Assembly (NCBI GenBank): GCA_015178975.1
Contig: WHVD01000004.1
Coordinates: 248,001-312,000, forward strand
Reading direction: 5' to 3'
DNA from: Hysterangium stoloniferum
Taxonomy: Eukaryota; Basidiomycota; Agaricomycetes; Hysterangiales; Hysterangiaceae
DNA: 64,000 nucleotides
The notes beneath the pieces are model-generated. The model did not search any database. It had not been told where the DNA came from and was given only the letters and a program-made list of their open reading frames with translations. The position numbers and the translations under genes were made by a program. This document shows positions 1-64,000 of this stretch, piece after piece. Positions within the stretch are counted from its first letter, which is position 1. Every line of letters starts with the position of its first letter.

Positions 1-238
1 TTTATTCTGCTGAATCCCGACACACCGACTCAAGAGAGGTGAAAAACCACAAATATACAATTTCAGCAGATATATCAAAGAAAATTCGAAATGAACAGAT
101 TTGATTTACGCTGCGTTGTTCTTGTTGTTCACTGTCCAGGGGGATGTACATCAACGGTACAAGGTTGTAAAAATTCATGGCCTCGATAAGAGAACTACTA
201 AAGAGCCTGGTATCATCATAGCCATCCAGCATTTCAGG
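1..238 (-). pseudogene. Partial paralogue of the membrane-protein gene at 1357-3129, cut by the window edge
   Basis: The minus strand reads an exon at about 238-110, with a CAG acceptor before CCTGAAATG and a GTAAATC donor at 109. Its peptide (PEMLDGYDDTRLFSS, then MNFYNLVPLMYIPLDSEQ) aligns with the exon at 3018-3129 of the neighbouring gene (QGKLFSSHTYAMNPDNH, then LPVDCEQNAQCS). Exon end and donor position match too. This indicates a two-member family of the same orientation within 3 kb. The following exon would lie beyond the left edge, so I cannot tell whether the gene is intact. Function unknown; see the neighbouring entry for the family features. Confidence 0.5.
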
Positions 239-1356
239 CTGTCAAGGTAAGAACTTCCATCATCCACAAGCGATTCGTGTGGAAGACTAAACCCACCGGC
301 ACAGGTAGTAATGCAAATGCTGATATTTGGGCGATAGCCACGGAACGTTGCAGGGGTAACACAACGGTTAACTCTAAATTCTCGATCCTGGGATTTGCTG
401 AAGACGCTATGAAAACGCACGACTTATTGTCTCCTCTGTATTGGGCTATTAGCGTGCTATTGAGGCGGCTATGGAGGTCCAAGGTGTTCAAGGCGTACCC
501 AACCTACTAGCCGAAATTCGCGTACTACGTGAACTGTCTATACCGTATGTTCAGAACCTTGTCAATCTGGATAATACTGTAGATATTAGCGTCCATCTCC
601 TGATCAGGTTGGACGATGGACAGAAATGTTAGCCACCCGGAATATAATATGTAGGCACATGGAACCGAATATCAGTTTCAGGGACAGAAATGGTCCCTGG
701 AAGACAATAATAGGTCGTGTATGGGTTTTCGGCTAGCGATGGAGCGTGAGAGTTATCCTCGCTTGCTGTGTTATGCTCTATTCTGCCTTGAGTTGTATAT
801 ACTAACCTCTGACCCCCACCACTAGCATATCATTGATATAACCTTTGCGTCATTTTTCTTGCTGACAAGGAACTGTTATAACTAAAGACGCATTGGATAT
901 CTATCGACCTTGATGGATCTGACGCATTTTTATTTATTTATAAATTACTGTTTTTATAATAAACGTAATAACTATTGAATAAAAATATAACGAAAAAGAA
1001 TAAAAATGATAACGTATCTCAGTCGATTTAACCCTTCCGTATCGACTGAGATATTGGCGTGTCTATCTGTACCTACTTATACGGTACCGAGACAATAGAG
1101 GAACGAATAAAAGGAGAAATAAGATAGTTGTGAGACACGGTATAAATGAGGGTTGTATAAATGTGATCGAGTCGAACTAAAGGATCGAAAGGAACAAAGG
1201 AGAGAAAGAGAAAGAACGTCGTGGTCTGTTAAGACACTCGGAACGAATCGCGATCTGGAGTACGCACTAGCCTCTATTCACAACAGTTTTGACCGAAACA
1301 GTGACGAGTATTGAGGATCGTGACCATATAGGCATTGCGCATCTCGTCAGGATACC
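239..1356. other. Intergenic, no gene supported
   Basis: Short frames occur between 239 and 510 on both strands, but none shows a recognisable motif or a convincing splice structure. Parts of 239-490 may hold an upstream exon of the partial gene at the left edge. From 600 to 1356 I see only AT-rich sequence with no repeat or gene signal. Confidence 0.4.
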
Positions 1357-3129
1357 CTATACGGCCAATCCGCTAGCTGTCCGCCCACCGTCGGAAAATT
1401 CACTAGGCTGAGACCGATTTTCCCCCAAAAACCTTTTCTCATATACACGAACCGCAACACGACTTCCCAATCCGGAGTCGGTGGACGGACGGTAGCCCCT
1501 AATGGAAACATATATCAACCCACATAACCACAAGGCTAGCAATGTATAAGCCCCAATGACGAATCCATTTGAGCGAATCCGACCGGACATTGGATATGCC
1601 ACGGGGTAGGAAATATTTGATACACTGGATAGTAAACCAATTCCCGCCGTCATGTGTGCAACACCGAGCCATATTTGCTCTGCGATATTTTCAAGACTTG
1701 GCTGGGAAAGGTTCACCCTGTTGCCATCGACGAAGGTGACATTGTACCCTAGCTGCTTTACCAGTATTGACCCGCTCTCAAAGGTGTGGTTCACAACGCT
1801 CCCATTGGAAATGCCGGCAAGTACAGCGGAAAGAGGGTCCGCAATATGTACCGGGGCGTCAGGGGTGACGTTCTTTTGAAATGATGCGTAGGTCCCCTCC
1901 TCTCCAGATAATAATGCACTTCCGAGTGAGAAACTCGATTGACACATGACCATACCCGTGGTCTCTACAGTTCCGTTGTTGGTTTGAAGGAATATATAAG
2001 CTGTGGCGTCGGAGTCGGGACCAGAGAAAGCTGTGGAGATCGATGGGTATGTGCAATAGCTATATGTGACGTTTGCATTTCCATAAGAGACCTTTACATC
2101 CAAAGCTTGGTCCCCAACGAGAGGGAGAGAGTTGTTGCAGAACATTGGGAAGAGAGTGGTATCTTGTTCGACATCTGTTGTAGTGTCGTCGGATAATGGT
2201 GCGCAGCCCCCTTGAAGTCGTAATCCTGGCAACCTGACATTCACGTCATCGATGTAGCCAGAAAAAAAGAAGTCATTGAGATCTTCCATTCCATCCCGAC
2301 TGTATACACTGAACTCGTAGGGATTAAATATGGATAGACCGGTGGCCCATGACCCAAGTCCTAACCCTATCTGTGTGTCCTGGTCTACATTATGGAGCAC
2401 CTGCGGAGAAAATGCAAATGGGGTGAACGTGTCGTCTACCGCCGTCACATTGACGAGTCCCACAGGATAAGCACGCGAAAGCATTTCTGGCGTAACAAGG
2501 GCAACCATGCACGTGAATCCAAACACGAAGAATATTAGGGAAACACGGAACCTCTTCCGGATTATGGTAATCACAGCACGTGCGAATCCGAGGGGACGAG
2601 ACCATGTGCAGTCATTCATCCAGAAGAGCTCATCGGGAGTGCGAGGAGCTGTGTGAGCCCGCTGAATCGCGGAAACACCAACTCTGGCGAGGTAGAAGGC
2701 GGTGATAGGCACGTGAGCTTGGGCGAAGAAAGTGAGCATTGAGCCCGGCAGGACGTCGTATCGCCAACGTATCACCAAATCACTTCCATGTGGAGGGGGT
2801 CGTTTTCGGCTGCCTTCTCGAGGAGAAAAATGGTTGCTACAATATAGCAGATCCATATGCCTAAAACTATGAGACTATTAGGGTACAGACCCTCTTCCCC
2901 TTCCTGCAGAGGGTATGGTTTAGATGACGGCCCGCTGCTTGATAACCGGGTAGCTTGCTAAAACCCCAAGTATGCATAGTTAGCAGATACATAGGAGATA
3001 ATTTAGATCAGACTTACACTGCACTGTGCGTTTTGTTCACAGTCCACAGGCAGCCTGAGGGTAGACGTTGACAGTGTATGGTTGTCAGGGTTCATGGCGT
3101 AGGTATGAGAACTGAAGAGCTTGCCCTGT
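1357..3129 (-). pseudogene. Polytopic membrane glycoprotein gene of unknown function, frameshifted by an 11-bp tandem duplication
   Basis: The visible exons are 3129-3018 and 2957-1357, joined by a 60-base intron (GTAAGT donor, TTTTAG acceptor, phase 0). Exon 2 opens with a transmembrane segment (LIVLGIWICYIVATIFLLE) and reaches HMEVIW, where the frame stops. A second frame then runs to the end as a 499-codon ORF. The change of frame coincides with an imperfect 11-bp duplication at 2757-2767 / 2768-2778; dropping one unit gives one continuous frame across it. In the long frame, residues 104-122 and 431-452 are hydrophobic helices. Ten N-glycosylation sequons all lie between them, which fits one large extracytoplasmic loop with the C-terminus inside. 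More exons probably lie upstream (3187-3850). I do not recognise the family. The duplication could be a pseudogenising lesion or an assembly error. Confidence 0.55.
2757..2778. repeat. 11-bp imperfect tandem duplication that shifts the reading frame
   Basis: Two adjacent copies, CGTATCGCCAA and CGTATCACCAA (10 of 11 identical), sit exactly where the upstream and downstream frames of the membrane-protein gene on the minus strand fail to join. Confidence 0.7.
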
Positions 3130-3193
3130 CTACATGGAAGATGTGGTCTATTTGAACGTTTGTGAGTCAAATATCAACTATCATACCTGTCAA

Positions 3194-3850
3194 ACATTTC
3201 AGGAAAAACATCAGAAACGCTCCAGGGAAGGGACATCAGTAAGTAGGTGTTGGGCACTAAGTCGCTTGGGTCCCTGAGGGGGCAACTTTGAATATAGCAG
3301 ACCAAATTCTAGTTAGCATGCCGCATCGTTGAGAATGAATTTTTGGTACATATAGAATGAACCAAAAGAAGATAATTCCAACATTACATCACCTCAAAGA
3401 AGCTGCGGCTCACGCAAGAGAACTCGTGCTGACCCAAATGACGATCATTATACATGTTCCAAATGAAACGTTGAGCTCGATTTTATCAAGTTGTTCTGGG
3501 GTACCCGTATTGTAACCTGACAACATTTCAGGAAGAACGTCAGAAACGCTCCAGGGAAGGGACATCGGTAAATAGGTGTTGGGCACTAACTCGCTTGGGT
3601 CCCTGAGGCGGCAACTTTGAATATAGCAGACCAAATTCTAGTTAGCACGCTGCATCGTTGAGAATGAATTTCTGGTACATATAGAATGACCCGAAAGAAG
3701 ATAATTCCAACGTTACATCACCTCAAAGAAGCTGCGGCTCGCGCAAGAGAAGTCGTGCTGACCCAAATGACGATCATTATGCATGTTCCAAATGAAACGC
3801 TGAGGTCGATTTTATCAAGTTGTTCTGGCGTGCCCGGGCGGTAACCTGCC
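3194..3850. repeat. 339-bp tandem duplication upstream of the membrane-protein gene, probably duplicated exons
   Basis: Unit A (3194-3532) and unit B (3533-3850) are nearly identical apart from scattered substitutions; both begin with ACATTTCAGGAA. On the minus strand they carry a frame reading SVSFGTCIMIVIWV (a hydrophobic helix) and another reading LVCYIQSC, then LRDPS, then SLPWSVSDV and PEM. The exon nearest the gene (3308-3187) has a TAACTAG acceptor and a GTATGA donor and can be joined to the exon ending at 3129. In the outer unit the matching donor reads GC rather than GT. The most likely reading is a tandem duplication of one or two exons; a promoter duplication cannot be excluded. 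Confidence 0.5.
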
Positions 3851-6193
3851 AATTATTGCCACTCGGTTTGTCTACCGTCAGATCAGGAAAATTGCAGGGA
3901 CGTGAAAGTATCTCTACATCATCTCCAGCACGGTACCCAGGTACCCCGGCTGTGCCACCCAAGGAACCTAGACTGATATCAAGACTGATATCACAGCTAA
4001 AGGGGTTGGGGTGTGTCCCCCTTACGCCGAAATATGCGGCGATCACTCAAGACGCTAAGAGCATTATATTGCAGATCCCGCTTTGGTTATTGGTTTTTAT
4101 TTGATAAATGAAATTCACCAAATATAGAGTAAGTTTGCTCACGTTTGGTCAGGATGCGTAAGTTGACCAGACTGGACACCACCACGGCTCGAAGAGCCCA
4201 CCTGTTACGTCCATATTTATAAGCAAGTTAGCCATAGTGTACATGTGTGTAGCCCTGAGCTGTCCCCCTTCGTTGCGGTGCCCCTCCCCCCCATCATTGA
4301 TAATTCTGCGAAAATTGGGACGCTCAGGTAATTGAGATAACAAAAAGTTTCTTACTAGTCGACGCCGTGGGAGACCTCCTTTCAGCGCGTCACTGGCGTC
4401 ACTGCCCTCTTACCACATCACCATCCGTCATCACGGCGTTGACTTCGGCACATCTCGCGTTCCAGCCTTCCTGAAGGCCCCACGTGGCGCGTTTTGTAGC
4501 GGTATTATATTTTAGTTATTATTATATGTATACTATATGCCATATTTATTATTTACTTATATATACACATATTGATGTTAAAAGTATAATTGAGCCAGAC
4601 ATCACCCAATCAAAGTCGGTGTTTCCCTCCAAACGCGTGTCGTCGTCGACAGTGAGCTGTATGGCATTCAAAAATTTGACATAAATTCAAATATATTTAT
4701 TTATTTATATAAATAAGATACATATAATTCAGGTATCATAGCATTTAACAAATAAATAAATCTAAACTACAACTGTCAAGAACTAGTTAAATCTATGTAC
4801 TCACAATGATGTTAATCGTTTATTCTACCACCAGTGAGCCTGGTGTAAACATCATGAAAGTTTGAAAGATTCGGAATTATAGCTTAGATATGGTGATTGC
4901 AGTGGTTCTCACTCTGATGAGAGATTATGGCCGCGTTCGTACAACAGTATATGCCAAGTCTGATTGAGGTTGTGGGGGATCGGCGGTCACTGCCCTTTCT
5001 AGATTTCGAAGCTGAATAGTTACAATAATGTACACAACCATGGTGTGGCATTTATAGACTAAGCCGGGGAAACAGCTGTCTTCTAGAAGTGATTGAGCAA
5101 CACATGAACTGAGGCCCCTGACTCCTATTTGTTCTTTTTTAAGATACCTGAGGAGTCCTAGTATATGCGGTGGGGCTTGAATTGACTTACCCAAACACCT
5201 CATGGGCAAAGTGTAGGTTTGCGGTTAATCAGTGGACAGAACACTTGACATTAAGTGCAAGAGGGCCAAACGACAGTACGCATGATGGATTAGTTTGTTC
5301 CAAAATGAAACTCCGAGCTCAATATTTTTCTGAGGCACCGTGAATTACCTCGCAAAAATTGCGGTTACACACTTGAAACACTGAAAACAAATCTGCCGAA
5401 AGCACTGGCTTCCCTGAAGTTGGAGGCAACTTTGGATGCTTAGTAATCAATCGATAAGATTAAATATGGAATTAAGTCAAAGCAGAAGGAAACTTTAACC
5501 TCCGTGAATTCCCAAGCGGTGGAAAATCTGAGTTGGGGATTTGTTCATTTACAACCCTTTTTAGATAAATTGTCTTCTATAATTCATGTAATTAAATTTC
5601 ATTTTATTATTTTTAATTGACACCTGAATCTGCGTGACTGCCAGTGGTTGGCTACTATGTAGGAGTGCACCTCGCCACTTCTTTAGACGGGCGCTTAACT
5701 GCGGAATTGGGTCGTAGCGTAGCCCCGAAATATGCGGACGTACAAAATATTATATTGCAAGATCCGGCTTTGGTTATTGGTCTTTATATGATAAATGAAA
5801 TTCACCAAACGTATAGTTCAGACTCAAGGGATAGTAGATGGTAGGATACCAAAGGACACCACGACCGTGCGGGACCAAGGACCCAAGATCTAATTCTTGA
5901 GACTTGAATACAAAAATACCCGCTGTGGCATCCTCACGAAAAATTATTCAACAGGAAGGATAAATCTTCAAATCAATCCTCGCAACCCTTTCAATCGGAC
6001 GAAAATCTGCAGGACTTGAAAGCACATGGGGACACGATAGTCATAGATGGGTGAGGTACGCATATCATGATAATTGCAATGCATACAGCATGAGATGGGA
6101 GTCTGGTCCCTCCATAGAAAATATATGGCAACATGCCACCAGCTGTCGCCGCTCTCAAATCCCCCCCCTCTACTATATCGGTGCCAATGATAT
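3851..6193. other. Gene-poor region with two diverged copies of a segment
   Basis: About 3960-4120 and 5680-5830 share diverged sequence, including GAAATATGCGG, TATATTGCA and TGATAAATGAAATTCACCAAA. About 5295-5360 resembles 3786-3850. The plus strand of the second copy reads PKYADVQNIILQDPALVIG, but the first copy is frameshifted relative to it. This suggests an old duplication of the whole 3.2-4.1 kb interval. I find no intact gene here; 4480-4760 is strongly AT-rich. Confidence 0.4.
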
Positions 6194-6634
6194 TTATTTC
6201 TTGGCTTTTGTTGTCTTTTCGACCTCAACAATGTTGAGACCTTGGTGAGACCGAGTCAGAACCAGACATCACAACGGGAGCATGAGGTCTACACACCTGG
6301 AGGGAGACTCTGTTGGAGCTTGGCTGCCTTTTCGGCGTCGTCTACAACCAATGTGTAGAGATAACGCGAGCACCGGACCTTGAACTTTGTGCGTTGCTTA
6401 ACGACACCTGAAGCCAAACGAATGCGGGTCTTCTTTATCCGGGCAGCTGATAGTGATTGATTGAAGAAATCGGTGTGTGAGTTAATCGTGAAGCACAACG
6501 AGTGATACAAACTTACAGCGTGCGTCTGGGCGCGATGCGGCTTGAATGAGTGCCTTGATATCCTGCAGTTCCTTGGCCTGTAAATGATATCATAAGCTGG
6601 AGAATCGAGTTGAGTTACTTTTCTGACGGACCAT
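6194..6634 (-). CDS. RPL38: 60S ribosomal protein eL38, four exons
   Basis: Predicted exons are 6634-6632 (the ATG alone), 6577-6517, 6446-6297 and 6240-6194. They sum to 261 bases, or 86 residues plus stop, the usual eL38 size. The protein starts [15 protein letters not shown], then DARSARIKKT, then the family hallmark [20 protein letters not shown] and [13 protein letters not shown]. All junctions keep phase and introns are 50-70 bases. An intron directly after the start codon is common in fungal ribosomal protein genes; here its donor is GTCCGT, so the start is the least certain part. The product is a small component of the large ribosomal subunit. It is the only clearly intact housekeeping gene in the window and seems undisturbed by nearby transposons. 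Confidence 0.9.
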
Positions 6635-8009
6635 TTGTGAAGATGTAGAGGATGGGTGTGGTCGACTTGTGTAATCTGAACCTTAAACTTGGGAAACTAT
6701 AATGATTACCTAATCACATCCCACGATATCCTAGCTAAATACTTCTCCACTTGTATTGGGCTACTTACTTTCTTATTGTTCAGTACATTCTGATGCATGG
6801 AATAATCTGTGATATCGGAGTTCGCTCCACATGGCCACTATACCATTGATAACATGCTGTCACTGGAAATTGAACTTACTAAATGATGTCTCGGTGTGGA
6901 TTCACGATAACATCACTGCCTTAATCAATCACGATATTTCGAAGTCTATCGCCACAATAAATACTAGTCCATTATGCCTGTTCGCCAAGGGTTTCCTCAC
7001 ATAGCGTGACGAGACAGCGGTAGAGGAAGAAATATGAAAAGGAGATTATCCATGTAGTTCATGAGAGGGTGGCCCTAGTACTCATAAATGAAAGATGGCC
7101 ACATCGATCTCAGAGAACCTATCATAATGCCCTTTAAGTCTATCCCGCACCTGTAGTGGAAACGAGGAATTTTTTGAGTTACGAGTTCTCGCAAGAGAGC
7201 AACTTACACTAAGCAGCAATTCTACACAAAACAATCCCAATTACGAAAAAGGGAAGAGCGTAGAGATAATAAGAGTTTCATTATTACGGTAGTATTACGG
7301 CACTGCAGCAGTTGAAATTTTAACAATAAATCCTACCATTTCGTGGATCAGGCTTGAGACTGAAATTTAGAACAGTAACTAGTATACGTCACTATTGCGA
7401 GGCTTGAATTAAAGTTCTAAAAAGCAGTTTGAAGACATTACACACCACTCAGTTGATGCCTGAGAAGTCAATGCGTGTTTGTCCTCCACGCAGGTCAAAT
7501 TATAACAGCCGGATTAGAGTATACATCATCCATGGCCTTTAACAGATTCCAGATGAAGAAAAGGTGTATTTTATTGGACAGCATCCTCCATTCTATCTCG
7601 AGAACCAATCCCAGGCGCAACGGCACCCCTGGTATACGTAACGCCTGGCATATAGAAGGATCGCCGATTGGTCGACTCGACGCTCATGCCATCTACTGCT
7701 CTTCCACGACGGCATTTGGCGTTAACCACCAAGACCAGCGATGGTAGTTGTAGAAGGATCAGGTAAAGAATCGAACAATTGCCAGTGTGACGACCGAAAT
7801 CGAAGCATTCGAAACTAATATTTAGCCACAGTGGCAATAGACTGACCGGAAATAATGAGGGGAATTTAGTTCAACGAAAAAACGGCTAATTTATATGTGA
7901 AACAAAAAGCCCATGTTTGTACAACAACAAAGAAGTCATTTGTGACAGGTGGTAAAGCCGGGCGCCTGGCCTCCGGGTCCCAGACGTCGGCGTCAGGTTC
8001 GCTTACAAC
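6635..8009. other. Intergenic, no gene supported
   Basis: Frames at 7475-7837 on both strands have no recognisable motif and lack splice support. Nothing repetitive is visible until the element remnant that begins near 8010 (TAATCGGACACATCC). Confidence 0.4.
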
Positions 8010-8261
8010 TAATCGGACACATCCCCCAAAAAACTTATGCGCAATCATTATCAGAAGGCATATAATTCCATAGCTGAGTCTAAATATAGCTCCGGGAAAT
8101 ATCAGATGAAATAGGAGGAAGGAAAAGTTGTAGAATATATGGATAACTCGTGTCTGAATCAGGGCAATGTGAACGCGGCTGCCAGACGTGGAGTGTGGTT
8201 CCCAGATGACGATCCACGCGACATTTCGAAAAGATTTCTGAGAAAGCACAACACGCATAAC

Positions 8262-8266
8262 GCGGG
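8262..8266. repeat. 5-bp target site duplication GCGGG, left
   Basis: GCGGG directly precedes the left LTR and recurs at 9477-9481 directly after the right LTR. The paralogous empty site near 20437 has a single GCGGG in the same context (CATAACGCGGGAGAGTTAG), which confirms the insertion boundaries. Confidence 0.9.
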
Positions 8267-8564
8267 TGTTCGGATCTGCAAGCCTGGGGGACCACAGTGT
8301 GATGACTCTCAACACTTGGAGCGAATGCCACTAAGAGTTGAGCGGGTAGAAGTTAACCGGTGATATAGCTAGGTTTCCAGATGAGGTCCTACTCTCATCT
8401 GGATGTAACTATATACTAAGATATATGGTCTGTGCACTTGGTTTGACGGAACTAAAGGAACACTAAACTAAATATAGCTAATCACATGTGTGAACCAGAC
8501 CGGAAACATACATTCACAATACGAGGTATGATATAATACTAATCGTAATCATCATACTCTAACA
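8267..8564 (-). repeat. 3' LTR of the TR-GAG element
   Basis: 298 bp, TGTTCGG to CTAACA in plus orientation, one mismatch to the partner at 9179-9476. Confidence 0.88.
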
Positions 8565-8573
8565 CCTTCTCCT
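8565..8573 (-). other. Polypurine tract of the TR-GAG element
   Basis: On the minus strand AGGAGAAGG directly abuts the LTR start TGTTAGAG, the expected place for plus-strand priming. This fixes the orientation of the element. Confidence 0.7.
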
Positions 8574-8608
8574 AATCGAATATCCACTGTCCAGTGAATG
8601 ATATTCGG

Positions 8609-9145
8609 TTATTTCCGTTTAGAAGGAGAGGGTTTAGTAGGAGCGGGCGGGTCGGAAGATTGCTGAGCCCGGCGTTTTCTATCTCGTTTTGACTGCGCCT
8701 GACGTCGCTGTAACTCAGCAGCATCGGCAAGGTGCGCGATGTCTTGAGGCGGCGTAAACGGCAGGAGGTACTGCTGGGCGGGAAGGTTCGTATAACGTGG
8801 AAGCGCGGCGACACGTCCGCGATGCTTATTGTTAGCCGAGATCCTGCGTCTGACAGCAGCGGGGTTTTTGGAACGACAGGCTGATGCTTGATGTCCCTTG
8901 GCCGAGCACTTCACACACTTAACGGATGCGGAGGCGGACTTCGTTGACGCAGTGGCGGACTGCGCCAACGTGACAGCATGGACCGAAGTCGACTGTACGA
9001 GTGCGACAATTGCTTGGGCGACCTTGATGACGAAGAACCAGATTAACGTGAGTGCTTGGTTAAACCCGGTGTGTGACATCGATGGGGGTGACTTCTTAAG
9101 CAATGAATCCAGCTTGTTCATATGACTAGCGACAGTGGACGACAT
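8609..9145 (-). CDS. Gag-like protein with CCHC zinc knuckle
   Basis: The frame runs 9193-8609, but the better start is the Met at 9145 (MSSTVASHMNKLDSLLKK), because the 16 codons before it lie close to the LTR. That gives 178 residues. A retroviral-type knuckle CVKCSAKGHQASAC (C-X2-C-X4-H-X4-C) sits near residues 77-90 of the shorter form. The C-terminal third is very basic and ends SPSKRK, as expected for nucleic-acid packaging. A hydrophobic, possibly helical segment (IWFFVIKVAQAIVALVQ) precedes the knuckle. There is no protease or polymerase motif. The protein presumably coats the element's own RNA; this is inferred from structure alone. Confidence 0.7.
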   Translation of the reverse strand: MSSTVASHMNKLDSLLKKSPPSMSHTGFNQALTLIWFFVIKVAQAIVALVQSTSVHAVTLAQSATASTKSASASVKCVKCSAKGHQASACRSKNPAAVRRRISANNKHRGRVAALPRYTNLPAQQYLLPFTPPQDIAHLADAAELQRRQAQSKRDRKRRAQQSSDPPAPTKPSPSKRK

Positions 9146-9178
9146 AGTCGATAGTGATGGACAACAGATATCTGGAAA

Positions 9179-9476
9179 TGTTCGGATCTGCAAGCCTGGG
9201 GGACCACAGTGTGATGACTCTCAACACTTGGAGCGAATGCCACTAAGAGTTGAGCGGGTAGAAGTTAACCGGTGATATAGCTAGGTTTCCAGATGAGGTC
9301 CTACTCTCATCTGGATGTAACTATATACTAAGATATATGGTCTGTGCACTTGGTTTGACGGAACTAAAGGAACACTAAACTAAATATAGCTAATCACATG
9401 TGTGAACCAGACCAGAAACATACATTCACAATACGAGGTATGATATAATACTAATCGTAATCATCATACTCTAACA
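9179..9476 (-). repeat. 5' LTR of the TR-GAG element
   Basis: 298 bp, partner of 8267-8564, followed by the GCGGG duplication at 9477-9481. I found no convincing tRNA primer-binding site next to it. Confidence 0.88.
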
Positions 9477-10216
9477 GCGGGAGTGTTAGTTGCAATCCTC
9501 CTGCTAGGGCAGATCATCCCCCTGGGCACCGGGCCAAGAATCAGCTCGGATTTGCAACACGCGATCAACCCGACAACGAAGAACCGACAACAATGTGAAA
9601 ATGATGGGTGCATTGGCGCCTCAAACTAAGACCTGCCAAACACCACGTTAGCATGGTCGAGGCGACGGGTGCTAAAGAGCACCTCATCAAAGTGACAATG
9701 GACAACCTGTTTCCAACAAGGCGTTCATGGAGTTTAATTCCGCATGACATGACTGGGATTTTAATGGGTATGAGGAGTTGGAAACCTCCGTGAGGTGTCT
9801 TTCCCGTGATGGCCACATTGCTAGTTTTGCTGGCGTGCGTGAATGCCTTTCCCCGGGTGGCCTCTATAAACGGTACAATTATGAATTAAACTATGCTTCT
9901 CTCTCTAGTCTCCTGGCGCGAGCCAGCCGATATACAATGGGGTTCAGGAAGACAGCTATGTCGCTTGTCCGTGACGATAAACGCTCCACAACAAAAAAGG
10001 AATAAACGGGAAGGACCGGGAATTTTCTATGCTATCTAGACATGAGAGATGGAGGATGGGAGCTTCGAGATGCGGCACCACTGAGAGGAAGATAATAGAG
10101 GAAATTTAAATTATATTACATAAAACCATAGATGAACAATGAGATGGGTGAGACGGGATCAATGTTGAAGAGCGCGACTGTCGACTGAACTTGAGATATC
10201 GATGTAGTCGACGAGG

Positions 10217-11242
10217 TTATCTATGACATACAGGACATCGGAAGGTCGAATCCCGAGAATCAACCCGTTTTTGTGCTTCATCAATAAGATGCTTGAAGCC
10301 TTCAGGATGCACGTGAAAGCGCTCGCCATTGGGCCATTTCCAAAAGCCATTAACACGAGAAATCTTTTTGAGTTGTAGATACTTGAAAGCTACCGGACAC
10401 CGTTTGGTATCATGGATATCGACAGAGTCCTTACAGAACAAACACAAGGCCGAAGTTCCGTATCTCTGAGGGGGGTGCCCAGCGAAAGATGGGACGGGGA
10501 GGGGGACAAATTTGGCGACAAGGGGATAGGCCATCTGCAAACGGGCGTGGGCGGTGGCATACTCCTCATCGTAAACCTCCAGCGAGTCAATACGTTTCAA
10601 AATTTCGTCCAAGCTGTCAGGAATCGGGGAGAACGTCCGAGGAGAAAGGATAGAAGCTTGGATGCTGAAGATGTATGTCCCGGCATCGAATACGTCTTGC
10701 CAGTTATAGGGTGTCGCGTGAGGATGGTTGGGGTGGATCACGGCCAGGCGTTGCTGAAGGATGTGGCGAGTTTCTTCATGGAATCCAAACCAGTAGTAGC
10801 GGTCTCTTTCTTCAGGAGATATAACTTCCTCCATAGTGAGGTAATAACCAATCGCTTGAAATCTACGTTGATACGCTCGAAGCTCTGCATAAGAACTAAT
10901 AGGGAGTGCAGACTGATCCCGTATGAACCGAATAAGAGAGTTGCGCGTATATCTTTTCTCCTTGAACGCGCCTTCGAATTGTTTGCGAATAGCTGCCTTA
11001 AAAGCAGTCCAGTCCGACGAGGCGTAGCCATCGAAGGATTTGAAGAGTCCGACCTGTTGCCTAGAGACATAACGGAGAAGAACAGTGACGCGCTCGTTAT
11101 CGGGGAGCTGCGCGTTCTCAGCACATTCTTCAAATCGCGTGAGGAATTCTGCAATGTCATCTTCGCTTCCATCGAAAGTCTGAGGTGCAAGGTTAGATGC
11201 TCGAGGGGGCATAGCTGCTATTCCGGTGGCGATGGTTGGCAT
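10217..11242 (-). CDS. Gypsy-type Gag polyprotein
   Basis: A 341-residue uninterrupted frame. Residues 15-130 look like a retrotransposon Gag domain (FDGSEDDIAEFLTRFEE, then DWTAFKAAIRKQFEGAF, then LIRFIRDQ). Near residue 270 there is a cysteine/histidine cluster CLFCKDSVDIHDTKRC (C-X2-C-X6-H-X4-C), a stretched zinc knuckle, and the frame ends FRCPVCHR. The region between resembles the capsid-like helical part of Gypsy Gag proteins. A second, deleted copy lies at 20750-21600. An intact gag inside an otherwise eroded element is unusual, but no pol follows, so the element is not autonomous. The opposite-strand frame at 10412-11257 is its shadow. Confidence 0.75.
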   Translation of the reverse strand: MPTIATGIAAMPPRASNLAPQTFDGSEDDIAEFLTRFEECAENAQLPDNERVTVLLRYVSRQQVGLFKSFDGYASSDWTAFKAAIRKQFEGAFKEKRYTRNSLIRFIRDQSALPISSYAELRAYQRRFQAIGYYLTMEEVISPEERDRYYWFGFHEETRHILQQRLAVIHPNHPHATPYNWQDVFDAGTYIFSIQASILSPRTFSPIPDSLDEILKRIDSLEVYDEEYATAHARLQMAYPLVAKFVPLPVPSFAGHPPQRYGTSALCLFCKDSVDIHDTKRCPVAFKYLQLKKISRVNGFWKWPNGERFHVHPEGFKHLIDEAQKRVDSRDSTFRCPVCHR

Positions 11243-11700
11243 GGTGTGAGTGATTAGGAGTGGAGAAGATGATGTTTATGATGAGAGACTCGGTAGCAAA
11301 TAGGGCGTCCCGAGCCGAAATATGGGTTTGTGAGTCTCCAATAGATACCACACACCGAAATACCTAATAGGTGATACAAAGCCAAAGAGAATTAACCTTG
11401 AAGCACTTGCAGTGTGTTTAGACCAAATCGGGATGAGAGGGAGGGGATGCTTTGATGGTGTTTAGCAGAAACGTCGGAGGGCTTATGAACGTGAAATGCG
11501 AGTGACTCTAAGACATGGTCACAAGAAAGAAAATGGGGGATTAAAAGGGTGGATTAACTGTAACAAGGCGTAGGGCTGTGGCCTGTGTGGAAAAGCACAG
11601 TGGCCTTTGTCTTTCGTTTTTCTAAATCATTGTTTTCTCCAAAAGGCAAAGATAGGGAAAGTCGCGACGTAAGGAGCTTTTCTTATTGATACAAAGAATG

Positions 11701-12177
11701 ATCGACTTCGAGGCCGAAACGTACAATCAAAGGAACAGGTTCTATCATTTACATAAGATGGATTCATCACCCGATCGAGGGCATTAATAGAGCAAGGAAA
11801 ATCAGGGGTGTGACTGTGGAGAGGTGTATGTGGTTTCGTGTCAGTTTTACTTCAATTCTGTTAAAAATTATACAAAGCTGACAGAATCAGCCCTGGATTT
11901 GGAACAGTCGCATAATTTGGTTCCACATTTTGGTTGTCTTTGGCATAGGCGAATTCGAAGACGGCGAGAAGCGAGCCATTGCGATCCAAAAAACTCGAAC
12001 ACCCTCCGCGTGATGTCCCGGGCATAATAAACCTTTCCTCAATTATTAATTGTCAAAGCCTACGAATTAGACTCCCCATAGATAAACACGCAGGGATCAA
12101 GCCTAATGAGTACAGATTACAAATGAAAGTTGACACAAGGGAGAGATTCAAAGCTTGGCCAAGATATAGCCAAAGCG
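11701..12177. other. Intergenic, no gene supported
   Basis: No motif-bearing frame or repeat recognised between the end of the gag-bearing element and the tandem repeat that follows. Confidence 0.35.
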
Positions 12178-13345
12178 GACCCACCTTCTTAATAAAATTC
12201 TGGAAAACAGTGGCGAACCAAAAGTGTCTCCTTACTTATATTTTATGGTAATAATATTCGTTGCAGAAGTTATAAAATATTATCAGAGAGATTTACCATC
12301 AATATAACGCATTTTGGATTTCACAACCAATTATGCCTTCCGAAAGACCAGTTACATTGATCGGCAGTGCCATAAATAAGTTCTGCGTCTATTTGAGCGG
12401 GGTTTGTAGCAGTCCCTTCGACACCACCTTATTAATAAAATTCTGGAAAACAGTTGTGAACCAAAAGTATCTCCTTATTTATATTGTATGGTAATGATAT
12501 TCGTTTCAGAAGTTATAAAATATTATCAGTAATATAACGCATTTTGTGTTGAGATTATTTGCGCAGTTCTAAATAATACTGAATTAATAGTAAGTAAAGT
12601 ATTAATGTAGAACTAGGGGAAATTGCATACCTCTCAGTGAGTGATAAACCTTCACTGAGAGGCTACGCGATCGGTCTCTATACTAATATAGTATCCATAA
12701 GCGTAATGTAACTATACAGTTACTACACTGCGTTCCAGCTTACCAAAGGTAGCTTACGTAACGCTATTATTTTTTACAACCAATTATGCATGCCTAGTTA
12801 CATTGATCGGCTGTGCCATAAATAAGTCCTGCTATTTGAGCGGGGTTTGTAGCAATCCCCTCGACACCCGCCTTATTGATAAAATTCTGAAAAACAGTGG
12901 CGAACCAAAAATGTCTCCTTATTTATATTTTATGGTAATGGTATTATTTGCAAAAGTTATAAAATATTATCAGAAAGATTTACCATTAATATACGCATTT
13001 TGGATTTTACAGCCAATTATGCCTTCCGAAAGACCAGTTACATTGATCGGCAGTGCCATAAATAAGTTCTGCGTCTATTTGAGCGGGGTTTGTAGCAATC
13101 CCCTCGACACCCACCTTATTAATAAAATTCTGGAAAATAGTGGCGAACCAAAAGTGTCTCCTTACTTATTGTATGGCAATTATATTCGTTGAAAAAGTGA
13201 TGAAATATTATCAGAGAGATTTACCATCAATACAACGCACATTGGATTTTACAACCAATCATGCCTTCCGAAAGACCAGTTACATTGCTCAGCAGTTGCC
13301 AGAATGATAATAAGTAGATTATAAATAAGTAGTGCGTCTATTTGA
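12178..13345. repeat. Diverged tandem repeat of about 220-240 bp, four to five units
   Basis: Each unit carries the markers CCGAAAGACCAGTTACATTG, AGCGGGGTTTGTAGCA, TTATTAATAAAATTCTGGAA and AAAATATTATCAG in the same order. Units lie near 12178-12327 (partial), 12328-12548, 12773-13010, 13011-13251 and 13252-13345 (partial). A unique spacer of about 225 bp (12549-12772) interrupts the series. No protein is conserved between units. Confidence 0.7.
12630..12662. other. Perfect 11-bp inverted repeat (hairpin)
   Basis: CCTCTCAGTGA and TCACTGAGAGG flank an 11-base loop inside the unique spacer of the tandem repeat. No neighbouring gene explains it. Confidence 0.6.
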
Positions 13346-13675
13346 GCCGAGAGAAGCGGTCTGTATATTAATTATTTACACTATACGGATGACAAGAAGA
13401 TCATTAATCTATTATTAGAGAGTTTTTGCAAAGTAATATTATTAACAAACTGAATTAGTTCCTGATACTCAATTTGTTGATATTTCATGAGTTACAAATA
13501 CTCTCTATTAACCTCTGTATACTTTTGTAAAGCGCTCATTTTCATTGAAATTGATCATGTGGATGTGTAAAGCCATTTTAGTAAAGTGAAGATGTTCGTA
13601 CGCGTTCTTATGTCCTTAAAAGCCTGCTATCGATAACTTCAGTCGCGTCTCGCATTTCTCCCTTTTTATATGACA

Positions 13676-15809
13676 ATGTCTACAAGCTCTCCTTCTCTTA
13701 TTTCCGGTCATATAATTGGCGTTGCAGTTCCAGGGTGGGGTATGTGGTGACCTTTCCCAGTGAATCACACTGACTTTATATTCAGGACACCAAAAACCTC
13801 TAGCCGCATTGGCCAGCAGGATCGTTCAAGAACGTTCTGATATATTGTTCACGATCCTTGCCGTTGGCCATTTCGGGGAGCGCATAGAGAAAGAGATTAA
13901 CAGATACCTTCCCAACGAGAGCCCGAAAGCTAATATAAGGTACTAACCATTTATTATCAGCCAATGACTTTCACAGGCATTGGATGTAGAATTATTAATA
14001 TAGGCGGACAACCCAACGATATGATGGAGAACTTCAGTGTCATTATTAAGAATTTTGAGCCGGTCTATAAGAAGTTGGTCCACAGCGAGCCTATAATGTG
14101 CACCACAGGGAGGCTGTATGCTTCCGCGCCCAGACCGACCCTTGCAATCCTTGATGTACGCCAAGTCAGGTTCTTACCAAGCTGTTTCGGTATCAATTAA
14201 TTCCAATGTGGGGGTAGTTTTTCCTTCCAGAAAATGCACAAGTCATCCGCGACATTAGCGGAAACGATGTATCCATACTAGCATGGAATACGGCAAACGC
14301 GTCTTTTTGTCTTCGCACGCTAGGACCAGAGAAACTAGGGGGGTATGGAGATGTCGCGAAACGAGCGTCTGAAGAAGCTGCTGCAACAGGGAGACCTGTC
14401 TTGGAAATCGAGCAAGAGGTGTGTGACCTTCTGATCAATCATCTTCGATCACTAATATCTCTTTATCAAGCTCTTCTCCCCAAGTAAAGGCGAGGTTATA
14501 AGCATTCCAGGATTACCTCCTATGTTCGACTATGAGTTTGCACACAAGAAAGTAAGTGTATGATTGGCAAAGGATATCATATTCATAATAATCTTTCCAG
14601 GCCTCCAAGGACCAATTCCATAATGAACTTTTGAAAAAAGGTCAAAGGTCCGTATATGCTAATATTTAACCTCCAATATTCTGACAGTGACACACCCCTC
14701 AGATTTATGCCACTTTGCGATGGGATGATTTCTACATCAAGCATCGCCTACGAAAAGGAGAGCCTAGACGCATGGCGCGATTGGCTCGCCGAAACTAATC
14801 GCCACTTTTATGTCGTTGGCCCATTTCTGCCTCCGGGGATTGAACACGGAGCGCTTACACAAAGCACCAAGTCAAATGATCTGATTGCTTCTGTCAACGA
14901 CCAGGAAATCATTTCATTCCTTGACAAGAATCTGAAAGAACTAGGACCAAACTCTCTCTTATACGTACGGTTTGGTCCATTGAAACCACGAGACACCGTG
15001 GAAACCACTTACGATTTATTTTTTGTTGTTGTTGACAGATTTCGTTTGGGAGTTTTTTCTGGCCTGAAGCGGAGCACATTTGGATGCTTATTGATATTCT
15101 TCTGAAACTTAAATTTCCGTTTGTGAGTTATTCCCAAACAATAAGTTGATATGCACACAAGTAGAATTGACATCAAAACAGATCCTGGCTCACGCTTCCC
15201 CAAACGCAGTCATCCCCCCCGATGTATCACTCAAAGTACAAGCTTCCGGAACAGGCCTCCTCTCGCCTTGGGCGCCTCAGCAGCTAATACTTGACCACCG
15301 AGTTAGTATTTTGCCCACCATCTCCAGTCTTGCTTATCTATCTACAACGTGTTTCCATGCAGGCTACCGGCTGGTTCCTTACGCATTGCGGCCATAACAG
15401 TGTCATGGAGGCCCTGGGTCAGGGAATACCTTTGTACGTGCTTCAGATTCTCCCCAACTCCATTCTGGCTATTCACATTGGCATCTACAGGATTGCGTGG
15501 CCTATAAATGCGGACCAACCTACCAACGCTGCCCGCCTCTCGTTCGTCGACCTTGCTTTCGAACTATTCGAAACCAGAGTCGAACTTGGACTGAAGCCGC
15601 TCCATCGTGGAGTTCAACCAACTGGCACGCGTGAGGCTATCGAACACGAGATGCGAAAGACTTTGCAGGACGCACGAGGTAGAATAGGTGAACGGAAGAG
15701 GCGCAATGTTCACGCAGTGAGAGACGCGATACAAGGAGGCTGGAGCGAAGATAATGGGGATGCGCTGAAACAGCTTAGAGGGCTCTTGACGGAGTATTTT
15801 CCTTCCTAG
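13676..15809 (+). pseudogene. UDP-glycosyltransferase (GT1 family), multi-exon, probably inactivated
   Basis: Family GT1 transfers sugar from a UDP-sugar to small acceptors. Exon 1 starts MSTSSPSLISGHIIGVAVPG, and an intron (13740-13785) splits the GWGHQKPLAALA motif. Later exons read FVILAHASPN-type sequence, then LSPWAPQQLILDH, GWFLTHCGHNSVMEALGQG and WPINADQPTNA. These are the C-terminal nucleotide-sugar signature with its WxPQ, HCGxNS and DQ elements. Introns are 45-90 bases and the 3' half splices in phase (for example the intron splitting GIPL and IAWP). Two 5' junctions, near 13936-13960 and 14155-14230, fail to keep phase with canonical GT-AG sites, so I suspect two small lesions. A partial copy of the 5' end is at 40393-41256. 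Confidence 0.75.
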
Positions 15810-17487
15810 TTAAGTCGAAGGCCCGTCATTCATCTTGAGATCTGTCCGCTTTGTCATTAGAGATCGAACAACGACGAGCTTTTTCTGTTATAAGGCCACC
15901 GAGTTCAGTAACATTATAATGCTAACTTTGGTGGTAGGCTATGATCTTCCCAAAGTACACCTGTTGTTTTTCGCAATCTATCATATTAATTTTCCACCAT
16001 GACCGCCGAAACCCTGCATTGTCCTAGTTTTAGATGGCAAGGCACTGGTGGCAAGATGTATCATCGACAGCCTCGTTTTATGGGGATATCAGACGCTTTT
16101 TCGCAGGAGCATTTCAACAATGTACTTGGGCAGGCATGAGCCTGTGCGATTGTGAAACCAATGCTATATTACAAAAACGGCGTTGGCGTTGTATCAGCAA
16201 TAATGTTTAATTACGGTCCTTGGGACTCACACGTTAGGGCAAGGACGACCTGGATACTCTACGATAGTGGATCATTGTCTCTGTCCGTGTTTGGATAAAT
16301 GAATGAATCAGGGTGGGGCAGGCTTTATTGCACAAAGTATGTTGAAAAGGCCATGGGCAAGCACTATCAGTATGCCAACTAGTGATAAATACATGGGAGA
16401 AAAACAGGGTGGATGGCGGAAAAGTAAATTAGTCGAAACTTGAGCAATACCCGTGGCAATCGTGGCAATAGTCTCGGACTCCGGAGCTTCCCAAGGTAAC
16501 ACTCCTGCTACCAGAACCACGGACCAATTTCATTAGTCCGCTTGAATTCGGCACCCCTAACTGGGTCCTGATCAGTTCAATCGCTCGAGAGAATACTTAC
16601 TGCCAGCAGTCTATCGTACATAAACCAGCCAAGTTTCACAAAGAGGGTTAAAATTGTCACACTGATCATCTACCTATTAGAAAGGGGGGGGGGGGGGGGT
16701 GAATATTATGGCCAGAGCCTGTGAGTAGATGGACCACCCCCGGGGTGCGTATGGTCAAAGTCGTGATGTACTTCTGAGCTATTAGAAGCCACACCAGTGT
16801 GGCGTGTGATTATGGTGAGAAGCAGAAAATGAAGAATGATTCAGACTACCATTCGAGATCTGAGTCTGCCCAACCGCACTCTTCCAAAAGTATGAAAAGG
16901 AAGGAACCACCCACCCGTGCCCGTGGCGACAAGTGTGAAAGAGAGACAATACAAATCGGCACAGCTCAGAAACACAAAAAATATTCATCGCTTTGAGGGA
17001 AATACTTTCCCATGACATCAAGACCAGAAATAAAAGAGGCGCAACCTGTGGAGGCGTCGACAAGTTTCCTAAGGAACATTCCCTGTTGTAAGACAAAACT
17101 GGGGACACACTGAACTCCGAAGTATCAGAATAAAATTGTGTAAATATTTGGACGGATCTAAAGAACACACTAGTCCCCCGTATACCGCCGTTGATCAGCC
17201 CGTTCTCAAATTCAAATCTACATGGCGGGTCTGCACGCTTGTTCACCGGGGTGGATTAAAATAGTGTATATAGGTGTAAAATCGGTAATTTGAAAGGAGC
17301 ATGGTTCTATCGAATTTTTTTTCAAAGAGAAGAACATCCGAAAATTCATGAACGTGTGAATCTAGAAATGTGCGGTCAATCAAATGCCAAAGGCGCCTCT
17401 AACGAAAAATCCTGGCTACCATCGAGCTCACTTTTTCTTTGGCTTTTGAGCTGAACGTATTACAGCCCTAATGACAGTTTAAGAAAA
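15810..17487. other. Gene-poor region with a poly-G run
   Basis: The minus-strand frame at 16520-16308 contains hydrophobic sequence (YLSLVGILIVLAHGLFN) that weakly resembles fungal amino-acid/GABA permeases; I would not call it a gene. A run of 16 G lies at 16684-16699. The frame at 17246-16782 has no recognisable motif. Confidence 0.3.
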
Positions 17488-18977
17488 TCAGCAACCAGTC
17501 AGCAAGAAACGACTCAACTTGTCAACCGTTATAACAACTCGTCGTTTTGATAGCCTCTCCGTGATTCCGGCAAGCCTAACGCGGTTTATGTTCCTAACGT
17601 GATGTGGGACCTCAATCTTGCGTCTCCACATTGCGACAGAATTCCCGGACGGTGACAAGAGTAATACAAAGACTAAAACTTGATTCTCTGGCTCGTAAAA
17701 GGCCAGTGATTCTTGCAGTGTGTGATCGTATGTTGACACGACTTCTTCAAACGAAAGCCAATCAACACTTGGCTCCTCAGCACTCTGCCAATTACGGCTA
17801 TCTGCATTGACAAAAAGTGCTCCCCTGCACTCGCTCTGAATAAATTTATTAACCTAGACATGGTCCAAGGTGTAAGCGACTAAACCACAACCTAAAGTGA
17901 CATACCCCTAGAATTGCCAAGCTATGACCCATCGCCTGAATCCAATGCATCAGTATAGCGACTCTCTCGTCTTTCCAAGGCGAAAACATCCAATGGATGC
18001 GTTCACTGGCAAGTCGCCCATGGCCAAATAAAGCCTTGTCAGCGGCTTGGAGTGAAGTACTACGGGGCGATTGTAATTTGATTCTAACGTATGACACACT
18101 ACTGGCCCCGCCATCTGAAATGCTGATGTCGGAATTCGCCTTGGCAGACCACGATGTTCTTGAGGGTGTCTTCTCATTTGCGGCTGATTTGGTATGTTCA
18201 GCGGCACTCGCCGCACGTTTCCAGCTTAATGGTTCAGATGTTAGGGATATAACTTCTTGCTACAAGTTTGACCTACCCTTTTTGTGGTCCATAATTTTCA
18301 CGGTGTGGCGGCCGCCACTCAACGATGTTACTTCCCACATTGGATGGTTCTTCTAGCACGGATGCCAGAGGATGAGGATTTTTCTGGTGTCGTGACTTTT
18401 GCGGAGGTTGATTCCAGTTCTTCCAGTCCTTCCAATTATTTCCACCCGTTGCCTCGGTGCTATGCCACCCGGCAATATTACCATTGGCCTCCCATGATGT
18501 CCCCGCACTTCCCCATCCATACTCTTGTTTTCTCGCCTTTAGGCTTTTCTGTAACATCTGATTTGGGTGATTCTGACCTTTTTGATTTTTCTGGTTGACA
18601 TATCGCTGTTGCTGTTGCTGTTTCCGCTGTTGATCCTGTGACCCCTTCTGGCCACCACCAGATTTTTGTTGACCACCGACTCTCTGATAGTTCTGTTGTG
18701 GTTGCCCTGTCTGCTGGTGTTGTCCTCTATTATCTCCCCGACCCCTTGCTGGAGGCTCTTCCTCCTCTTCCTCGTCGTCATCCTCCGCTTCATTTACGTA
18801 CCCCGCCGGCACTACAGTCCACTCCGAGGGTTCCGTGCTTGCCCACCCATTTCCTCCCTGGTAATACGTATTGCGAATATAGAAATTGGCGTTTTGTACG
18901 TGTATAGGGTGAAGGTCCATGTTGGGAAATAAGCGACGGTTAATGTATGAATTAAATGGAGTTTGTACCTTCAGCAT
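17488..18977 (-). CDS. Conserved basidiomycete protein of unknown function, Q/G-rich N-terminus (CcmS-related type)
   Basis: Three exons, 18977-18277, 18224-17906 and 17853-17488, join in phase through 52-base introns to give 461 residues. The N-terminal third is low complexity: an acidic run, RGRGDNRGQHQQTGQPQQ, then Q/N/K-rich sequence. It begins near HPIHVQNANFYIRNTYYQ. The C-terminal half is globular (LASERIHWMFSPWKDERV, then ILMHWIQAMGHSLAILG, GALFVNADS, then FYEPENQVLVFVLLLSPSGNS and VAMWRRKI). This pattern occurs in many Agaricomycete proteins that I recall being annotated as CcmS-related; that name is from memory and tentative. No lesion is visible, so the gene is probably functional. 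A start at the Met at 18920 is also possible. Confidence 0.75.
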
Positions 18978-19499
18978 CCTCAGACTCCGCCTGTATTTTT
19001 TTCTTCCACTTTCCCATATATATCAGGGTGTCTCTTGGACCAACTCAAAGCTTAGAGCCTTATATACCAGTGGACTAACTTTGGTTTGTTCCCCCGAAAT
19101 GTCGACAAGGCAGATACATTATTGACTGATAAATCTGTTGCCAGGTCTTCTTTTATGTTATTACCGCTTCCGGAAAGTGGTATAAGAGACAAAAGAAAGG
19201 AAAAAGTCTTAGAAAACCAAGTTAGTGAGAGGGATGAAGGAATATCGTGCATGTTACATAAAAGTGCGGGAGATCATCTTATGATAACTTGTGTACCATG
19301 CGCTATTGTTATCGCGCTGCAACGATACGAACGTCACGGCATATGTAAATACAAGAATAGAACGTCTTAATTATTATAACATGTTATTGATCGTCCAATT
19401 GATACACTGACCGGCCCAAAAAGGTACCAGTCACATTTGCCAGGCTGAAACATTCATCCACAATAGAGCTTTTTCGACGCAGGTAGCGGTTAGCTCTCT
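18978..19499. other. Intergenic, no gene supported
   Basis: Probable promoter region of the minus-strand gene ending at 17488, plus unrecognised sequence. Frames at 19052-19370 carry no motif. The stretch 19431-19500 continues the frame of the dihydroorotase fragment but no longer resembles that family. Confidence 0.35.
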
Positions 19500-20158
19500 A
19501 CAATAGAATTTTTGTCCAGACCTGCGCACAAAGTCCTGCAGTCGGTCTAATGCCCCAACGGATTCCAAGAGATGGGCCACCAGGGGTAAAAGGATCGGGG
19601 ATATGTAAATGCCTGCTGAACATGTATCTTGAGGCGTGGAGGTTGATTTCTTGTTAGGTGGTCGAGGTGCTGAATCGGAGCCTAAGAAAAACCTTGGATG
19701 CCCTAAACATATGTTTCAGCCATATTGCTTTGCACAAGTTCTGCCTACAAACCCTCACAGACAATTCCTTGCAGCGCAGCCAGATCATCAGGCGTTTTAG
19801 CAACGGGCCGGGCCTGCAACAATTCCAGCGTTGACCGGCCAAGTCATCCACAGTTAGCGCAAGATGATGGGCAGTACTTGTGCAAGCAACCATCTCTCCA
19901 AGACTTTTGACACGCTCGACAGCAGCCATGGTGGTAGCATGTTCAAGTACAATGACATGGATTGACACCAGATGGGGTCGGAACGATGTTTCAGCATTCA
20001 GCACGTGGATATTCGACTTCAAATTCGAAGGCAATTCGCCGTGTAAATTTAAAACCATTCCAACGTTTTCCATAGCCTCGAAAACGGGGTATTACATTTC
20101 GTAAGATTCGCTGCGCCTTCAGAATTAGTTGTGACACCACGGGGTATGACTTGATACC
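19500..20158 (-). pseudogene. URA4: Dihydroorotase, C-terminal fragment, degenerate
   Basis: Dihydroorotase closes carbamoyl-aspartate to dihydroorotate in pyrimidine synthesis. Minus-strand frames read GIKSYP, then GVTTNSEG, YPVFEAMENVGMVLNLHGE, IVLEHATT, TAHHLALTVDD, PVAKTPDDLAALQGIVCEG, GHPRFFLGSDSAP and SPILLPLVAHLLESVGALD in the order of the eukaryotic monofunctional enzyme. Correct reading needs several frame changes: one C is missing in the SYPRG codons, TAA stands where a Tyr codon is expected before YPVFE, and a TAG follows VCEG. The 5' end stops exactly where the repeat element at 20159 begins. The N-terminal metal-binding HxH part is absent, so this is a dead fragment. Confidence 0.85.
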
Positions 20159-21717
20159 TAATCGGACACATCCCCATGCCAATTTAAAACTTCTGCGCAA
20201 TTATTATTGTGGAAATAGAAGGCATGAAATCTCATAATTCCATGGTTGTGTCTAAATAGATGAGCTCCGGGAAATATCAGATGAAATAGGAGGAAGGACA
20301 AGTTGAAGAATATACGGATAACTCGTGTCTGAATCAGGGCAATGTGAATGCGACTGCCAGACGTCGAGTGTGGTTCTAAGATGACGATCCACGAGACATT
20401 TTGATAAGATTGCCAAGAAAGCATAACACGCATAACGCGGGAGAGTTAGTTGCAATCCTCCTGCTAGGGCAGATCATCCCCCTGGGCATTGGGCCAAGAA
20501 TCAGCTCGGATTCGCAACACGCGATCGACCCGACGACGAAGAACCGACAAAAATGTGAAAATGATGGGTGCATTGGCGCCTCAAACCAAGACCTGCCAAA
20601 CACCACGTTAGCATGGTTGAGGTGACGGGCGCTAAAGGGCACCTCATCAAAGTGACAACGGACAAGCTGCTCCATACAAGGCGTTCGTGGAGTTTAATTC
20701 TACTTGACAATGGATGAGATGGGATCAATCTTGAAGAGCGCGACTGTTGACTGAACTTGAGATATCAATGGAGTTGACGAGATTGTTTATGACATACAGG
20801 ACACCGGAAAGTCAAATCCAGAGAATCAACCCGTTCTTGTGCTTCATCAACAAGATGTTTGAAGCCTTCATGATGGACGTAAAAGCGCTCACCATTGGGC
20901 CATTTCCACAAGCCATTTCCACGAGAAATCTTGCCGAGACGTAGATACTTGAAAGCTACCGGACACTGTTTGGTATCATGGATATTTACAGAATCCTTAC
21001 AGAACAAACATAAGCCTTAAGTTCCGTATCCCTGAGGAGGTTGCTCAGCTAAAGATGAGGCTGGGACGGGGAGGACAAACTTGGCGACAAGAGGATACGC
21101 CATCTGCAAATGGGCGTGGATGGTGGCATATTCCTCGTCGTAAACCTCAAGCGAGTCAATACGTTTCAAAATATTATCCAAGCTGTCAGGAATCGGGGAG
21201 AAAGTCTGAGGAGAGAGGACAGAAACACTCTTAGTAGCAAATTGGGATTCAGAGGAGCTCGGTGTGTCGACACCCGGAGAACCTCTGCCGGAAGATTGGA
21301 TGTTGAAGATGTGTGTCCCGGCATCGAATACGTCCTTTCAGTTATAGGGTGTGCGTGGATGACGGCCAAGCATTGCTGAACGATGTGGCGAGTTTCTTCA
21401 TGGAATCCAAACCAGTAGTAGCGGTCTCTTTCTTCAGGAGATATAACTTTTTCCATAGTGAGGTAATAACCAATCGCTTGAAATACACGTTGACGCGCTT
21501 GAAGCTCTGCATGAGAACTAATAGGGAGCGTGCACCGATCCCGTATGAACCGAATAAGACAGTTGCGAGTATATGTATCTTTTCTCCTTAAACGCGCCTT
21601 CGAATCGTTTATGATGAGAGACTCGGTAACAAATAGGGCGTCTCGAGCCGAAATGTGGGTTTGTGAGTCTCCAATGGATCTCTAGACACTGAAATACCTA
21701 ATAGGTGGTACAGAAAG
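20159..21717 (-). mobile_element. Degenerate Gypsy-type retroelement, copy 2
   Basis: Paralogue of 8010-11700. It lacks the TR-GAG insertion (empty site at about 20437) and the 9760-10140 segment. The gag remnant (about 21600-20750, minus strand) keeps EEVISPEER-type sequence, CKDSVNIHDTKQC and FRCPVCH, but it is frameshifted and has lost the N-terminal coding part. Its 5' flank at 21605-21717 matches 11268-11370. The Copia LTR starting at 21718 cuts it off. Confidence 0.65.
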
Positions 21718-21934
21718 TGTTGGAATTCGAGAATCGTCCACAACAATAAATTCCGAGACAACATGATTCAGTGGCACAGCTATTTTCAGCTACACCAAGG
21801 ATCGCTGTGCTACTCCCATTGTTTGTATCACTCCTATTTTTCTTCTTACAAATATAAACTCTCCTTTCTACGATACTAGACCTCAGCCCATTGTACACCT
21901 TCCATTACCCTTATCCGTACCAATATCACTTACA
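21718..21934 (+). repeat. Copia-type 5' LTR
   Basis: Begins TGTTGGAATTC directly at the break in the gag-bearing element and ends CACTTACA where a Copia gag-like frame starts. No partner LTR is visible, so the limits are inferred from the TG/CA ends and the junctions. Confidence 0.5.
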
Positions 21935-23035
21935 TGGGACCCAAACTTGACAAAATTAAGTCAAACTATCATCCTTGGCTTTGTTCTGCAAACCTCTTTA
22001 TTACCCTCACTGGACTTTCTAGCTATGTTGATGGTCCAATCCCAGAACCCAATGATTCTGAGCCTTGTGCTAAGGCTACCTGGCTGGTGAACAACTCCTT
22101 GGCTGCTGCACTCATTGTTTCCACTGGATATTGTATCTGGAAAATACTCCATGGAGTTCCTGGGAATGGATCTTCACAATTCCACTCTCTAGGAATATTC
22201 TAAGGTAGAGTAAATAGTTATTGTCCATATGGGGTAAGCTGTCATTCTATTTTTAGAGACCCCATATTTTGAAGCACCTAGCAGAGACCCCCCCATCCTT
22301 TTCTCTTTGGATATCCCTCTGCTAGGTGAGTAGTTTTTCATCCTGTACCTATTAGCTCCCTAATATACTTTGGATATCCCTCTGCTAGCCTTGTGTGAGT
22401 ACCACAGGGACTGTTTGAGGTTGCCCAGTTGCCCTTACAAAGCCCTCATGACTCATTGTGCCCAAACCACTCCCTTACCCATTACCACTGAGAAAATTTG
22501 TTCCCTGATTGATTGTGCCTATGAAATGGGCAACATTTCTAAAGACCTTTTGAAATGTTTGTTCTTTTAGGTTCTCTTGGAAATGATTTCAGCAACATAT
22601 GATCCATTGTTACTCAAGATATCTCTGCATCTACTGACTCTATCCCTTTTACATCTGCCCAACTCCATGTCTATTTAGATAATGGGCAGAACCTCATTAA
22701 CTCTGACAAGGCACACCCCACTGAGTTGATCACTCTTGGTGAATCCAAACAGGTTCACCCCCTTCCCTTGTCTGTGGTTCAAAATCAGACAGTTCTACTG
22801 TGACAACTACCAGCTCAGCTACCCTTGAATCTGCTGCACCAATAGTTCCTATTAGGTTACAGGGTGCTGATGGTCATGTCTACATCATCAACATTGACTC
22901 ATTGGACTTCTCCTCTTCTGAAATCCCTACCACCAACTTTGCCATGCTTCCCCCTACTGCCCCTTCATCTCAGTTACCTTTTGACCCTTCTTTGCCCCTC
23001 ACTTTGGCACAGGAGAGCATGGAATATGATGGTTG
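21934..23035 (+). pseudogene. Copia-type gag remnant
   Basis: The frame MGPKLDKIKSNYHPWLCSAN, then AKATWLVNNSLAAALIVSTG resembles the N-terminus of Ty1/copia Gag (KL..NY..W), which binds element RNA. Further pieces in other frames (ICSLIDCAYEMGN, then SAQLHVYLDNGQNLINSD, then GADGHVYIINIDSLDF) follow the usual gag order. The sequence is broken by stops and by an unrelated segment after 22100, then cut by the Gypsy LTR at 23036. No protease, integrase or reverse transcriptase remains. Confidence 0.6.
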
Positions 23036-23853
23036 TGTTAGGATACACACACAGGGTGGGTCTCATGAGAAACCCACGGGATATCCGGTAGGACTTGGCT
23101 TCAGCTTATAGGCTGCACCCTCGCTAGATCGTGTTGTCCAATTTCGAACAGGTGGACGGGAATCCCAGGGAGTCCAGGTGGGGTTCGTGGGTCGTAGGTT
23201 GTAAGTCAGAGGTTGTGAGTCGTGAGTCAAGATAGTTGAGAGAGATAGATGTGCCGGAGCCTGTGGGCTCTGACTAGTGTGAGCGATGTGAATCAAGCAA
23301 GGGTTTAGAGTGGGAAAATGGATTAGATTACTGGGGGGAATCTAAGCTAATTTTCTGACTGGATTGTATGTACAACATCTGCCAGTTTATATAGACCGTG
23401 GAGTGAATAACATACCAAATCCAGTAATGATGAAATGAAACTAACAAAACATAAAACGGGAATAATAAACACCAAGTTTGGTGTTAGGAATGGGACGGAA
23501 CGGAGCAGAGTCTGAATCGTGACAAAGCATAACCCATAACGGGAAACAGAGCGGGAGTGGAGTCCTAATCATGACAGGTCATTTGACCAAAACGGGAACG
23601 GGGCTCAGTTAGAGTGGTGATGGGATTCTGAGCGGGGTCCAGTGACTGATGGGTGGGACGAAGATGGACATAGACAGAGACGGAGTCCGGGGGAAGTCTG
23701 GTGACTGATATGTGTTGTAATGAGGTCGAATGTAATGAGTCTTGATGTATGGAGTCTGGGCGGGAAATCCTATAAACAGACATTTGGTGCGTGTGGGGCG
23801 TGGGGGCGTACGGGTTAGTGCCCGGAGTCCGGCGGGATTGTCCAGTCGTAACA
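23036..23853 (-). repeat. 3' LTR of chromodomain Gypsy element, copy 1
   Basis: 818 bp, TGTTAGGATAC to GTCGTAACA on the plus strand. It is read on the minus strand because the coding polymerase region and the polypurine tract are on that strand. It contains the motif shared by many LTRs here (23091-23120). The same LTR bounds copy 2 at 57435. Confidence 0.75.
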
Positions 23854-23867
23854 GTACCCTCCCTTTA
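23854..23867 (-). other. Polypurine tract of Gypsy copy 1
   Basis: The minus strand reads AAAGGGAGGGTAC directly before the LTR start TGTTACGACTGG. Copy 2 keeps the same tract at 57436-57449. It sets the element orientation as minus. Confidence 0.75.
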
Positions 23868-24063
23868 TGCCGAAGTCCCAAAGAGGCTCTAGGCCTAGAT
23901 AAGGTTCTTGTCAGCTACGCGCATGTGTCAAAAGTCATGTCAGTTACACATATGTGTCAAAGAGTCAGGTGATCTGGAAGGTAAAGTTCAAATGCGATGA
24001 GCCTATATAAAAATTGAAAAAAATAGAGATTTTTTCTTCTTCATTACCCCCATCATCGACAAC

Positions 24064-25065
24064 ATGGGACCAAAGCCCACACCGCATAAGCCTATTGGGC
24101 CCTCCACAGGCAATCAGTACCGGGTCCTGCTCACCGCTGCCCAACTCTTAGCGCAGTGGGACGAGCAACATCGACAGCATGAAGAGGTGGAGCGAGAAGC
24201 CCGGGAGGTCGAGGAGGCCCTGAATAGGGAATACCAGGCAGCGGTGGCCACAGAGGAAGAGGCCACACGACAGAAGCAGAGGGATGAGGAGGAGGCTGCA
24301 TGGGTGGCCATGGAGAAGGCCAAGGCAGTGGCAGAGAAAGCCTGGGTGGCTACGGAGAGAGCTGCAGTAGTTGCGGGCAAGGTAAGTCCCAACATTTCGA
24401 CTTGTCGTGCGTTTCTGACTTGGCATTTTCAGTGCAAAGCAACAGAAGTCGAATCGGAGTCCAAGGGGGAGCCCAAAAGCCCCAACAAGGTGAGTCTCAG
24501 GTCCGTGGGAATACTGTGGAGCTAACCGTATCAACAGAAAGCAAGGAAGGCGGCACCAGTCTGCCTACTGACTCGGAATGACCCGCGGTGTTCCGGTTGT
24601 AATGACTGGAACACTGAGTGTAATCGGAAGTCCTCGGAAGTCCAGCCGGGGCCCAGGGTGTTACCAGTGCATGCACCTCAAGGCGAGGTGCTCACTCGTT
24701 CACAAGCAAGCCGCGTGATCTGGTAGTACACGGGAGAATGGCGGGTCAGACGGGTACTCTGGTCTGGACGAAGCCTTGGGATGGATCGCTGAGGGAATTG
24801 AAGCCCAAAACGAGTTGCTCTGGAAGAGCAACAAGGTCAGCCTCATCATGCCCAATGATCTCCGCGCACTCCATGGGGACCATTTTAAGTTCCTGATGGA
24901 GTATGCCGGCTTTGTGTATGAGAATCCAGAGGCGGGAGTTCTGAGGAAGCCGGTACAGATGAGGAAGAGGTGCCCGCGGAGATAGCGGAGCTACCCGAGG
25001 AGATGGCTGAGGCAGGGAAACAGGAGGTGGGGAAAAAAGACAGTCCCATCAATGTAGATGAATAG
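24064..25065 (+). pseudogene. Antisense accessory ORF of the Gypsy element, two introns, coiled coil plus Zn2Cys6-like cluster
   Basis: The gene lies between the integrase/chromodomain and the 3' LTR and runs opposite to pol. Exon 1 (24064-24381) starts MGPKPTPHKPIGPSTGNQ and encodes a long E/A/R-rich coiled coil (EVEREAREVEEALNREYQ). Introns at 24382-24432 (GTAAGT to TTTCAG) and 24490-24537 (GTGAGT to AACAG) are both phase 0. Exon 3 carries CSGCNDWNTEC and CYQCMHLKARC, two C-X2-C-X6-C halves as in fungal Zn(II)2Cys6 DNA-binding domains. A helical tail follows (IAEGIEAQNELL) and the frame ends DSPINVDE. A +1 shift between the two cysteine halves and another before the tail break this copy. 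Copy 2 at 57647-58601 has the same introns. The protein may bind DNA; that is inference. Confidence 0.7.
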
Positions 25066-25256
25066 AATAATAAAACTTGATAATGATTTTGAACATATAA
25101 AAGTAAAGCATGAAAAAACATAAGAATCAAAGTCCACGGAGAATCCGCTTAAGGACTTGAAAGACATGTCAGAACCTGTAAAAGCAAAGAGAGACATAGA
25201 GCGACAGGGAATAATGAAAATGAGTCCAAACATAACACGGGGTCCACGGAGTGTGG

Positions 25257-25860
25257 TCAGAAAGATGATAATGGTCCAGGTTTGAGTGGGTAAGCTGTAT
25301 GAAAGTCAGTAATGATTTCTGTGGCATTACCGAGTTCCATGGCCAAAATCCATGAGGTTTCTTCATCAGTGCCCTTGTAACCCACCCACTTAACCAAGTA
25401 AAGCAGTTTACAAGTGCGTCGACGCTTATCAATTTTTGAATCTAAAATCTGTGAGATTTCAAACTCGGGTTCTCCATCAATAATGACCGGAGGAGGTGGA
25501 GATTGCATGTGATCCGGGATAGTGTTAGCAGTACAAGGTTCTAACATAGAAACATGAAATACCGGGTATACCATGCGCATGCTATCCAGAAGCCGTATGG
25601 TCCAAGAAACTGAACCTACTTGTGCGATAATTTCAAATGGACCTAAATATTTTTCAGCAAGCTTTTTTGATGGACGGGTAGTCCTAAAGAATTGAGCTTT
25701 GACATAAACACGGTCACCTATCTTGAAGTTGGGTGGTGGAATCCGGTGTTTGTCCACTGAATGTTGGTATTGCTCTTGGGTGGACTTAATTGCAGTCTGG
25801 AGTTCCTCGTGGAGCTCATGGAGGTCTGTGGTGAACTCTTGAGCACGAGCAGAGGTGAGA
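25257..25860 (-). pseudogene. Chromodomain Gypsy integrase C-terminus, 5'-truncated
   Basis: The minus strand reads HRIPPPNFKIGDRVYVKAQF and EKYLGPFEIIAQVGSVSW, the integrase C-terminal GPF/GPY-like module. HPVFHVSMLEP-type sequence follows, then a chromodomain (PEFEISQILDSKI, LLYLVKWVGYKGTDEETSW). Chromodomains guide integration of chromoviruses to marked chromatin. Homology to copy 2 (59400-58704) runs to about 25880, where unrelated sequence begins, so the rest of pol is lost. It faces the antisense ORF tail to tail, about 190 bp away. Confidence 0.8.
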
Positions 25861-25880
25861 TTTCATTCTGGATGTACTTG

Positions 25881-26380
25881 TTGTCATGAGATTGAATAAC
25901 ATTAAGTGAATTCGCTCAATGGGTTCTTAGTAGGCTGATCAGGAACCAGATAACCAGGGAAAGGTGTCGCATCCCACTATTTCAGACAAGTACACAGGGA
26001 GTGTGTGGCCTGGACAGCATTATCTCATTTGCCAGAGGTGATTTGATGCATGATCCTCCTTTGGTCAGTAGGAGAAAGCTTGGAAGGACATCCTCCTTTC
26101 AGGTTTTCTTTGTCTATGTCTATCTCCTGACCAATTCAACTGATAGTAGACTTGCTAAGACCTGTTATAGAGGCCACATTCCTATTGGAAAGTCCATTTT
26201 GTAGGAGGAGATGATCTGTTCTTTTTTGAGAGGAGAAATAGCTTTTGTGATGAGAGTGATAGTTAAAACTTTCACAGTCACATATCAATTAGAACATTGA
26301 ATATATGTCAGGTGATTTATTTTGGAATTTTACTATGTCTCTAGTATATAATATTATATAGTGAAGTCTGTGAAGAGATA
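25881..26380. other. Unassigned AT-rich sequence
   Basis: No gene recognised. A 67-codon frame at 26001-26204 has no motif. The sequence lies between the break in the Gypsy remnant and a mariner-like terminal repeat. Confidence 0.35.
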
Positions 26381-27322
26381 GGGTCACAAAACTGTTCCAA
26401 TGCTTGGTTATTTTAAAATATTCACTGTGACACCAATGTCCATCAATATTATGTAATATTTGGGAATATAAAAGCTAATATGCTAAGGCATCTGTGAGAA
26501 TACCTTTACTATTTTAGGAGATTTATTTGATTGGTTATAAAACATTTGATGGGAATTACTGTTACGACCGTGTCGCAGCCATTCGGCCCCGAGGTTATCG
26601 CCACCTATCGATGATTCAAGTTATCACTCAAGTCACCACATCGGAAACCATCGCCCCCAATGCTGACGTATGCTTTTGCAATGATCAAACTCCGTTTACA
26701 CCCACATCAAAATATACTCGTACTATCTGGTTAAACTTTTGATATGTCCCTTTAATTATGATGATCTGTTCTATCCTGTGTTTCACATATGTCTATATAT
26801 ACTTGTAACCCTCAAACTATTTCCTTTTCCTGTAATTCCACTCTCGGTTATCTCTTCGGCCTCCGAACTAATCATACACTTCCTGTTCCTAGTCAAGCTT
26901 ATTGTCAATACCTTTTCCGCTCTTCCCCTAGTTAGTATTTTCTAAATGCCTGCTACTTGTATATGAACCTGCTGTAGTTGTAGTTACTAGGCAATCAGAA
27001 TATCGACTCAGAATACCCATATACATCTCTAGAAGTCTCATACTAAGAATCCCCTCATCCGCCTTGGCTTGCGCTTGCCCACTCTTGGTCCTGACCCCTT
27101 GGCCCGACACTCAACTTATCCTTCAGTCCCAATTGGTATCTCGCTGAAAGGAACTCTTTAGGATTAGTCCTCGCCCGTCCAAAATTTAAGGACACACTAT
27201 GGATGGCGCAGCACATAAGCTGAAGCCAAGTCCTTCCGATCAGTCCCTGTCGGCCACCAACATTAGTCAGTTTTCAGTTCTTAACAATTACCAGAACATT
27301 GGAACAGTTTTGTGAGCCACTG
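26381..27322. mobile_element. Small mariner-like non-autonomous element split by a solo LTR
   Basis: TCACAAAACTGTTCCAATG at 26383-26401 and its inverted complement CATTGGAACAGTTTTGTGA at 27297-27315 resemble the termini of the mariner element at 35208-37332 (CTCACAAAACCTTTCCAATG). The right end reads GAGCCACTGTA, close to the canonical GAGTCACTGTA. Without the inserted LTR the element would be about 210 bp. The left end is degraded. Confidence 0.5.
26560..27286 (+). repeat. Solo LTR, family A
   Basis: 727 bp, TGTTACGACC to TTCTTAACA, flanked by a perfect 5-bp duplication ATTAC (26555-26559 and 27287-27291). A TATA-like CTATATATAC lies near 26791. It inserted into the mariner-like MITE. The shared LTR motif lies on the opposite strand at 27206-27233. 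By comparison with the Gypsy element this is the sense orientation. Confidence 0.85.
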
Positions 27323-28523
27323 TACATATTTTGAGATGAATGCAAAATCAGTGTACAAAATTTTTTTTTTGAAGTGCACTGCACTTGTAATAAGTGTGGT
27401 TGGGCACGTTACAACCGGAAAACCCACTGGAGACTCCAGGCACTACCCTATATGCACCCACACCCTACATGCACCAGTTATTGGTTAACCGGAATACCTG
27501 CCAGGACCTGGACATTGAACCTGCCCTGTCCAACCTTCATTGTCTCAAGAACCAGTCACTGGAATACTCACTGGGACCCATGTATGTCATCCCTGTCTAT
27601 CCCTGATCCTGTCCCACACATCAGTCACTGGACTCCACTTGGAAAGGAATACAACAAGCAAACAATGAATACTTGTCAGCAGACAAGTTTCCAAATGTGG
27701 AACAAGGATCAGGTTCAGAAGTTTGGGAACTAGAAATGTTCCATGGTCAGAAGTCAGGTCAGAAGGTTAAGGAACATTACAGATAATTATGGAAGATTGA
27801 AGTATGGAGGATATCTGAAAAATATTAAGTATACCAAATTCTAATGTACTCTAAAGGTCATTTAAACATCTGGGATGTGATTCAAACATAGTTTGGTTTT
27901 TAAAACTTTTTGAAAGTTTTAAACTCTCTCATACATTACAAACTAAAGAATCTTTCCAGACACAAGTAGACAATAAAAAAAAATTAGTAATTTGAAACAC
28001 TAATACTTTTAAAAAATAGATACCTTTAGATAGTCCATTCCATGCATATGTATGTGTATCATTGGCACCTCTAAATACATATGTATTATTTTGGAATGGA
28101 TCTGTCAATCTGAACAGATTTCTACTTGATTCAACATACCCAGAATATATAGGTTTTACTTAATAAAGACAGCTGTGGTATGAAAAATTTCCAAAAATAT
28201 TTTACATATTTTACATGGAAATAACTACATTACAACTTTTAAAAAACAAAGTACTAATAAAAGTATTAGTAGACATCTGTAAAAGGAAGGAAATTATATA
28301 CAATGGAATTTGTTAAATAACTATGGATTGTATAAGATGTAATATGGAGAACTATTTCTGATGGTTGTTTTTTGATGATATAATTGTTTCAGAATAGATA
28401 TCACTATTTAAAGATGGAGTTTTGTAGAAATATAAATTTTACCAGTAAACATCTGATATTATAATGATTACAGACAACTTCCTATCCAGGAATAGGTTGT
28501 AACATTTGCCAGCTGTGGACTAA
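27323..28523. other. AT-rich non-coding sequence
   Basis: The frame at 27374-27733 is a low-scoring Pro/Thr-rich translation without motif. 27740-28500 is strongly AT-rich with no gene, repeat or structure recognised. Confidence 0.35.
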
Positions 28524-28856
28524 TGTTAAGAACCGAAAACTGACTAATGTTGGTGGCTGACAGGGACCGATCAGAAGGACTTGGCTTCAGCTTATGTGCT
28601 GGGCCCTTGCAAATATCTGTAGGGTGTCCTTAAATTTCGGATGGGCGAAGACTGATCCTAAAGAGTTCCTCCAAAGTTTAACCAGATAATACAGGTATAT
28701 CTTGACGTGGGCGTAAATGGAGTTTGATCATCGTGAAAGCATACGTCAGCGTTGGGAGGCCGATGGTTTCCGATGTGGTGACTTGAACAGTAACTTGAAT
28801 TGTCGATAGGTAGCAATAACCTCAGGGACCGATGGGGTTGCAACACGGTCGTAACA
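28524..28856 (-). repeat. Solo LTR, family A, internally deleted
   Basis: 333 bp, TGTTAAGAACC to GGTCGTAACA, flanked by the perfect duplication ACTAA (28519-28523 and 28857-28861). It matches both ends of the family A LTR at 26560-27286 in opposite orientation but lacks about 400 internal bases. The shared motif is at 28577-28605. Confidence 0.85.
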
Positions 28857-29614
28857 ACTAAAAATATTACATGTTTGGGACATATTCTGGCATTGAGAAT
28901 GTTCCTGAAACTTTATATGGTTCAATTTCGAAAGTTTCCAGAGAATTATCTAGAGTACATAAAATTTGCCATGCATCTTCAAAAGGATGAAGATTCAAGA
29001 CCTGTCATGCTTTGGACTCTGCTCCCACCTGTTCCTGTTATGGTCTAACGACCTGTCACATATTGTTCTCTGCTCCCATTCCATTCCATCCCTAATTCCC
29101 AGTTTAGTATTTACTTGTTTCATTTTATGTTTAATAGTTCTGCCCCTCATTAATACTGGATTTGGTATTATTACATTTCAAAGTCTATATAAGTCTGCCA
29201 TATTCATGTACTTACAATCCAGTTTGAATCTCGAACAAGTTACACTCTCAAACTAGTTACACCCTGACCCAGTCTCTGCTCCTCTCATCTGTCTGCATGC
29301 TTGATTCCCGGAACTCCCATGGAAACTCCAGAATCTACATCTTCCTTGTATGCATTCTGTCAGCTTGAAATATGGACACCTGAATGAGTATACAAGGGCA
29401 CAGCACATAAGCTGAAGCCAAGTCCATCTCTCTCAGCAGTAACTTCTGGTAATTATTCTGATACCACACTCCTTGTACTAATATCCCCAGAAACTCCCCT
29501 GGACTAATTACCTGGGGACTTCATGGGACATTTCCCAGAAAAGTGTGTTCAGAATAATTACCAGAAAATCCATGGGAATTCCTTCGAACTGTATCCTTTG
29601 TTCAGAACTTAACA
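28857..29614 (+). repeat. LTR-like repeat remnant
   Basis: About 29036-29614 runs TGTTATGGTC to AACTTAACA. It carries TCTATATAAGTC near 29186 and the shared LTR motif at 29401-29425 (minus strand). No matching target duplication was found, so it is probably an older or recombined solo LTR. 28857-29035 is unassigned. Confidence 0.45.
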
Positions 29615-30181
29615 GAGCACAAATAAATGGAAATGGTGTTTGGAGAAGTGCTAAATTGCACATTTCTGGACATTATTACTAGAAATCAGTGCATTTTTGA
29701 AAAGGTACAAATTGATTATTGAGAATATTGTTTTGATGAAGCACTTGACTTTTTTCTCAAAGGTACTTTTATTAAGTGCAAAATCACTTTATTTTGACTA
29801 TTTTAAGGGTTTATCTGAAGTCCTGTGAGAGGTACTGTATCACTAATAGCTAGAAAACCTGGTTTTCACTTTATCCTATCTCTCTAATTTCCTTTTATTT
29901 TTTACTACTTTTCCTATTTAAGATATTCTTTGAATATCTTGTTTTACCTTAGTTTGAAGGTCTATGTGCACTTGTAGGCACACAGATGATTGTGTGCACA
30001 TACTTACAATGGTCACACATGTACACTGGGCATTGTTAAGTTCTGGATCTTGGGACAGAATTCCTGGTGGATATTTGTTATGAATTGAATATTCTTCAAT
30101 AAGTCGAATAATATTCTATTGATTGAATTTGAAAGCCTCATTTGACGAAGTATATATTTGCCCTGTTGATGAAGTAAGAGG
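29615..30181. other. AT-rich non-coding sequence
   Basis: No gene recognised. The end of this stretch (30080-30180) resembles 31320-31415, part of a diverged repeat pair. Confidence 0.35.
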
Positions 30182-30743
30182 TGTTAAGTGCCATGTCGGG
30201 AACTTATTCCGGAACTATCGGAAAGTCACCGGAAGTCGGGAACTATCGAATAGGGTCAGGATGTCAGCTTCAGCTTATGTGCTGTGCCTCTATGCAAACG
30301 CTCAAAGTCCTTAATTTCAGAAGTGAGACTTACGATGGAAGATACGGATATTCAGAGTTCCAAAGAGTTCCAAATATCGAGCGTACAGAAAGACGGAAGA
30401 AGGAATAAGAAACTAAGTCGATTCAGATCTGAGGTAAAGTATAATTCATGGAAACTAATATAAGTCTTCTTGTTATTGTACTACAAACTGAGACCATAAT
30501 AAGACGGAAACGGAAGTAATCTTAAAACAGAAATACAATAAGACATATTGGTGAGACAATATTCCAAAACGGGAATATAATAAACAAACGAGTGAATACT
30601 TGTCAACAGACAAGTTACCAAATGCAGAACAAGGGAAGATTGCGGATGATATGGTAACTATGATGTTCCGTAGTCGGAGGTCAGAAGTCAGAGGTTGGGG
30701 ATCGGAAGTCGGATATTGAAACATCCAGGAACGGGTCGTAACA
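30182..30743 (-). repeat. Solo LTR, family B
   Basis: 562 bp, TGTTAAGTGCC to GGGTCGTAACA. Flanks AGAGG and GGAGG differ at one of five positions, consistent with an ageing target duplication. It shares the ends and the central motif (30264-30290) with family A but little else. Confidence 0.65.
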
Positions 30744-31866
30744 GGAGGCTATTACCAGTCGTGAGAGCTCATGGAAGTGTTGTCAAAGAAGTTATGACAA
30801 GTTAGACTTTTGATTATTAATATGACACTAATTTTACAGATATTTCAACTGACTTCCCTCACTCCTTTTGTGACCTTTTTATGCTTTTCTTCATATTGCT
30901 ATGACTATATTATGATTTAATAATGAAATCATTTGTGATGTCAAAATGAGACATGTCAAAAGAGATTCAATGTTGTCAAATAATGTTTGGGTTTATCAAG
31001 TTGAATTTGATGAGTCGAAGAGTTGTTGAATATTACCTTTGAATGTTGTGACAATATTGTATTAAAAATAGTATGAGTTGACTTATTGTAATACACAATC
31101 AACAAGGTGGTAATAGTCTTGTAATATAAGTATTTATATCTCAATCAATGTGTCAGTTAGTGAATCACCTTCTGACGTAGTAGGTAGGATGCTAGTTTAG
31201 ATGTACACTGGTTCTGGCATGCATTAACCTCCAAAAACATGGTCCACAATTAGCATCCTCCTATTAAAAAGTGAAGAAATAGGTGAACCACCTGTCACGA
31301 ATCAAATTTTACTCAATAAAGTTGAATAAACAATTGAAGAATATTCAACAATATCGAATAAAGATGCCTTGTTTGATGAAGTATTAATTCGTCCTGTTGA
31401 TAAAGTGTGAGGCAAAGATAGGACACAGAGGCTCACAAATAATTAAGATCTCAGAGAAAGTTTGATGATCATATAATACAGTAATAATATAATATAATAC
31501 AGGTTTTCTGACTGACTTCCTTCATTCCTATCATTGCCCTTATATACTATATATCATTTACCTATGATGATAATATGATTTCAAAGTGAAATCATCGATG
31601 ACATCAAACTAGATATTTGAGATTGTCAAAGATATTGTCAAAGAATAGTTGAGTTGGAAGTTGAGTTGGAAAGTCAAAGGAATGTTGAAGGAATGTCAAA
31701 GAAATGTCAAAGAAATGTCGAAGAAATGTTAAATTGAATATTATCGAAATTTGAGCTTGTACATTCATGACACCACCCCTAAGAAAAGGGTGGTTTCATC
31801 ATCAATTCCAACATGTTGTGACTTGTGATGGCTGTGACAATATTCCTGAAACATGTCCATGAAGTT
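30744..31866. repeat. Diverged repeat pair, non-coding
   Basis: About 30060-30181 continued at 30744-31140 resembles 31290-31760: shared TTTGATGAAGTAT-type sequence, CTGTTGATRAAGT, then TTCAACTGACTTCC-like and TGTCAAAGA runs. The first copy carries the family B LTR. A hairpin-like CCACCCCTAAGAAAAGGGTGG lies at about 31774-31794. No coding capacity seen. Confidence 0.4.
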
Positions 31867-32522
31867 CTGTTAAGAACTGACTGACAGGCTAAAATGTCGG
31901 GTAACCGATGGGGACCGAACGGAAGGACTTGGCTTCAGCTTATGTGCTGCACCCTCACAAGTTCATGTCAGATGTCCTTAGATTTCAGACGGGTGAAAGT
32001 CGGAGACCGAGGTCAGGGGCCGAGGTCGGAGACCAAGGAGACAGATAGTGAGGTACTTATAAGAGAGCTAGGGGAATGTTCTAAGTCGATATTCTGATTG
32101 CCTAGTAACTACAACTACAGCGGGTTCATATACAAGTAACAGGCGTCTAGAAAATACTAATGGGGAGAAAGGTGGAAAGCGGTATTAACAATAAACTTGA
32201 CTAGGAATGGGAAGTTTATGATTAGTTTGGAGGCCAATGATAACCGAGAGCAGAACTACAATAAAAGGAAATAGTTCGAGGACTACAAATATATGTAGAT
32301 AGACATATGTGAAACATAGCATAGAACGGATCAACATAATAAAAGGCACATATCAAAAGTTTAACCAGACCATACGAGTTATTTTGACGTGGGCATAAAC
32401 GGAGTTTGATCATCACGAAAACATTCATCAGCTTTGGGGGCCGATGGTTTCCGAAGCGGTGACTCGAATCGTTTAAGTGACGGTAGACTCGGGACCGATA
32501 GGGTTGCAACATGGTCGTAACA
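31867..32522 (-). repeat. Solo LTR, family A
   Basis: 656 bp, TGTTAAGAACTG to GGTCGTAACA, flanked by the perfect duplication AGTTC (31862-31866 and 32523-32527). The shared motif starts at 31925. Confidence 0.85.
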
Positions 32523-33076
32523 AGTTCCCAGGGATTAGTCTGGGGAGTATTGGAATATTACCAGAGTACAGATTGGACTTGGCTTCAGCTTATGTGCTGT
32601 GCCCTCATGCATTCACTCAGGTATCCATATTTTGGATGGCAGATATATCCAGAGTGTTTACAGATACTAGGAGTTCCTGGGGGCTCTGGATGTCCAGAGT
32701 CTGGAGAGTTCTGGATATTGAGCAGACAAAAGGGATAAGATAAGAACTAATGAGATACAAACTAATTCAAAGACTAAGTTGAGATTAAAACTGGAGTGTA
32801 AGTACATGACTATGGAAGACTATATAGTTGTTCCAATAATTGTACTACATATCTAGGAGTATAATAAAACCTATTTGGAACTGTTTCCAAAGTAAGTATA
32901 CAATAGCAAGTCAGATAAATGAGGATACAAGGATAGGGACAGATCAGGGACTAAGTGCAAGAACAATAAACAAATGAATGAACATCTGTCAACCAGCCAG
33001 TTACCAAATGTGGAACAAAGGAAGTGAGTTGGAATATCCACAGATATCTGATACTGTCCAGAAATGGATCCTAACA
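32523..33076 (-). repeat. LTR remnant split by the family A insertion
   Basis: The sequence right of the inserted LTR continues with the shared motif (32575-32605) and ends GGATCCTAACA. Its left part should lie just before 31862, but I could not fix the start. It is therefore older than the LTR inside it. Confidence 0.45.
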
Positions 33077-33187
33077 CTATAATGACTAAGTGTGCATATT
33101 TCCAGGAAAGCCATGGGTTCTGGGAAGGTCAGAACATTGGTATAGAGAGGGGTTGACAAGGATGATCTGGTGAAGGTTGGGCCATGG

Positions 33188-34102
33188 TGTTAAGAGCAGA
33201 AACTGATGGATGTCGGCAGACTGATGGGGACCGAATGGAAGAACTTGGCTTCAGCTTATGTGCTGCGCCCTCGCAAGTTACCGTTGAGTGTCCTTAAATT
33301 TCGGGCAGGCGGAAACTAGTCCTGTCAAGTAAATCTCTCGGTAAACTACCGATCGGAACCTGAAGGATAAGTTGAGGGTTGGGCTGAGGGGTCAGAGACC
33401 AAGAGTCGGAGACCGAGGGTCAGAGACTGAGAGTTGGAGATGAGAGTTGGAGACTGAGGTTGGAGACTGAGACTCGGAGACTGAGAGTCAGAGACTGAGA
33501 GTCGGAGACTGAGAGTGTCGGAGATTAGAGGTTGAAGTCGTAAATGTAGGCTGAATTGTAAATCGGATGGAGTTGGAATGTGGTGGTCGTGAATAGATAA
33601 TGGAGTCGGAAATTAGAGGGGTATATAAGTCGATCTAAGTTGATATTCTAAGTTGTCCTGTAACTACATTTACAGTGGGTCTATATAAGAGTTATCGGCG
33701 TCTAGAAACTACTAACTAAGGGAAGAGCGGAAACACTATTGACAAATAGACTTGACTAGAAACCGGAAGGTTACGATAAGATCGGAAGCCGAGATTTAGC
33801 CGAGAGCGGGATTACGAGAAAAGGGAATAGTCCATGGGCTACAAGTATATATGGGCATATGTGAAACATAGAGTAAAGCAGATCATCATAATGAAAGGGG
33901 ACGTATCAAAGCATAACCAGATGGTACGAGCATATTTTGACAGGGGCGTAAATGGGGTTTGATCGCCGTGAAGGTATACATCAGTGTCGGTGTTCCGAAG
34001 GTTTCCGAAATGATGACTTGATCAATAACTTGGAACATCGATAGACTGTACTATTCTCGGGGACCGTCAGATTGCGACATGGATTACGACACGGTCGTAA
34101 CA
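33188..34102 (-). repeat. Solo LTR, family A, longest copy
   Basis: 915 bp, TGTTAAGAGCAG to GGTCGTAACA, flanked by the perfect duplication CATGG (33183-33187 and 34103-34107). The shared motif is at 33241-33270. A degenerate tandem repeat of a 14-16 base unit (GGAGACTGAGAGTC type) at about 33400-33540 accounts for part of its extra length. Confidence 0.85.
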
Positions 34103-35205
34103 CATGGACCAAGTATCTAGAACAAATGCAGGGAGTCCAGGTCGGGAAATGACCAAGGACACTTGGAGATAATGGCTGGGGAAATGTGGAGTCCAATGGG
34201 TTGTGGGTTGTAACAGGAGGTGTCTAGTCAAGGGCAGAATACCAGAATGGGATTTGAGGTGAAGGGTACCTGAGGGATGAGGGATGGGTTCTGGTGGATT
34301 CCAGATCTTGATACTAGTCCAGAAGATAGTTCAGAACCTGATATGATTTCTGGGAAATACTCCATGGAGTCTCCAGGAACAGATCTTCACAGGCATAATA
34401 GATACTAGACACTTTTACCCAGAAACCATGACTTGCTAGACATCCTTTGAGTGTCCACTGCAAGCTGTGATTGGGGTATTGTCTCAGCCATCTCAAATGG
34501 CTATACTTGAATCTGAATGTCTTACTCTCAGCTTTGTACTTTTATAGTCAAAGCCTAGAACTCATCAATGAACTCATTCATCAACAACTGTACTCTTTGC
34601 ATCCATCTATTTCTTCTTGCAAACTGTCACTCTTCTTTATTTACTCTATCTAGTCTACTTGATTGGGAATTGTACTGTTAAGGTCAATTCTGATCTCCTT
34701 TATTCTAGTCACCTTTGATAACTGTACAGTTGCTCATGGAAACTACTACAGTACACTTATTCATATTGTACCTAGAGGGTCAATACTCTTCATATATCAA
34801 ATGGTTAGAATTTCAATGACTCTTCACAGTGGGGATCTGGGCTGGACTGTTCTTTCCTACAAAGAAAATTCCTTTTTTTTAACAAGAAAATCTCTAGCTT
34901 TAGGTATCTATGATGACTACAGGTAAGGATCCAATTCAAAGGTCTCGGAAAACATAGGGCAGTTTTCTCCCACAATGAAGACCCACTGGTCTTGAACTGC
35001 CATGCAATGTCATGATGAAAAAGTCTTCATTGATTTCCCAAAGGCAAGCTTTTTTCAAATGGTCCCCTCAGATCAAAGTTGAGCTATCAATGAATGCTTC
35101 TTCTGGTCAACCAGAACAATTGAGTAGTCCAGTAGTTGGCACACCATTTGTTCAATATGATGACACCATCTTGAACTTCCCACCATGACAAGTAATGCTT
35201 TAACA
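34103..35205. other. LTR end remnant and unassigned sequence
   Basis: 34108-34215 ends GGTTGTAACA and is probably the tail of the LTR into which the family A copy inserted. 34350-34400 resembles 22138-22180 (AATACTCCATGGAGT, then GATCTTCACA), part of the Copia-associated material. The frames at 34471-34926 have no motif. Confidence 0.4.
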
Positions 35206-35581
35206 TACAGTGACTCACAAAACCTTTCCAATGTTTGGAGTTTGCATATTGGCAGACTGCTACCAGGGGAGACAAAATAGCAAAAAATAGCAAAAATTCA
35301 CACTAGATAGCTAAACATGTATAGAATTATGGTCTAGAATATTATTACATAATATACATTTTTGGGCATGCTAAAAATAGTTTAGTCAGGCCTGCTCATT
35401 GGAAAGGTTTTGTGGCTGATGATTTTGATGCAATGTATACTACATTTTGGCTATATTTTAATACTTGGTATACCCTCCCTTGGCCTTTATTACTTCCTCA
35501 ACCCTTCTTGGCATGCTTTCAATTAACTTCTGACACTCAGAAGCTGGTATATCTTTCCACTCCTTCTCTATCCTCTCCCAC

Positions 35582-35825
35582 TGTTAGATTATATAATGCC
35601 AACCATTGTTCCAACTGGGACCATATGGTGTACAGCTCTGAGTTCAGTGTGTATATGATCTAATAGGAATGGCGCTTAGGGTTATATCCTTAAGTACAGT
35701 GTAAGACCAAACCTACCCAAGGTCAGATGGTGTAGTGGTTAACACCTTCGTTATGTAATCGAGAGATCCTGGGTTCAATCCCCAGTCTGGCTATTCATTT
35801 TCTACATTACTCATGTTTTCTAACA
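35582..35825 (+). repeat. 5' LTR of the TRIM
   Basis: 244 bp, TGTTAGATTATAT to TTTTCTAACA, directly followed by the primer-binding site. Confidence 0.92.
35721..35792 (+). tRNA. tRNA-like unit in the 5' LTR (not a decodable tRNA)
   Basis: A 72-base cloverleaf can be drawn. The 7-bp acceptor stem (GGTCAGA with TCTGGCT) has two G-U pairs, the D stem is GTGT/ACAC, and the T arm CTGGG TTCAATC CCCAG is perfect. The A box TGGTGTAGTGG and B box GGTTCAATCCC match the pol III consensus, and a TTTT stretch follows within 10 bases. The anticodon stem has only four pairs (TTCG/CGAG) and base 33 of the loop is not T, so no anticodon can be assigned. It is best read as a tRNA-derived pol III promoter or structural mimic. 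Confidence 0.7.
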
Positions 35826-35842
35826 TGGTAGCAACTCCAAGG
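35826..35842 (+). other. Primer-binding site of the TRIM
   Basis: TGGTAGCAACTCCAAGG begins at the first base after the 5' LTR. TGGTAGC complements the 3' end GCTACCA found in initiator methionine tRNAs, and also the tRNA-like unit in the LTR if CCA is added after its discriminator A. Confidence 0.75.
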
Positions 35843-35984
35843 TTAACTTGGTTTGGCTGTATTTGTGTGTTTGGTATAGTGGACAAGTCTGGACGAAAAA
35901 GAGCCAGAGAGGACCTATACTGGCATATGATATAGTTAATACCCAAGATCGAACCTGGAGTGTAGAATGAACAATGCTGGCATT

Positions 35985-35991
35985 AAGGGGG
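35985..35991 (+). other. Polypurine tract of the TRIM
   Basis: AAGGGGG, two bases before the 3' LTR start, the normal plus-strand priming position. Confidence 0.75.
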
Positions 35992-35993
35992 TG

Positions 35994-36237
35994 TGTTAGA
36001 TTATATAATGCCAACCATTGTTCCAACTGGGACCATATGGTGTACAGCTCTGAGTTCAGTGTGTATATGATCTAATAGGAATGGCGCTTAGGGTTATATC
36101 CTTAAGTACAGTGTAAGACCAAACCTACCCAAGGTCAGATGGTGTAGTGGTTAACACCTTCGTTATGTAATCGAGAGATCCTGGGTTCAATCCCCAGTCT
36201 GGCTATTCATTTTCTACATTACTCATGTTTTCTAACA
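35994..36237 (+). repeat. 3' LTR of the TRIM
   Basis: Second 244-bp copy, followed by the CCCAC target duplication. I see no difference from the 5' copy. Confidence 0.92.
36133..36204 (+). tRNA. tRNA-like unit in the 3' LTR
   Basis: Identical copy of 35721-35792, with the same A box, B box and incomplete anticodon arm. Confidence 0.7.
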
Positions 36238-38129
36238 CCCACAACTCCAGAATCCCACTTGGTGCAGGTGGCATACTGTCCCAGCTTTCTCTTCAAGTGA
36301 TCCCATAGATGCTCAATTGGATTGAGATCAGGGGACTGGGCAGGCCACTTTAGAACAGTCATTCATGCTCTTCAAACCATTCCTTTGCCTTTTTACAGGT
36401 ATGTTTTGGATCATTGTCCTGCTGAAAAATGATTTTATCAGGGGACAGCTGATAATACCTGATGTTTTGTTGCAGCTCTTCATCCAAGATACTCCTGTAA
36501 AGCTCCCCATCCATTCTACCCTCAATCCTGGTGGCATATCCCACACCCTCCCACATGAAACACCCCCAAACCATGACAGTCCCTCCACCAAACTTCACTG
36601 TTCCTTGAACAAGCCTCTCATTCAGGCCTTCCCCAATCCTTTTCCATCCCCACTTCCTCCCATCTGAGCCAAGGCAATTTATTTTAGTCTCATCAGACCA
36701 CACAACCCTCCTCCAGTCATCTAAAGTCCAGTGGTGGGCCAAAGCAAAGTCAAGCCTCTCCTTCATATGTCTCTTGGACAAAAGTGGCTTCTTCTTCTTC
36801 ACAACTGCTTTCATTGTTGGTAGCAGAGAGCTTCTTGGGATGACCTCCAGTTGATTTGGGAAGGGTAGGAAGGTACTTAGAGTGAAGTCTGGAGATAGTA
36901 CCAATGCTAAAACCAGTAATTGAGGCAATGGATGGGGCGGAATGGCCAGCTTCAAGTAGAGAGATAATGTATTGTTGTTGAGCAGGAGAGAGGGAGTGCA
37001 TGATGGATTGCTGGCAATGTGAAGAGATAGTAATATCAAAATTGACTATAGATCAACAAGTCATGTGACCATACTGAATAGAATCAACAAAGACATGTGA
37101 TTTGGCCAATTAATATAGTATATATTGTATCAAAATCATCAGCCACAAAACCTTTCCAATGAGCATTTTAGCATGCCCAAAAATGCATATTATGTAATAA
37201 TATTCTAACCATGATTCTATACATGTTTGGCTATCTAGTGTGAATTTTTGATATTTTTTGCTATTTTTTCTCCCCTGGTAGTAGTCTGCCAATATGCAAT
37301 TCCAAACATTGGAAAGGTTTTGTGAGTCACTGTATGTACATATGTACCAGGGCCAATTGGTCTATGCCAAATCTGTTGATGATAGATGGGACATGCACTA
37401 TGCCTCCCAAATTACTGAGGAGGAAGTTGTGGCTGTCATGCAAGATTACAAAGAGAGATGCCATCCATGCTGATGACAATAGTGGCATGGTTGGGTAAAT
37501 ATCATGGTATGCTATCTGCACAAACCCTGTTTATGTGATTAGAAACCCTTGACAACCTCACTAGGCTAATCCCTGAGTGGTCTAATGATGTGATGGTTCC
37601 ATGGGAAAAGGGAATGAGAGCAATCAAGAGGGACTTGTTCATTCTACTCATTGATTTACTCAGCATACATGATAACACATTGCAGATCTTGCAGACCTTG
37701 ATTGGGGCTAATCATACTGTTCCCAAGGTTGATTATTGCTACCTTTATATCCAGATGTTAGAACATACTCTCTATGAAAAGTCACCCAACATACCTTTTG
37801 TGTACTTTAGCCTTAGGTTTAGACTCATGTGTAATCAAGAGAAATGTGACAAGATGATAATGGAACTGCTCCACCTCTATGATGAAATAATGCAAGTGCC
37901 TTCACCCCTAGCATCAATGACTGAGTCTTTTGTTCAAGAGCTCAGAAGTTCCTCTGATACCTGTTTTCTCCCATTCACTCAACTGCCCTTTAATTCCGGA
38001 GAATTTCCCATTGGGAGTATGGGGGGTGAAATCCAGGAATCCTGTCAGGGAAATATATAGTTGCCATTTATTTTATTTAAGTTTATGATATTTTTCTACA
38101 TTTCTCTATATTTTTTCTATATTTTATAA

Positions 38130-38575
38130 GGTGCATATATGCACCTACACACAGATACAGGTGTGAATGTGATTACATAATCACACCACCCCGCACCGCC
38201 ATTGCAAAGTTGTTGCCACTGTCGCTGTCATCGCATGGCCGTATCTGCCATTGTTGTCGTGAAGTTGCCACCACTGTCGCTGTCGTCACATGGCTGTATC
38301 CACCATTGTCGTCGCAAGGTCACCGCAACCATTGTTATCGCAAGGCCATCACAGCCATCATCATCGCAAGGTTGCCGTATCTGCCGTTATCATAAGGCCG
38401 CCACCACTGCCCAAAACCTGGTTGACACACAGTGCTTCGCACTGTGTGTCTAAAGTCATCCCTTGCACAGATGTGCACCCCACCACTGCAGACACAGTCA
38501 GCACCGACACAAATGCCGAGGCGCCAGTTAGACACTGAAGCACTGGTTTGCTCAATAGCAGTGCATATATGCACT
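38130..38575. repeat. Degenerate CGC/ATC-rich tandem repeat bounded by two palindromes
   Basis: About 38190-38400 repeats variants of GTCGCTGTCRTCRCATGGC and CCATTGTCGTCGCAAGG. The block is framed by the palindromes GGTGCATATATGCACC (38130-38145) and AGTGCATATATGCACT (about 38560-38575). The overlapping frames there are translations of the repeat, not genes. Confidence 0.6.
38424..38450. other. Perfect 12-bp hairpin with a 3-base loop
   Basis: GACACACAGTGC, TTC, GCACTGTGTGTC. Located at the right side of the 38130-38575 repeat block; function unknown. Confidence 0.75.
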
Positions 38576-39670
38576 TTCTTTTAATTTCTCATAAATAATA
38601 AATAGTATAAATAGAGGGCTTGTAGATAGCTAGTCTTTAGTTTCAATCTCTTAGGAATCCCACTAAGAACAAGTGTGATCTCCCCTGTCATTGAGCTATC
38701 CCCTCTTCACTTCCTATTACTGTGTTTATCTTGTGTTTTGTAGCCTTGTTAGTGTTGCCCTAACAAATCCCCAAAACTCCAATTCCTCCCAGGGCTGATG
38801 CCAAAAATGACAGTGATGGCTTATCAAAGGAAAAAATGCTTACAGTTGACACCAATGACAAGATCAAATGGACCAATCTCCCTGGGTATGATGAGAGTCA
38901 CTTCAAGATGTTATAATACATCCTGGACATCATGAGTCTTTTGGAAATATCTGAATTGATGAGCTCTCTGTTGGGAATCACTCTTCCCAGATGACTCACA
39001 GGTAACACTAAGATCTGGTGGAGCCTCTTAGACTGAGAGCATCATACTGAGTTTAGTTGATCTCACAGCTCTTTCCTTTGGGGCATTATTGAAGGATTAT
39101 TGGGAACTTGCTGGCATGAATCTTTAGTCTTAGAATGGGAAGAAATGAGATTTCACCAACCTTGTGATGACTGTGAAACTCCCATACAATACATCTAGAG
39201 GAGAATCAAACTCTACAGGCTCCTATACAGATCTCATCAAGATCAAAAGGAGGAAACACATCAACTCATCCCAACCTTGCCCACTGAATGGTTGTACCTA
39301 TTACAGGGTCAACTGATCAATGACATCATGAGTCTTCAGATGTATGCCAACAATGCACAAAGTTCCCATGCAGAATGGTTGGTTTCAAGATGGCACCCCA
39401 CAGTCATTTTATTTTTCAACTGGCCACCCACAAGCAGGCTTATTCAAGGCATGTGGCTGATTATTCAAGAATGCAATGACTGAGGATTGGGACTTGTTAG
39501 AATAGAGGGCTGTGCGAGCATGCACAAGGTGCCACACTGGCAATTTGCCACCCCATTGTTCAGTGTAACCTTTTGTTGCCATACGTCTATTGTTCTCAAG
39601 GTGTATATAACTAGTATAGATTTTTGTATTTACACTATCCGTTTGCCTCATACAAGACACAGAGGGTCAA

Positions 39671-40240
39671 ATGGAAATCACACTCATCTTTGCTTCTGAT
39701 TGTTGTGAGCTTCCAGATTTTATTTCAACAGGACTGCCAGATCCCATGAAATTGTTGGCTCAATGTCACAATTTCAAGTGCCCAACAGGCCAAACTGATT
39801 GTTGTTGTTGTCGGATCTTGTTCAATCAGCCAGACTTTGTTACACAAAAGTCAAAGCTTGAGGAGCTTTGTGAGTTACATGGGTACTGGATGATTTTTTA
39901 TTCCAAATTTCATTGTGAAGTCAGCTTCATTGAGCAATGTTGGGGTTTTGCAAAGCAGGTTTACCATGAATTCCCATCATCATCAGCTGAAGCAGATCTC
40001 AAATGGAATGTCATTCTCGCACTCAACTCAGTCCCATTGGAATCAATGCAAAGGTACAATATTATTATCTATATCAGTGTAATTAACCAAATTTCTTACT
40101 CTTGCTTGCAGATTCTCGACATGATCCTTGTGATTTATGGATGCATATGCAAACAGCCTTACTGGGAGTCAAGCAGCTTGGGCCAGTTGGAAGTAGAGAG
40201 GCCATCAGACCCTCCCAGACTCTATTTTACAGGAGCTTGA
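39671..40240 (+). pseudogene. DDE transposase C-terminal fragment
   Basis: The frame reads CCCCRILFNQPDFVTQKSKL, then YSKFHCEVSFIEQCWGFAKQ, a pattern typical of a large basidiomycete DDE transposase family. There the motif PKFHCELNFIE supplies the last catalytic acidic residue. Here SKFHCEVSFIE keeps the Glu. An intron-like gap (GTACAATA to TTGCAG, about 40053-40112) is followed by a short tail. The first two Asp motifs are missing, so this is a 5'-truncated fragment. The exact superfamily (mariner/IS630-like) is my inference. Confidence 0.55.
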
Positions 40241-40392
40241 ATGTGCTAATATAAATTAGTTAATATAAATTACATTGTGAAGCCTCTCGGCCATTATCTT
40301 GCCCAGATCTCATCTATGGATGGCATCTTGACCACGATTTTTGTGTTGTCACCATGATGTGGCCTTAGCGGGATCTGGATGTCCCCTACCTT

Positions 40393-41256
40393 ATACAGAT
40401 GACAAGAAGATCATTAATCTATTATTAGAGCGTATTTGCAAAGTAATATTGAATTATTCCTGATACTCAATTTGTTGATATTTCATGAGTTACAAATACT
40501 CTCTATTAATCTCTGTATACTTTTGTAAAGCACTCATTTTCATTGAAATTGATCATGTGGATGTGTAAAGCCATTTTAGTAAAGTGAAGATGTCCATGTG
40601 CGTTCTTATGTTCCTTAAAAGCCTGCTATCGATAACTTCAGTTGCACCTCGCATTTCTCCCTTTTTATATGACAATATCCACAAGCTCTCCTCTTATTTC
40701 TGGTCATATAATTGGCGTTGCAGTCCCAGGGTGGGGTATGTGGTGACCTTTCCCAGTGAATCACACTGACTTTATATTCAGGACACCAAAAACCTCTAGC
40801 CGCATTGGCCAGCAGGATCGTTCAAGAATGTTCTGATATATTGTTCACGATCCTTGCCGTTGGCCATTTCGGGGAGCGCATAGAGAAATAGATTAACAGA
40901 TACCTTCCCAACGAGAGCCCGAAAGCTAATATAAGGTACTAACCATTTATTATCAGCCAATGACTTTCACAGACATTGGATGTAGAATTATTAATATAGG
41001 CGGACAACCCAACGATATGATGAGAACTTCAGTGTTATTATTAAGAATTTTGAGCTGGTCTATAAGAAGTTGGTCCACAGTGAGCCTATAATGTGCACCA
41101 CAGGAGGCTGTATGCCTCCACACCCAGACCGACCCTTGCAATCCTTGATGTACGCCGAGTCAGGTTCTTACCAAGCTATTTTGGTATCAACTAATTCCAA
41201 TGTGGGGGTAGTTTTTCCTTCCAGAAAGTGCACAAGTCATCCGCGACATTAGCACT
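40393..41256 (+). pseudogene. Duplicated 5' end of the UDP-glycosyltransferase gene
   Basis: About 860 bp with high identity to 13386-14256, including the promoter region, exon 1, two introns and exon 2. The start codon is changed to ATA, part of the exon 1 repeat (TTCTC) is deleted, and one G is lost in the codons for MMENF. Homology stops sharply at 41256 where a transposon remnant begins. It is a dead segmental duplicate from about 27 kb away. Confidence 0.85.
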
Positions 41257-41257
41257 G

Positions 41258-43263
41258 TTGGGAAGTCATCATCAGGGTTTATGCGACTGTTTATGGAGGA
41301 ATGAATTTGGTCGTCTCGGGGGAATGATAGGTCTTGGATCATGCATTATGTATTTGAATTTGGTTTCAGGATTAGTCCCAGGGGAGATGTCTGAAATGGT
41401 CCTATGGCCTGCTCCAGCTCCTCTGGTGTAAAGCCTCTGGAGTAGTGACCAATTCTTTGTTCGCTTGCTATATACTTGGTTATAAACTTTGTATCCACTA
41501 AGGAAGATCTGTGGTTTTCAAAAAATGGCTGTATGTGTTATGTGCTCTTTCAATCCAATGTCGAATCCATTATTTAGACTTGCTATAAAATTCTGCCAGT
41601 CTTGCAATATACCATATTTACTCAATATACATGCCATGCCAACAGAGTCAAGTGGCGTTATGACCTGCCTTGGGTCAGAGCCTGTTGCAGGCTCCTGCTC
41701 CGTGGTTTTCCTCAAAGCATATGCTACATGCATGTGCATTGGTGCAATTGCTGCCCCACCTACATTGTGATTCAAGTGCCCAGCTGAAGCAGAATTGTCT
41801 GCCATTGGGGGCAGTAAGGGCATGCTTATTCCTGGCTCCTTGTGCAATTGCGGCAGGGCTCTTTCCTGCTGTTGTCCACTTTGCCCTACAGTCGGCAGGC
41901 AAATGACCTTGGACAACGAAAACAATGTGAGGAATCCTTGTCAATGCGTGGTTTCTTCCACGGTGATCCAGCCAGAGAGGGGGGATCTGCTGGCCATGAG
42001 CACTTGGGTAGTGTAGCTGAGGTGTGAATCACCTTCGCTGACTGCAGTGCTGTTCGGGTTGATATAATTGTCAGTGCCTCAGCATCCAAGCAGCCTAAGT
42101 CGTGAGACAAGTTGCAAGTGGCTGCCTCCCGCTGCTGGACATCATATTCCATGGCAACTTCCCAACCATGTGATTTCGCAATTGACGTGACGATGGCATG
42201 ATGTGCTGATAATGCATTGGCTCTAAGGACATTACCATGGGTTCTCATGCAGTCAACTGCTGCTGCCAGCCAATCACCAGCCCTTTGGCAATGAGGCCAC
42301 CCAATGGTGAAATGGTGAATTCCTCTGTACCTTTCTCTGCTTTACACCGTGCTTCAGTGGTGAGGGAAATATATGGGACATAGTGTAGGTTCTTGAAGGC
42401 TTCTTCTACTTTGCGAGGAATTGCTGAAATGAAGGAGGGAGTGTGAGCATGGTGAACCAACAATGTGACAGGAATGGTGTCAAGCCCCCCCCTTTCCCGG
42501 GCTATGCATCCTTGAGACTGTGATGTGGGAAAGAAGGGAGGGGGGGGGAACCCACTGCAAGGCTGGATGACATGCTGTGGATCTGGGTATGAAATGCGCT
42601 GCAGAATCCATAACAATTGCACTGTACGGCATGCATTCCGCAATGCCGTCGAACAGTCTGTGTTGTGAGGCACACATTCCACAATGCCCCCAGAACTGTC
42701 TGTGATATGCAGTATGCATTCCGCAATACTGTTGGACTGTCTACCACATGAACCCAATGTGGACTGGCTGCCCATCTGTGAGGGAAGGATGAATGCACTT
42801 ACGGATCTCTAGAGGGTTGGCCTTGAACCCAGGTTAATATTGGGAATTGGGGCCTTTCTGCTGCCCCGGGGCTCTTCAGCTAGTGAAGATACATCCCTGG
42901 CCTGTTGTAGTGCACCCGGGTCAACAAACAATCTCGTGACTACTGGCGCTGTGCCCGTCATGACACCTCCTTCCTGATCATTGGAGCTAATGTGGTTAGC
43001 TAGGTGATGCCTGTGCACCATCAACTGAGCTATCTGAATGTCGAGAAGTTCGATTTGCGAGACTGATGGGCCTTGGCCTGGTTGTTGTGTCCCGCGTTGG
43101 CCCTGGCCTCTCCTGGAAGTGGTAATGTTGAAGGATCCTGAGGTCCACTCATTTCCACTGGGGCGGTTTCCATCACTGCCTCCGTGGAGGGAGGGTTTAT
43201 TTCGGTGCCCAGGTTAATACCTAAGTGCACAAATGTCCCATGTGGTACGGCCCCAGACATCAT
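41258..43263 (-). pseudogene. Transposon ORF remnant with CCHC and CCCH zinc fingers
   Basis: Minus-strand frames in order: MTGTAPVVTRLFVDP, then EEAFKNLHYVPYISLTTEAR, then HHAIVTSIAKSHGWEVAM, then CFRC with QGHLPADC in a shifted frame, and finally FCFSWALESQCRWGSNC and HACSICFEENHGAGAC. This is a zinc knuckle split by a frameshift, followed by a CCCH-type cluster. The combination occurs in multicopy Agaricomycete transposon-linked proteins; I cannot name the element class. Several stops break it. It separates the glycosyltransferase duplicate from the UBA2 fragment. Confidence 0.55.
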
Positions 43264-43491
43264 CTAGCAGAAAATGAATTAAAACAGAAAGAATTAAGGA
43301 AATAAAGTGTGAATGAATGTGATTTTCTCAGATACTGTACTGACAGAGATGTTGTAGTAAAAACAAAAGGCGTGCGACTCCTTCATACGCTCGGCTGGAC
43401 GTTGAGTGCCGAACTACTCCCGGCACGCAGGGATCGTGTGGCACTCGCTACTATTCCTTATCCTATGCGCTACGTTCCTGCGCGTTACCAG

Positions 43492-45168
43492 GTATTCATG
43501 CAAGACGTCAAAAATCTGCTGTCCATGACTGATATGTGGAAATCGCGCGCGGCGCCCGTGCCGCTGGAGTTTGAGAGCATTATGGCGGTGCCGAACGGGG
43601 ATTCTGTGATCCTGGGTGATGGGAACGTCCCTGCCAATGCTGATAGCAATGTGAACGGGAAAGTGGGTGCGAATGCCAACGGACATGCCACGCGGACGTC
43701 GATGGGACTTAAGGACCAGAAGTCGTTGACGTTGAGGGAGACTGTGGAGATGTTTGTTTCGAGGTTTGTATGCGCATTCTACCCTTTCTCTTTCTTTTAG
43801 TTTTATTGTTGTTGTTGTTGTTGGCACCGGTCTTGCGCGCATATGGTTATGCTTCTCTTCGGTCTACAGCACAAACCGCCTCTCGTCACGCTTATCCCGT
43901 CCAAAAGAGGAAGGCGGAGAAGAGATGATCTCATTTGATAAAGACGACGACGACACGCTGGACTTTGTATGTGCTGCAGCGAATTTGAGGAGTATTGTTT
44001 ATGGTATTGGGGGGAAGACGAGGTGGGAGGTTAAAGGTGTGTTTCGTTTTCTGATATGGTGATCTTTCTTTCGGGTGTTGATCATTGACCGTTCATGGCT
44101 CTTATTTGTGTTCAATATGGCAGAAATGGCTGGAAACATCATCCCTGCTATCGCTACTACCAATGCCATCATCGCGGGGCTTATAGTATTGCAGGCGTTA
44201 CACCTCCTGCGGGCCCATCAACCCTCTACATCGACATCGACATTATCTGCATCCGCACCGTCAGCCACAGCGCCAACCACGACATCGACATCGACATCAC
44301 CCGACCCCTCCCTCCGCACCATCCACCTCCAACACAAGCCCGCCGTCCCACTCCAGCCTACCCGCCCTGAGCCGCCCAACCGCACTTGTGGTGTGTCGCG
44401 ATACGTACCTTGATGTGCGCTGTGATCCGGGGCGGACGACGTTGGCGGAGGTAGTTAATCTTGCGTTAAAGAGGGGTATTGAGTGTAATAATGATGGGAA
44501 CGTGGAGGCAGAGGATGAAGATGAATTTGGGGGGGGATACGAGCCGCCTGATGCCGAGGTTAGCGTGTATGAGGATAAGCGGATTCTGGCGGATCCAGAT
44601 TTTGATGATATTTGGGGAAGGACGTTGGAGGATTTGGGGTGTGGCCGGGGCAAGTTTATTACGATTGTGGATGAGGAGAGAGAGGGAGAGGGCGGGGGTG
44701 ATGGTGGTGGTGGTGGTGGTGGGTGGGGGACTCTTGCTGTTGCGGTGGGACTGCTACCGTGCGTATCTCTTCTCTTGGTTTTTCTTTTCTTGTTCCTTTT
44801 TCCTTGTTCCTTTGTTCTTTGCAGTTTTGTATGGTCTTGCTGGCATTCTCCCTAATTGACGTTTTTCGTGTTGCTTCTTCAGAGATGATCATCCTGCCGA
44901 CGGACCGGCCGTGCTCCTCATCGAGCCTGTACGACGTGCACAGCGGAGGACGAAGACAGAAGGAAAAGCGGCCGCGAGGCCGTCTACTCCTACGATTGGC
45001 TCGAAGCGACCTGCAGAAAGCGGCGATCATGATCGTGATCGGGCTAAACGACCGCGAACCGATGCTCAGGCGGTGCCCATGTCGAGCCCGTCAAAGGGGT
45101 ATAAAGAGGTGGATGGCGTGGTTATTATAGAAGATGACGTGGACGACGTTATCGTTATAGATGATTAA
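43492..45168 (+). pseudogene. UBA2: SUMO-activating enzyme E1 subunit UBA2, 3' half with one frameshift
   Basis: UBA2 with AOS1 activates SUMO through a catalytic Cys. Exons 43492-43763, 43870-44036, 44124-44758 and 44883-45168 encode VFMQDVKNLLSMTDMWKSR, then FDKDDDDTLDFVCAAANLRS, then [38 protein letters not shown] and a tail with a nuclear-signal-like KRPAES...KRPRTD. The C-terminus VVIIEDDVDDVIVIDD looks like a SUMO-interacting motif. The adenylation site, catalytic-Cys domain start and first zinc ligands are absent. Near 44390, inside the CGVC zinc motif, the frame shifts (a GT-repeat change of +1 or -2), which would truncate the protein. All intron phases otherwise fit. It is probably a 5'-truncated copy, with a functional UBA2 elsewhere. 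Confidence 0.9.
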
Positions 45169-45485
45169 ACACCAGGCAAGACGCAGGAGGAATTATTATG
45201 CGTTGTGTAGGAGGGGCAGACTTAGTTCGTGTGCAGCATTGATATTCGGATTCTCCTCATCTATAAAATTAAGCTGGTAAAGTATACATTTGCCTGAGCA
45301 AGAGAGAGCGGATTATGGGTCGTGACTACATTTAGAAAGACAGTGTAGGCAATTTTTCCTGGTCCTGGCACTGAAATATATTTGGGAACTTCTAATCACG
45401 GCGATGCCACCCGTGATCGACAAAGGGTGTCCAAGAGTGTGGGATAGGACTTTCAGGGAGGAAACGGCGTCGTGGGAACACGAGA

Positions 45486-45797
45486 CTAGGGGTCTATGGG
45501 AGGACTCTTCCCGTTGCGCGCTGAGGCTGGGAGCTTCAAGTTGATTAAGATGGCTCGCTCACCCATCGTCCTGAGAGTGGACTGCGCACGATTAGAACAT
45601 GGGCTGTAAATGACGCTACCTGCAGAAAAGTGCGTAGCTATATACCAGTTGTACGAATATACGTCGACTGCAGGCATGGCTTCATGACTGCGCAGCGGTG
45701 CAGAGGGACACTCACAAAGGACCACTTCCACTCGTTTGACTATGCGCGATGAACGGCCCCCCCATTGCTCGACGTAGACAAAAGCACGAGTAAACAT
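45486..45797 (-). CDS. Hypothetical protein, array copy 1
   Basis: 103 codons starting MFTRAFVYVEQWGGRSSRIV and including YSYNWYIATHF and LKLPASARNGKSPP. The frame is preserved in unit 3 (54616-54305) but shifted near its start in unit 2, where only the C-terminal 62 codons (51309-51121) match. Unit 2 also has a clean 3-base deletion in the shared part. No motif, no splice evidence. It may be a real small gene or a chance frame within a young repeat. Confidence 0.3.
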   Translation of the reverse strand: MFTRAFVYVEQWGGRSSRIVKRVEVVLCECPSAPLRSHEAMPAVDVYSYNWYIATHFSAGSVIYSPCSNRAQSTLRTMGERAILINLKLPASARNGKSPPIDP

Positions 45798-46834
45798 TGT
45801 GCGAATACTTGATTATTGACTGTGATATACACAGATGTGGCTGATTATTCTGTGCACGTGGGAAATCTACAGCGGCATCGCAAGGTTGTTACGATGGACA
45901 GAGACGCATGAATAAAACTCTTCCTTGCCGGGGGTGTCAAGGGTTTCATTGTCGTTGAGAAATTGTGCGATCGATTGAGCTTCAAGAGCATCGTTGTGTT
46001 GGCTACCACACACAGACAAACAGCTGACATCAAGTGTAAGTATTGATAAAATCGGCAAGATAGGAACATAAGGAAACAGGTGGCGGACACTCACGGGGCA
46101 ATTTAAAGGTTTCTTTGTAGCCAGGGATGGATGAATCTTTGGTTGTTTGGCTATATGGGATATATGGGATAACTAGCTCCACGCGGTTCGGATGAAGATA
46201 ATATTCGGACGGTTTTCTCCCAAGCCATGCTGTGCTGAGATGCTGGATGATGTATATATAGGACACCCTTTAGTACGAAAATTTGGAAACGAAGAGAAAA
46301 TTGGTCCAGTCTCATTTGTCGTTGTTACCAAAGGACACGCAACCGTTCGAATGACGGGTTAATTTGTGGGCGGACGTATGAATCTGACGAAGGGAATCGT
46401 CATTACGCTAGTGCAAGGACATGATAAATAAAAGTCTTTCCTAGCTGGGCAAATTGCTTGACAAATTTTGCGATCGATCGAAATATGTAAACCATGACAA
46501 ACATCCACCATCAAGGTTCAAGTTAACAACTGTTATTAATTGAGTGAAGGCAACCAAACAGGGGATCATAGAAGTGAAGTAACGATGAAATCAAGGTTTG
46601 CGCCCTCGTCGCAAGGGTGATGATTCTTGAATATCTGAGTGGTCAGCGCAACGAGATGTTTTCAACCAGTGATTGAAATAGCAAGCAAATGTATATTTAC
46701 ACAGGAAATCTACATTTTATGGAGAATAAAATGGAAACTTTAGTTGAACAAAGCGAACGGAGAGGCCTTTCTGCAAAATGGTCAACATCGAGAATGCATG
46801 ATATGGAGGACTCGATCTCACCTACTCTCCCGCT

Positions 46835-47320
46835 TCATGAACAGTCATCCTGCCATACATTTGTATTGGCAAAGCCTATGGTGGGATGTAAAGGATTTCT
46901 GTTGAGGGACTGTGGTTGAACAGTCCCCATTGGCGCTCCAAAATTCATCTCAGGGAAGAGAGTCTGGATGCTCGGCAATGTGGGGTGTCGTGGGGTGTGG
47001 CTGCGGATAGGGGGCAATTTGAGATGTTGCCGCACGTGGAGGTGATGGGTGAACAAGGGCCAGGTGTAACCCTCGGGAGTAGGGGCGGAGACGGCGGTGT
47101 GGGAAGTGAGGGGAGGTGGGATGACTATTGAGGACGGGGGGGGGGGTAGTACAATTGGGAGTGGGAAGGCGGAAGGCGGTACTGGCACTGGGGATGCCGT
47201 GGTGGGACCAGCGGCGGCGATGGGCATTGGAGTGGGCAATGTCGATGGCGGGTTTTGCCCACCCCGAGAAAGAGATGGGAGCGATGAGGGCTTGGATTTT
47301 GACGTCCTACTTGGAGGCAT
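46835..47320 (-). CDS. Proline-rich protein of unknown function, array copy 1
   Basis: Start chosen at the Met shared by all three copies (MPPSRTSKSKPSSLPSLSRG); an in-frame Met lies ten codons upstream. The product is 161 residues: a basic N-terminus, a Pro/Ala/Ser/Thr-rich middle, and a conserved C-terminal block (LPSIQTLFPEMNFG, then GFANTNVWQDDCS). The frame is maintained against units 2 and 3 despite many indels in multiples of three, which argues for selection on the protein. It lacks a segment of about 16 residues present in units 2 and 3. No domain recognised; no signal peptide or membrane helix. Confidence 0.55.
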   Translation of the reverse strand: MPPSRTSKSKPSSLPSLSRGGQNPPSTLPTPMPIAAAGPTTASPVPVPPSAFPLPIVLPPPPSSIVIPPPLTSHTAVSAPTPEGYTWPLFTHHLHVRQHLKLPPIRSHTPRHPTLPSIQTLFPEMNFGAPMGTVQPQSLNRNPLHPTIGFANTNVWQDDCS

Positions 47321-47491
47321 CAGTAGGTGTGTTGGTGTGTGGGTACGCAAGCAGATGTTTATTATACTGATACCAGACTCTAAGCGGAAAACTTTCGTAC
47401 TCTCGGCAATGCTCTCTGTACTAGAAGCTGCAACTACTTTGACAGCAAACTTAATATTCTATTGGATGTGTCCCATTTCGGAAGGTTGTTA

Positions 47492-50091
47492 CAGTCAACT
47501 CTGATATAACCCATACCCCATATAACCCATACTCCTTAATAACCCATAGGATTTTCAATTTCCCAAGTCGGTTTGCAGGGATTTTGTATTGATAACCCAT
47601 ACTCTCCAATAACCAATAACCCATACATATATGTACTGTATACTCGGATAACCCTGACATAATACATTAGGAAATTATTTGGTTATATAATCATTGATTT
47701 TACATACATACATATGTGTCCCAAAATGGCAACAATAACTGGAAACCAATCTAAGATACTAACCTCTCTCATCATGAAACCTGTTGAGGTTCTAAAAAAA
47801 GGATTAACTAAGCTTTATGACCAGATTCAAGAACGGAGAGCCAGGCTCGAGGTCGAGTTGAAAGCCGGTCAACCCATATCAGAGGTTGATCAGGACTGGC
47901 TTGATGGTGATGGGAATTTGATAGATGAAGAAAGGGTGGTGGAGACATTGGATAGTGCCTCTGACTATGAACAAGGCCTTGCCAGGTTGGATTCACAGGC
48001 CAAAACAGTTGTACAGAAGCTGCAGAGACTTGCGGAGAGTGGTAGGAAGAATGAGGCCCCTTCAAAGAAGCGAAAGTGTAAGACTTCAAAATTTCTATGT
48101 TATATAGATGTACATTGCAGGTTGTACTCAGTGAATTGTTTGTAGGCCCGACTACCAGTGATATTCCCACACCTGGTGGGAAACCCCTCAAGCCATTTGC
48201 AGAATCTCGGAAAAAAGAAAATGCAACACTTCAACAAAGAATTGAGATCCTAAATTGGCATAATGCCAATGGTAAGGTCCAGAAGAAAACAGCAAATCAT
48301 TTTTGTACAATCTATCCCAGCCTCAAAATCAAGCAGCCACTTGTCTCAGCATGGGTCAAGGATGAAGCAAGGTGGCGAGCAGAGTATGAAAGCAGCAGAA
48401 GTTCAGCATGCTCAGCCAAAAGGATTCGTCAAACACAGCATCCAGAGGTTACAGAGATGTTGGACCTTTGGGTTTCAAAGGCAATGGCAGACAAGCTGCT
48501 TCTTACTGGCGAAGTTCTTCGCCAGAAATGGAAAACATTTGCTGACCTTGTAGGTATACCAGATGATGAACGTCTCAACCTGAGTGATGGATGGTTGAGC
48601 AGTTTTAAAGCACGCAATGGATTGAAGGATATGAAGCGGCATGGTGAAGCTGCCTCTGCACCTCCTGATACAGTCGAAAAGGAGCAGCTGCGAATTCAAG
48701 AGCTTATCAAAAAAGAAGGCTACAAGCCATGTAATATTTTTAATGCAGATGAATCTTCTCTCTTCTATGCGTGAGTTCTCTTTGATTTTTGAATGTTGAT
48801 TAGGCTTGATTAAAAATATTTACAGTATGCCTCCAGATCGTGGACTTGCTGACAAGCAACACTCTGGCATCAAAGGAAAGAAACCTCGACTTACATATCT
48901 ATTCACAGCAAATGCAGATGGCTCAAAAAAACTACCTCCCTTTATCATCGGAAAAGCACAGAAGCCACGGGCATTCAAGAACAAGACCAGTGCACAACTT
49001 GGTTTCTATTATCGGAATAATGCAAAGGCATGGATGACAGGCACTCTCTATCAGGAGTGGCTATTAGATTGGGATAGGAAGCTCTGGAGTGAAGACCGGA
49101 AGATTTTACTTTTGCAGGACAACTTCTCAGGACACATCATCCCAGAGAACCTCACCAACATACGAGTTGTTAATTTCAAGCCCAACCTCACTGCACACAT
49201 TCAACCCAATGACCAGGGAATCATTCACTGTTTCAAGGCAAAATATCGTGCTCGATTTATCAACCGTGCCATCCACCTCTATGAAGCTGGTGTCACCCCA
49301 TCACAAATCTACGACATTGATCAGCTCGAAGCTATGCGACTTGCTGATGATGCATGGAATGAGGTGGACACAACAACAATCCGAAACTGCTGGCATAAAG
49401 CCAACATCCTTCCCAACACCAACTCATCACCATCATCACCCCTCATTCAACCGTCCCTTCCCATCTCATCGCTAATCCATGCCACCGAATTATGCAACCC
49501 GAGTGATCCTGTTGTGCATGCTGAGAACACTGTCTGTGAAGCATTGGATGATTTAGAACTTACTGGGGCCCTCCAACGCTCGAACCGAATGGATATCGCA
49601 GAACTTCTCAACCCAGCTGCTGAGATACACAATATCTTTGAGTTAACTGATGAAGATATCTACCAAGCTGTAATGGATGCAAAAGCGTTGCAGGAAGCAA
49701 ATGGTGAAGGGAATAGCAATGAAGCAGACAGCAACAGTGGGCTTGTTGAACCGGCTCCTACACACAGTGAAGCACTCCAGGCAGCATTAGTTTTGGGAAA
49801 ATACATCAAAGAATTCGATGATCCATTTGTGCGTAAGTTGGAGTCGATGCTGGGCTCATTAGGGAAGAGGACACGGGTTCTTGAGATGCAATCCATGAAA
49901 GAGACAAAATTGAATAGTTATTTCAAACCTAAATAGTTTGTGTCCTACAGTAATGTTAGTAGGTTTGAATTTATATAGACAGTTGTGAACTTTGCCTCAT
50001 CAATGATCCACCTCCCTCATAACCCATACTCTCCCAAAACACATACCCCTGGACCTATCCCAAGACATATGGGTTATAACAGAGTCAACTG
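47492..50091 (+). mobile_element. Intact pogo/Tigger-type DNA transposon
   Basis: 2600 bp with inverted ends CAGTCAACTCTGATATAACCC and (inverted) CAGTTGACTCTGTTATAACCC, flanked by TA (47490-47491 and 50092-50093). Removing it restores the sequence seen in array unit 2 at about 53158 (GTTGTTATATACAAC), a paralogous empty site. Additional AACCCATA-type repeats follow the left end and precede the right end. Encodes one complete spliced transposase. Confidence 0.92.
47714..49936 (+). CDS. Pogo/Tigger transposase (CENP-B type HTH and DDE domain)
   Basis: Exons 47714-48077, 48146-48770 and 48826-49936 sum to 2100 bases, or 699 residues plus stop, with all junctions in phase. After a charged N-terminus come a psq-like helix-turn-helix (ATLQQRIEILNWHNANGKVQ), a CENP-B-type second HTH (SDGWLSSFKARNGLKDMKRH) and the DDE nuclease domain. 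The catalytic acids are in IFNADESSLFY, ILLLQDNFSGH and HIQPNDQGIIHCFKAKY. The C-terminus ends with ETKLNSYFKPK. No stop or frameshift is seen, so the element could be active. It would bind the TIRs and insert at TA. Confidence 0.92.
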
Positions 50092-50860
50092 TATATACAA
50101 CCACCAGGGTGCTTAGCATCATTAAAATTCTATCAATCCCCAATTGTATACTAGAGAGTATTTGCAACTAATGAAATATTAGAAAACTGAATTGGTTCCT
50201 GATATTCATATCAGGAACCGGAGCTTGTGTCTGTTGTTCCGTTCTAATCATCGTTCTTTTTGTTGTTACTTCTCATGTGTATATGTATATGTTTACAACA
50301 CAGGACCACACATAATCAGTCGACTGGCTCCCGAAACCCGCTCCGAAGGCGTTCCCCTTTTGTAAGATTTATTCAACGCCGTCACAGCCGATCCATTGTA
50401 TTACATATATCAATTTCGTGGGGTGGGCGTCGCGAAAGAGGTAACGTCTAAACTGACAATTGTCGCCTCAGGAACTTAATTGGAATGTAAGACTATTACC
50501 CTCCAACTAGCCAGTGTTTCTTCTCTTGAGGCGTGGGTTTAATTCCAGCATGAGGCCTTTATTTGTTGGCCCTTCTGCACATGACTGTACCGTAACATGT
50601 TGCCTACGTGAGGTACCAGCGACGGAATTCATTGTGTTGTTCATGGTTTTAGACTTGTTCTCTGATTGTATGCATCACTTTGATTCCAGGGTTCTGTTCC
50701 TCGAGATAGATGTAATACTGATATACTGGGTTTGTTCCAAATAATTATTTCTTCGACTAGTTGTTATTTATCATTATTGCTGCAAGTGCTCGTTCGGATG
50801 GTTTGATCAATAACACACGAGGCTTTCTTCCTGCTACTGATATGAAATAAACGGAGTGGT

Positions 50861-53800
50861 AGACTTAGTTCGTGTGCAGCATTGATATTCGGATTCTCCT
50901 TATCTATAAAATTGAGCTGGTAAAGTATATATTTGCCTGAGCAAGGGAGAGCGGATTATGAGTTGTGACTACATTTAGAAAGACAGTGTGGACAATTTGT
51001 CTAGCACTGTGAAATATATTTAGGAACTTCTAATCACAACGATGCCACCCGTGATCGATGAAGGGTGTCTGAGAGTGTGGGATAGGACTTTCAGGAAAAC
51101 GGCATTATGGGAACACGAGACTAGTGGTCTGTGGGAGGACTCTCCCCATCGCGCGCTGAGGCTGGGAGCTTCAAGTTGGCTAAGATGGCTCGCTCACCCA
51201 TCGTCCTAAGAGTGGACTGCGCATGATTAGAGCATGGGTTGTGGATGACGCTACCTGAAAAGTGCATACCTATATACCAGTTGTACGAATATACTTCAAC
51301 TGTAGGCATGGCGTTGTGACTGCTCAGCAGTGTAGAGAGACACTAATAAAGGACCATTTCCGCTCGTTTGACTATGCGCGAAGAACCCCCTCCATTGCTC
51401 CTCGTAGACAGCAGCACGAGTAAACATTGTGCGAATACTTGATTATTCTGTGCATGTGGGAAATCTGCAGCGGCATCGCAAGGTTGTTACGATGGACAGA
51501 GATGAGCATGCATAGAAGTCTTCCTTACCGGGGTGTCAAGGGGTTTCATTTTCATTGTTAAACTGTGCGATCGATTGAGCTTCAAGAGCATCGTTGTGTT
51601 GGGTACCACACACAGACAAACATCTGACATCAAGTGTAAGTATTGATAAAATCGGCAACATAGGAACATGAGGAAACGGGTGGCGAACACTAACGGCAAT
51701 TTAAAGGTTTCTTTGTGGCCAGGGATGAATAAATCCTTGGTTGTTTGGCTATATGGGATAACTAGCTCCACGCGGTTCGGATGAAGATAATGTTCGGACG
51801 GTTTTCTCCCAAGCCATGCTGTGCTGAGATGCTGGATGATGTATATTTAGGACACCCTTTAGTACGAAAACTTGGAAACGAAGAGAAAATTGGCCCAGTT
51901 TGTCGCTGTCACCAAAGCACACGCAAACGTCGGAATGCGGGGTTAATTTGTGTTCAGTCGTATGGATCTGACGATGGGAATCGTCATTACACTAGTGCAA
52001 GGACATGATAAATAAAAGTCTTTCCTAGCTGGGCAAATTTCTTGACAAATTTTGCGATCGATCGAAATATGTATGTAAACCATGACAAACATTCACTATC
52101 AAGGTTCAAGTTAGCAACTGTTATTAATTGAGTGAAGGCAACCAAACAGGGGATCATAGAAGTGAAGTAACGATAAAATCAAGGTTTGCGCCCTCGTGGC
52201 AAGGGTGATGATTCTTGAATATCCGAGTGGTCAGCACAACGAGATGTTTTTAACCAGTGATTGAAATAGCAAGCAAATGTATATTTACACAGGAAATCTA
52301 CATTTTATGGAGAATAAAATGGAAACTTTTGGTTGAACAAAGCGAACGGAGAGGCCTTTCTGCAAAATTGTCAACATCGAGAATGCATGATATGGAGGAC
52401 TCGATCTCACCTACTCTCCCGCTTCATGAATAATCATCCTGCCATACATTTGCATTGGCAAAATATATAACGGGATGTAAAATCTTTATATTGCGGGACT
52501 GTGGGTTGAACAGTCCCTGTTGGTGTTCGAAGTCGATGTGAGGGAAGAGGCTGCGGATGCTGGGCAACCTGGGGTGTCGCAGTCGCAGGGTGTGGGTCCG
52601 GATAGGGCGCAATTTGGGTCCCCGGACCTGGAGGGCCTCATGCGTGAATAGCGCTCGGGGTGGGTCTTGCATCCGCAAATGCACGAACGAGCTGGGTGCG
52701 AGGCAGGTATCACCCTCGGGAGTAGGGGCGGAGACGGGGGCGTGGGAAGTGAGGGGAGGTGGGGTCAGCATTGAGGACCGGGAGGGCAGTAAAATTGGGG
52801 GTGGGGAGATGGAAGGCGCTGCTGGCGTTGGGGATGCTGTGGTGGGACCAGGGGCGGCGGCGGCAAGCACAGGCAGTGGAATGGGCGATGTCGGCGGCGG
52901 CCGAGACGGGTGTTGGCCACGCCGAGAAAGAGGTGTGAGCGATGATGAGGGCTTGGACTTTGACCTCCTACTTGGAGGCATCAGTAGGTGTGTTGGGGTG
53001 TGGGTACGGAAAGTTGTTCAAGCAGATGTTTATTATACTGATACCAGACTCTAAGCGGGAAACTTTCGTACTCTCGGCAATGCTCTCTGTACTAGAAGCT
53101 GCGACTACTTTGACAGCAAACTTAATATTCTATTGGATGTGTCCCATTTCGGAAGGTTGTTATATACAACAACCAGGGTGTTTAGCGTCATTAAAATTCT
53201 ATCAATCCCCAATTGTATACTCATCTAAACTGACAGATACGCCAAAGTGACACAATTCCTTGTTAGTTTTCTACAGGCGCGATATTCACACTTCCCCCCT
53301 CTATTCATTCAAGAGAGCACACGTTTTTATTGGGGCGAGGGGAGGGTAAACACATTTTTGTTCTGGGCAAATAAGCAAATAAAATATGTGAGCCGGAGCT
53401 TCTGTCTGTTGTTCCGTTCTAATCATCGTTCTTTTTGTTGTTACTTCTTATGTGCATATGCTATATGTTTACAACACAGGACCACATAATCAGTCGACTG
53501 GCTCCCGAAACCCGCTCCGAAGGCGTTCCCCGTTTATAAGATTTATTCAACGCCGTCACAGCCGATCCATTGTATTAAATATATCAATTTCGTGGGGTGG
53601 GCGTGGCGAAAGAGGTAACGTCTAAGCCGAAAATTGTCGCCTCAGGAACTTGATTGGAACGTAGGACTATTACCACCCCAACTAGCCAGTGTTTCTTCTC
53701 TTGAGGCGTGGGTTAATTCCTGCATGAGGCCTTTATTTGTTGGCCCTTCTGCACATGACTGTATTGTAACATGTTGCCTACGTGAGGTACCAGCGACGGA

Positions 53801-54034
53801 ATTCATTGTGTTGTTCATGATTTTAGACTTGTTTTCTGATTGTATGCATCACTTTGATTCCAGGGTTCTGTGCCTCGAGATAGATGTAATACTGATATAC
53901 TGGGTTTGTTCCAAATAATTATTTCTTCGACTAGTTGTTATTTATCATTATTGCTGCAAGTGCTCGTTCGGATGGTTTGATCAATAACACACGAGGCTTT
54001 CTTCCTGCTACTGATATGAAATAAACGGAGTGGC
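50861..54034. repeat. Tandem array unit 2 (3.17 kb)
   Basis: Second direct copy of the unit, uninterrupted. Provides the empty site for pogo (about 53158) and for the small insertion in unit 3 (about 52245). Confidence 0.85.
52424..52981 (-). CDS. Proline-rich protein of unknown function, array copy 2
   Basis: 185 residues, starting MPPSRRSKSKPSSSLTPLSR. A P/A/S/T-rich middle contains APGPTTASPTPAAPS. The conserved C-terminal block reads RHPRLPSIRSLFPHIDF, then QQGLFNPQS and IYFANANVWQDDYS. The frame matches copies 1 and 3 across numerous in-frame indels. No known domain. Confidence 0.6.
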   Translation of the reverse strand: MPPSRRSKSKPSSSLTPLSRRGQHPSRPPPTSPIPLPVLAAAAPGPTTASPTPAAPSISPPPILLPSRSSMLTPPPLTSHAPVSAPTPEGDTCLAPSSFVHLRMQDPPRALFTHEALQVRGPKLRPIRTHTLRLRHPRLPSIRSLFPHIDFEHQQGLFNPQSRNIKILHPVIYFANANVWQDDYS

Positions 54035-54304
54035 AGACTTAGTTCGTGTGCAGCATTGATATTCGGATTCTCCTGATCTATAAAATTAAGCTGGTAAAGT
54101 ATATATTTGCCTGAGCAAGGGAGAGCGGATTATGAGTTGTGACTACATTTAGAAAGACAGTGTGGACAATTTTGTCTGGTCCTAGCACTGTGAAATATAT
54201 TTAGGAACTTCTAATCACGGCGATGCCACCCGTGATCGACAAAGGGTGTCCGAGAGTGTGGGATAGGACTTTCAGGGAGGAAACGGCGTCGTGGGAACAC
54301 GAGA

Positions 54305-54616
54305 CTAGGAGCCTATGGGAGGACTCTTCCCGTTGCGCGCTGAGGCTGGGAGCTTCAAGTTGATTAAGATGGCTCGCTCACCCATCGTCCTAAGAGTGGA
54401 CTGCGCACAATTAGAACATGGGCTGTAAATGACGCTACCTACAGAAAAGTGCGTAGCTATATACCAGTTGTACGAATATACGTCGACTGCAGGCATGGCT
54501 TCATGACTGCGCAGCGGTGCAGAGGGACACTCACCAAGGACCACTTCCACTCGTTTGACTATGCGCGAACGAACGGCCCCCCTTTGCTCGGCGTAGACAG
54601 AAGCACGAGTAAACAT
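54305..54616 (-). CDS. Hypothetical protein, array copy 3
   Basis: 103 codons, starting MFTRASVYAEQRGAVRSRIV, collinear with 45797-45486 and differing at about ten residues. No recognisable motif; function unknown. Confidence 0.3.
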   Translation of the reverse strand: MFTRASVYAEQRGAVRSRIVKRVEVVLGECPSAPLRSHEAMPAVDVYSYNWYIATHFSVGSVIYSPCSNCAQSTLRTMGERAILINLKLPASARNGKSPPIGS

Positions 54617-55477
54617 CGTGCGAATACTTGATTATTGACTGTGATATACACAGATGTGGCTGATTATTCTGTGGATGTGGGAAATCTACAGCGGCATCGC
54701 AAGGTTGCTACGATGGACAGAGACGAGCATGAATAAAACTCTTCCTTGCCGGGGGTGTCAAGGGGTTTCATTGTCGTTGAGAAATTGTGCGATCGATTGA
54801 GCTTCATGAGCATCGCTGTGTTGGCTACCACACACAGACAAACAGCTGACATCAAGTGTAAGTATTGATAAAATCGGCAACATAGGAACATGAGGAAACG
54901 GGTGGCGAACACTCACGGGGCAATTTACAGGTTTCTTTGTGGCCAGGGAGGGATGAATCTTTGGTTGTTTGGCTATATGGGATAACTAGCTCCACGTGGT
55001 TCGGATGAAGATAATATTCGGACGGTTTTCTCCCAAGCCATGCTGTGCTGAGATGCTGGATGATGTATATTTAGGACACCCTGTAGTACGAAAACTTGGA
55101 AACGAAGAGAAAATTGGTCCAGTCTCATTTGTCGCTGTCACCAAAGCACACGCAAACGTCGGAATGCGGGGTTAATTTGTGGCCAGATGTATGGATCTGA
55201 CGAAGGAAATCGTCAATGCACTAGTGCAAGGACATGATAATTAAAGTCTTTCCTAGCTGGGCAAATTTCTTGACAAATTTTGCGATCGATCGAAATATGT
55301 AAACCATGACAAACATCCACCATCAAGGTTCAAGTTAGCAACTGTTATTAATTGAGTGAAGGCAACCAAACAGGGGATCATAGAAGTGAAGTAACGATGA
55401 AATCAAGGTTTGCGCCCTCGTCGCAAGGGTGATGATTCTTGAATATGCGAGTGGTCAGCACAACGAGATGTTTTTAT

Positions 55478-55712
55478 TGAGTTACGAGTATTGAAGGTCC
55501 AAGCGTTGGAACCAGTGGAGCCGCACATATGATGCAAACCGTTGGAACCAGTGGAGCCGCACATATGATGCAACATATGATGAGACTTATGATGCAAGTG
55601 ATGTAGTGATTCAATCTTATTGACGATGTCCTAGTATATAAAGGTCATGTAGTTAGCATTATATATCAATGTGCTTTGCCCCGTATATTGAGACTGCCAA
55701 TAATTCCTAATA
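55478..55712. mobile_element. Small insertion present only in array unit 3
   Basis: Units 1 and 2 read GAGATGTTTTyAACCAGTG here; unit 3 has about 235 bp between two TTTT stretches. The insert contains two copies of GTTGGAACCAGTGGAGCCGC, each followed by ACATATGATGCAA, and a TATA-like CTAGTATATAAAGG. Ends TATTGAG and CTAATAG are weakly inverted. Class unclear (MITE or solo LTR). Confidence 0.55.
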
Positions 55713-55888
55713 GTTTTCAACCAGTGATTGAAATAGCAAGCAAATGTACTTTTAGACAGAAAATCTACATTTTATGGAGAATAAATGGGAACTTTAGTTG
55801 AACACAGCGAACGGAGAGTCCTTTCTGCAAAATTGTCAACATCGAGAATGCATGATATGGAGGACTCGATCTCACCTACTCTCCCGCT

Positions 55889-56452
55889 TCATGAATAATC
55901 ATCCTCCCATACATTTGCATTGGCAAAATATATAGGGGGATGTATAGTGTTTATAATGTGGGACTGTGGGTTGAACAGTCCCTGTTGGTGTTGGAAGTCG
56001 ATGTGAGGGAAGAGGCTGCGGATGCTGGGCAAACTGGGGTGTCGCGGGGTGTTGGCGCGGATGGGCCGCAGTTTGAGATGTCGCCGGACGTGGAGGGGAT
56101 GATGCGTGAATAACGCTCGGCGTGGGTCTTGCATCCGCAAATGGACGCGGGAGCCTGGTACGAGGGGAGCTCTCCAGGTGGAAACCTCTGAAGTAAGGGC
56201 GGAGACGGGGGTGTGGGAAGTGAGGGGAGGTTGGGTCAGTATTGAGGACCGGGGGGGCAGTACAATTGAGGGTGGGGAGACGGAAGGCGGTGCTGGCACT
56301 GGGGATGCCGTGGTGGGACCAGCGGCGGTGACGGCAAGCACAGGCAGTGGAATGGGCGATGTCGGCGGCGGCCGAGGAGAATCTTGCTCACGCCGAGAAA
56401 GAGATGGGAGTGATGGTGAAGGCTTGGATTTTGACCTCCTACTTGGAGGCAT
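55889..56452 (-). CDS. Proline-rich protein of unknown function, array copy 3
   Basis: From the shared Met (MPPSRRSKSKPSPSLPSLSR) the product is 187 residues; an in-frame Met lies ten codons upstream. It keeps the P/S/T-rich middle and the C-terminal block RHPSLPSIRSLFPHIDFQ, QQGLFNPQS and IYFANANVWEDDYS. It is the longest copy, with the segment VHLRMQDPRRALFTHH that copy 1 mostly lacks. No known domain. Confidence 0.6.
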   Translation of the reverse strand: MPPSRRSKSKPSPSLPSLSRREQDSPRPPPTSPIPLPVLAVTAAGPTTASPVPAPPSVSPPSIVLPPRSSILTQPPLTSHTPVSALTSEVSTWRAPLVPGSRVHLRMQDPRRALFTHHPLHVRRHLKLRPIRANTPRHPSLPSIRSLFPHIDFQHQQGLFNPQSHIINTIHPPIYFANANVWEDDYS

Positions 56453-56735
56453 CAGTAGGTGTGTTGGTGTGTGGGTACGCAAGCAGATGTTTATTATACT
56501 GATACCAGACTCTAAACGGGAAACTTTCGTACTCTCGGCAATGCTCTCTGTACTAGAAGCTGCGACTACTTTGACAGCAAGCTTAATATTCTATTGGATG
56601 TGTCCCATTTCGGAAGTTTGCGATATATAACAACCAGGGTGCTTAGCGTCGTTGAAATTCTATCAATCCCCAATTGTATACTCATCTAAACTAACAGATA
56701 TGTGAAAGTGACACAATTCCTGATTAGTTTTCTGC

Positions 56736-57435
56736 TCAAAGATGTCTTCCCTCTCCAGCTTTGTCTATGTGTCGTGCTAAGAGGAGAGAGCTGTATGGTT
56801 GGGTAGGGGGGGGGGGGCTCTCCACGTATGCGTGGGAAGACTTGCCGCTCGGGAGGGTGGCTCCGACTAGTGTGAGCGGTGTAATTCAAGTAGGGGTTTA
56901 AAGCGGAAAATGTATTAGATTACTGGGGGGAATCTAAGCCGATTTTCTGACTGGATTACATCTGCCAGTTTAAATAGACTGTGGAGTGAATGTCATACCG
57001 AATCCAGTAATGATGAAACGAAATGAGCAAAACATAAAATGGGAATAGTAAGCACCAATTTGGTGTTAGGAACGGGATGGAACGGAGCGGAGTCCAAATT
57101 GTGACAATTCATAAACCATAATGGGAAATGGAGCGGGAGCGGAGTCTGAATTGTGACAGGTCATTTGACTAAAATGGGAATGGGGCTCTGTTAGAGAGGT
57201 GATGGGTTTTACGAGCAGGGTCCAGTGACTGACATGTGGGATGAGGTCAGATATAGACAGAGATGGAGTCCAGTGGGTTTTCTGGTGACTGAAACACAAC
57301 GTAACAAAGACGAATGTAGACAAGTCTGATGTACAGAGTCCGGCAGGAATTCCAGTAAACTGATAATGGGTGCATATAGGGTGCGGGTGTGTATAAGTTA
57401 GTGCCCGGAGTCTGGTGGGATTTCCAGTTATAACA
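56736..57435 (-). repeat. 3' LTR of chromodomain Gypsy element, copy 2
   Basis: Ends CCAGTTATAACA at 57435. 56862-57435 aligns with 23268-23853 of copy 1. The outer end is uncertain because 56736-56862 does not match the first 230 bases of the other LTR. A run of ten or more G lies near 56806. Confidence 0.65.
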
Positions 57436-57449
57436 GTACCCTCCCTTTA
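57436..57449 (-). other. Polypurine tract of Gypsy copy 2
   Basis: The minus strand reads AAAGGGAGGGTAC directly before the LTR, identical to copy 1. Confidence 0.75.
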
Positions 57450-57646
57450 TGCCGAAGTCCCAAAGAGGCTCTAGACCTCAATAAGGTTCTTGTCAGCTAT
57501 GTGCATGTGTCAAAAGTCACGTTGGTTACACATATGTGTCAGGGAGTCATGTGATCTGGAAGGTAAGGTTCAAACGCGACGAGCCTATATATAAATTTGA
57601 AAAAATAGAAATTTCTTCTTTTTCATTACCCTCATCTTCGACATAA

Positions 57647-58601
57647 TGGGACAAAACCAATGCCATGCAGAGCAATGCCGACCGCTGGGCCTTCCACGGA
57701 CAATCTTCATTGGGCGCCACTGACCGCTGCCCAAATTTTGGCACAGCAGGAGGAGCAATGATGACAATGGGAGGAGGCCAAAAAAGAAGCCAGGGAGGTC
57801 GAGGAGGCCCTGGATAGGGAGTACCAGGCAGCTTTGGCCACAGAGAAAGCGGCAGAGGAGAAGAGGAAGAGGGATGAGGAAGAGGCTGCGTGGGTTGCTG
57901 TGGAGAAAGCCCGGGCGGCTGTGGAGAGGGCCGCGGTAGTCATGGGCAAGGTAAGTCCCTGTTCAACTGGTCATTTTTATTTATTTTTAACTTGGCATTT
58001 TCAGCGCAAGGTGACAGAAGTTGAGTCAGAGTCCGAGGGGGAGCTGGAGAGCCCCCAAAAGGTAAGCCTCGGGTCCGTGGGAGCTTCCGGGGAACTAACC
58101 ATATCAACAGAAAGCAAGGAAGGCGGCACCAGTCCGTCTTCTGATATGGAACAATCCGTGGTGTTCCGGTTCCAATGACTGGAACACAGAATGCACTCGA
58201 AAGTCTGGGTGGGGACTGGGGTGCTACCAATGTGTGCACCTCAATGCTCACTTGTCCATGAGCAACCCATGGGATCCAGGGCACGGGATGTTAGCGGGAC
58301 AGATGGGATGTCCAGGTTGGACAACGTATTGGGGCGGATTGCTGAGGGCATAGAGGCCCAGAATGAGTTGCTCCGAAGAAGCAACAAGGTCCAAGTTGTG
58401 GTAGCGAATGAGCTCCGTGGGCTCCACTCAGAATTTTGGAAGTTCCTAGTGGAGTTTGGCAGATATATCTATGAGGAGCCACAAGCTGGGAGTTCCGAGG
58501 ATGCCGGGTCAGATGAGGATGGGGTGCCCACAGAGGTAGCAGAGCTTCCTCAGGAGATGGCTGAGGTTGGGCAGAGGCATAGCCCCATAAATGTAGATTG
58601 A
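57647..58601 (+). pseudogene. Antisense accessory ORF of the Gypsy element, copy 2
   Basis: Same position and structure as 24064-25065. The start region and first third are frameshifted with stops, but the coiled coil (EREVEEALDREYQ-type) is readable. Introns at 57951-58004 and 58062-58110 keep donor, acceptor and phase. The cysteine cluster is CSGSNDWNTEC (second Cys changed to Ser), nine residues, then CYQCVHLNAH with the last Cys lost. The tail is the best preserved part: MSRLDNVLGRIAEGIEAQNE, then ANELRGLHSEFWKFLVEFG, then an acidic end HSPINVD. Shared introns in a retroelement make sense only if the gene is antisense to the genomic RNA. Confidence 0.7.
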
Positions 58602-58703
58602 ATAATATAAAAGTTTAATAATTTTTTGAAAATGAAAATAAGACATGAAAAACATAAGAAATCAAAGTCCGTGGGAAAACCACTTAAGGACTTGAAAAAC
58701 ATG

Positions 58704-59400
58704 TCAGAACCTGTAAAAGCAAAGAGAGACATAGGGTGACAGGGAATAATGAAAATGAGTCCAAACGTAACACAGGGTCCACAGAGTGTGGTCAGAGAGA
58801 CAATAGTGGTCCAGGTTTGAGTGGGTAAGCTGTATGAAAGTCAGTAATGATTTCCGTGGCATTACTGAGTTCTGTGGCCAAAATCCATGAGGTTTCTTCA
58901 TCGGTGCTCTCATAACCCGCCCACTTGACCAAGTAAAGCAGTTTACAAGTGCGTCGATGCTTGTCAATTTTCGAATCTAAAATTTACGAGATTTCAAACT
59001 CGGGTTCTCCGTCAATAATAACCAGAGGAGGTGGAGATTACATGTGATCTGGGATAGTGTTAGCAGTACAAGGTTCTAACATAGAAACATGAAATACCGG
59101 GTGTACCATGTGTATGCTATCCAGAAGCCATAGAGTCCAAGAGACTGAACCTACTTGTGTGATAATTTCAAATGGACCTAAATATTTTTCAGCAAGCTTT
59201 TTTGATGGATGGGTAGTCCGGAAGAATTGAGCTTTGACAAAAACATGATTGCCAGTCTTGAAGTTGGGTGGTGGGATCCAGTATTTGTCGGCTGAATGTT
59301 GGTATTGCTCTTGGGTGGACATTATTGCAGTCCAGAGTTCCTCGTGGAGCTCATGGAGGTCCGTGGTGAACTCTTGAGCACGGGCGGGGGTGGGATTTCA
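58704..59400 (-). pseudogene. Gypsy integrase C-terminus and chromodomain, copy 2
   Basis: Reads YWIPPPNFKTGNHVFVKAQF, EKYLGPFEIITQVGSVSW, HPVFHVSMLEP, then a stop at about 59040 before the chromodomain (LLYLVKWAGYESTDEETSWI-like). A further stop near 59397 follows the HPE codons, where homologues read on. The chromodomain tryptophans are kept. Confidence 0.75.
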
Positions 59401-60289
59401 TTCTGGATGTACTGTAATATTTGGATTATATCCTTTATTTGCAAAGAATGGGGAAACACCAGTAGTGGCTGAAGGTGCATTGTTGTAAGCAAACTCTGCA
59501 AGTGGTAACAAGGATTTCCAATTGTCCTGTTGGTAATTGCAATATATGCGGAGATATTGTTCCAATGTCTGATTGATGCATTCAGTTTGTGTAATGTATT
59601 AGCCTTATTTTAATATTATTTTCTGGAAAAAGGAGTCCAATGCTCTATCAAAGTGTGCAAATACTCAATTCACTACAAGGTAAAATAATTTAAGTATTTG
59701 ATATTAATCAGTGGCAGCCTTAATAGACTTAGAACCCCTGAAGTCAAGAGTTTACTTGAATATATGCACCCTACTTCACAAAGAAGGTTTTGAGAGCTGC
59801 TTGTGCAAGCTTGTTCTTTTTCTGTGATAACAACTACTAAAATAAGAATAACAATTTACTGATTCCAAAGCTAGATTTAACTTCAATGCTAGCTAGTTTA
59901 TATATATTTTATACTATTTGTCAAACAGTAAAAATATTTATAAACGGGTCAAAAGATTAGATATAGAATAAAACACTATTTGACTAATATATGCTTTATT
60001 TACACTAACCTACAAGGTCTACTGTGATATTAACTTATCAGGATCTTAATGTAGTCTTAAGGATTCTGCAAGGATATTCTCAGTATTTGTTTATGTGAAT
60101 ATGCTTTACTGATTCACAATAAATGAACAAAGGAACGGGATTATTTGCAATGTAATAAACAGTCAAATTACTCAACTAGAGGTGACTGAAATCTTAAACT
60201 ACAAATAACAATGTAGAGAAAACTAATAATCAAATACTCAATTAAGAGATGACTATAGTATAAGATTATTTATATATTATTAGTTGATA

Positions 60290-60530
60290 ACCAACAGCTC
60301 TAACTGAAGTGGAAATAATATATAAAAGATAGCCAACTATTCAATTAAGAAGTGGCAAGGGGGAACAAAAGTCAACAACTCAGATTGAGGTGACAGGGGA
60401 ACAGCAGATCAGTCAACAGCTCAGATTGAGGTGACAAGGGATCTGATTGGGCCAACAACTCTGATAGAGGTGGCAAGGGTTTCCAACAGCTCAGATAGAG
60501 GTGGAATTAGATGTCCAACTGCCCAGATAG
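60290..60530. repeat. Minisatellite of about 30 bp, roughly seven copies
   Basis: Variants of CAACAGCTCAGATTGAGGTG followed by ACAAGGG recur about every 25-45 bases, clearest between 60370 and 60530. Located inside the hAT-like element. Confidence 0.65.
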
Positions 60531-60984
60531 GGGTGGAGTAGCCTGCTTGCTGCAGTGACACACACAGATGTGGTGGGTTGATGTGATGATATGATTGATT
60601 TTTTTATTCAAGGCTGGAGCTGAGCTCCTTATATACATTTTAGTCTGAGACATTTAGAAGATTCTAGAAGATTTAATGATGTCATTCTGGGAGGAGTGAT
60701 GTCATTTAGAATTTTCTAGAATTTTCTAGAGCATTGTGGAAGGTTCTAACTACTTCTAAGACACTATAGAATATTCTTGGCATAATGGAACATTGTAGAA
60801 TTTTATAGAATATTCTACAATATTCTATCTAATATTAGTACCTATTAACTAATGTTCCATTGGAAGCCACTGGAATGTTCCAGAGAGTTTCCTGTTTTTG
60901 TTGCAGTAGCATATATGATGACATAATGCTCTCGCGCCTGTGCGCGCGCATGACACCCTTCGCGTCTTGTGACTGTCACGCGTT

Positions 60985-61140
60985 GTGACAGTTGCGCGCC
61001 TGTGTGACCGTTGCGCGCCTCTGTGACCGTTGCGCGCCTCTGTGACCGTTGCGCGCCTCTGTGACCGTTGCGCGCCTCTGTGACCGTTGCGCGCCTCTGT
61101 GACCGTTGCGCGCCTCTGTGACCGTTGCGCGCCTTTGTGA
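60985..61140. repeat. 19-bp GC-rich satellite, about eight copies
   Basis: The unit TGTGACCGTTGCGCGCCTC is repeated almost without change, in an AT-rich element. Related TGTGACAGTT and TGTGACGATT motifs continue on both sides (to about 61190). The repetitive minus-strand frames here (GHRGAQRSQRRATVTEARN) are only its translation. Confidence 0.9.
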
Positions 61141-61605
61141 CAACTGTCACCTGTTATGACGGTGGTCACTCGTTGTGACGATTTTCCCGCGCGCCGTGTA
61201 ATAAACGCCAGGCCGGTTTTATATTATTATATAATTATTATATTTACTTTTAGTTAGTTATAAATATAATATTTTATTATAAAAATATATATATTTCACC
61301 TTGATAATGCGCGAGTATTTCAAATCGCGTTTTGTCAGCGTCGGAGTTTGAAATATCATGTGAATGTCACATGATTACTCGCGTATTGTGAATAAGCGCT
61401 GAGTCGCCGACATATTAATCAAAAAGAATAAAAAGTAGAAATTCAATTACTTGCTCAATTTATTAGATAAAAATACAAAATAAATTGTATAAATTCAGGA
61501 TAAATCAAACAAATATTGTACAATTTAATCGTCGCAATATAATTACATTTGAATATTTGTTTTCGCAATTTGTTAGGGGAAATTGTTTAAAAAATTGGAA
61601 AAAAC

Positions 61606-62417
61606 TTAGAAATACATAACAGTTTGTCTGTTGCCTTCCGGGTGATGTCCAGATGTGAAATGTAATGTTATGTCCAAGGATTTCCCAAGGGATCTAAAGA
61701 AGTGAGATATGAACTCTGATCCTCGATCGGAAGTCACATGGGATGGAACTCCATGCTTGGAAAATACATGGATAATGAAAAGTTCCGCTAACTGCATGGA
61801 CGTAATGTATCATAAGTAGGGATAAATATACCATGTTTTGAGAATCTGTCAACAACAACTAGAATGGGGGAAAAGCCTTCAGAATCTGGTAGGTGTTCAA
61901 TGAAATCCATAGAGATAGAATTCCACAGATGTTCTGGTACCGGGAGTTGTCTCAAAAGGCTGTATGGCTTGTGTCACTGAGATTTTGAGCGGGGACAAGT
62001 AGTACAAGATTTACAATAGTGCTTAATGAATCCACGGAGTCCGGGCCAAGTGTATTCTCTTCTTATCAATGATAGAGTTTTGTTGTACCTGAAATGTCCT
62101 GAGAGTGGATGATCATGTTTATACTGAAGGATCCTGAGGTGGAGGCCATTGGAGTCTGGTACATAGATTTGATCGTCAAGTCTAATGAAACCATGCTGAT
62201 CAAGAGACCACCGGGGTTGATTGGGGTCCACGGGATTGTCAAGGTGAGCTTTAGCTATTGGGTCTAGCGGAATTGCCGATAGAATATCTTGATGTAACTT
62301 CTCAATACCCATAATGATAATTCCACGGACAATGGGATTGATGAGGAAAGTTGCGTGGACTGATGCAGTAAGTTGTTGATTCGTGAAAATAGGTTTCAGG
62401 TTGTGTGGGTTTACCAT
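61606..62417 (-). pseudogene. Gypsy integrase, zinc-binding and catalytic core, copy 2
   Basis: The frame 62417-61974 carries the HHCC zinc module: HDHPLSGHFRYNKTLSLIRR, then FIKHYCKSCTTC. After a stop the core follows in pieces: [11 protein letters not shown] (first Asp), SDRGSEFISHFF (second Asp) and HHPEGNRQTE (Glu). The transposon at 59591-61619 separates the Glu segment from the rest. Stop codons make it inactive. Confidence 0.85.
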
Positions 62418-62964
62418 GGCATAGTCGTTGCTCCCCTCTTTAGGATAGACATCCCATCGTCTAGTTAAAGCGTCAGGTTTGCCACCGAGATGGCTGGGTT
62501 GAAATCAGATAATCATGTTGAAAGCAGATAGATATTCAGACCAGTGGGCCTGCCGGCGGGTCAAAAGGTTTGTGGTAGAAAAGTATTCCAGGTTTTTGTG
62601 ATCTGTTACAACATCAATAGGAGTTCCCGAGCCTTCCAAATAGTGTCGCCATGCTTTGAAAGCTGAAAAGATTGCCAGGAGTTCCTTATCATGAATGTCA
62701 TAGTTGAGCTCTGCTCCGGTAAAAGTCTAGGACAGAAAAGCCATGGGGTGGACTTCTCCATCGGAGTCCTAGGTAGACAGAATGGCTCCAAGTGCATAGT
62801 CCAAGGTGTCCATTTCGACAATGAGCAGGAAGTCCAGTTTCCAATGTGACAGAATAGGGAGCTGAAGAAAAAGAATTTTTTAAAGATTGAAAGCTATTTG
62901 ACACTTATCATTAAAATTCCACAGAGTATCCTTATGCATAAGATGGGTAAGGGGAACTGTGATG
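62418..62964 (-). pseudogene. Gypsy RNase H and connection domain, copy 2
   Basis: Frames read VPLTHLMHKDTLWNFND, then a segment of VETDTSDYALGAILS type (catalytic Asp), [24 protein letters not shown] and [20 protein letters not shown] (DHKNL motif). Several single stops and frame changes occur, for example after MAFLS and near 62508. Confidence 0.75.
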
Positions 62965-63996
62965 TCAGAATCCACGGATAAACCATCTGTAAAAATTGGC
63001 AAAGCCGAGGAAGGATTGTATATCTTTAACTTTTTGGGGTTCAGGCCAATCTTTGATGACTTGTACTTTAGTTTTGTCCATGCAGAGTCCATTGGGTCCC
63101 ATGATGAAACCCAGGTATTCCATGGAGTCCGTGTCAAAAGTACATTTTTTACCATTCATGAATAAACCATGTTGTCTGAGTCTCCAGAGAACTTCACGGA
63201 CTTGTTTGTCATGTTCTGCGGGATTCTCGGAGTAGATAAGAATGTTGTCCAAGTAAACAATAATGCATACATCGAGCATGTCAGAGAAAATGTCATTGAT
63301 AAAACACTGAAAAACAGACAGCGCATTGGTGAGTCCAAAGGGCATCACCAACCACTGGAAGGCCCCATAACGGGTTCTAAAAGTGGTTTTCCATTCATCA
63401 CCCATGGTGATCTGGACCAAGTGATAGGCATGTTTGAGATCTATTTTGGTGTAAATCCAGGCATTCCACGGAGCATCGAGCAGATCAGATATAAGTGGGA
63501 GTGGATACTTATCCTTTTTGGTGACAGCATTGAGTCCTCTAAAATCAACACATCTGACAAACAGAACAGGTTCTCCAAAAGGAGACTTTGAGGGTCTGAT
63601 AAAACCTATGGACAAATGTTCATCCAGGAAATCGTGGATTGTGGACAGTTCCGTCGACGAGAGCGGGTAAATATGTCCTAGGGGTGGCTGGGTGCCATCT
63701 TCGAGATTGATTTTTAAGTCGCATTCTCTGTGGGGCGGAAGCCGGTCAGCTTTTCCCTTGCTAAAAACATCTGCAAAGTCATGATATTTCTCTGGGATGC
63801 CTTCTAGGTCAGCGGCTTGCTCAGATTCAGATACTGGGGTTGAAAAACGTCCAGTTGCTTCATCAATTTTTAAGTTGATAGTGAATGCCTGGGACCCATC
63901 CATTTTTGAAGCCCTAATAAAAGCTGCAGCATTAATCAGAGAAATAGATGGAGGTGCTGTGGGTTCCGGGGAAGCCATGGGTGCCATAGGGATCAC
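62965..63996 (-). CDS. Gypsy protease end and reverse transcriptase, copy 2, 3'-truncated by decay
   Basis: 344-codon frame that may continue beyond the window. Reverse transcriptase begins around IPEKYHDFADVFSKGKAD. The conserved blocks are VDFRGLNAVTKKDKYPLP, TKIDLKHAYHLVQI (first catalytic Asp), WLVMPFGLTNALSVFQ and VYLDNILIYS, where the second Asp of the YxDD box is Asn. KDIQSFLGFANFYRWFI ends the thumb-like part. This domain copies the element RNA. The YLDN variant may be inactivating or family-typical. Confidence 0.85.
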   Translation of the reverse strand: MIPMAPMASPEPTAPPSISLINAAAFIRASKMDGSQAFTINLKIDEATGRFSTPVSESEQAADLEGIPEKYHDFADVFSKGKADRLPPHRECDLKINLEDGTQPPLGHIYPLSSTELSTIHDFLDEHLSIGFIRPSKSPFGEPVLFVRCVDFRGLNAVTKKDKYPLPLISDLLDAPWNAWIYTKIDLKHAYHLVQITMGDEWKTTFRTRYGAFQWLVMPFGLTNALSVFQCFINDIFSDMLDVCIIVYLDNILIYSENPAEHDKQVREVLWRLRQHGLFMNGKKCTFDTDSMEYLGFIMGPNGLCMDKTKVQVIKDWPEPQKVKDIQSFLGFANFYRWFIRGF

Positions 63997-64000
63997 AGGA

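Follow-up and report, generated by a model that had tools for sequence, protein, structure and literature searches.

An intron-containing antisense gene carried by a Ty3/Gypsy chromovirus of Hysterangium stoloniferum

How a gene with introns is kept on the strand opposite to gag and pol of a retrotransposon, and what its product might do for the element, are the questions raised by a stretch of 64,000 nucleotides from Hysterangium stoloniferum (contig WHVD01000004.1; the window). A first-pass annotation, made from the letters of the window alone, had described a two-intron antisense gene at a fixed place in both Gypsy copies of the window, here called W1 and W2, and the two copies do share this arrangement. 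In W1 the gene lies between the opposite-strand ORF for the SH3 domain and chromodomain and the LTR. The features are as follows.

23036..25878, minus strand: whole W1 remnant, cut off inside pol at 25878 (blastn to the copy L055, 83.6% identity)
23036..23853, minus strand: LTR of W1, the 3' LTR in the sense of gag-pol, which is on the minus strand (LTR start and end motifs, blastn)
23854..23867, minus strand: purine-rich stretch adjoining the LTR, the putative polypurine tract (read from the sequence; also in L055)
24004..24013, plus strand: TATA box, 60 nt 5' of the antisense ATG
24064..24381, plus strand: exon 1, N-terminal segment and charged helical (coiled-coil-like) region
24382..24432, plus strand: intron 1, 51 nt, phase 0
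24433..24489, plus strand: exon 2, basic/acidic segment and, by eye, start of a stretch resembling a bipartite nuclear localization signal (NLS)
24490..24537, plus strand: intron 2, 48 nt, phase 0
24538..25065, plus strand: exon 3, cysteine region, helical segment and acidic tail; frame broken
24589..24621, plus strand: first cysteine half, CX2CX6C
24659..24691, plus strand: second cysteine half, CX2CX6C, with K-x-R before the last C
25257..25757, minus strand: C-terminal end of pol, Tf2-like SH3 domain and chromodomain (Pfam SH3_Tf2-1 6.3e-19, Chromo 6.3e-7)
56859..59590, minus strand: first part of the W2 element (blastn to L055), which resumes at 61622-64000
about 57646..58601, plus strand: antisense gene of W2, broken, allele class C

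The element and the prevalence of the gene

Neither window copy is intact. The W1 frame is lost within exon 3, so that the two cysteine halves lie in different frames, followed by a stop; the W2 gene has frame losses and stops in the same layout. As both are broken, the window by itself cannot show a working gene. Some 2 kb of unrelated sequence (59590-61622) splits the pol gene of W2, and a 6-bp overlap of the element coordinates on the two sides of the break resembles what an insertion with target duplication leaves behind.

Searching the assembly (111 Mb, 554 contigs) revealed the young copy L055, whose two 822-bp LTRs are 100% identical, have the termini TGTTA...TAACA and are flanked by what reads as a 5-bp target duplication, GCTGA. 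The LTR of W1 is 88.5% identical to that of L055 (blastn). L055 encodes a Gag of 438 aa and a Pol of 1304 aa, both counted from stop to stop; Pol comprises protease, RT, RNase H, integrase, SH3 and chromodomain (Pfam RVT_1 1.4e-36, RNaseH 4e-35, rve 2.6e-10, Chromo 2.6e-6; Retrotrans_gag 3.1e-14). With RT, RNase H, integrase, chromodomain, an upstream gag and LTRs all present, the element is a Ty3/Gypsy chromovirus. In L055 coordinates, an LTR occupies 456-1277, the antisense gene 1487-2469 on the plus strand and pol 2684-6595 on the minus strand. The antisense ORF of L055 is open (294 aa) and has the placement that defines an aORF-3R, on the opposite strand in the interval from pol to the 3' LTR. 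In the internal sequence adjoining the 5' LTR (L055:7716-7737) there is a short palindrome, and no tRNA primer site is obvious; Tf1-like self-priming is possible.

The gene is a regular part of this element. It lies beside the chromodomain in 25 of the 26 loci whose chromodomain is 100% identical to that of L055, one of these 25 having been checked for the 3' half of the gene only; the 26th locus is 613 bases from the end of its contig. Twenty-two loci are 100% identical to L055 over 118 residues of exon 3. The gene is also included in all of the 40 best-scored matches to a 2-kb query around it, a scoring that favours copies carrying the gene. Used as a DNA query, the window gene brought up 733 first-look candidates; the best 40 were scored and all matched. 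Exon 3 as a protein query brought up 1158, of which the best 150 were scored and 134 were stop-free in the matched stretch, these being best-scored subsets rather than copy numbers. There is also an older class, in which eight of 20 long loci gave LTR pairs of at least 600 bp that were 87-93% identical, indicating their greater age. We conclude that an abundant chromovirus carries the gene, that the W1 copy of it (24064-25065) has decayed, and that the ORF is no private insertion. A second remnant of the antisense gene lies near the first in two loci, inverted in L009 (8377-9009) and direct in L011 (7823-8763); these are nested or tandem element copies.

Introns, selection and the predicted protein

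We aligned 48 copies of the gene: 38 loci together with W1 and W2 (the first 40) and then eight further copies. The ORF is open from ATG to stop in nine, six of the first set and three of the later set, the last three being nearly identical to one another. The introns, both in phase 0, were expected from the window to be conserved in position and phase, and this is borne out: intron 1 has its GT donor and AG acceptor in 48/48 copies, intron 2 has GT in 46/48 and AG in 48/48, and a YTRAY branch-point match is found for either intron in all 48. In the first 40 copies, the length is a multiple of three in 32 for exon 1, 39 for exon 2 and 31 for exon 3. Intron 1 is 49-56 nt long in those copies and up to 59 nt in later ones, and its length is not a multiple of three in 33/48; intron 2, which complicates a simple reading, is mostly 48 nt and thus a multiple of three, its length not being such a multiple in 14/48. 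In young copies each intron is 49 nt, so the full protein requires splicing. No intron-free copy was found among the 48. Such retention of both introns is expected if splicing touches the antisense transcript alone, and the explanation offered at the outset, that the introns persist since they oppose the strand of the genomic RNA, fits these data. A TATATA box lies 60 nt before the ATG in W1 and L055, about 190 nt inward from the edge of the LTR. Both window copies and 19 of 20 loci have TATATA at the corresponding site; the exception, L028, has lost its 5' end.

The dN/dS check that the first-pass annotation had proposed for the ORF gave a clear answer. Between the young copy L048 and six open old copies, dN was 0.165-0.193 and dS 0.79-0.96, giving dN/dS of 0.185-0.229, with bootstrap limits of 0.12-0.31 for four of the six pairs. 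Divergence at codon positions 1, 2 and 3 was 0.15-0.17, 0.13-0.16 and 0.39-0.46, respectively. Under neutral simulation about six stops were expected, and zero stops occurred in fractions of only 0.0025 and 0.0005 of 2000 runs each. The antisense protein is thus under purifying selection. Its dN/dS (0.19-0.23) is comparable to that of pol (0.17-0.32), and the gene, present in most copies and conserved like the other proteins of the element, has the character of an aORF-3R in this respect also. Constraint is strongest in the cysteine module (0.07-0.14) and weakest in the linker and helix (0.34-0.48); exon 2 with the NLS-like stretch gave 0.08-0.17, the tail 0.10-0.22 and exon 1 0.16-0.24. Old copies compared among themselves gave 0.19-0.46 (15 pairs), as expected since decay after insertion adds in. 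Such copies differ chiefly by transitions (transition:transversion 72:7 and 64:4 in two pairs), and arginine has changed to Q, W, C or H, a pattern suggesting that silenced copies have undergone CpG-type decay.

The predicted spliced protein has about 294-312 residues. From its sequence, an N-terminal charged helical region is followed by the stretch KRKA...KKARK, which resembles a bipartite NLS, and then by the cysteine module, a helical segment and an acidic tail. The helix is weakly similar to the talin-1 dimerization helix (E 0.039), which was the best PDB match, so that no relative of solved structure came up, and Pfam scans of the antisense proteins returned no bZIP domain. The pattern proposed from the window, CX2CX6C-X9-12-CX2CX6C, is split across frames in W1, but stands in a single frame, as CX2CX6C-X9-CX2CX6C, in nine open copies elsewhere in the genome. 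The six cysteines are retained in 47, 47, 48, 47, 48 and 48 of the 48 copies, compared with a mean majority fraction of 0.85 over the columns of exon 3, and the L048 protein has exactly six cysteines, all within the module.

Describing this module as a Zn2Cys6 cluster is only partly justified. The Zn2Cys6 pattern (PF00172) is CX2CX6C-X5-16-CX2CX6-8C, and Gal4-type clusters carry their basic residues in the first half. The antisense protein has the six conserved cysteines and a spacing within this pattern; in contrast to Gal4-type clusters, its K/R-rich half comes second and its first half lacks those residues. Pfam Zn_clus gave 8.7 and 8.0 bits, far below its cut-off of 21, and one protein was unlisted even at E 10, while the same model finds 42 other places in the H. 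stoloniferum genome. With the basic half second rather than first, the module may be an independent or permuted cluster. At several places in the genome, two or three ordinary Zn_clus matches lie near one another in a single open frame (G000:C56, C115).

Protein searches gave no homologue outside H. stoloniferum (7993 candidates at E ≤ 0.001, 98 at E ≤ 1 and 153 at E ≤ 10) and no Botrytis protein. The sole related database protein is P0001 (BU17DRAFT_80596), of H. stoloniferum and on the same contig as the window. Because these searches rely on annotated proteins and shared 5-residue words, they would overlook transposons that are masked in other fungi.

Divergence of the gene between element lineages

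The antisense gene and the rest of the element differ in their history. Between two subfamilies, synonymous divergence is 0.14-0.18 in pol as against 0.79-0.96 in the antisense gene. The pol value was 0.139-0.177 in six of seven copies tried, L026 being omitted because only 72 of its codons could be compared; L020 and L021, measured for both, gave 0.87 and 0.91 for the gene and 0.16 and 0.18 for pol. In 100-bp steps, identity of L055 to four older copies is mostly 0.88-1.0 and drops to 0.61-0.84 across the antisense gene; reduced values (0.77-0.89) occur in two gag windows and in one LTR block as well. The gag windows (L055:6756-6855 and 7456-7555) have identities of 0.81-0.89, below their surroundings, and L010 and L027 have tandem repeats in the far part corresponding to the gag region of L055. 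At 20-bp resolution, in six copies of which one aligned poorly upstream, the divergence sets in at about 1463-1487, by the start codon, and ends at about 2523-2545, some 55-75 nt past the stop.

The gene occurs in two widely differing allele classes, A and B, the latter including L055; further classes are represented by W2, L051-L054, L064, L067 and L068. In 19 class A loci, divergence from L055 is 0.249-0.274 in the gene, compared with 0.049-0.098 in the promoter (18/19 usable) and 0.044-0.070 in the pol end (16/19 usable). Fixed A/B differences occupy 156 of 980 columns of the gene (39 A and 4 B copies), but only four of 819 LTR columns and two of 163 promoter columns, with three in the last 46 nt before the ATG (19 A and 7 B copies). 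Three of ten candidate B copies (L071, L074, L076) were dropped, the first 44 nt of their gene being not clearly B, and L072 and L075 have no usable LTR; with all ten candidates the fixed LTR count is three.

Could this pattern reflect decay or a local mutation hot spot, such as CpG loss, rather than exchange? Old copies do carry many C-to-T type changes, and L020 differs from other class A copies more in the gene (0.085-0.152) than in the pol end (0.051-0.081). Nevertheless, A and B differ by 99-105 transversions in the 983-bp gene and by 5-8 in the pol end (four A copies), while two pairs within class A differ by 4-7 only. Outside CpG-like contexts, the divergence of the same number of A copies from B is 0.177-0.193 in the gene, 0.017-0.027 in the pol end and 0.049-0.062 in the promoter. 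Since transversions and non-CpG sites show the same contrast, decay is not its cause. In trees of 27 copies, the conflict runs in both directions: the gene rejects the LTR grouping (AU p 0.004), and the LTR rejects two groupings of the gene tree (AU p <1e-6 each); the LTR data did not separate the constraint placing A and B together from that placing A and group II together. A hot spot is therefore highly improbable, and on a plain reading of the sequences the antisense gene is an exchangeable cassette that moved between lineages as a block, most simply, we suppose, by template switching between co-packaged RNAs.

A search over the 819 LTR columns for sequence tied to allele class yielded the four fixed columns and no allele-specific target. 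One candidate for a target travelling with the gene class, a 200-bp LTR block (L055:556-755), was rejected because it varies independently of class. Four old copies match L055 at 77-86% identity over the block, most of the LTR being above 89%. In L066, which has a B gene, it differs from that of L020 (A) by 0.064 and from that of L055 (B) by 0.157; among the six clear B copies besides L055, it is nearer the A mean in four and nearer L055 in two.

Possible roles and known antisense genes

Boty-like retrotransposons of Botrytis are reported, by Zhao et al. in 2011, to carry an antisense gene, brtn. These elements have gag, RT, IN and CHROMO domains in addition to brtn (PMC4227169), which is located between pol and the 3' LTR (PMC7264820). 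Boty and the Hysterangium element are thus both fungal chromoviruses with an extra antisense gene; introns or a cysteine module are unmentioned in the descriptions of brtn by which the two were compared (PMC4227169, PMC7264820). The first-pass annotation had mentioned antisense ORFs of some plant Gypsy elements and had missed this fungal case, the broken state of both window copies and the exchange of the gene. Antisense aORF-3R genes are present in the plant elements Grande (gene23), RIRE2 and Retand (TRP28 domain), the last being of a non-chromovirus lineage. In Grande, gene23 is driven by a promoter of its own and its product is nuclear (PMC7264820), and the antisense TRP28 of Retand has predicted DNA binding (PMC11963269, in which the word intron is absent); these descriptions contain no six-cysteine module or cassette exchange. 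The open-access literature searched yielded no fungal LTR element reported to have an antisense gene with introns or with a cysteine module. An antisense accessory gene is hence of a kind already known; it is the introns, the cysteine module and the cassette exchange that are without report there.

On balance we favour, as the best explanation and one that is moderately probable as a whole, an accessory gene of the chromovirus that encodes a trans-acting, probably nuclear, DNA-binding protein. The gene, located between pol and the 3' LTR, would be transcribed in the direction opposite to gag-pol by a TATA promoter of its own, and two splicing events would give the protein of about 294-312 residues. 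This would enter the nucleus via KRKA...KKARK and self-associate through exon 1, its cysteine module would bind zinc and nucleic acid, and it would act in trans on the DNA or chromatin of the element itself. Our guess from the divergence patterns is that a positive or anti-silencing effect on the element is more likely. The widely differing A and B alleles share near-identical LTRs and the cysteine module, and the A and B proteins probably bind a common DNA target and differ in their partner surfaces; such differences would be expected if the partner were a host factor.

The main alternative, which we regard as unlikely, is a self-repressor that lowers LTR transcription and so limits copy number, in the manner of HBZ of HTLV-1. 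The hbz gene is an antisense, spliced gene near the 3' LTR that encodes a nuclear regulator lowering 5' LTR transcription (PMC10186651); the likeness in position, direction and splicing, together with a conserved module like those that bind DNA, argues for such a role. On the other hand, the hbz promoter lacks a TATA box and is situated within the 3' LTR, and HBZ is a bZIP protein, whereas the Hysterangium gene has a TATA box inside the element and its product a cysteine module, with no bZIP by Pfam. Moreover, with near-identical LTRs and the same module in A and B, it is not obvious how exchanging the gene could release a new wave of elements from the old repressor.

A more speculative reading takes the antisense gene as a compatibility or escape cassette: lineages with a common backbone would carry deeply divergent alleles of a trans-acting nuclear regulator, and new waves of amplification might succeed with a different allele whose partner-binding surfaces evade a host silencing factor or the protein of older copies. 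It includes frequency-dependent selection keeping the alleles diverse and movement by template switching; we think it rather doubtful as a whole. Such a gene would resemble the immunity modules of phages or anti-silencing modules, but in a eukaryotic retrotransposon.

Improbable, too, is the uptake of a cellular zinc-cluster regulator in antisense by some copies only, as the annotation had allowed. Two spliceosomal introns, a TATA promoter and an NLS-like stretch do look cellular; nevertheless, the gene accompanies 25 of 26 identical chromodomains and all 40 best-scored 2-kb matches, and the protein searches found P0001 only, on the contig of the window. The gene may nonetheless be an old capture.

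Very improbably, the antisense RNA alone matters: it would be complementary to the sense RNA and could pair with the 3' end of genomic RNA, feeding RNA silencing or blocking translation, and RNA roles are discussed for plant elements (PMC7264820), but the dN/dS of 0.19-0.23, the codon periodicity and the kept splice sites and cysteines call for a protein, contradicting RNA as the only role while an added one could exist.

We know of no established role for the antisense accessory genes of LTR retrotransposons. The fungal case combines a young family that is intact, a clear protein product subject to selection and introns that mark the transcript strand unambiguously. With two versions of the gene on nearly the same backbone, it is also a natural experiment in which target and partner can be compared directly. 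If the cassette reading is true, retrotransposons evolve by swapping regulators, much as phages do with their immunity modules.
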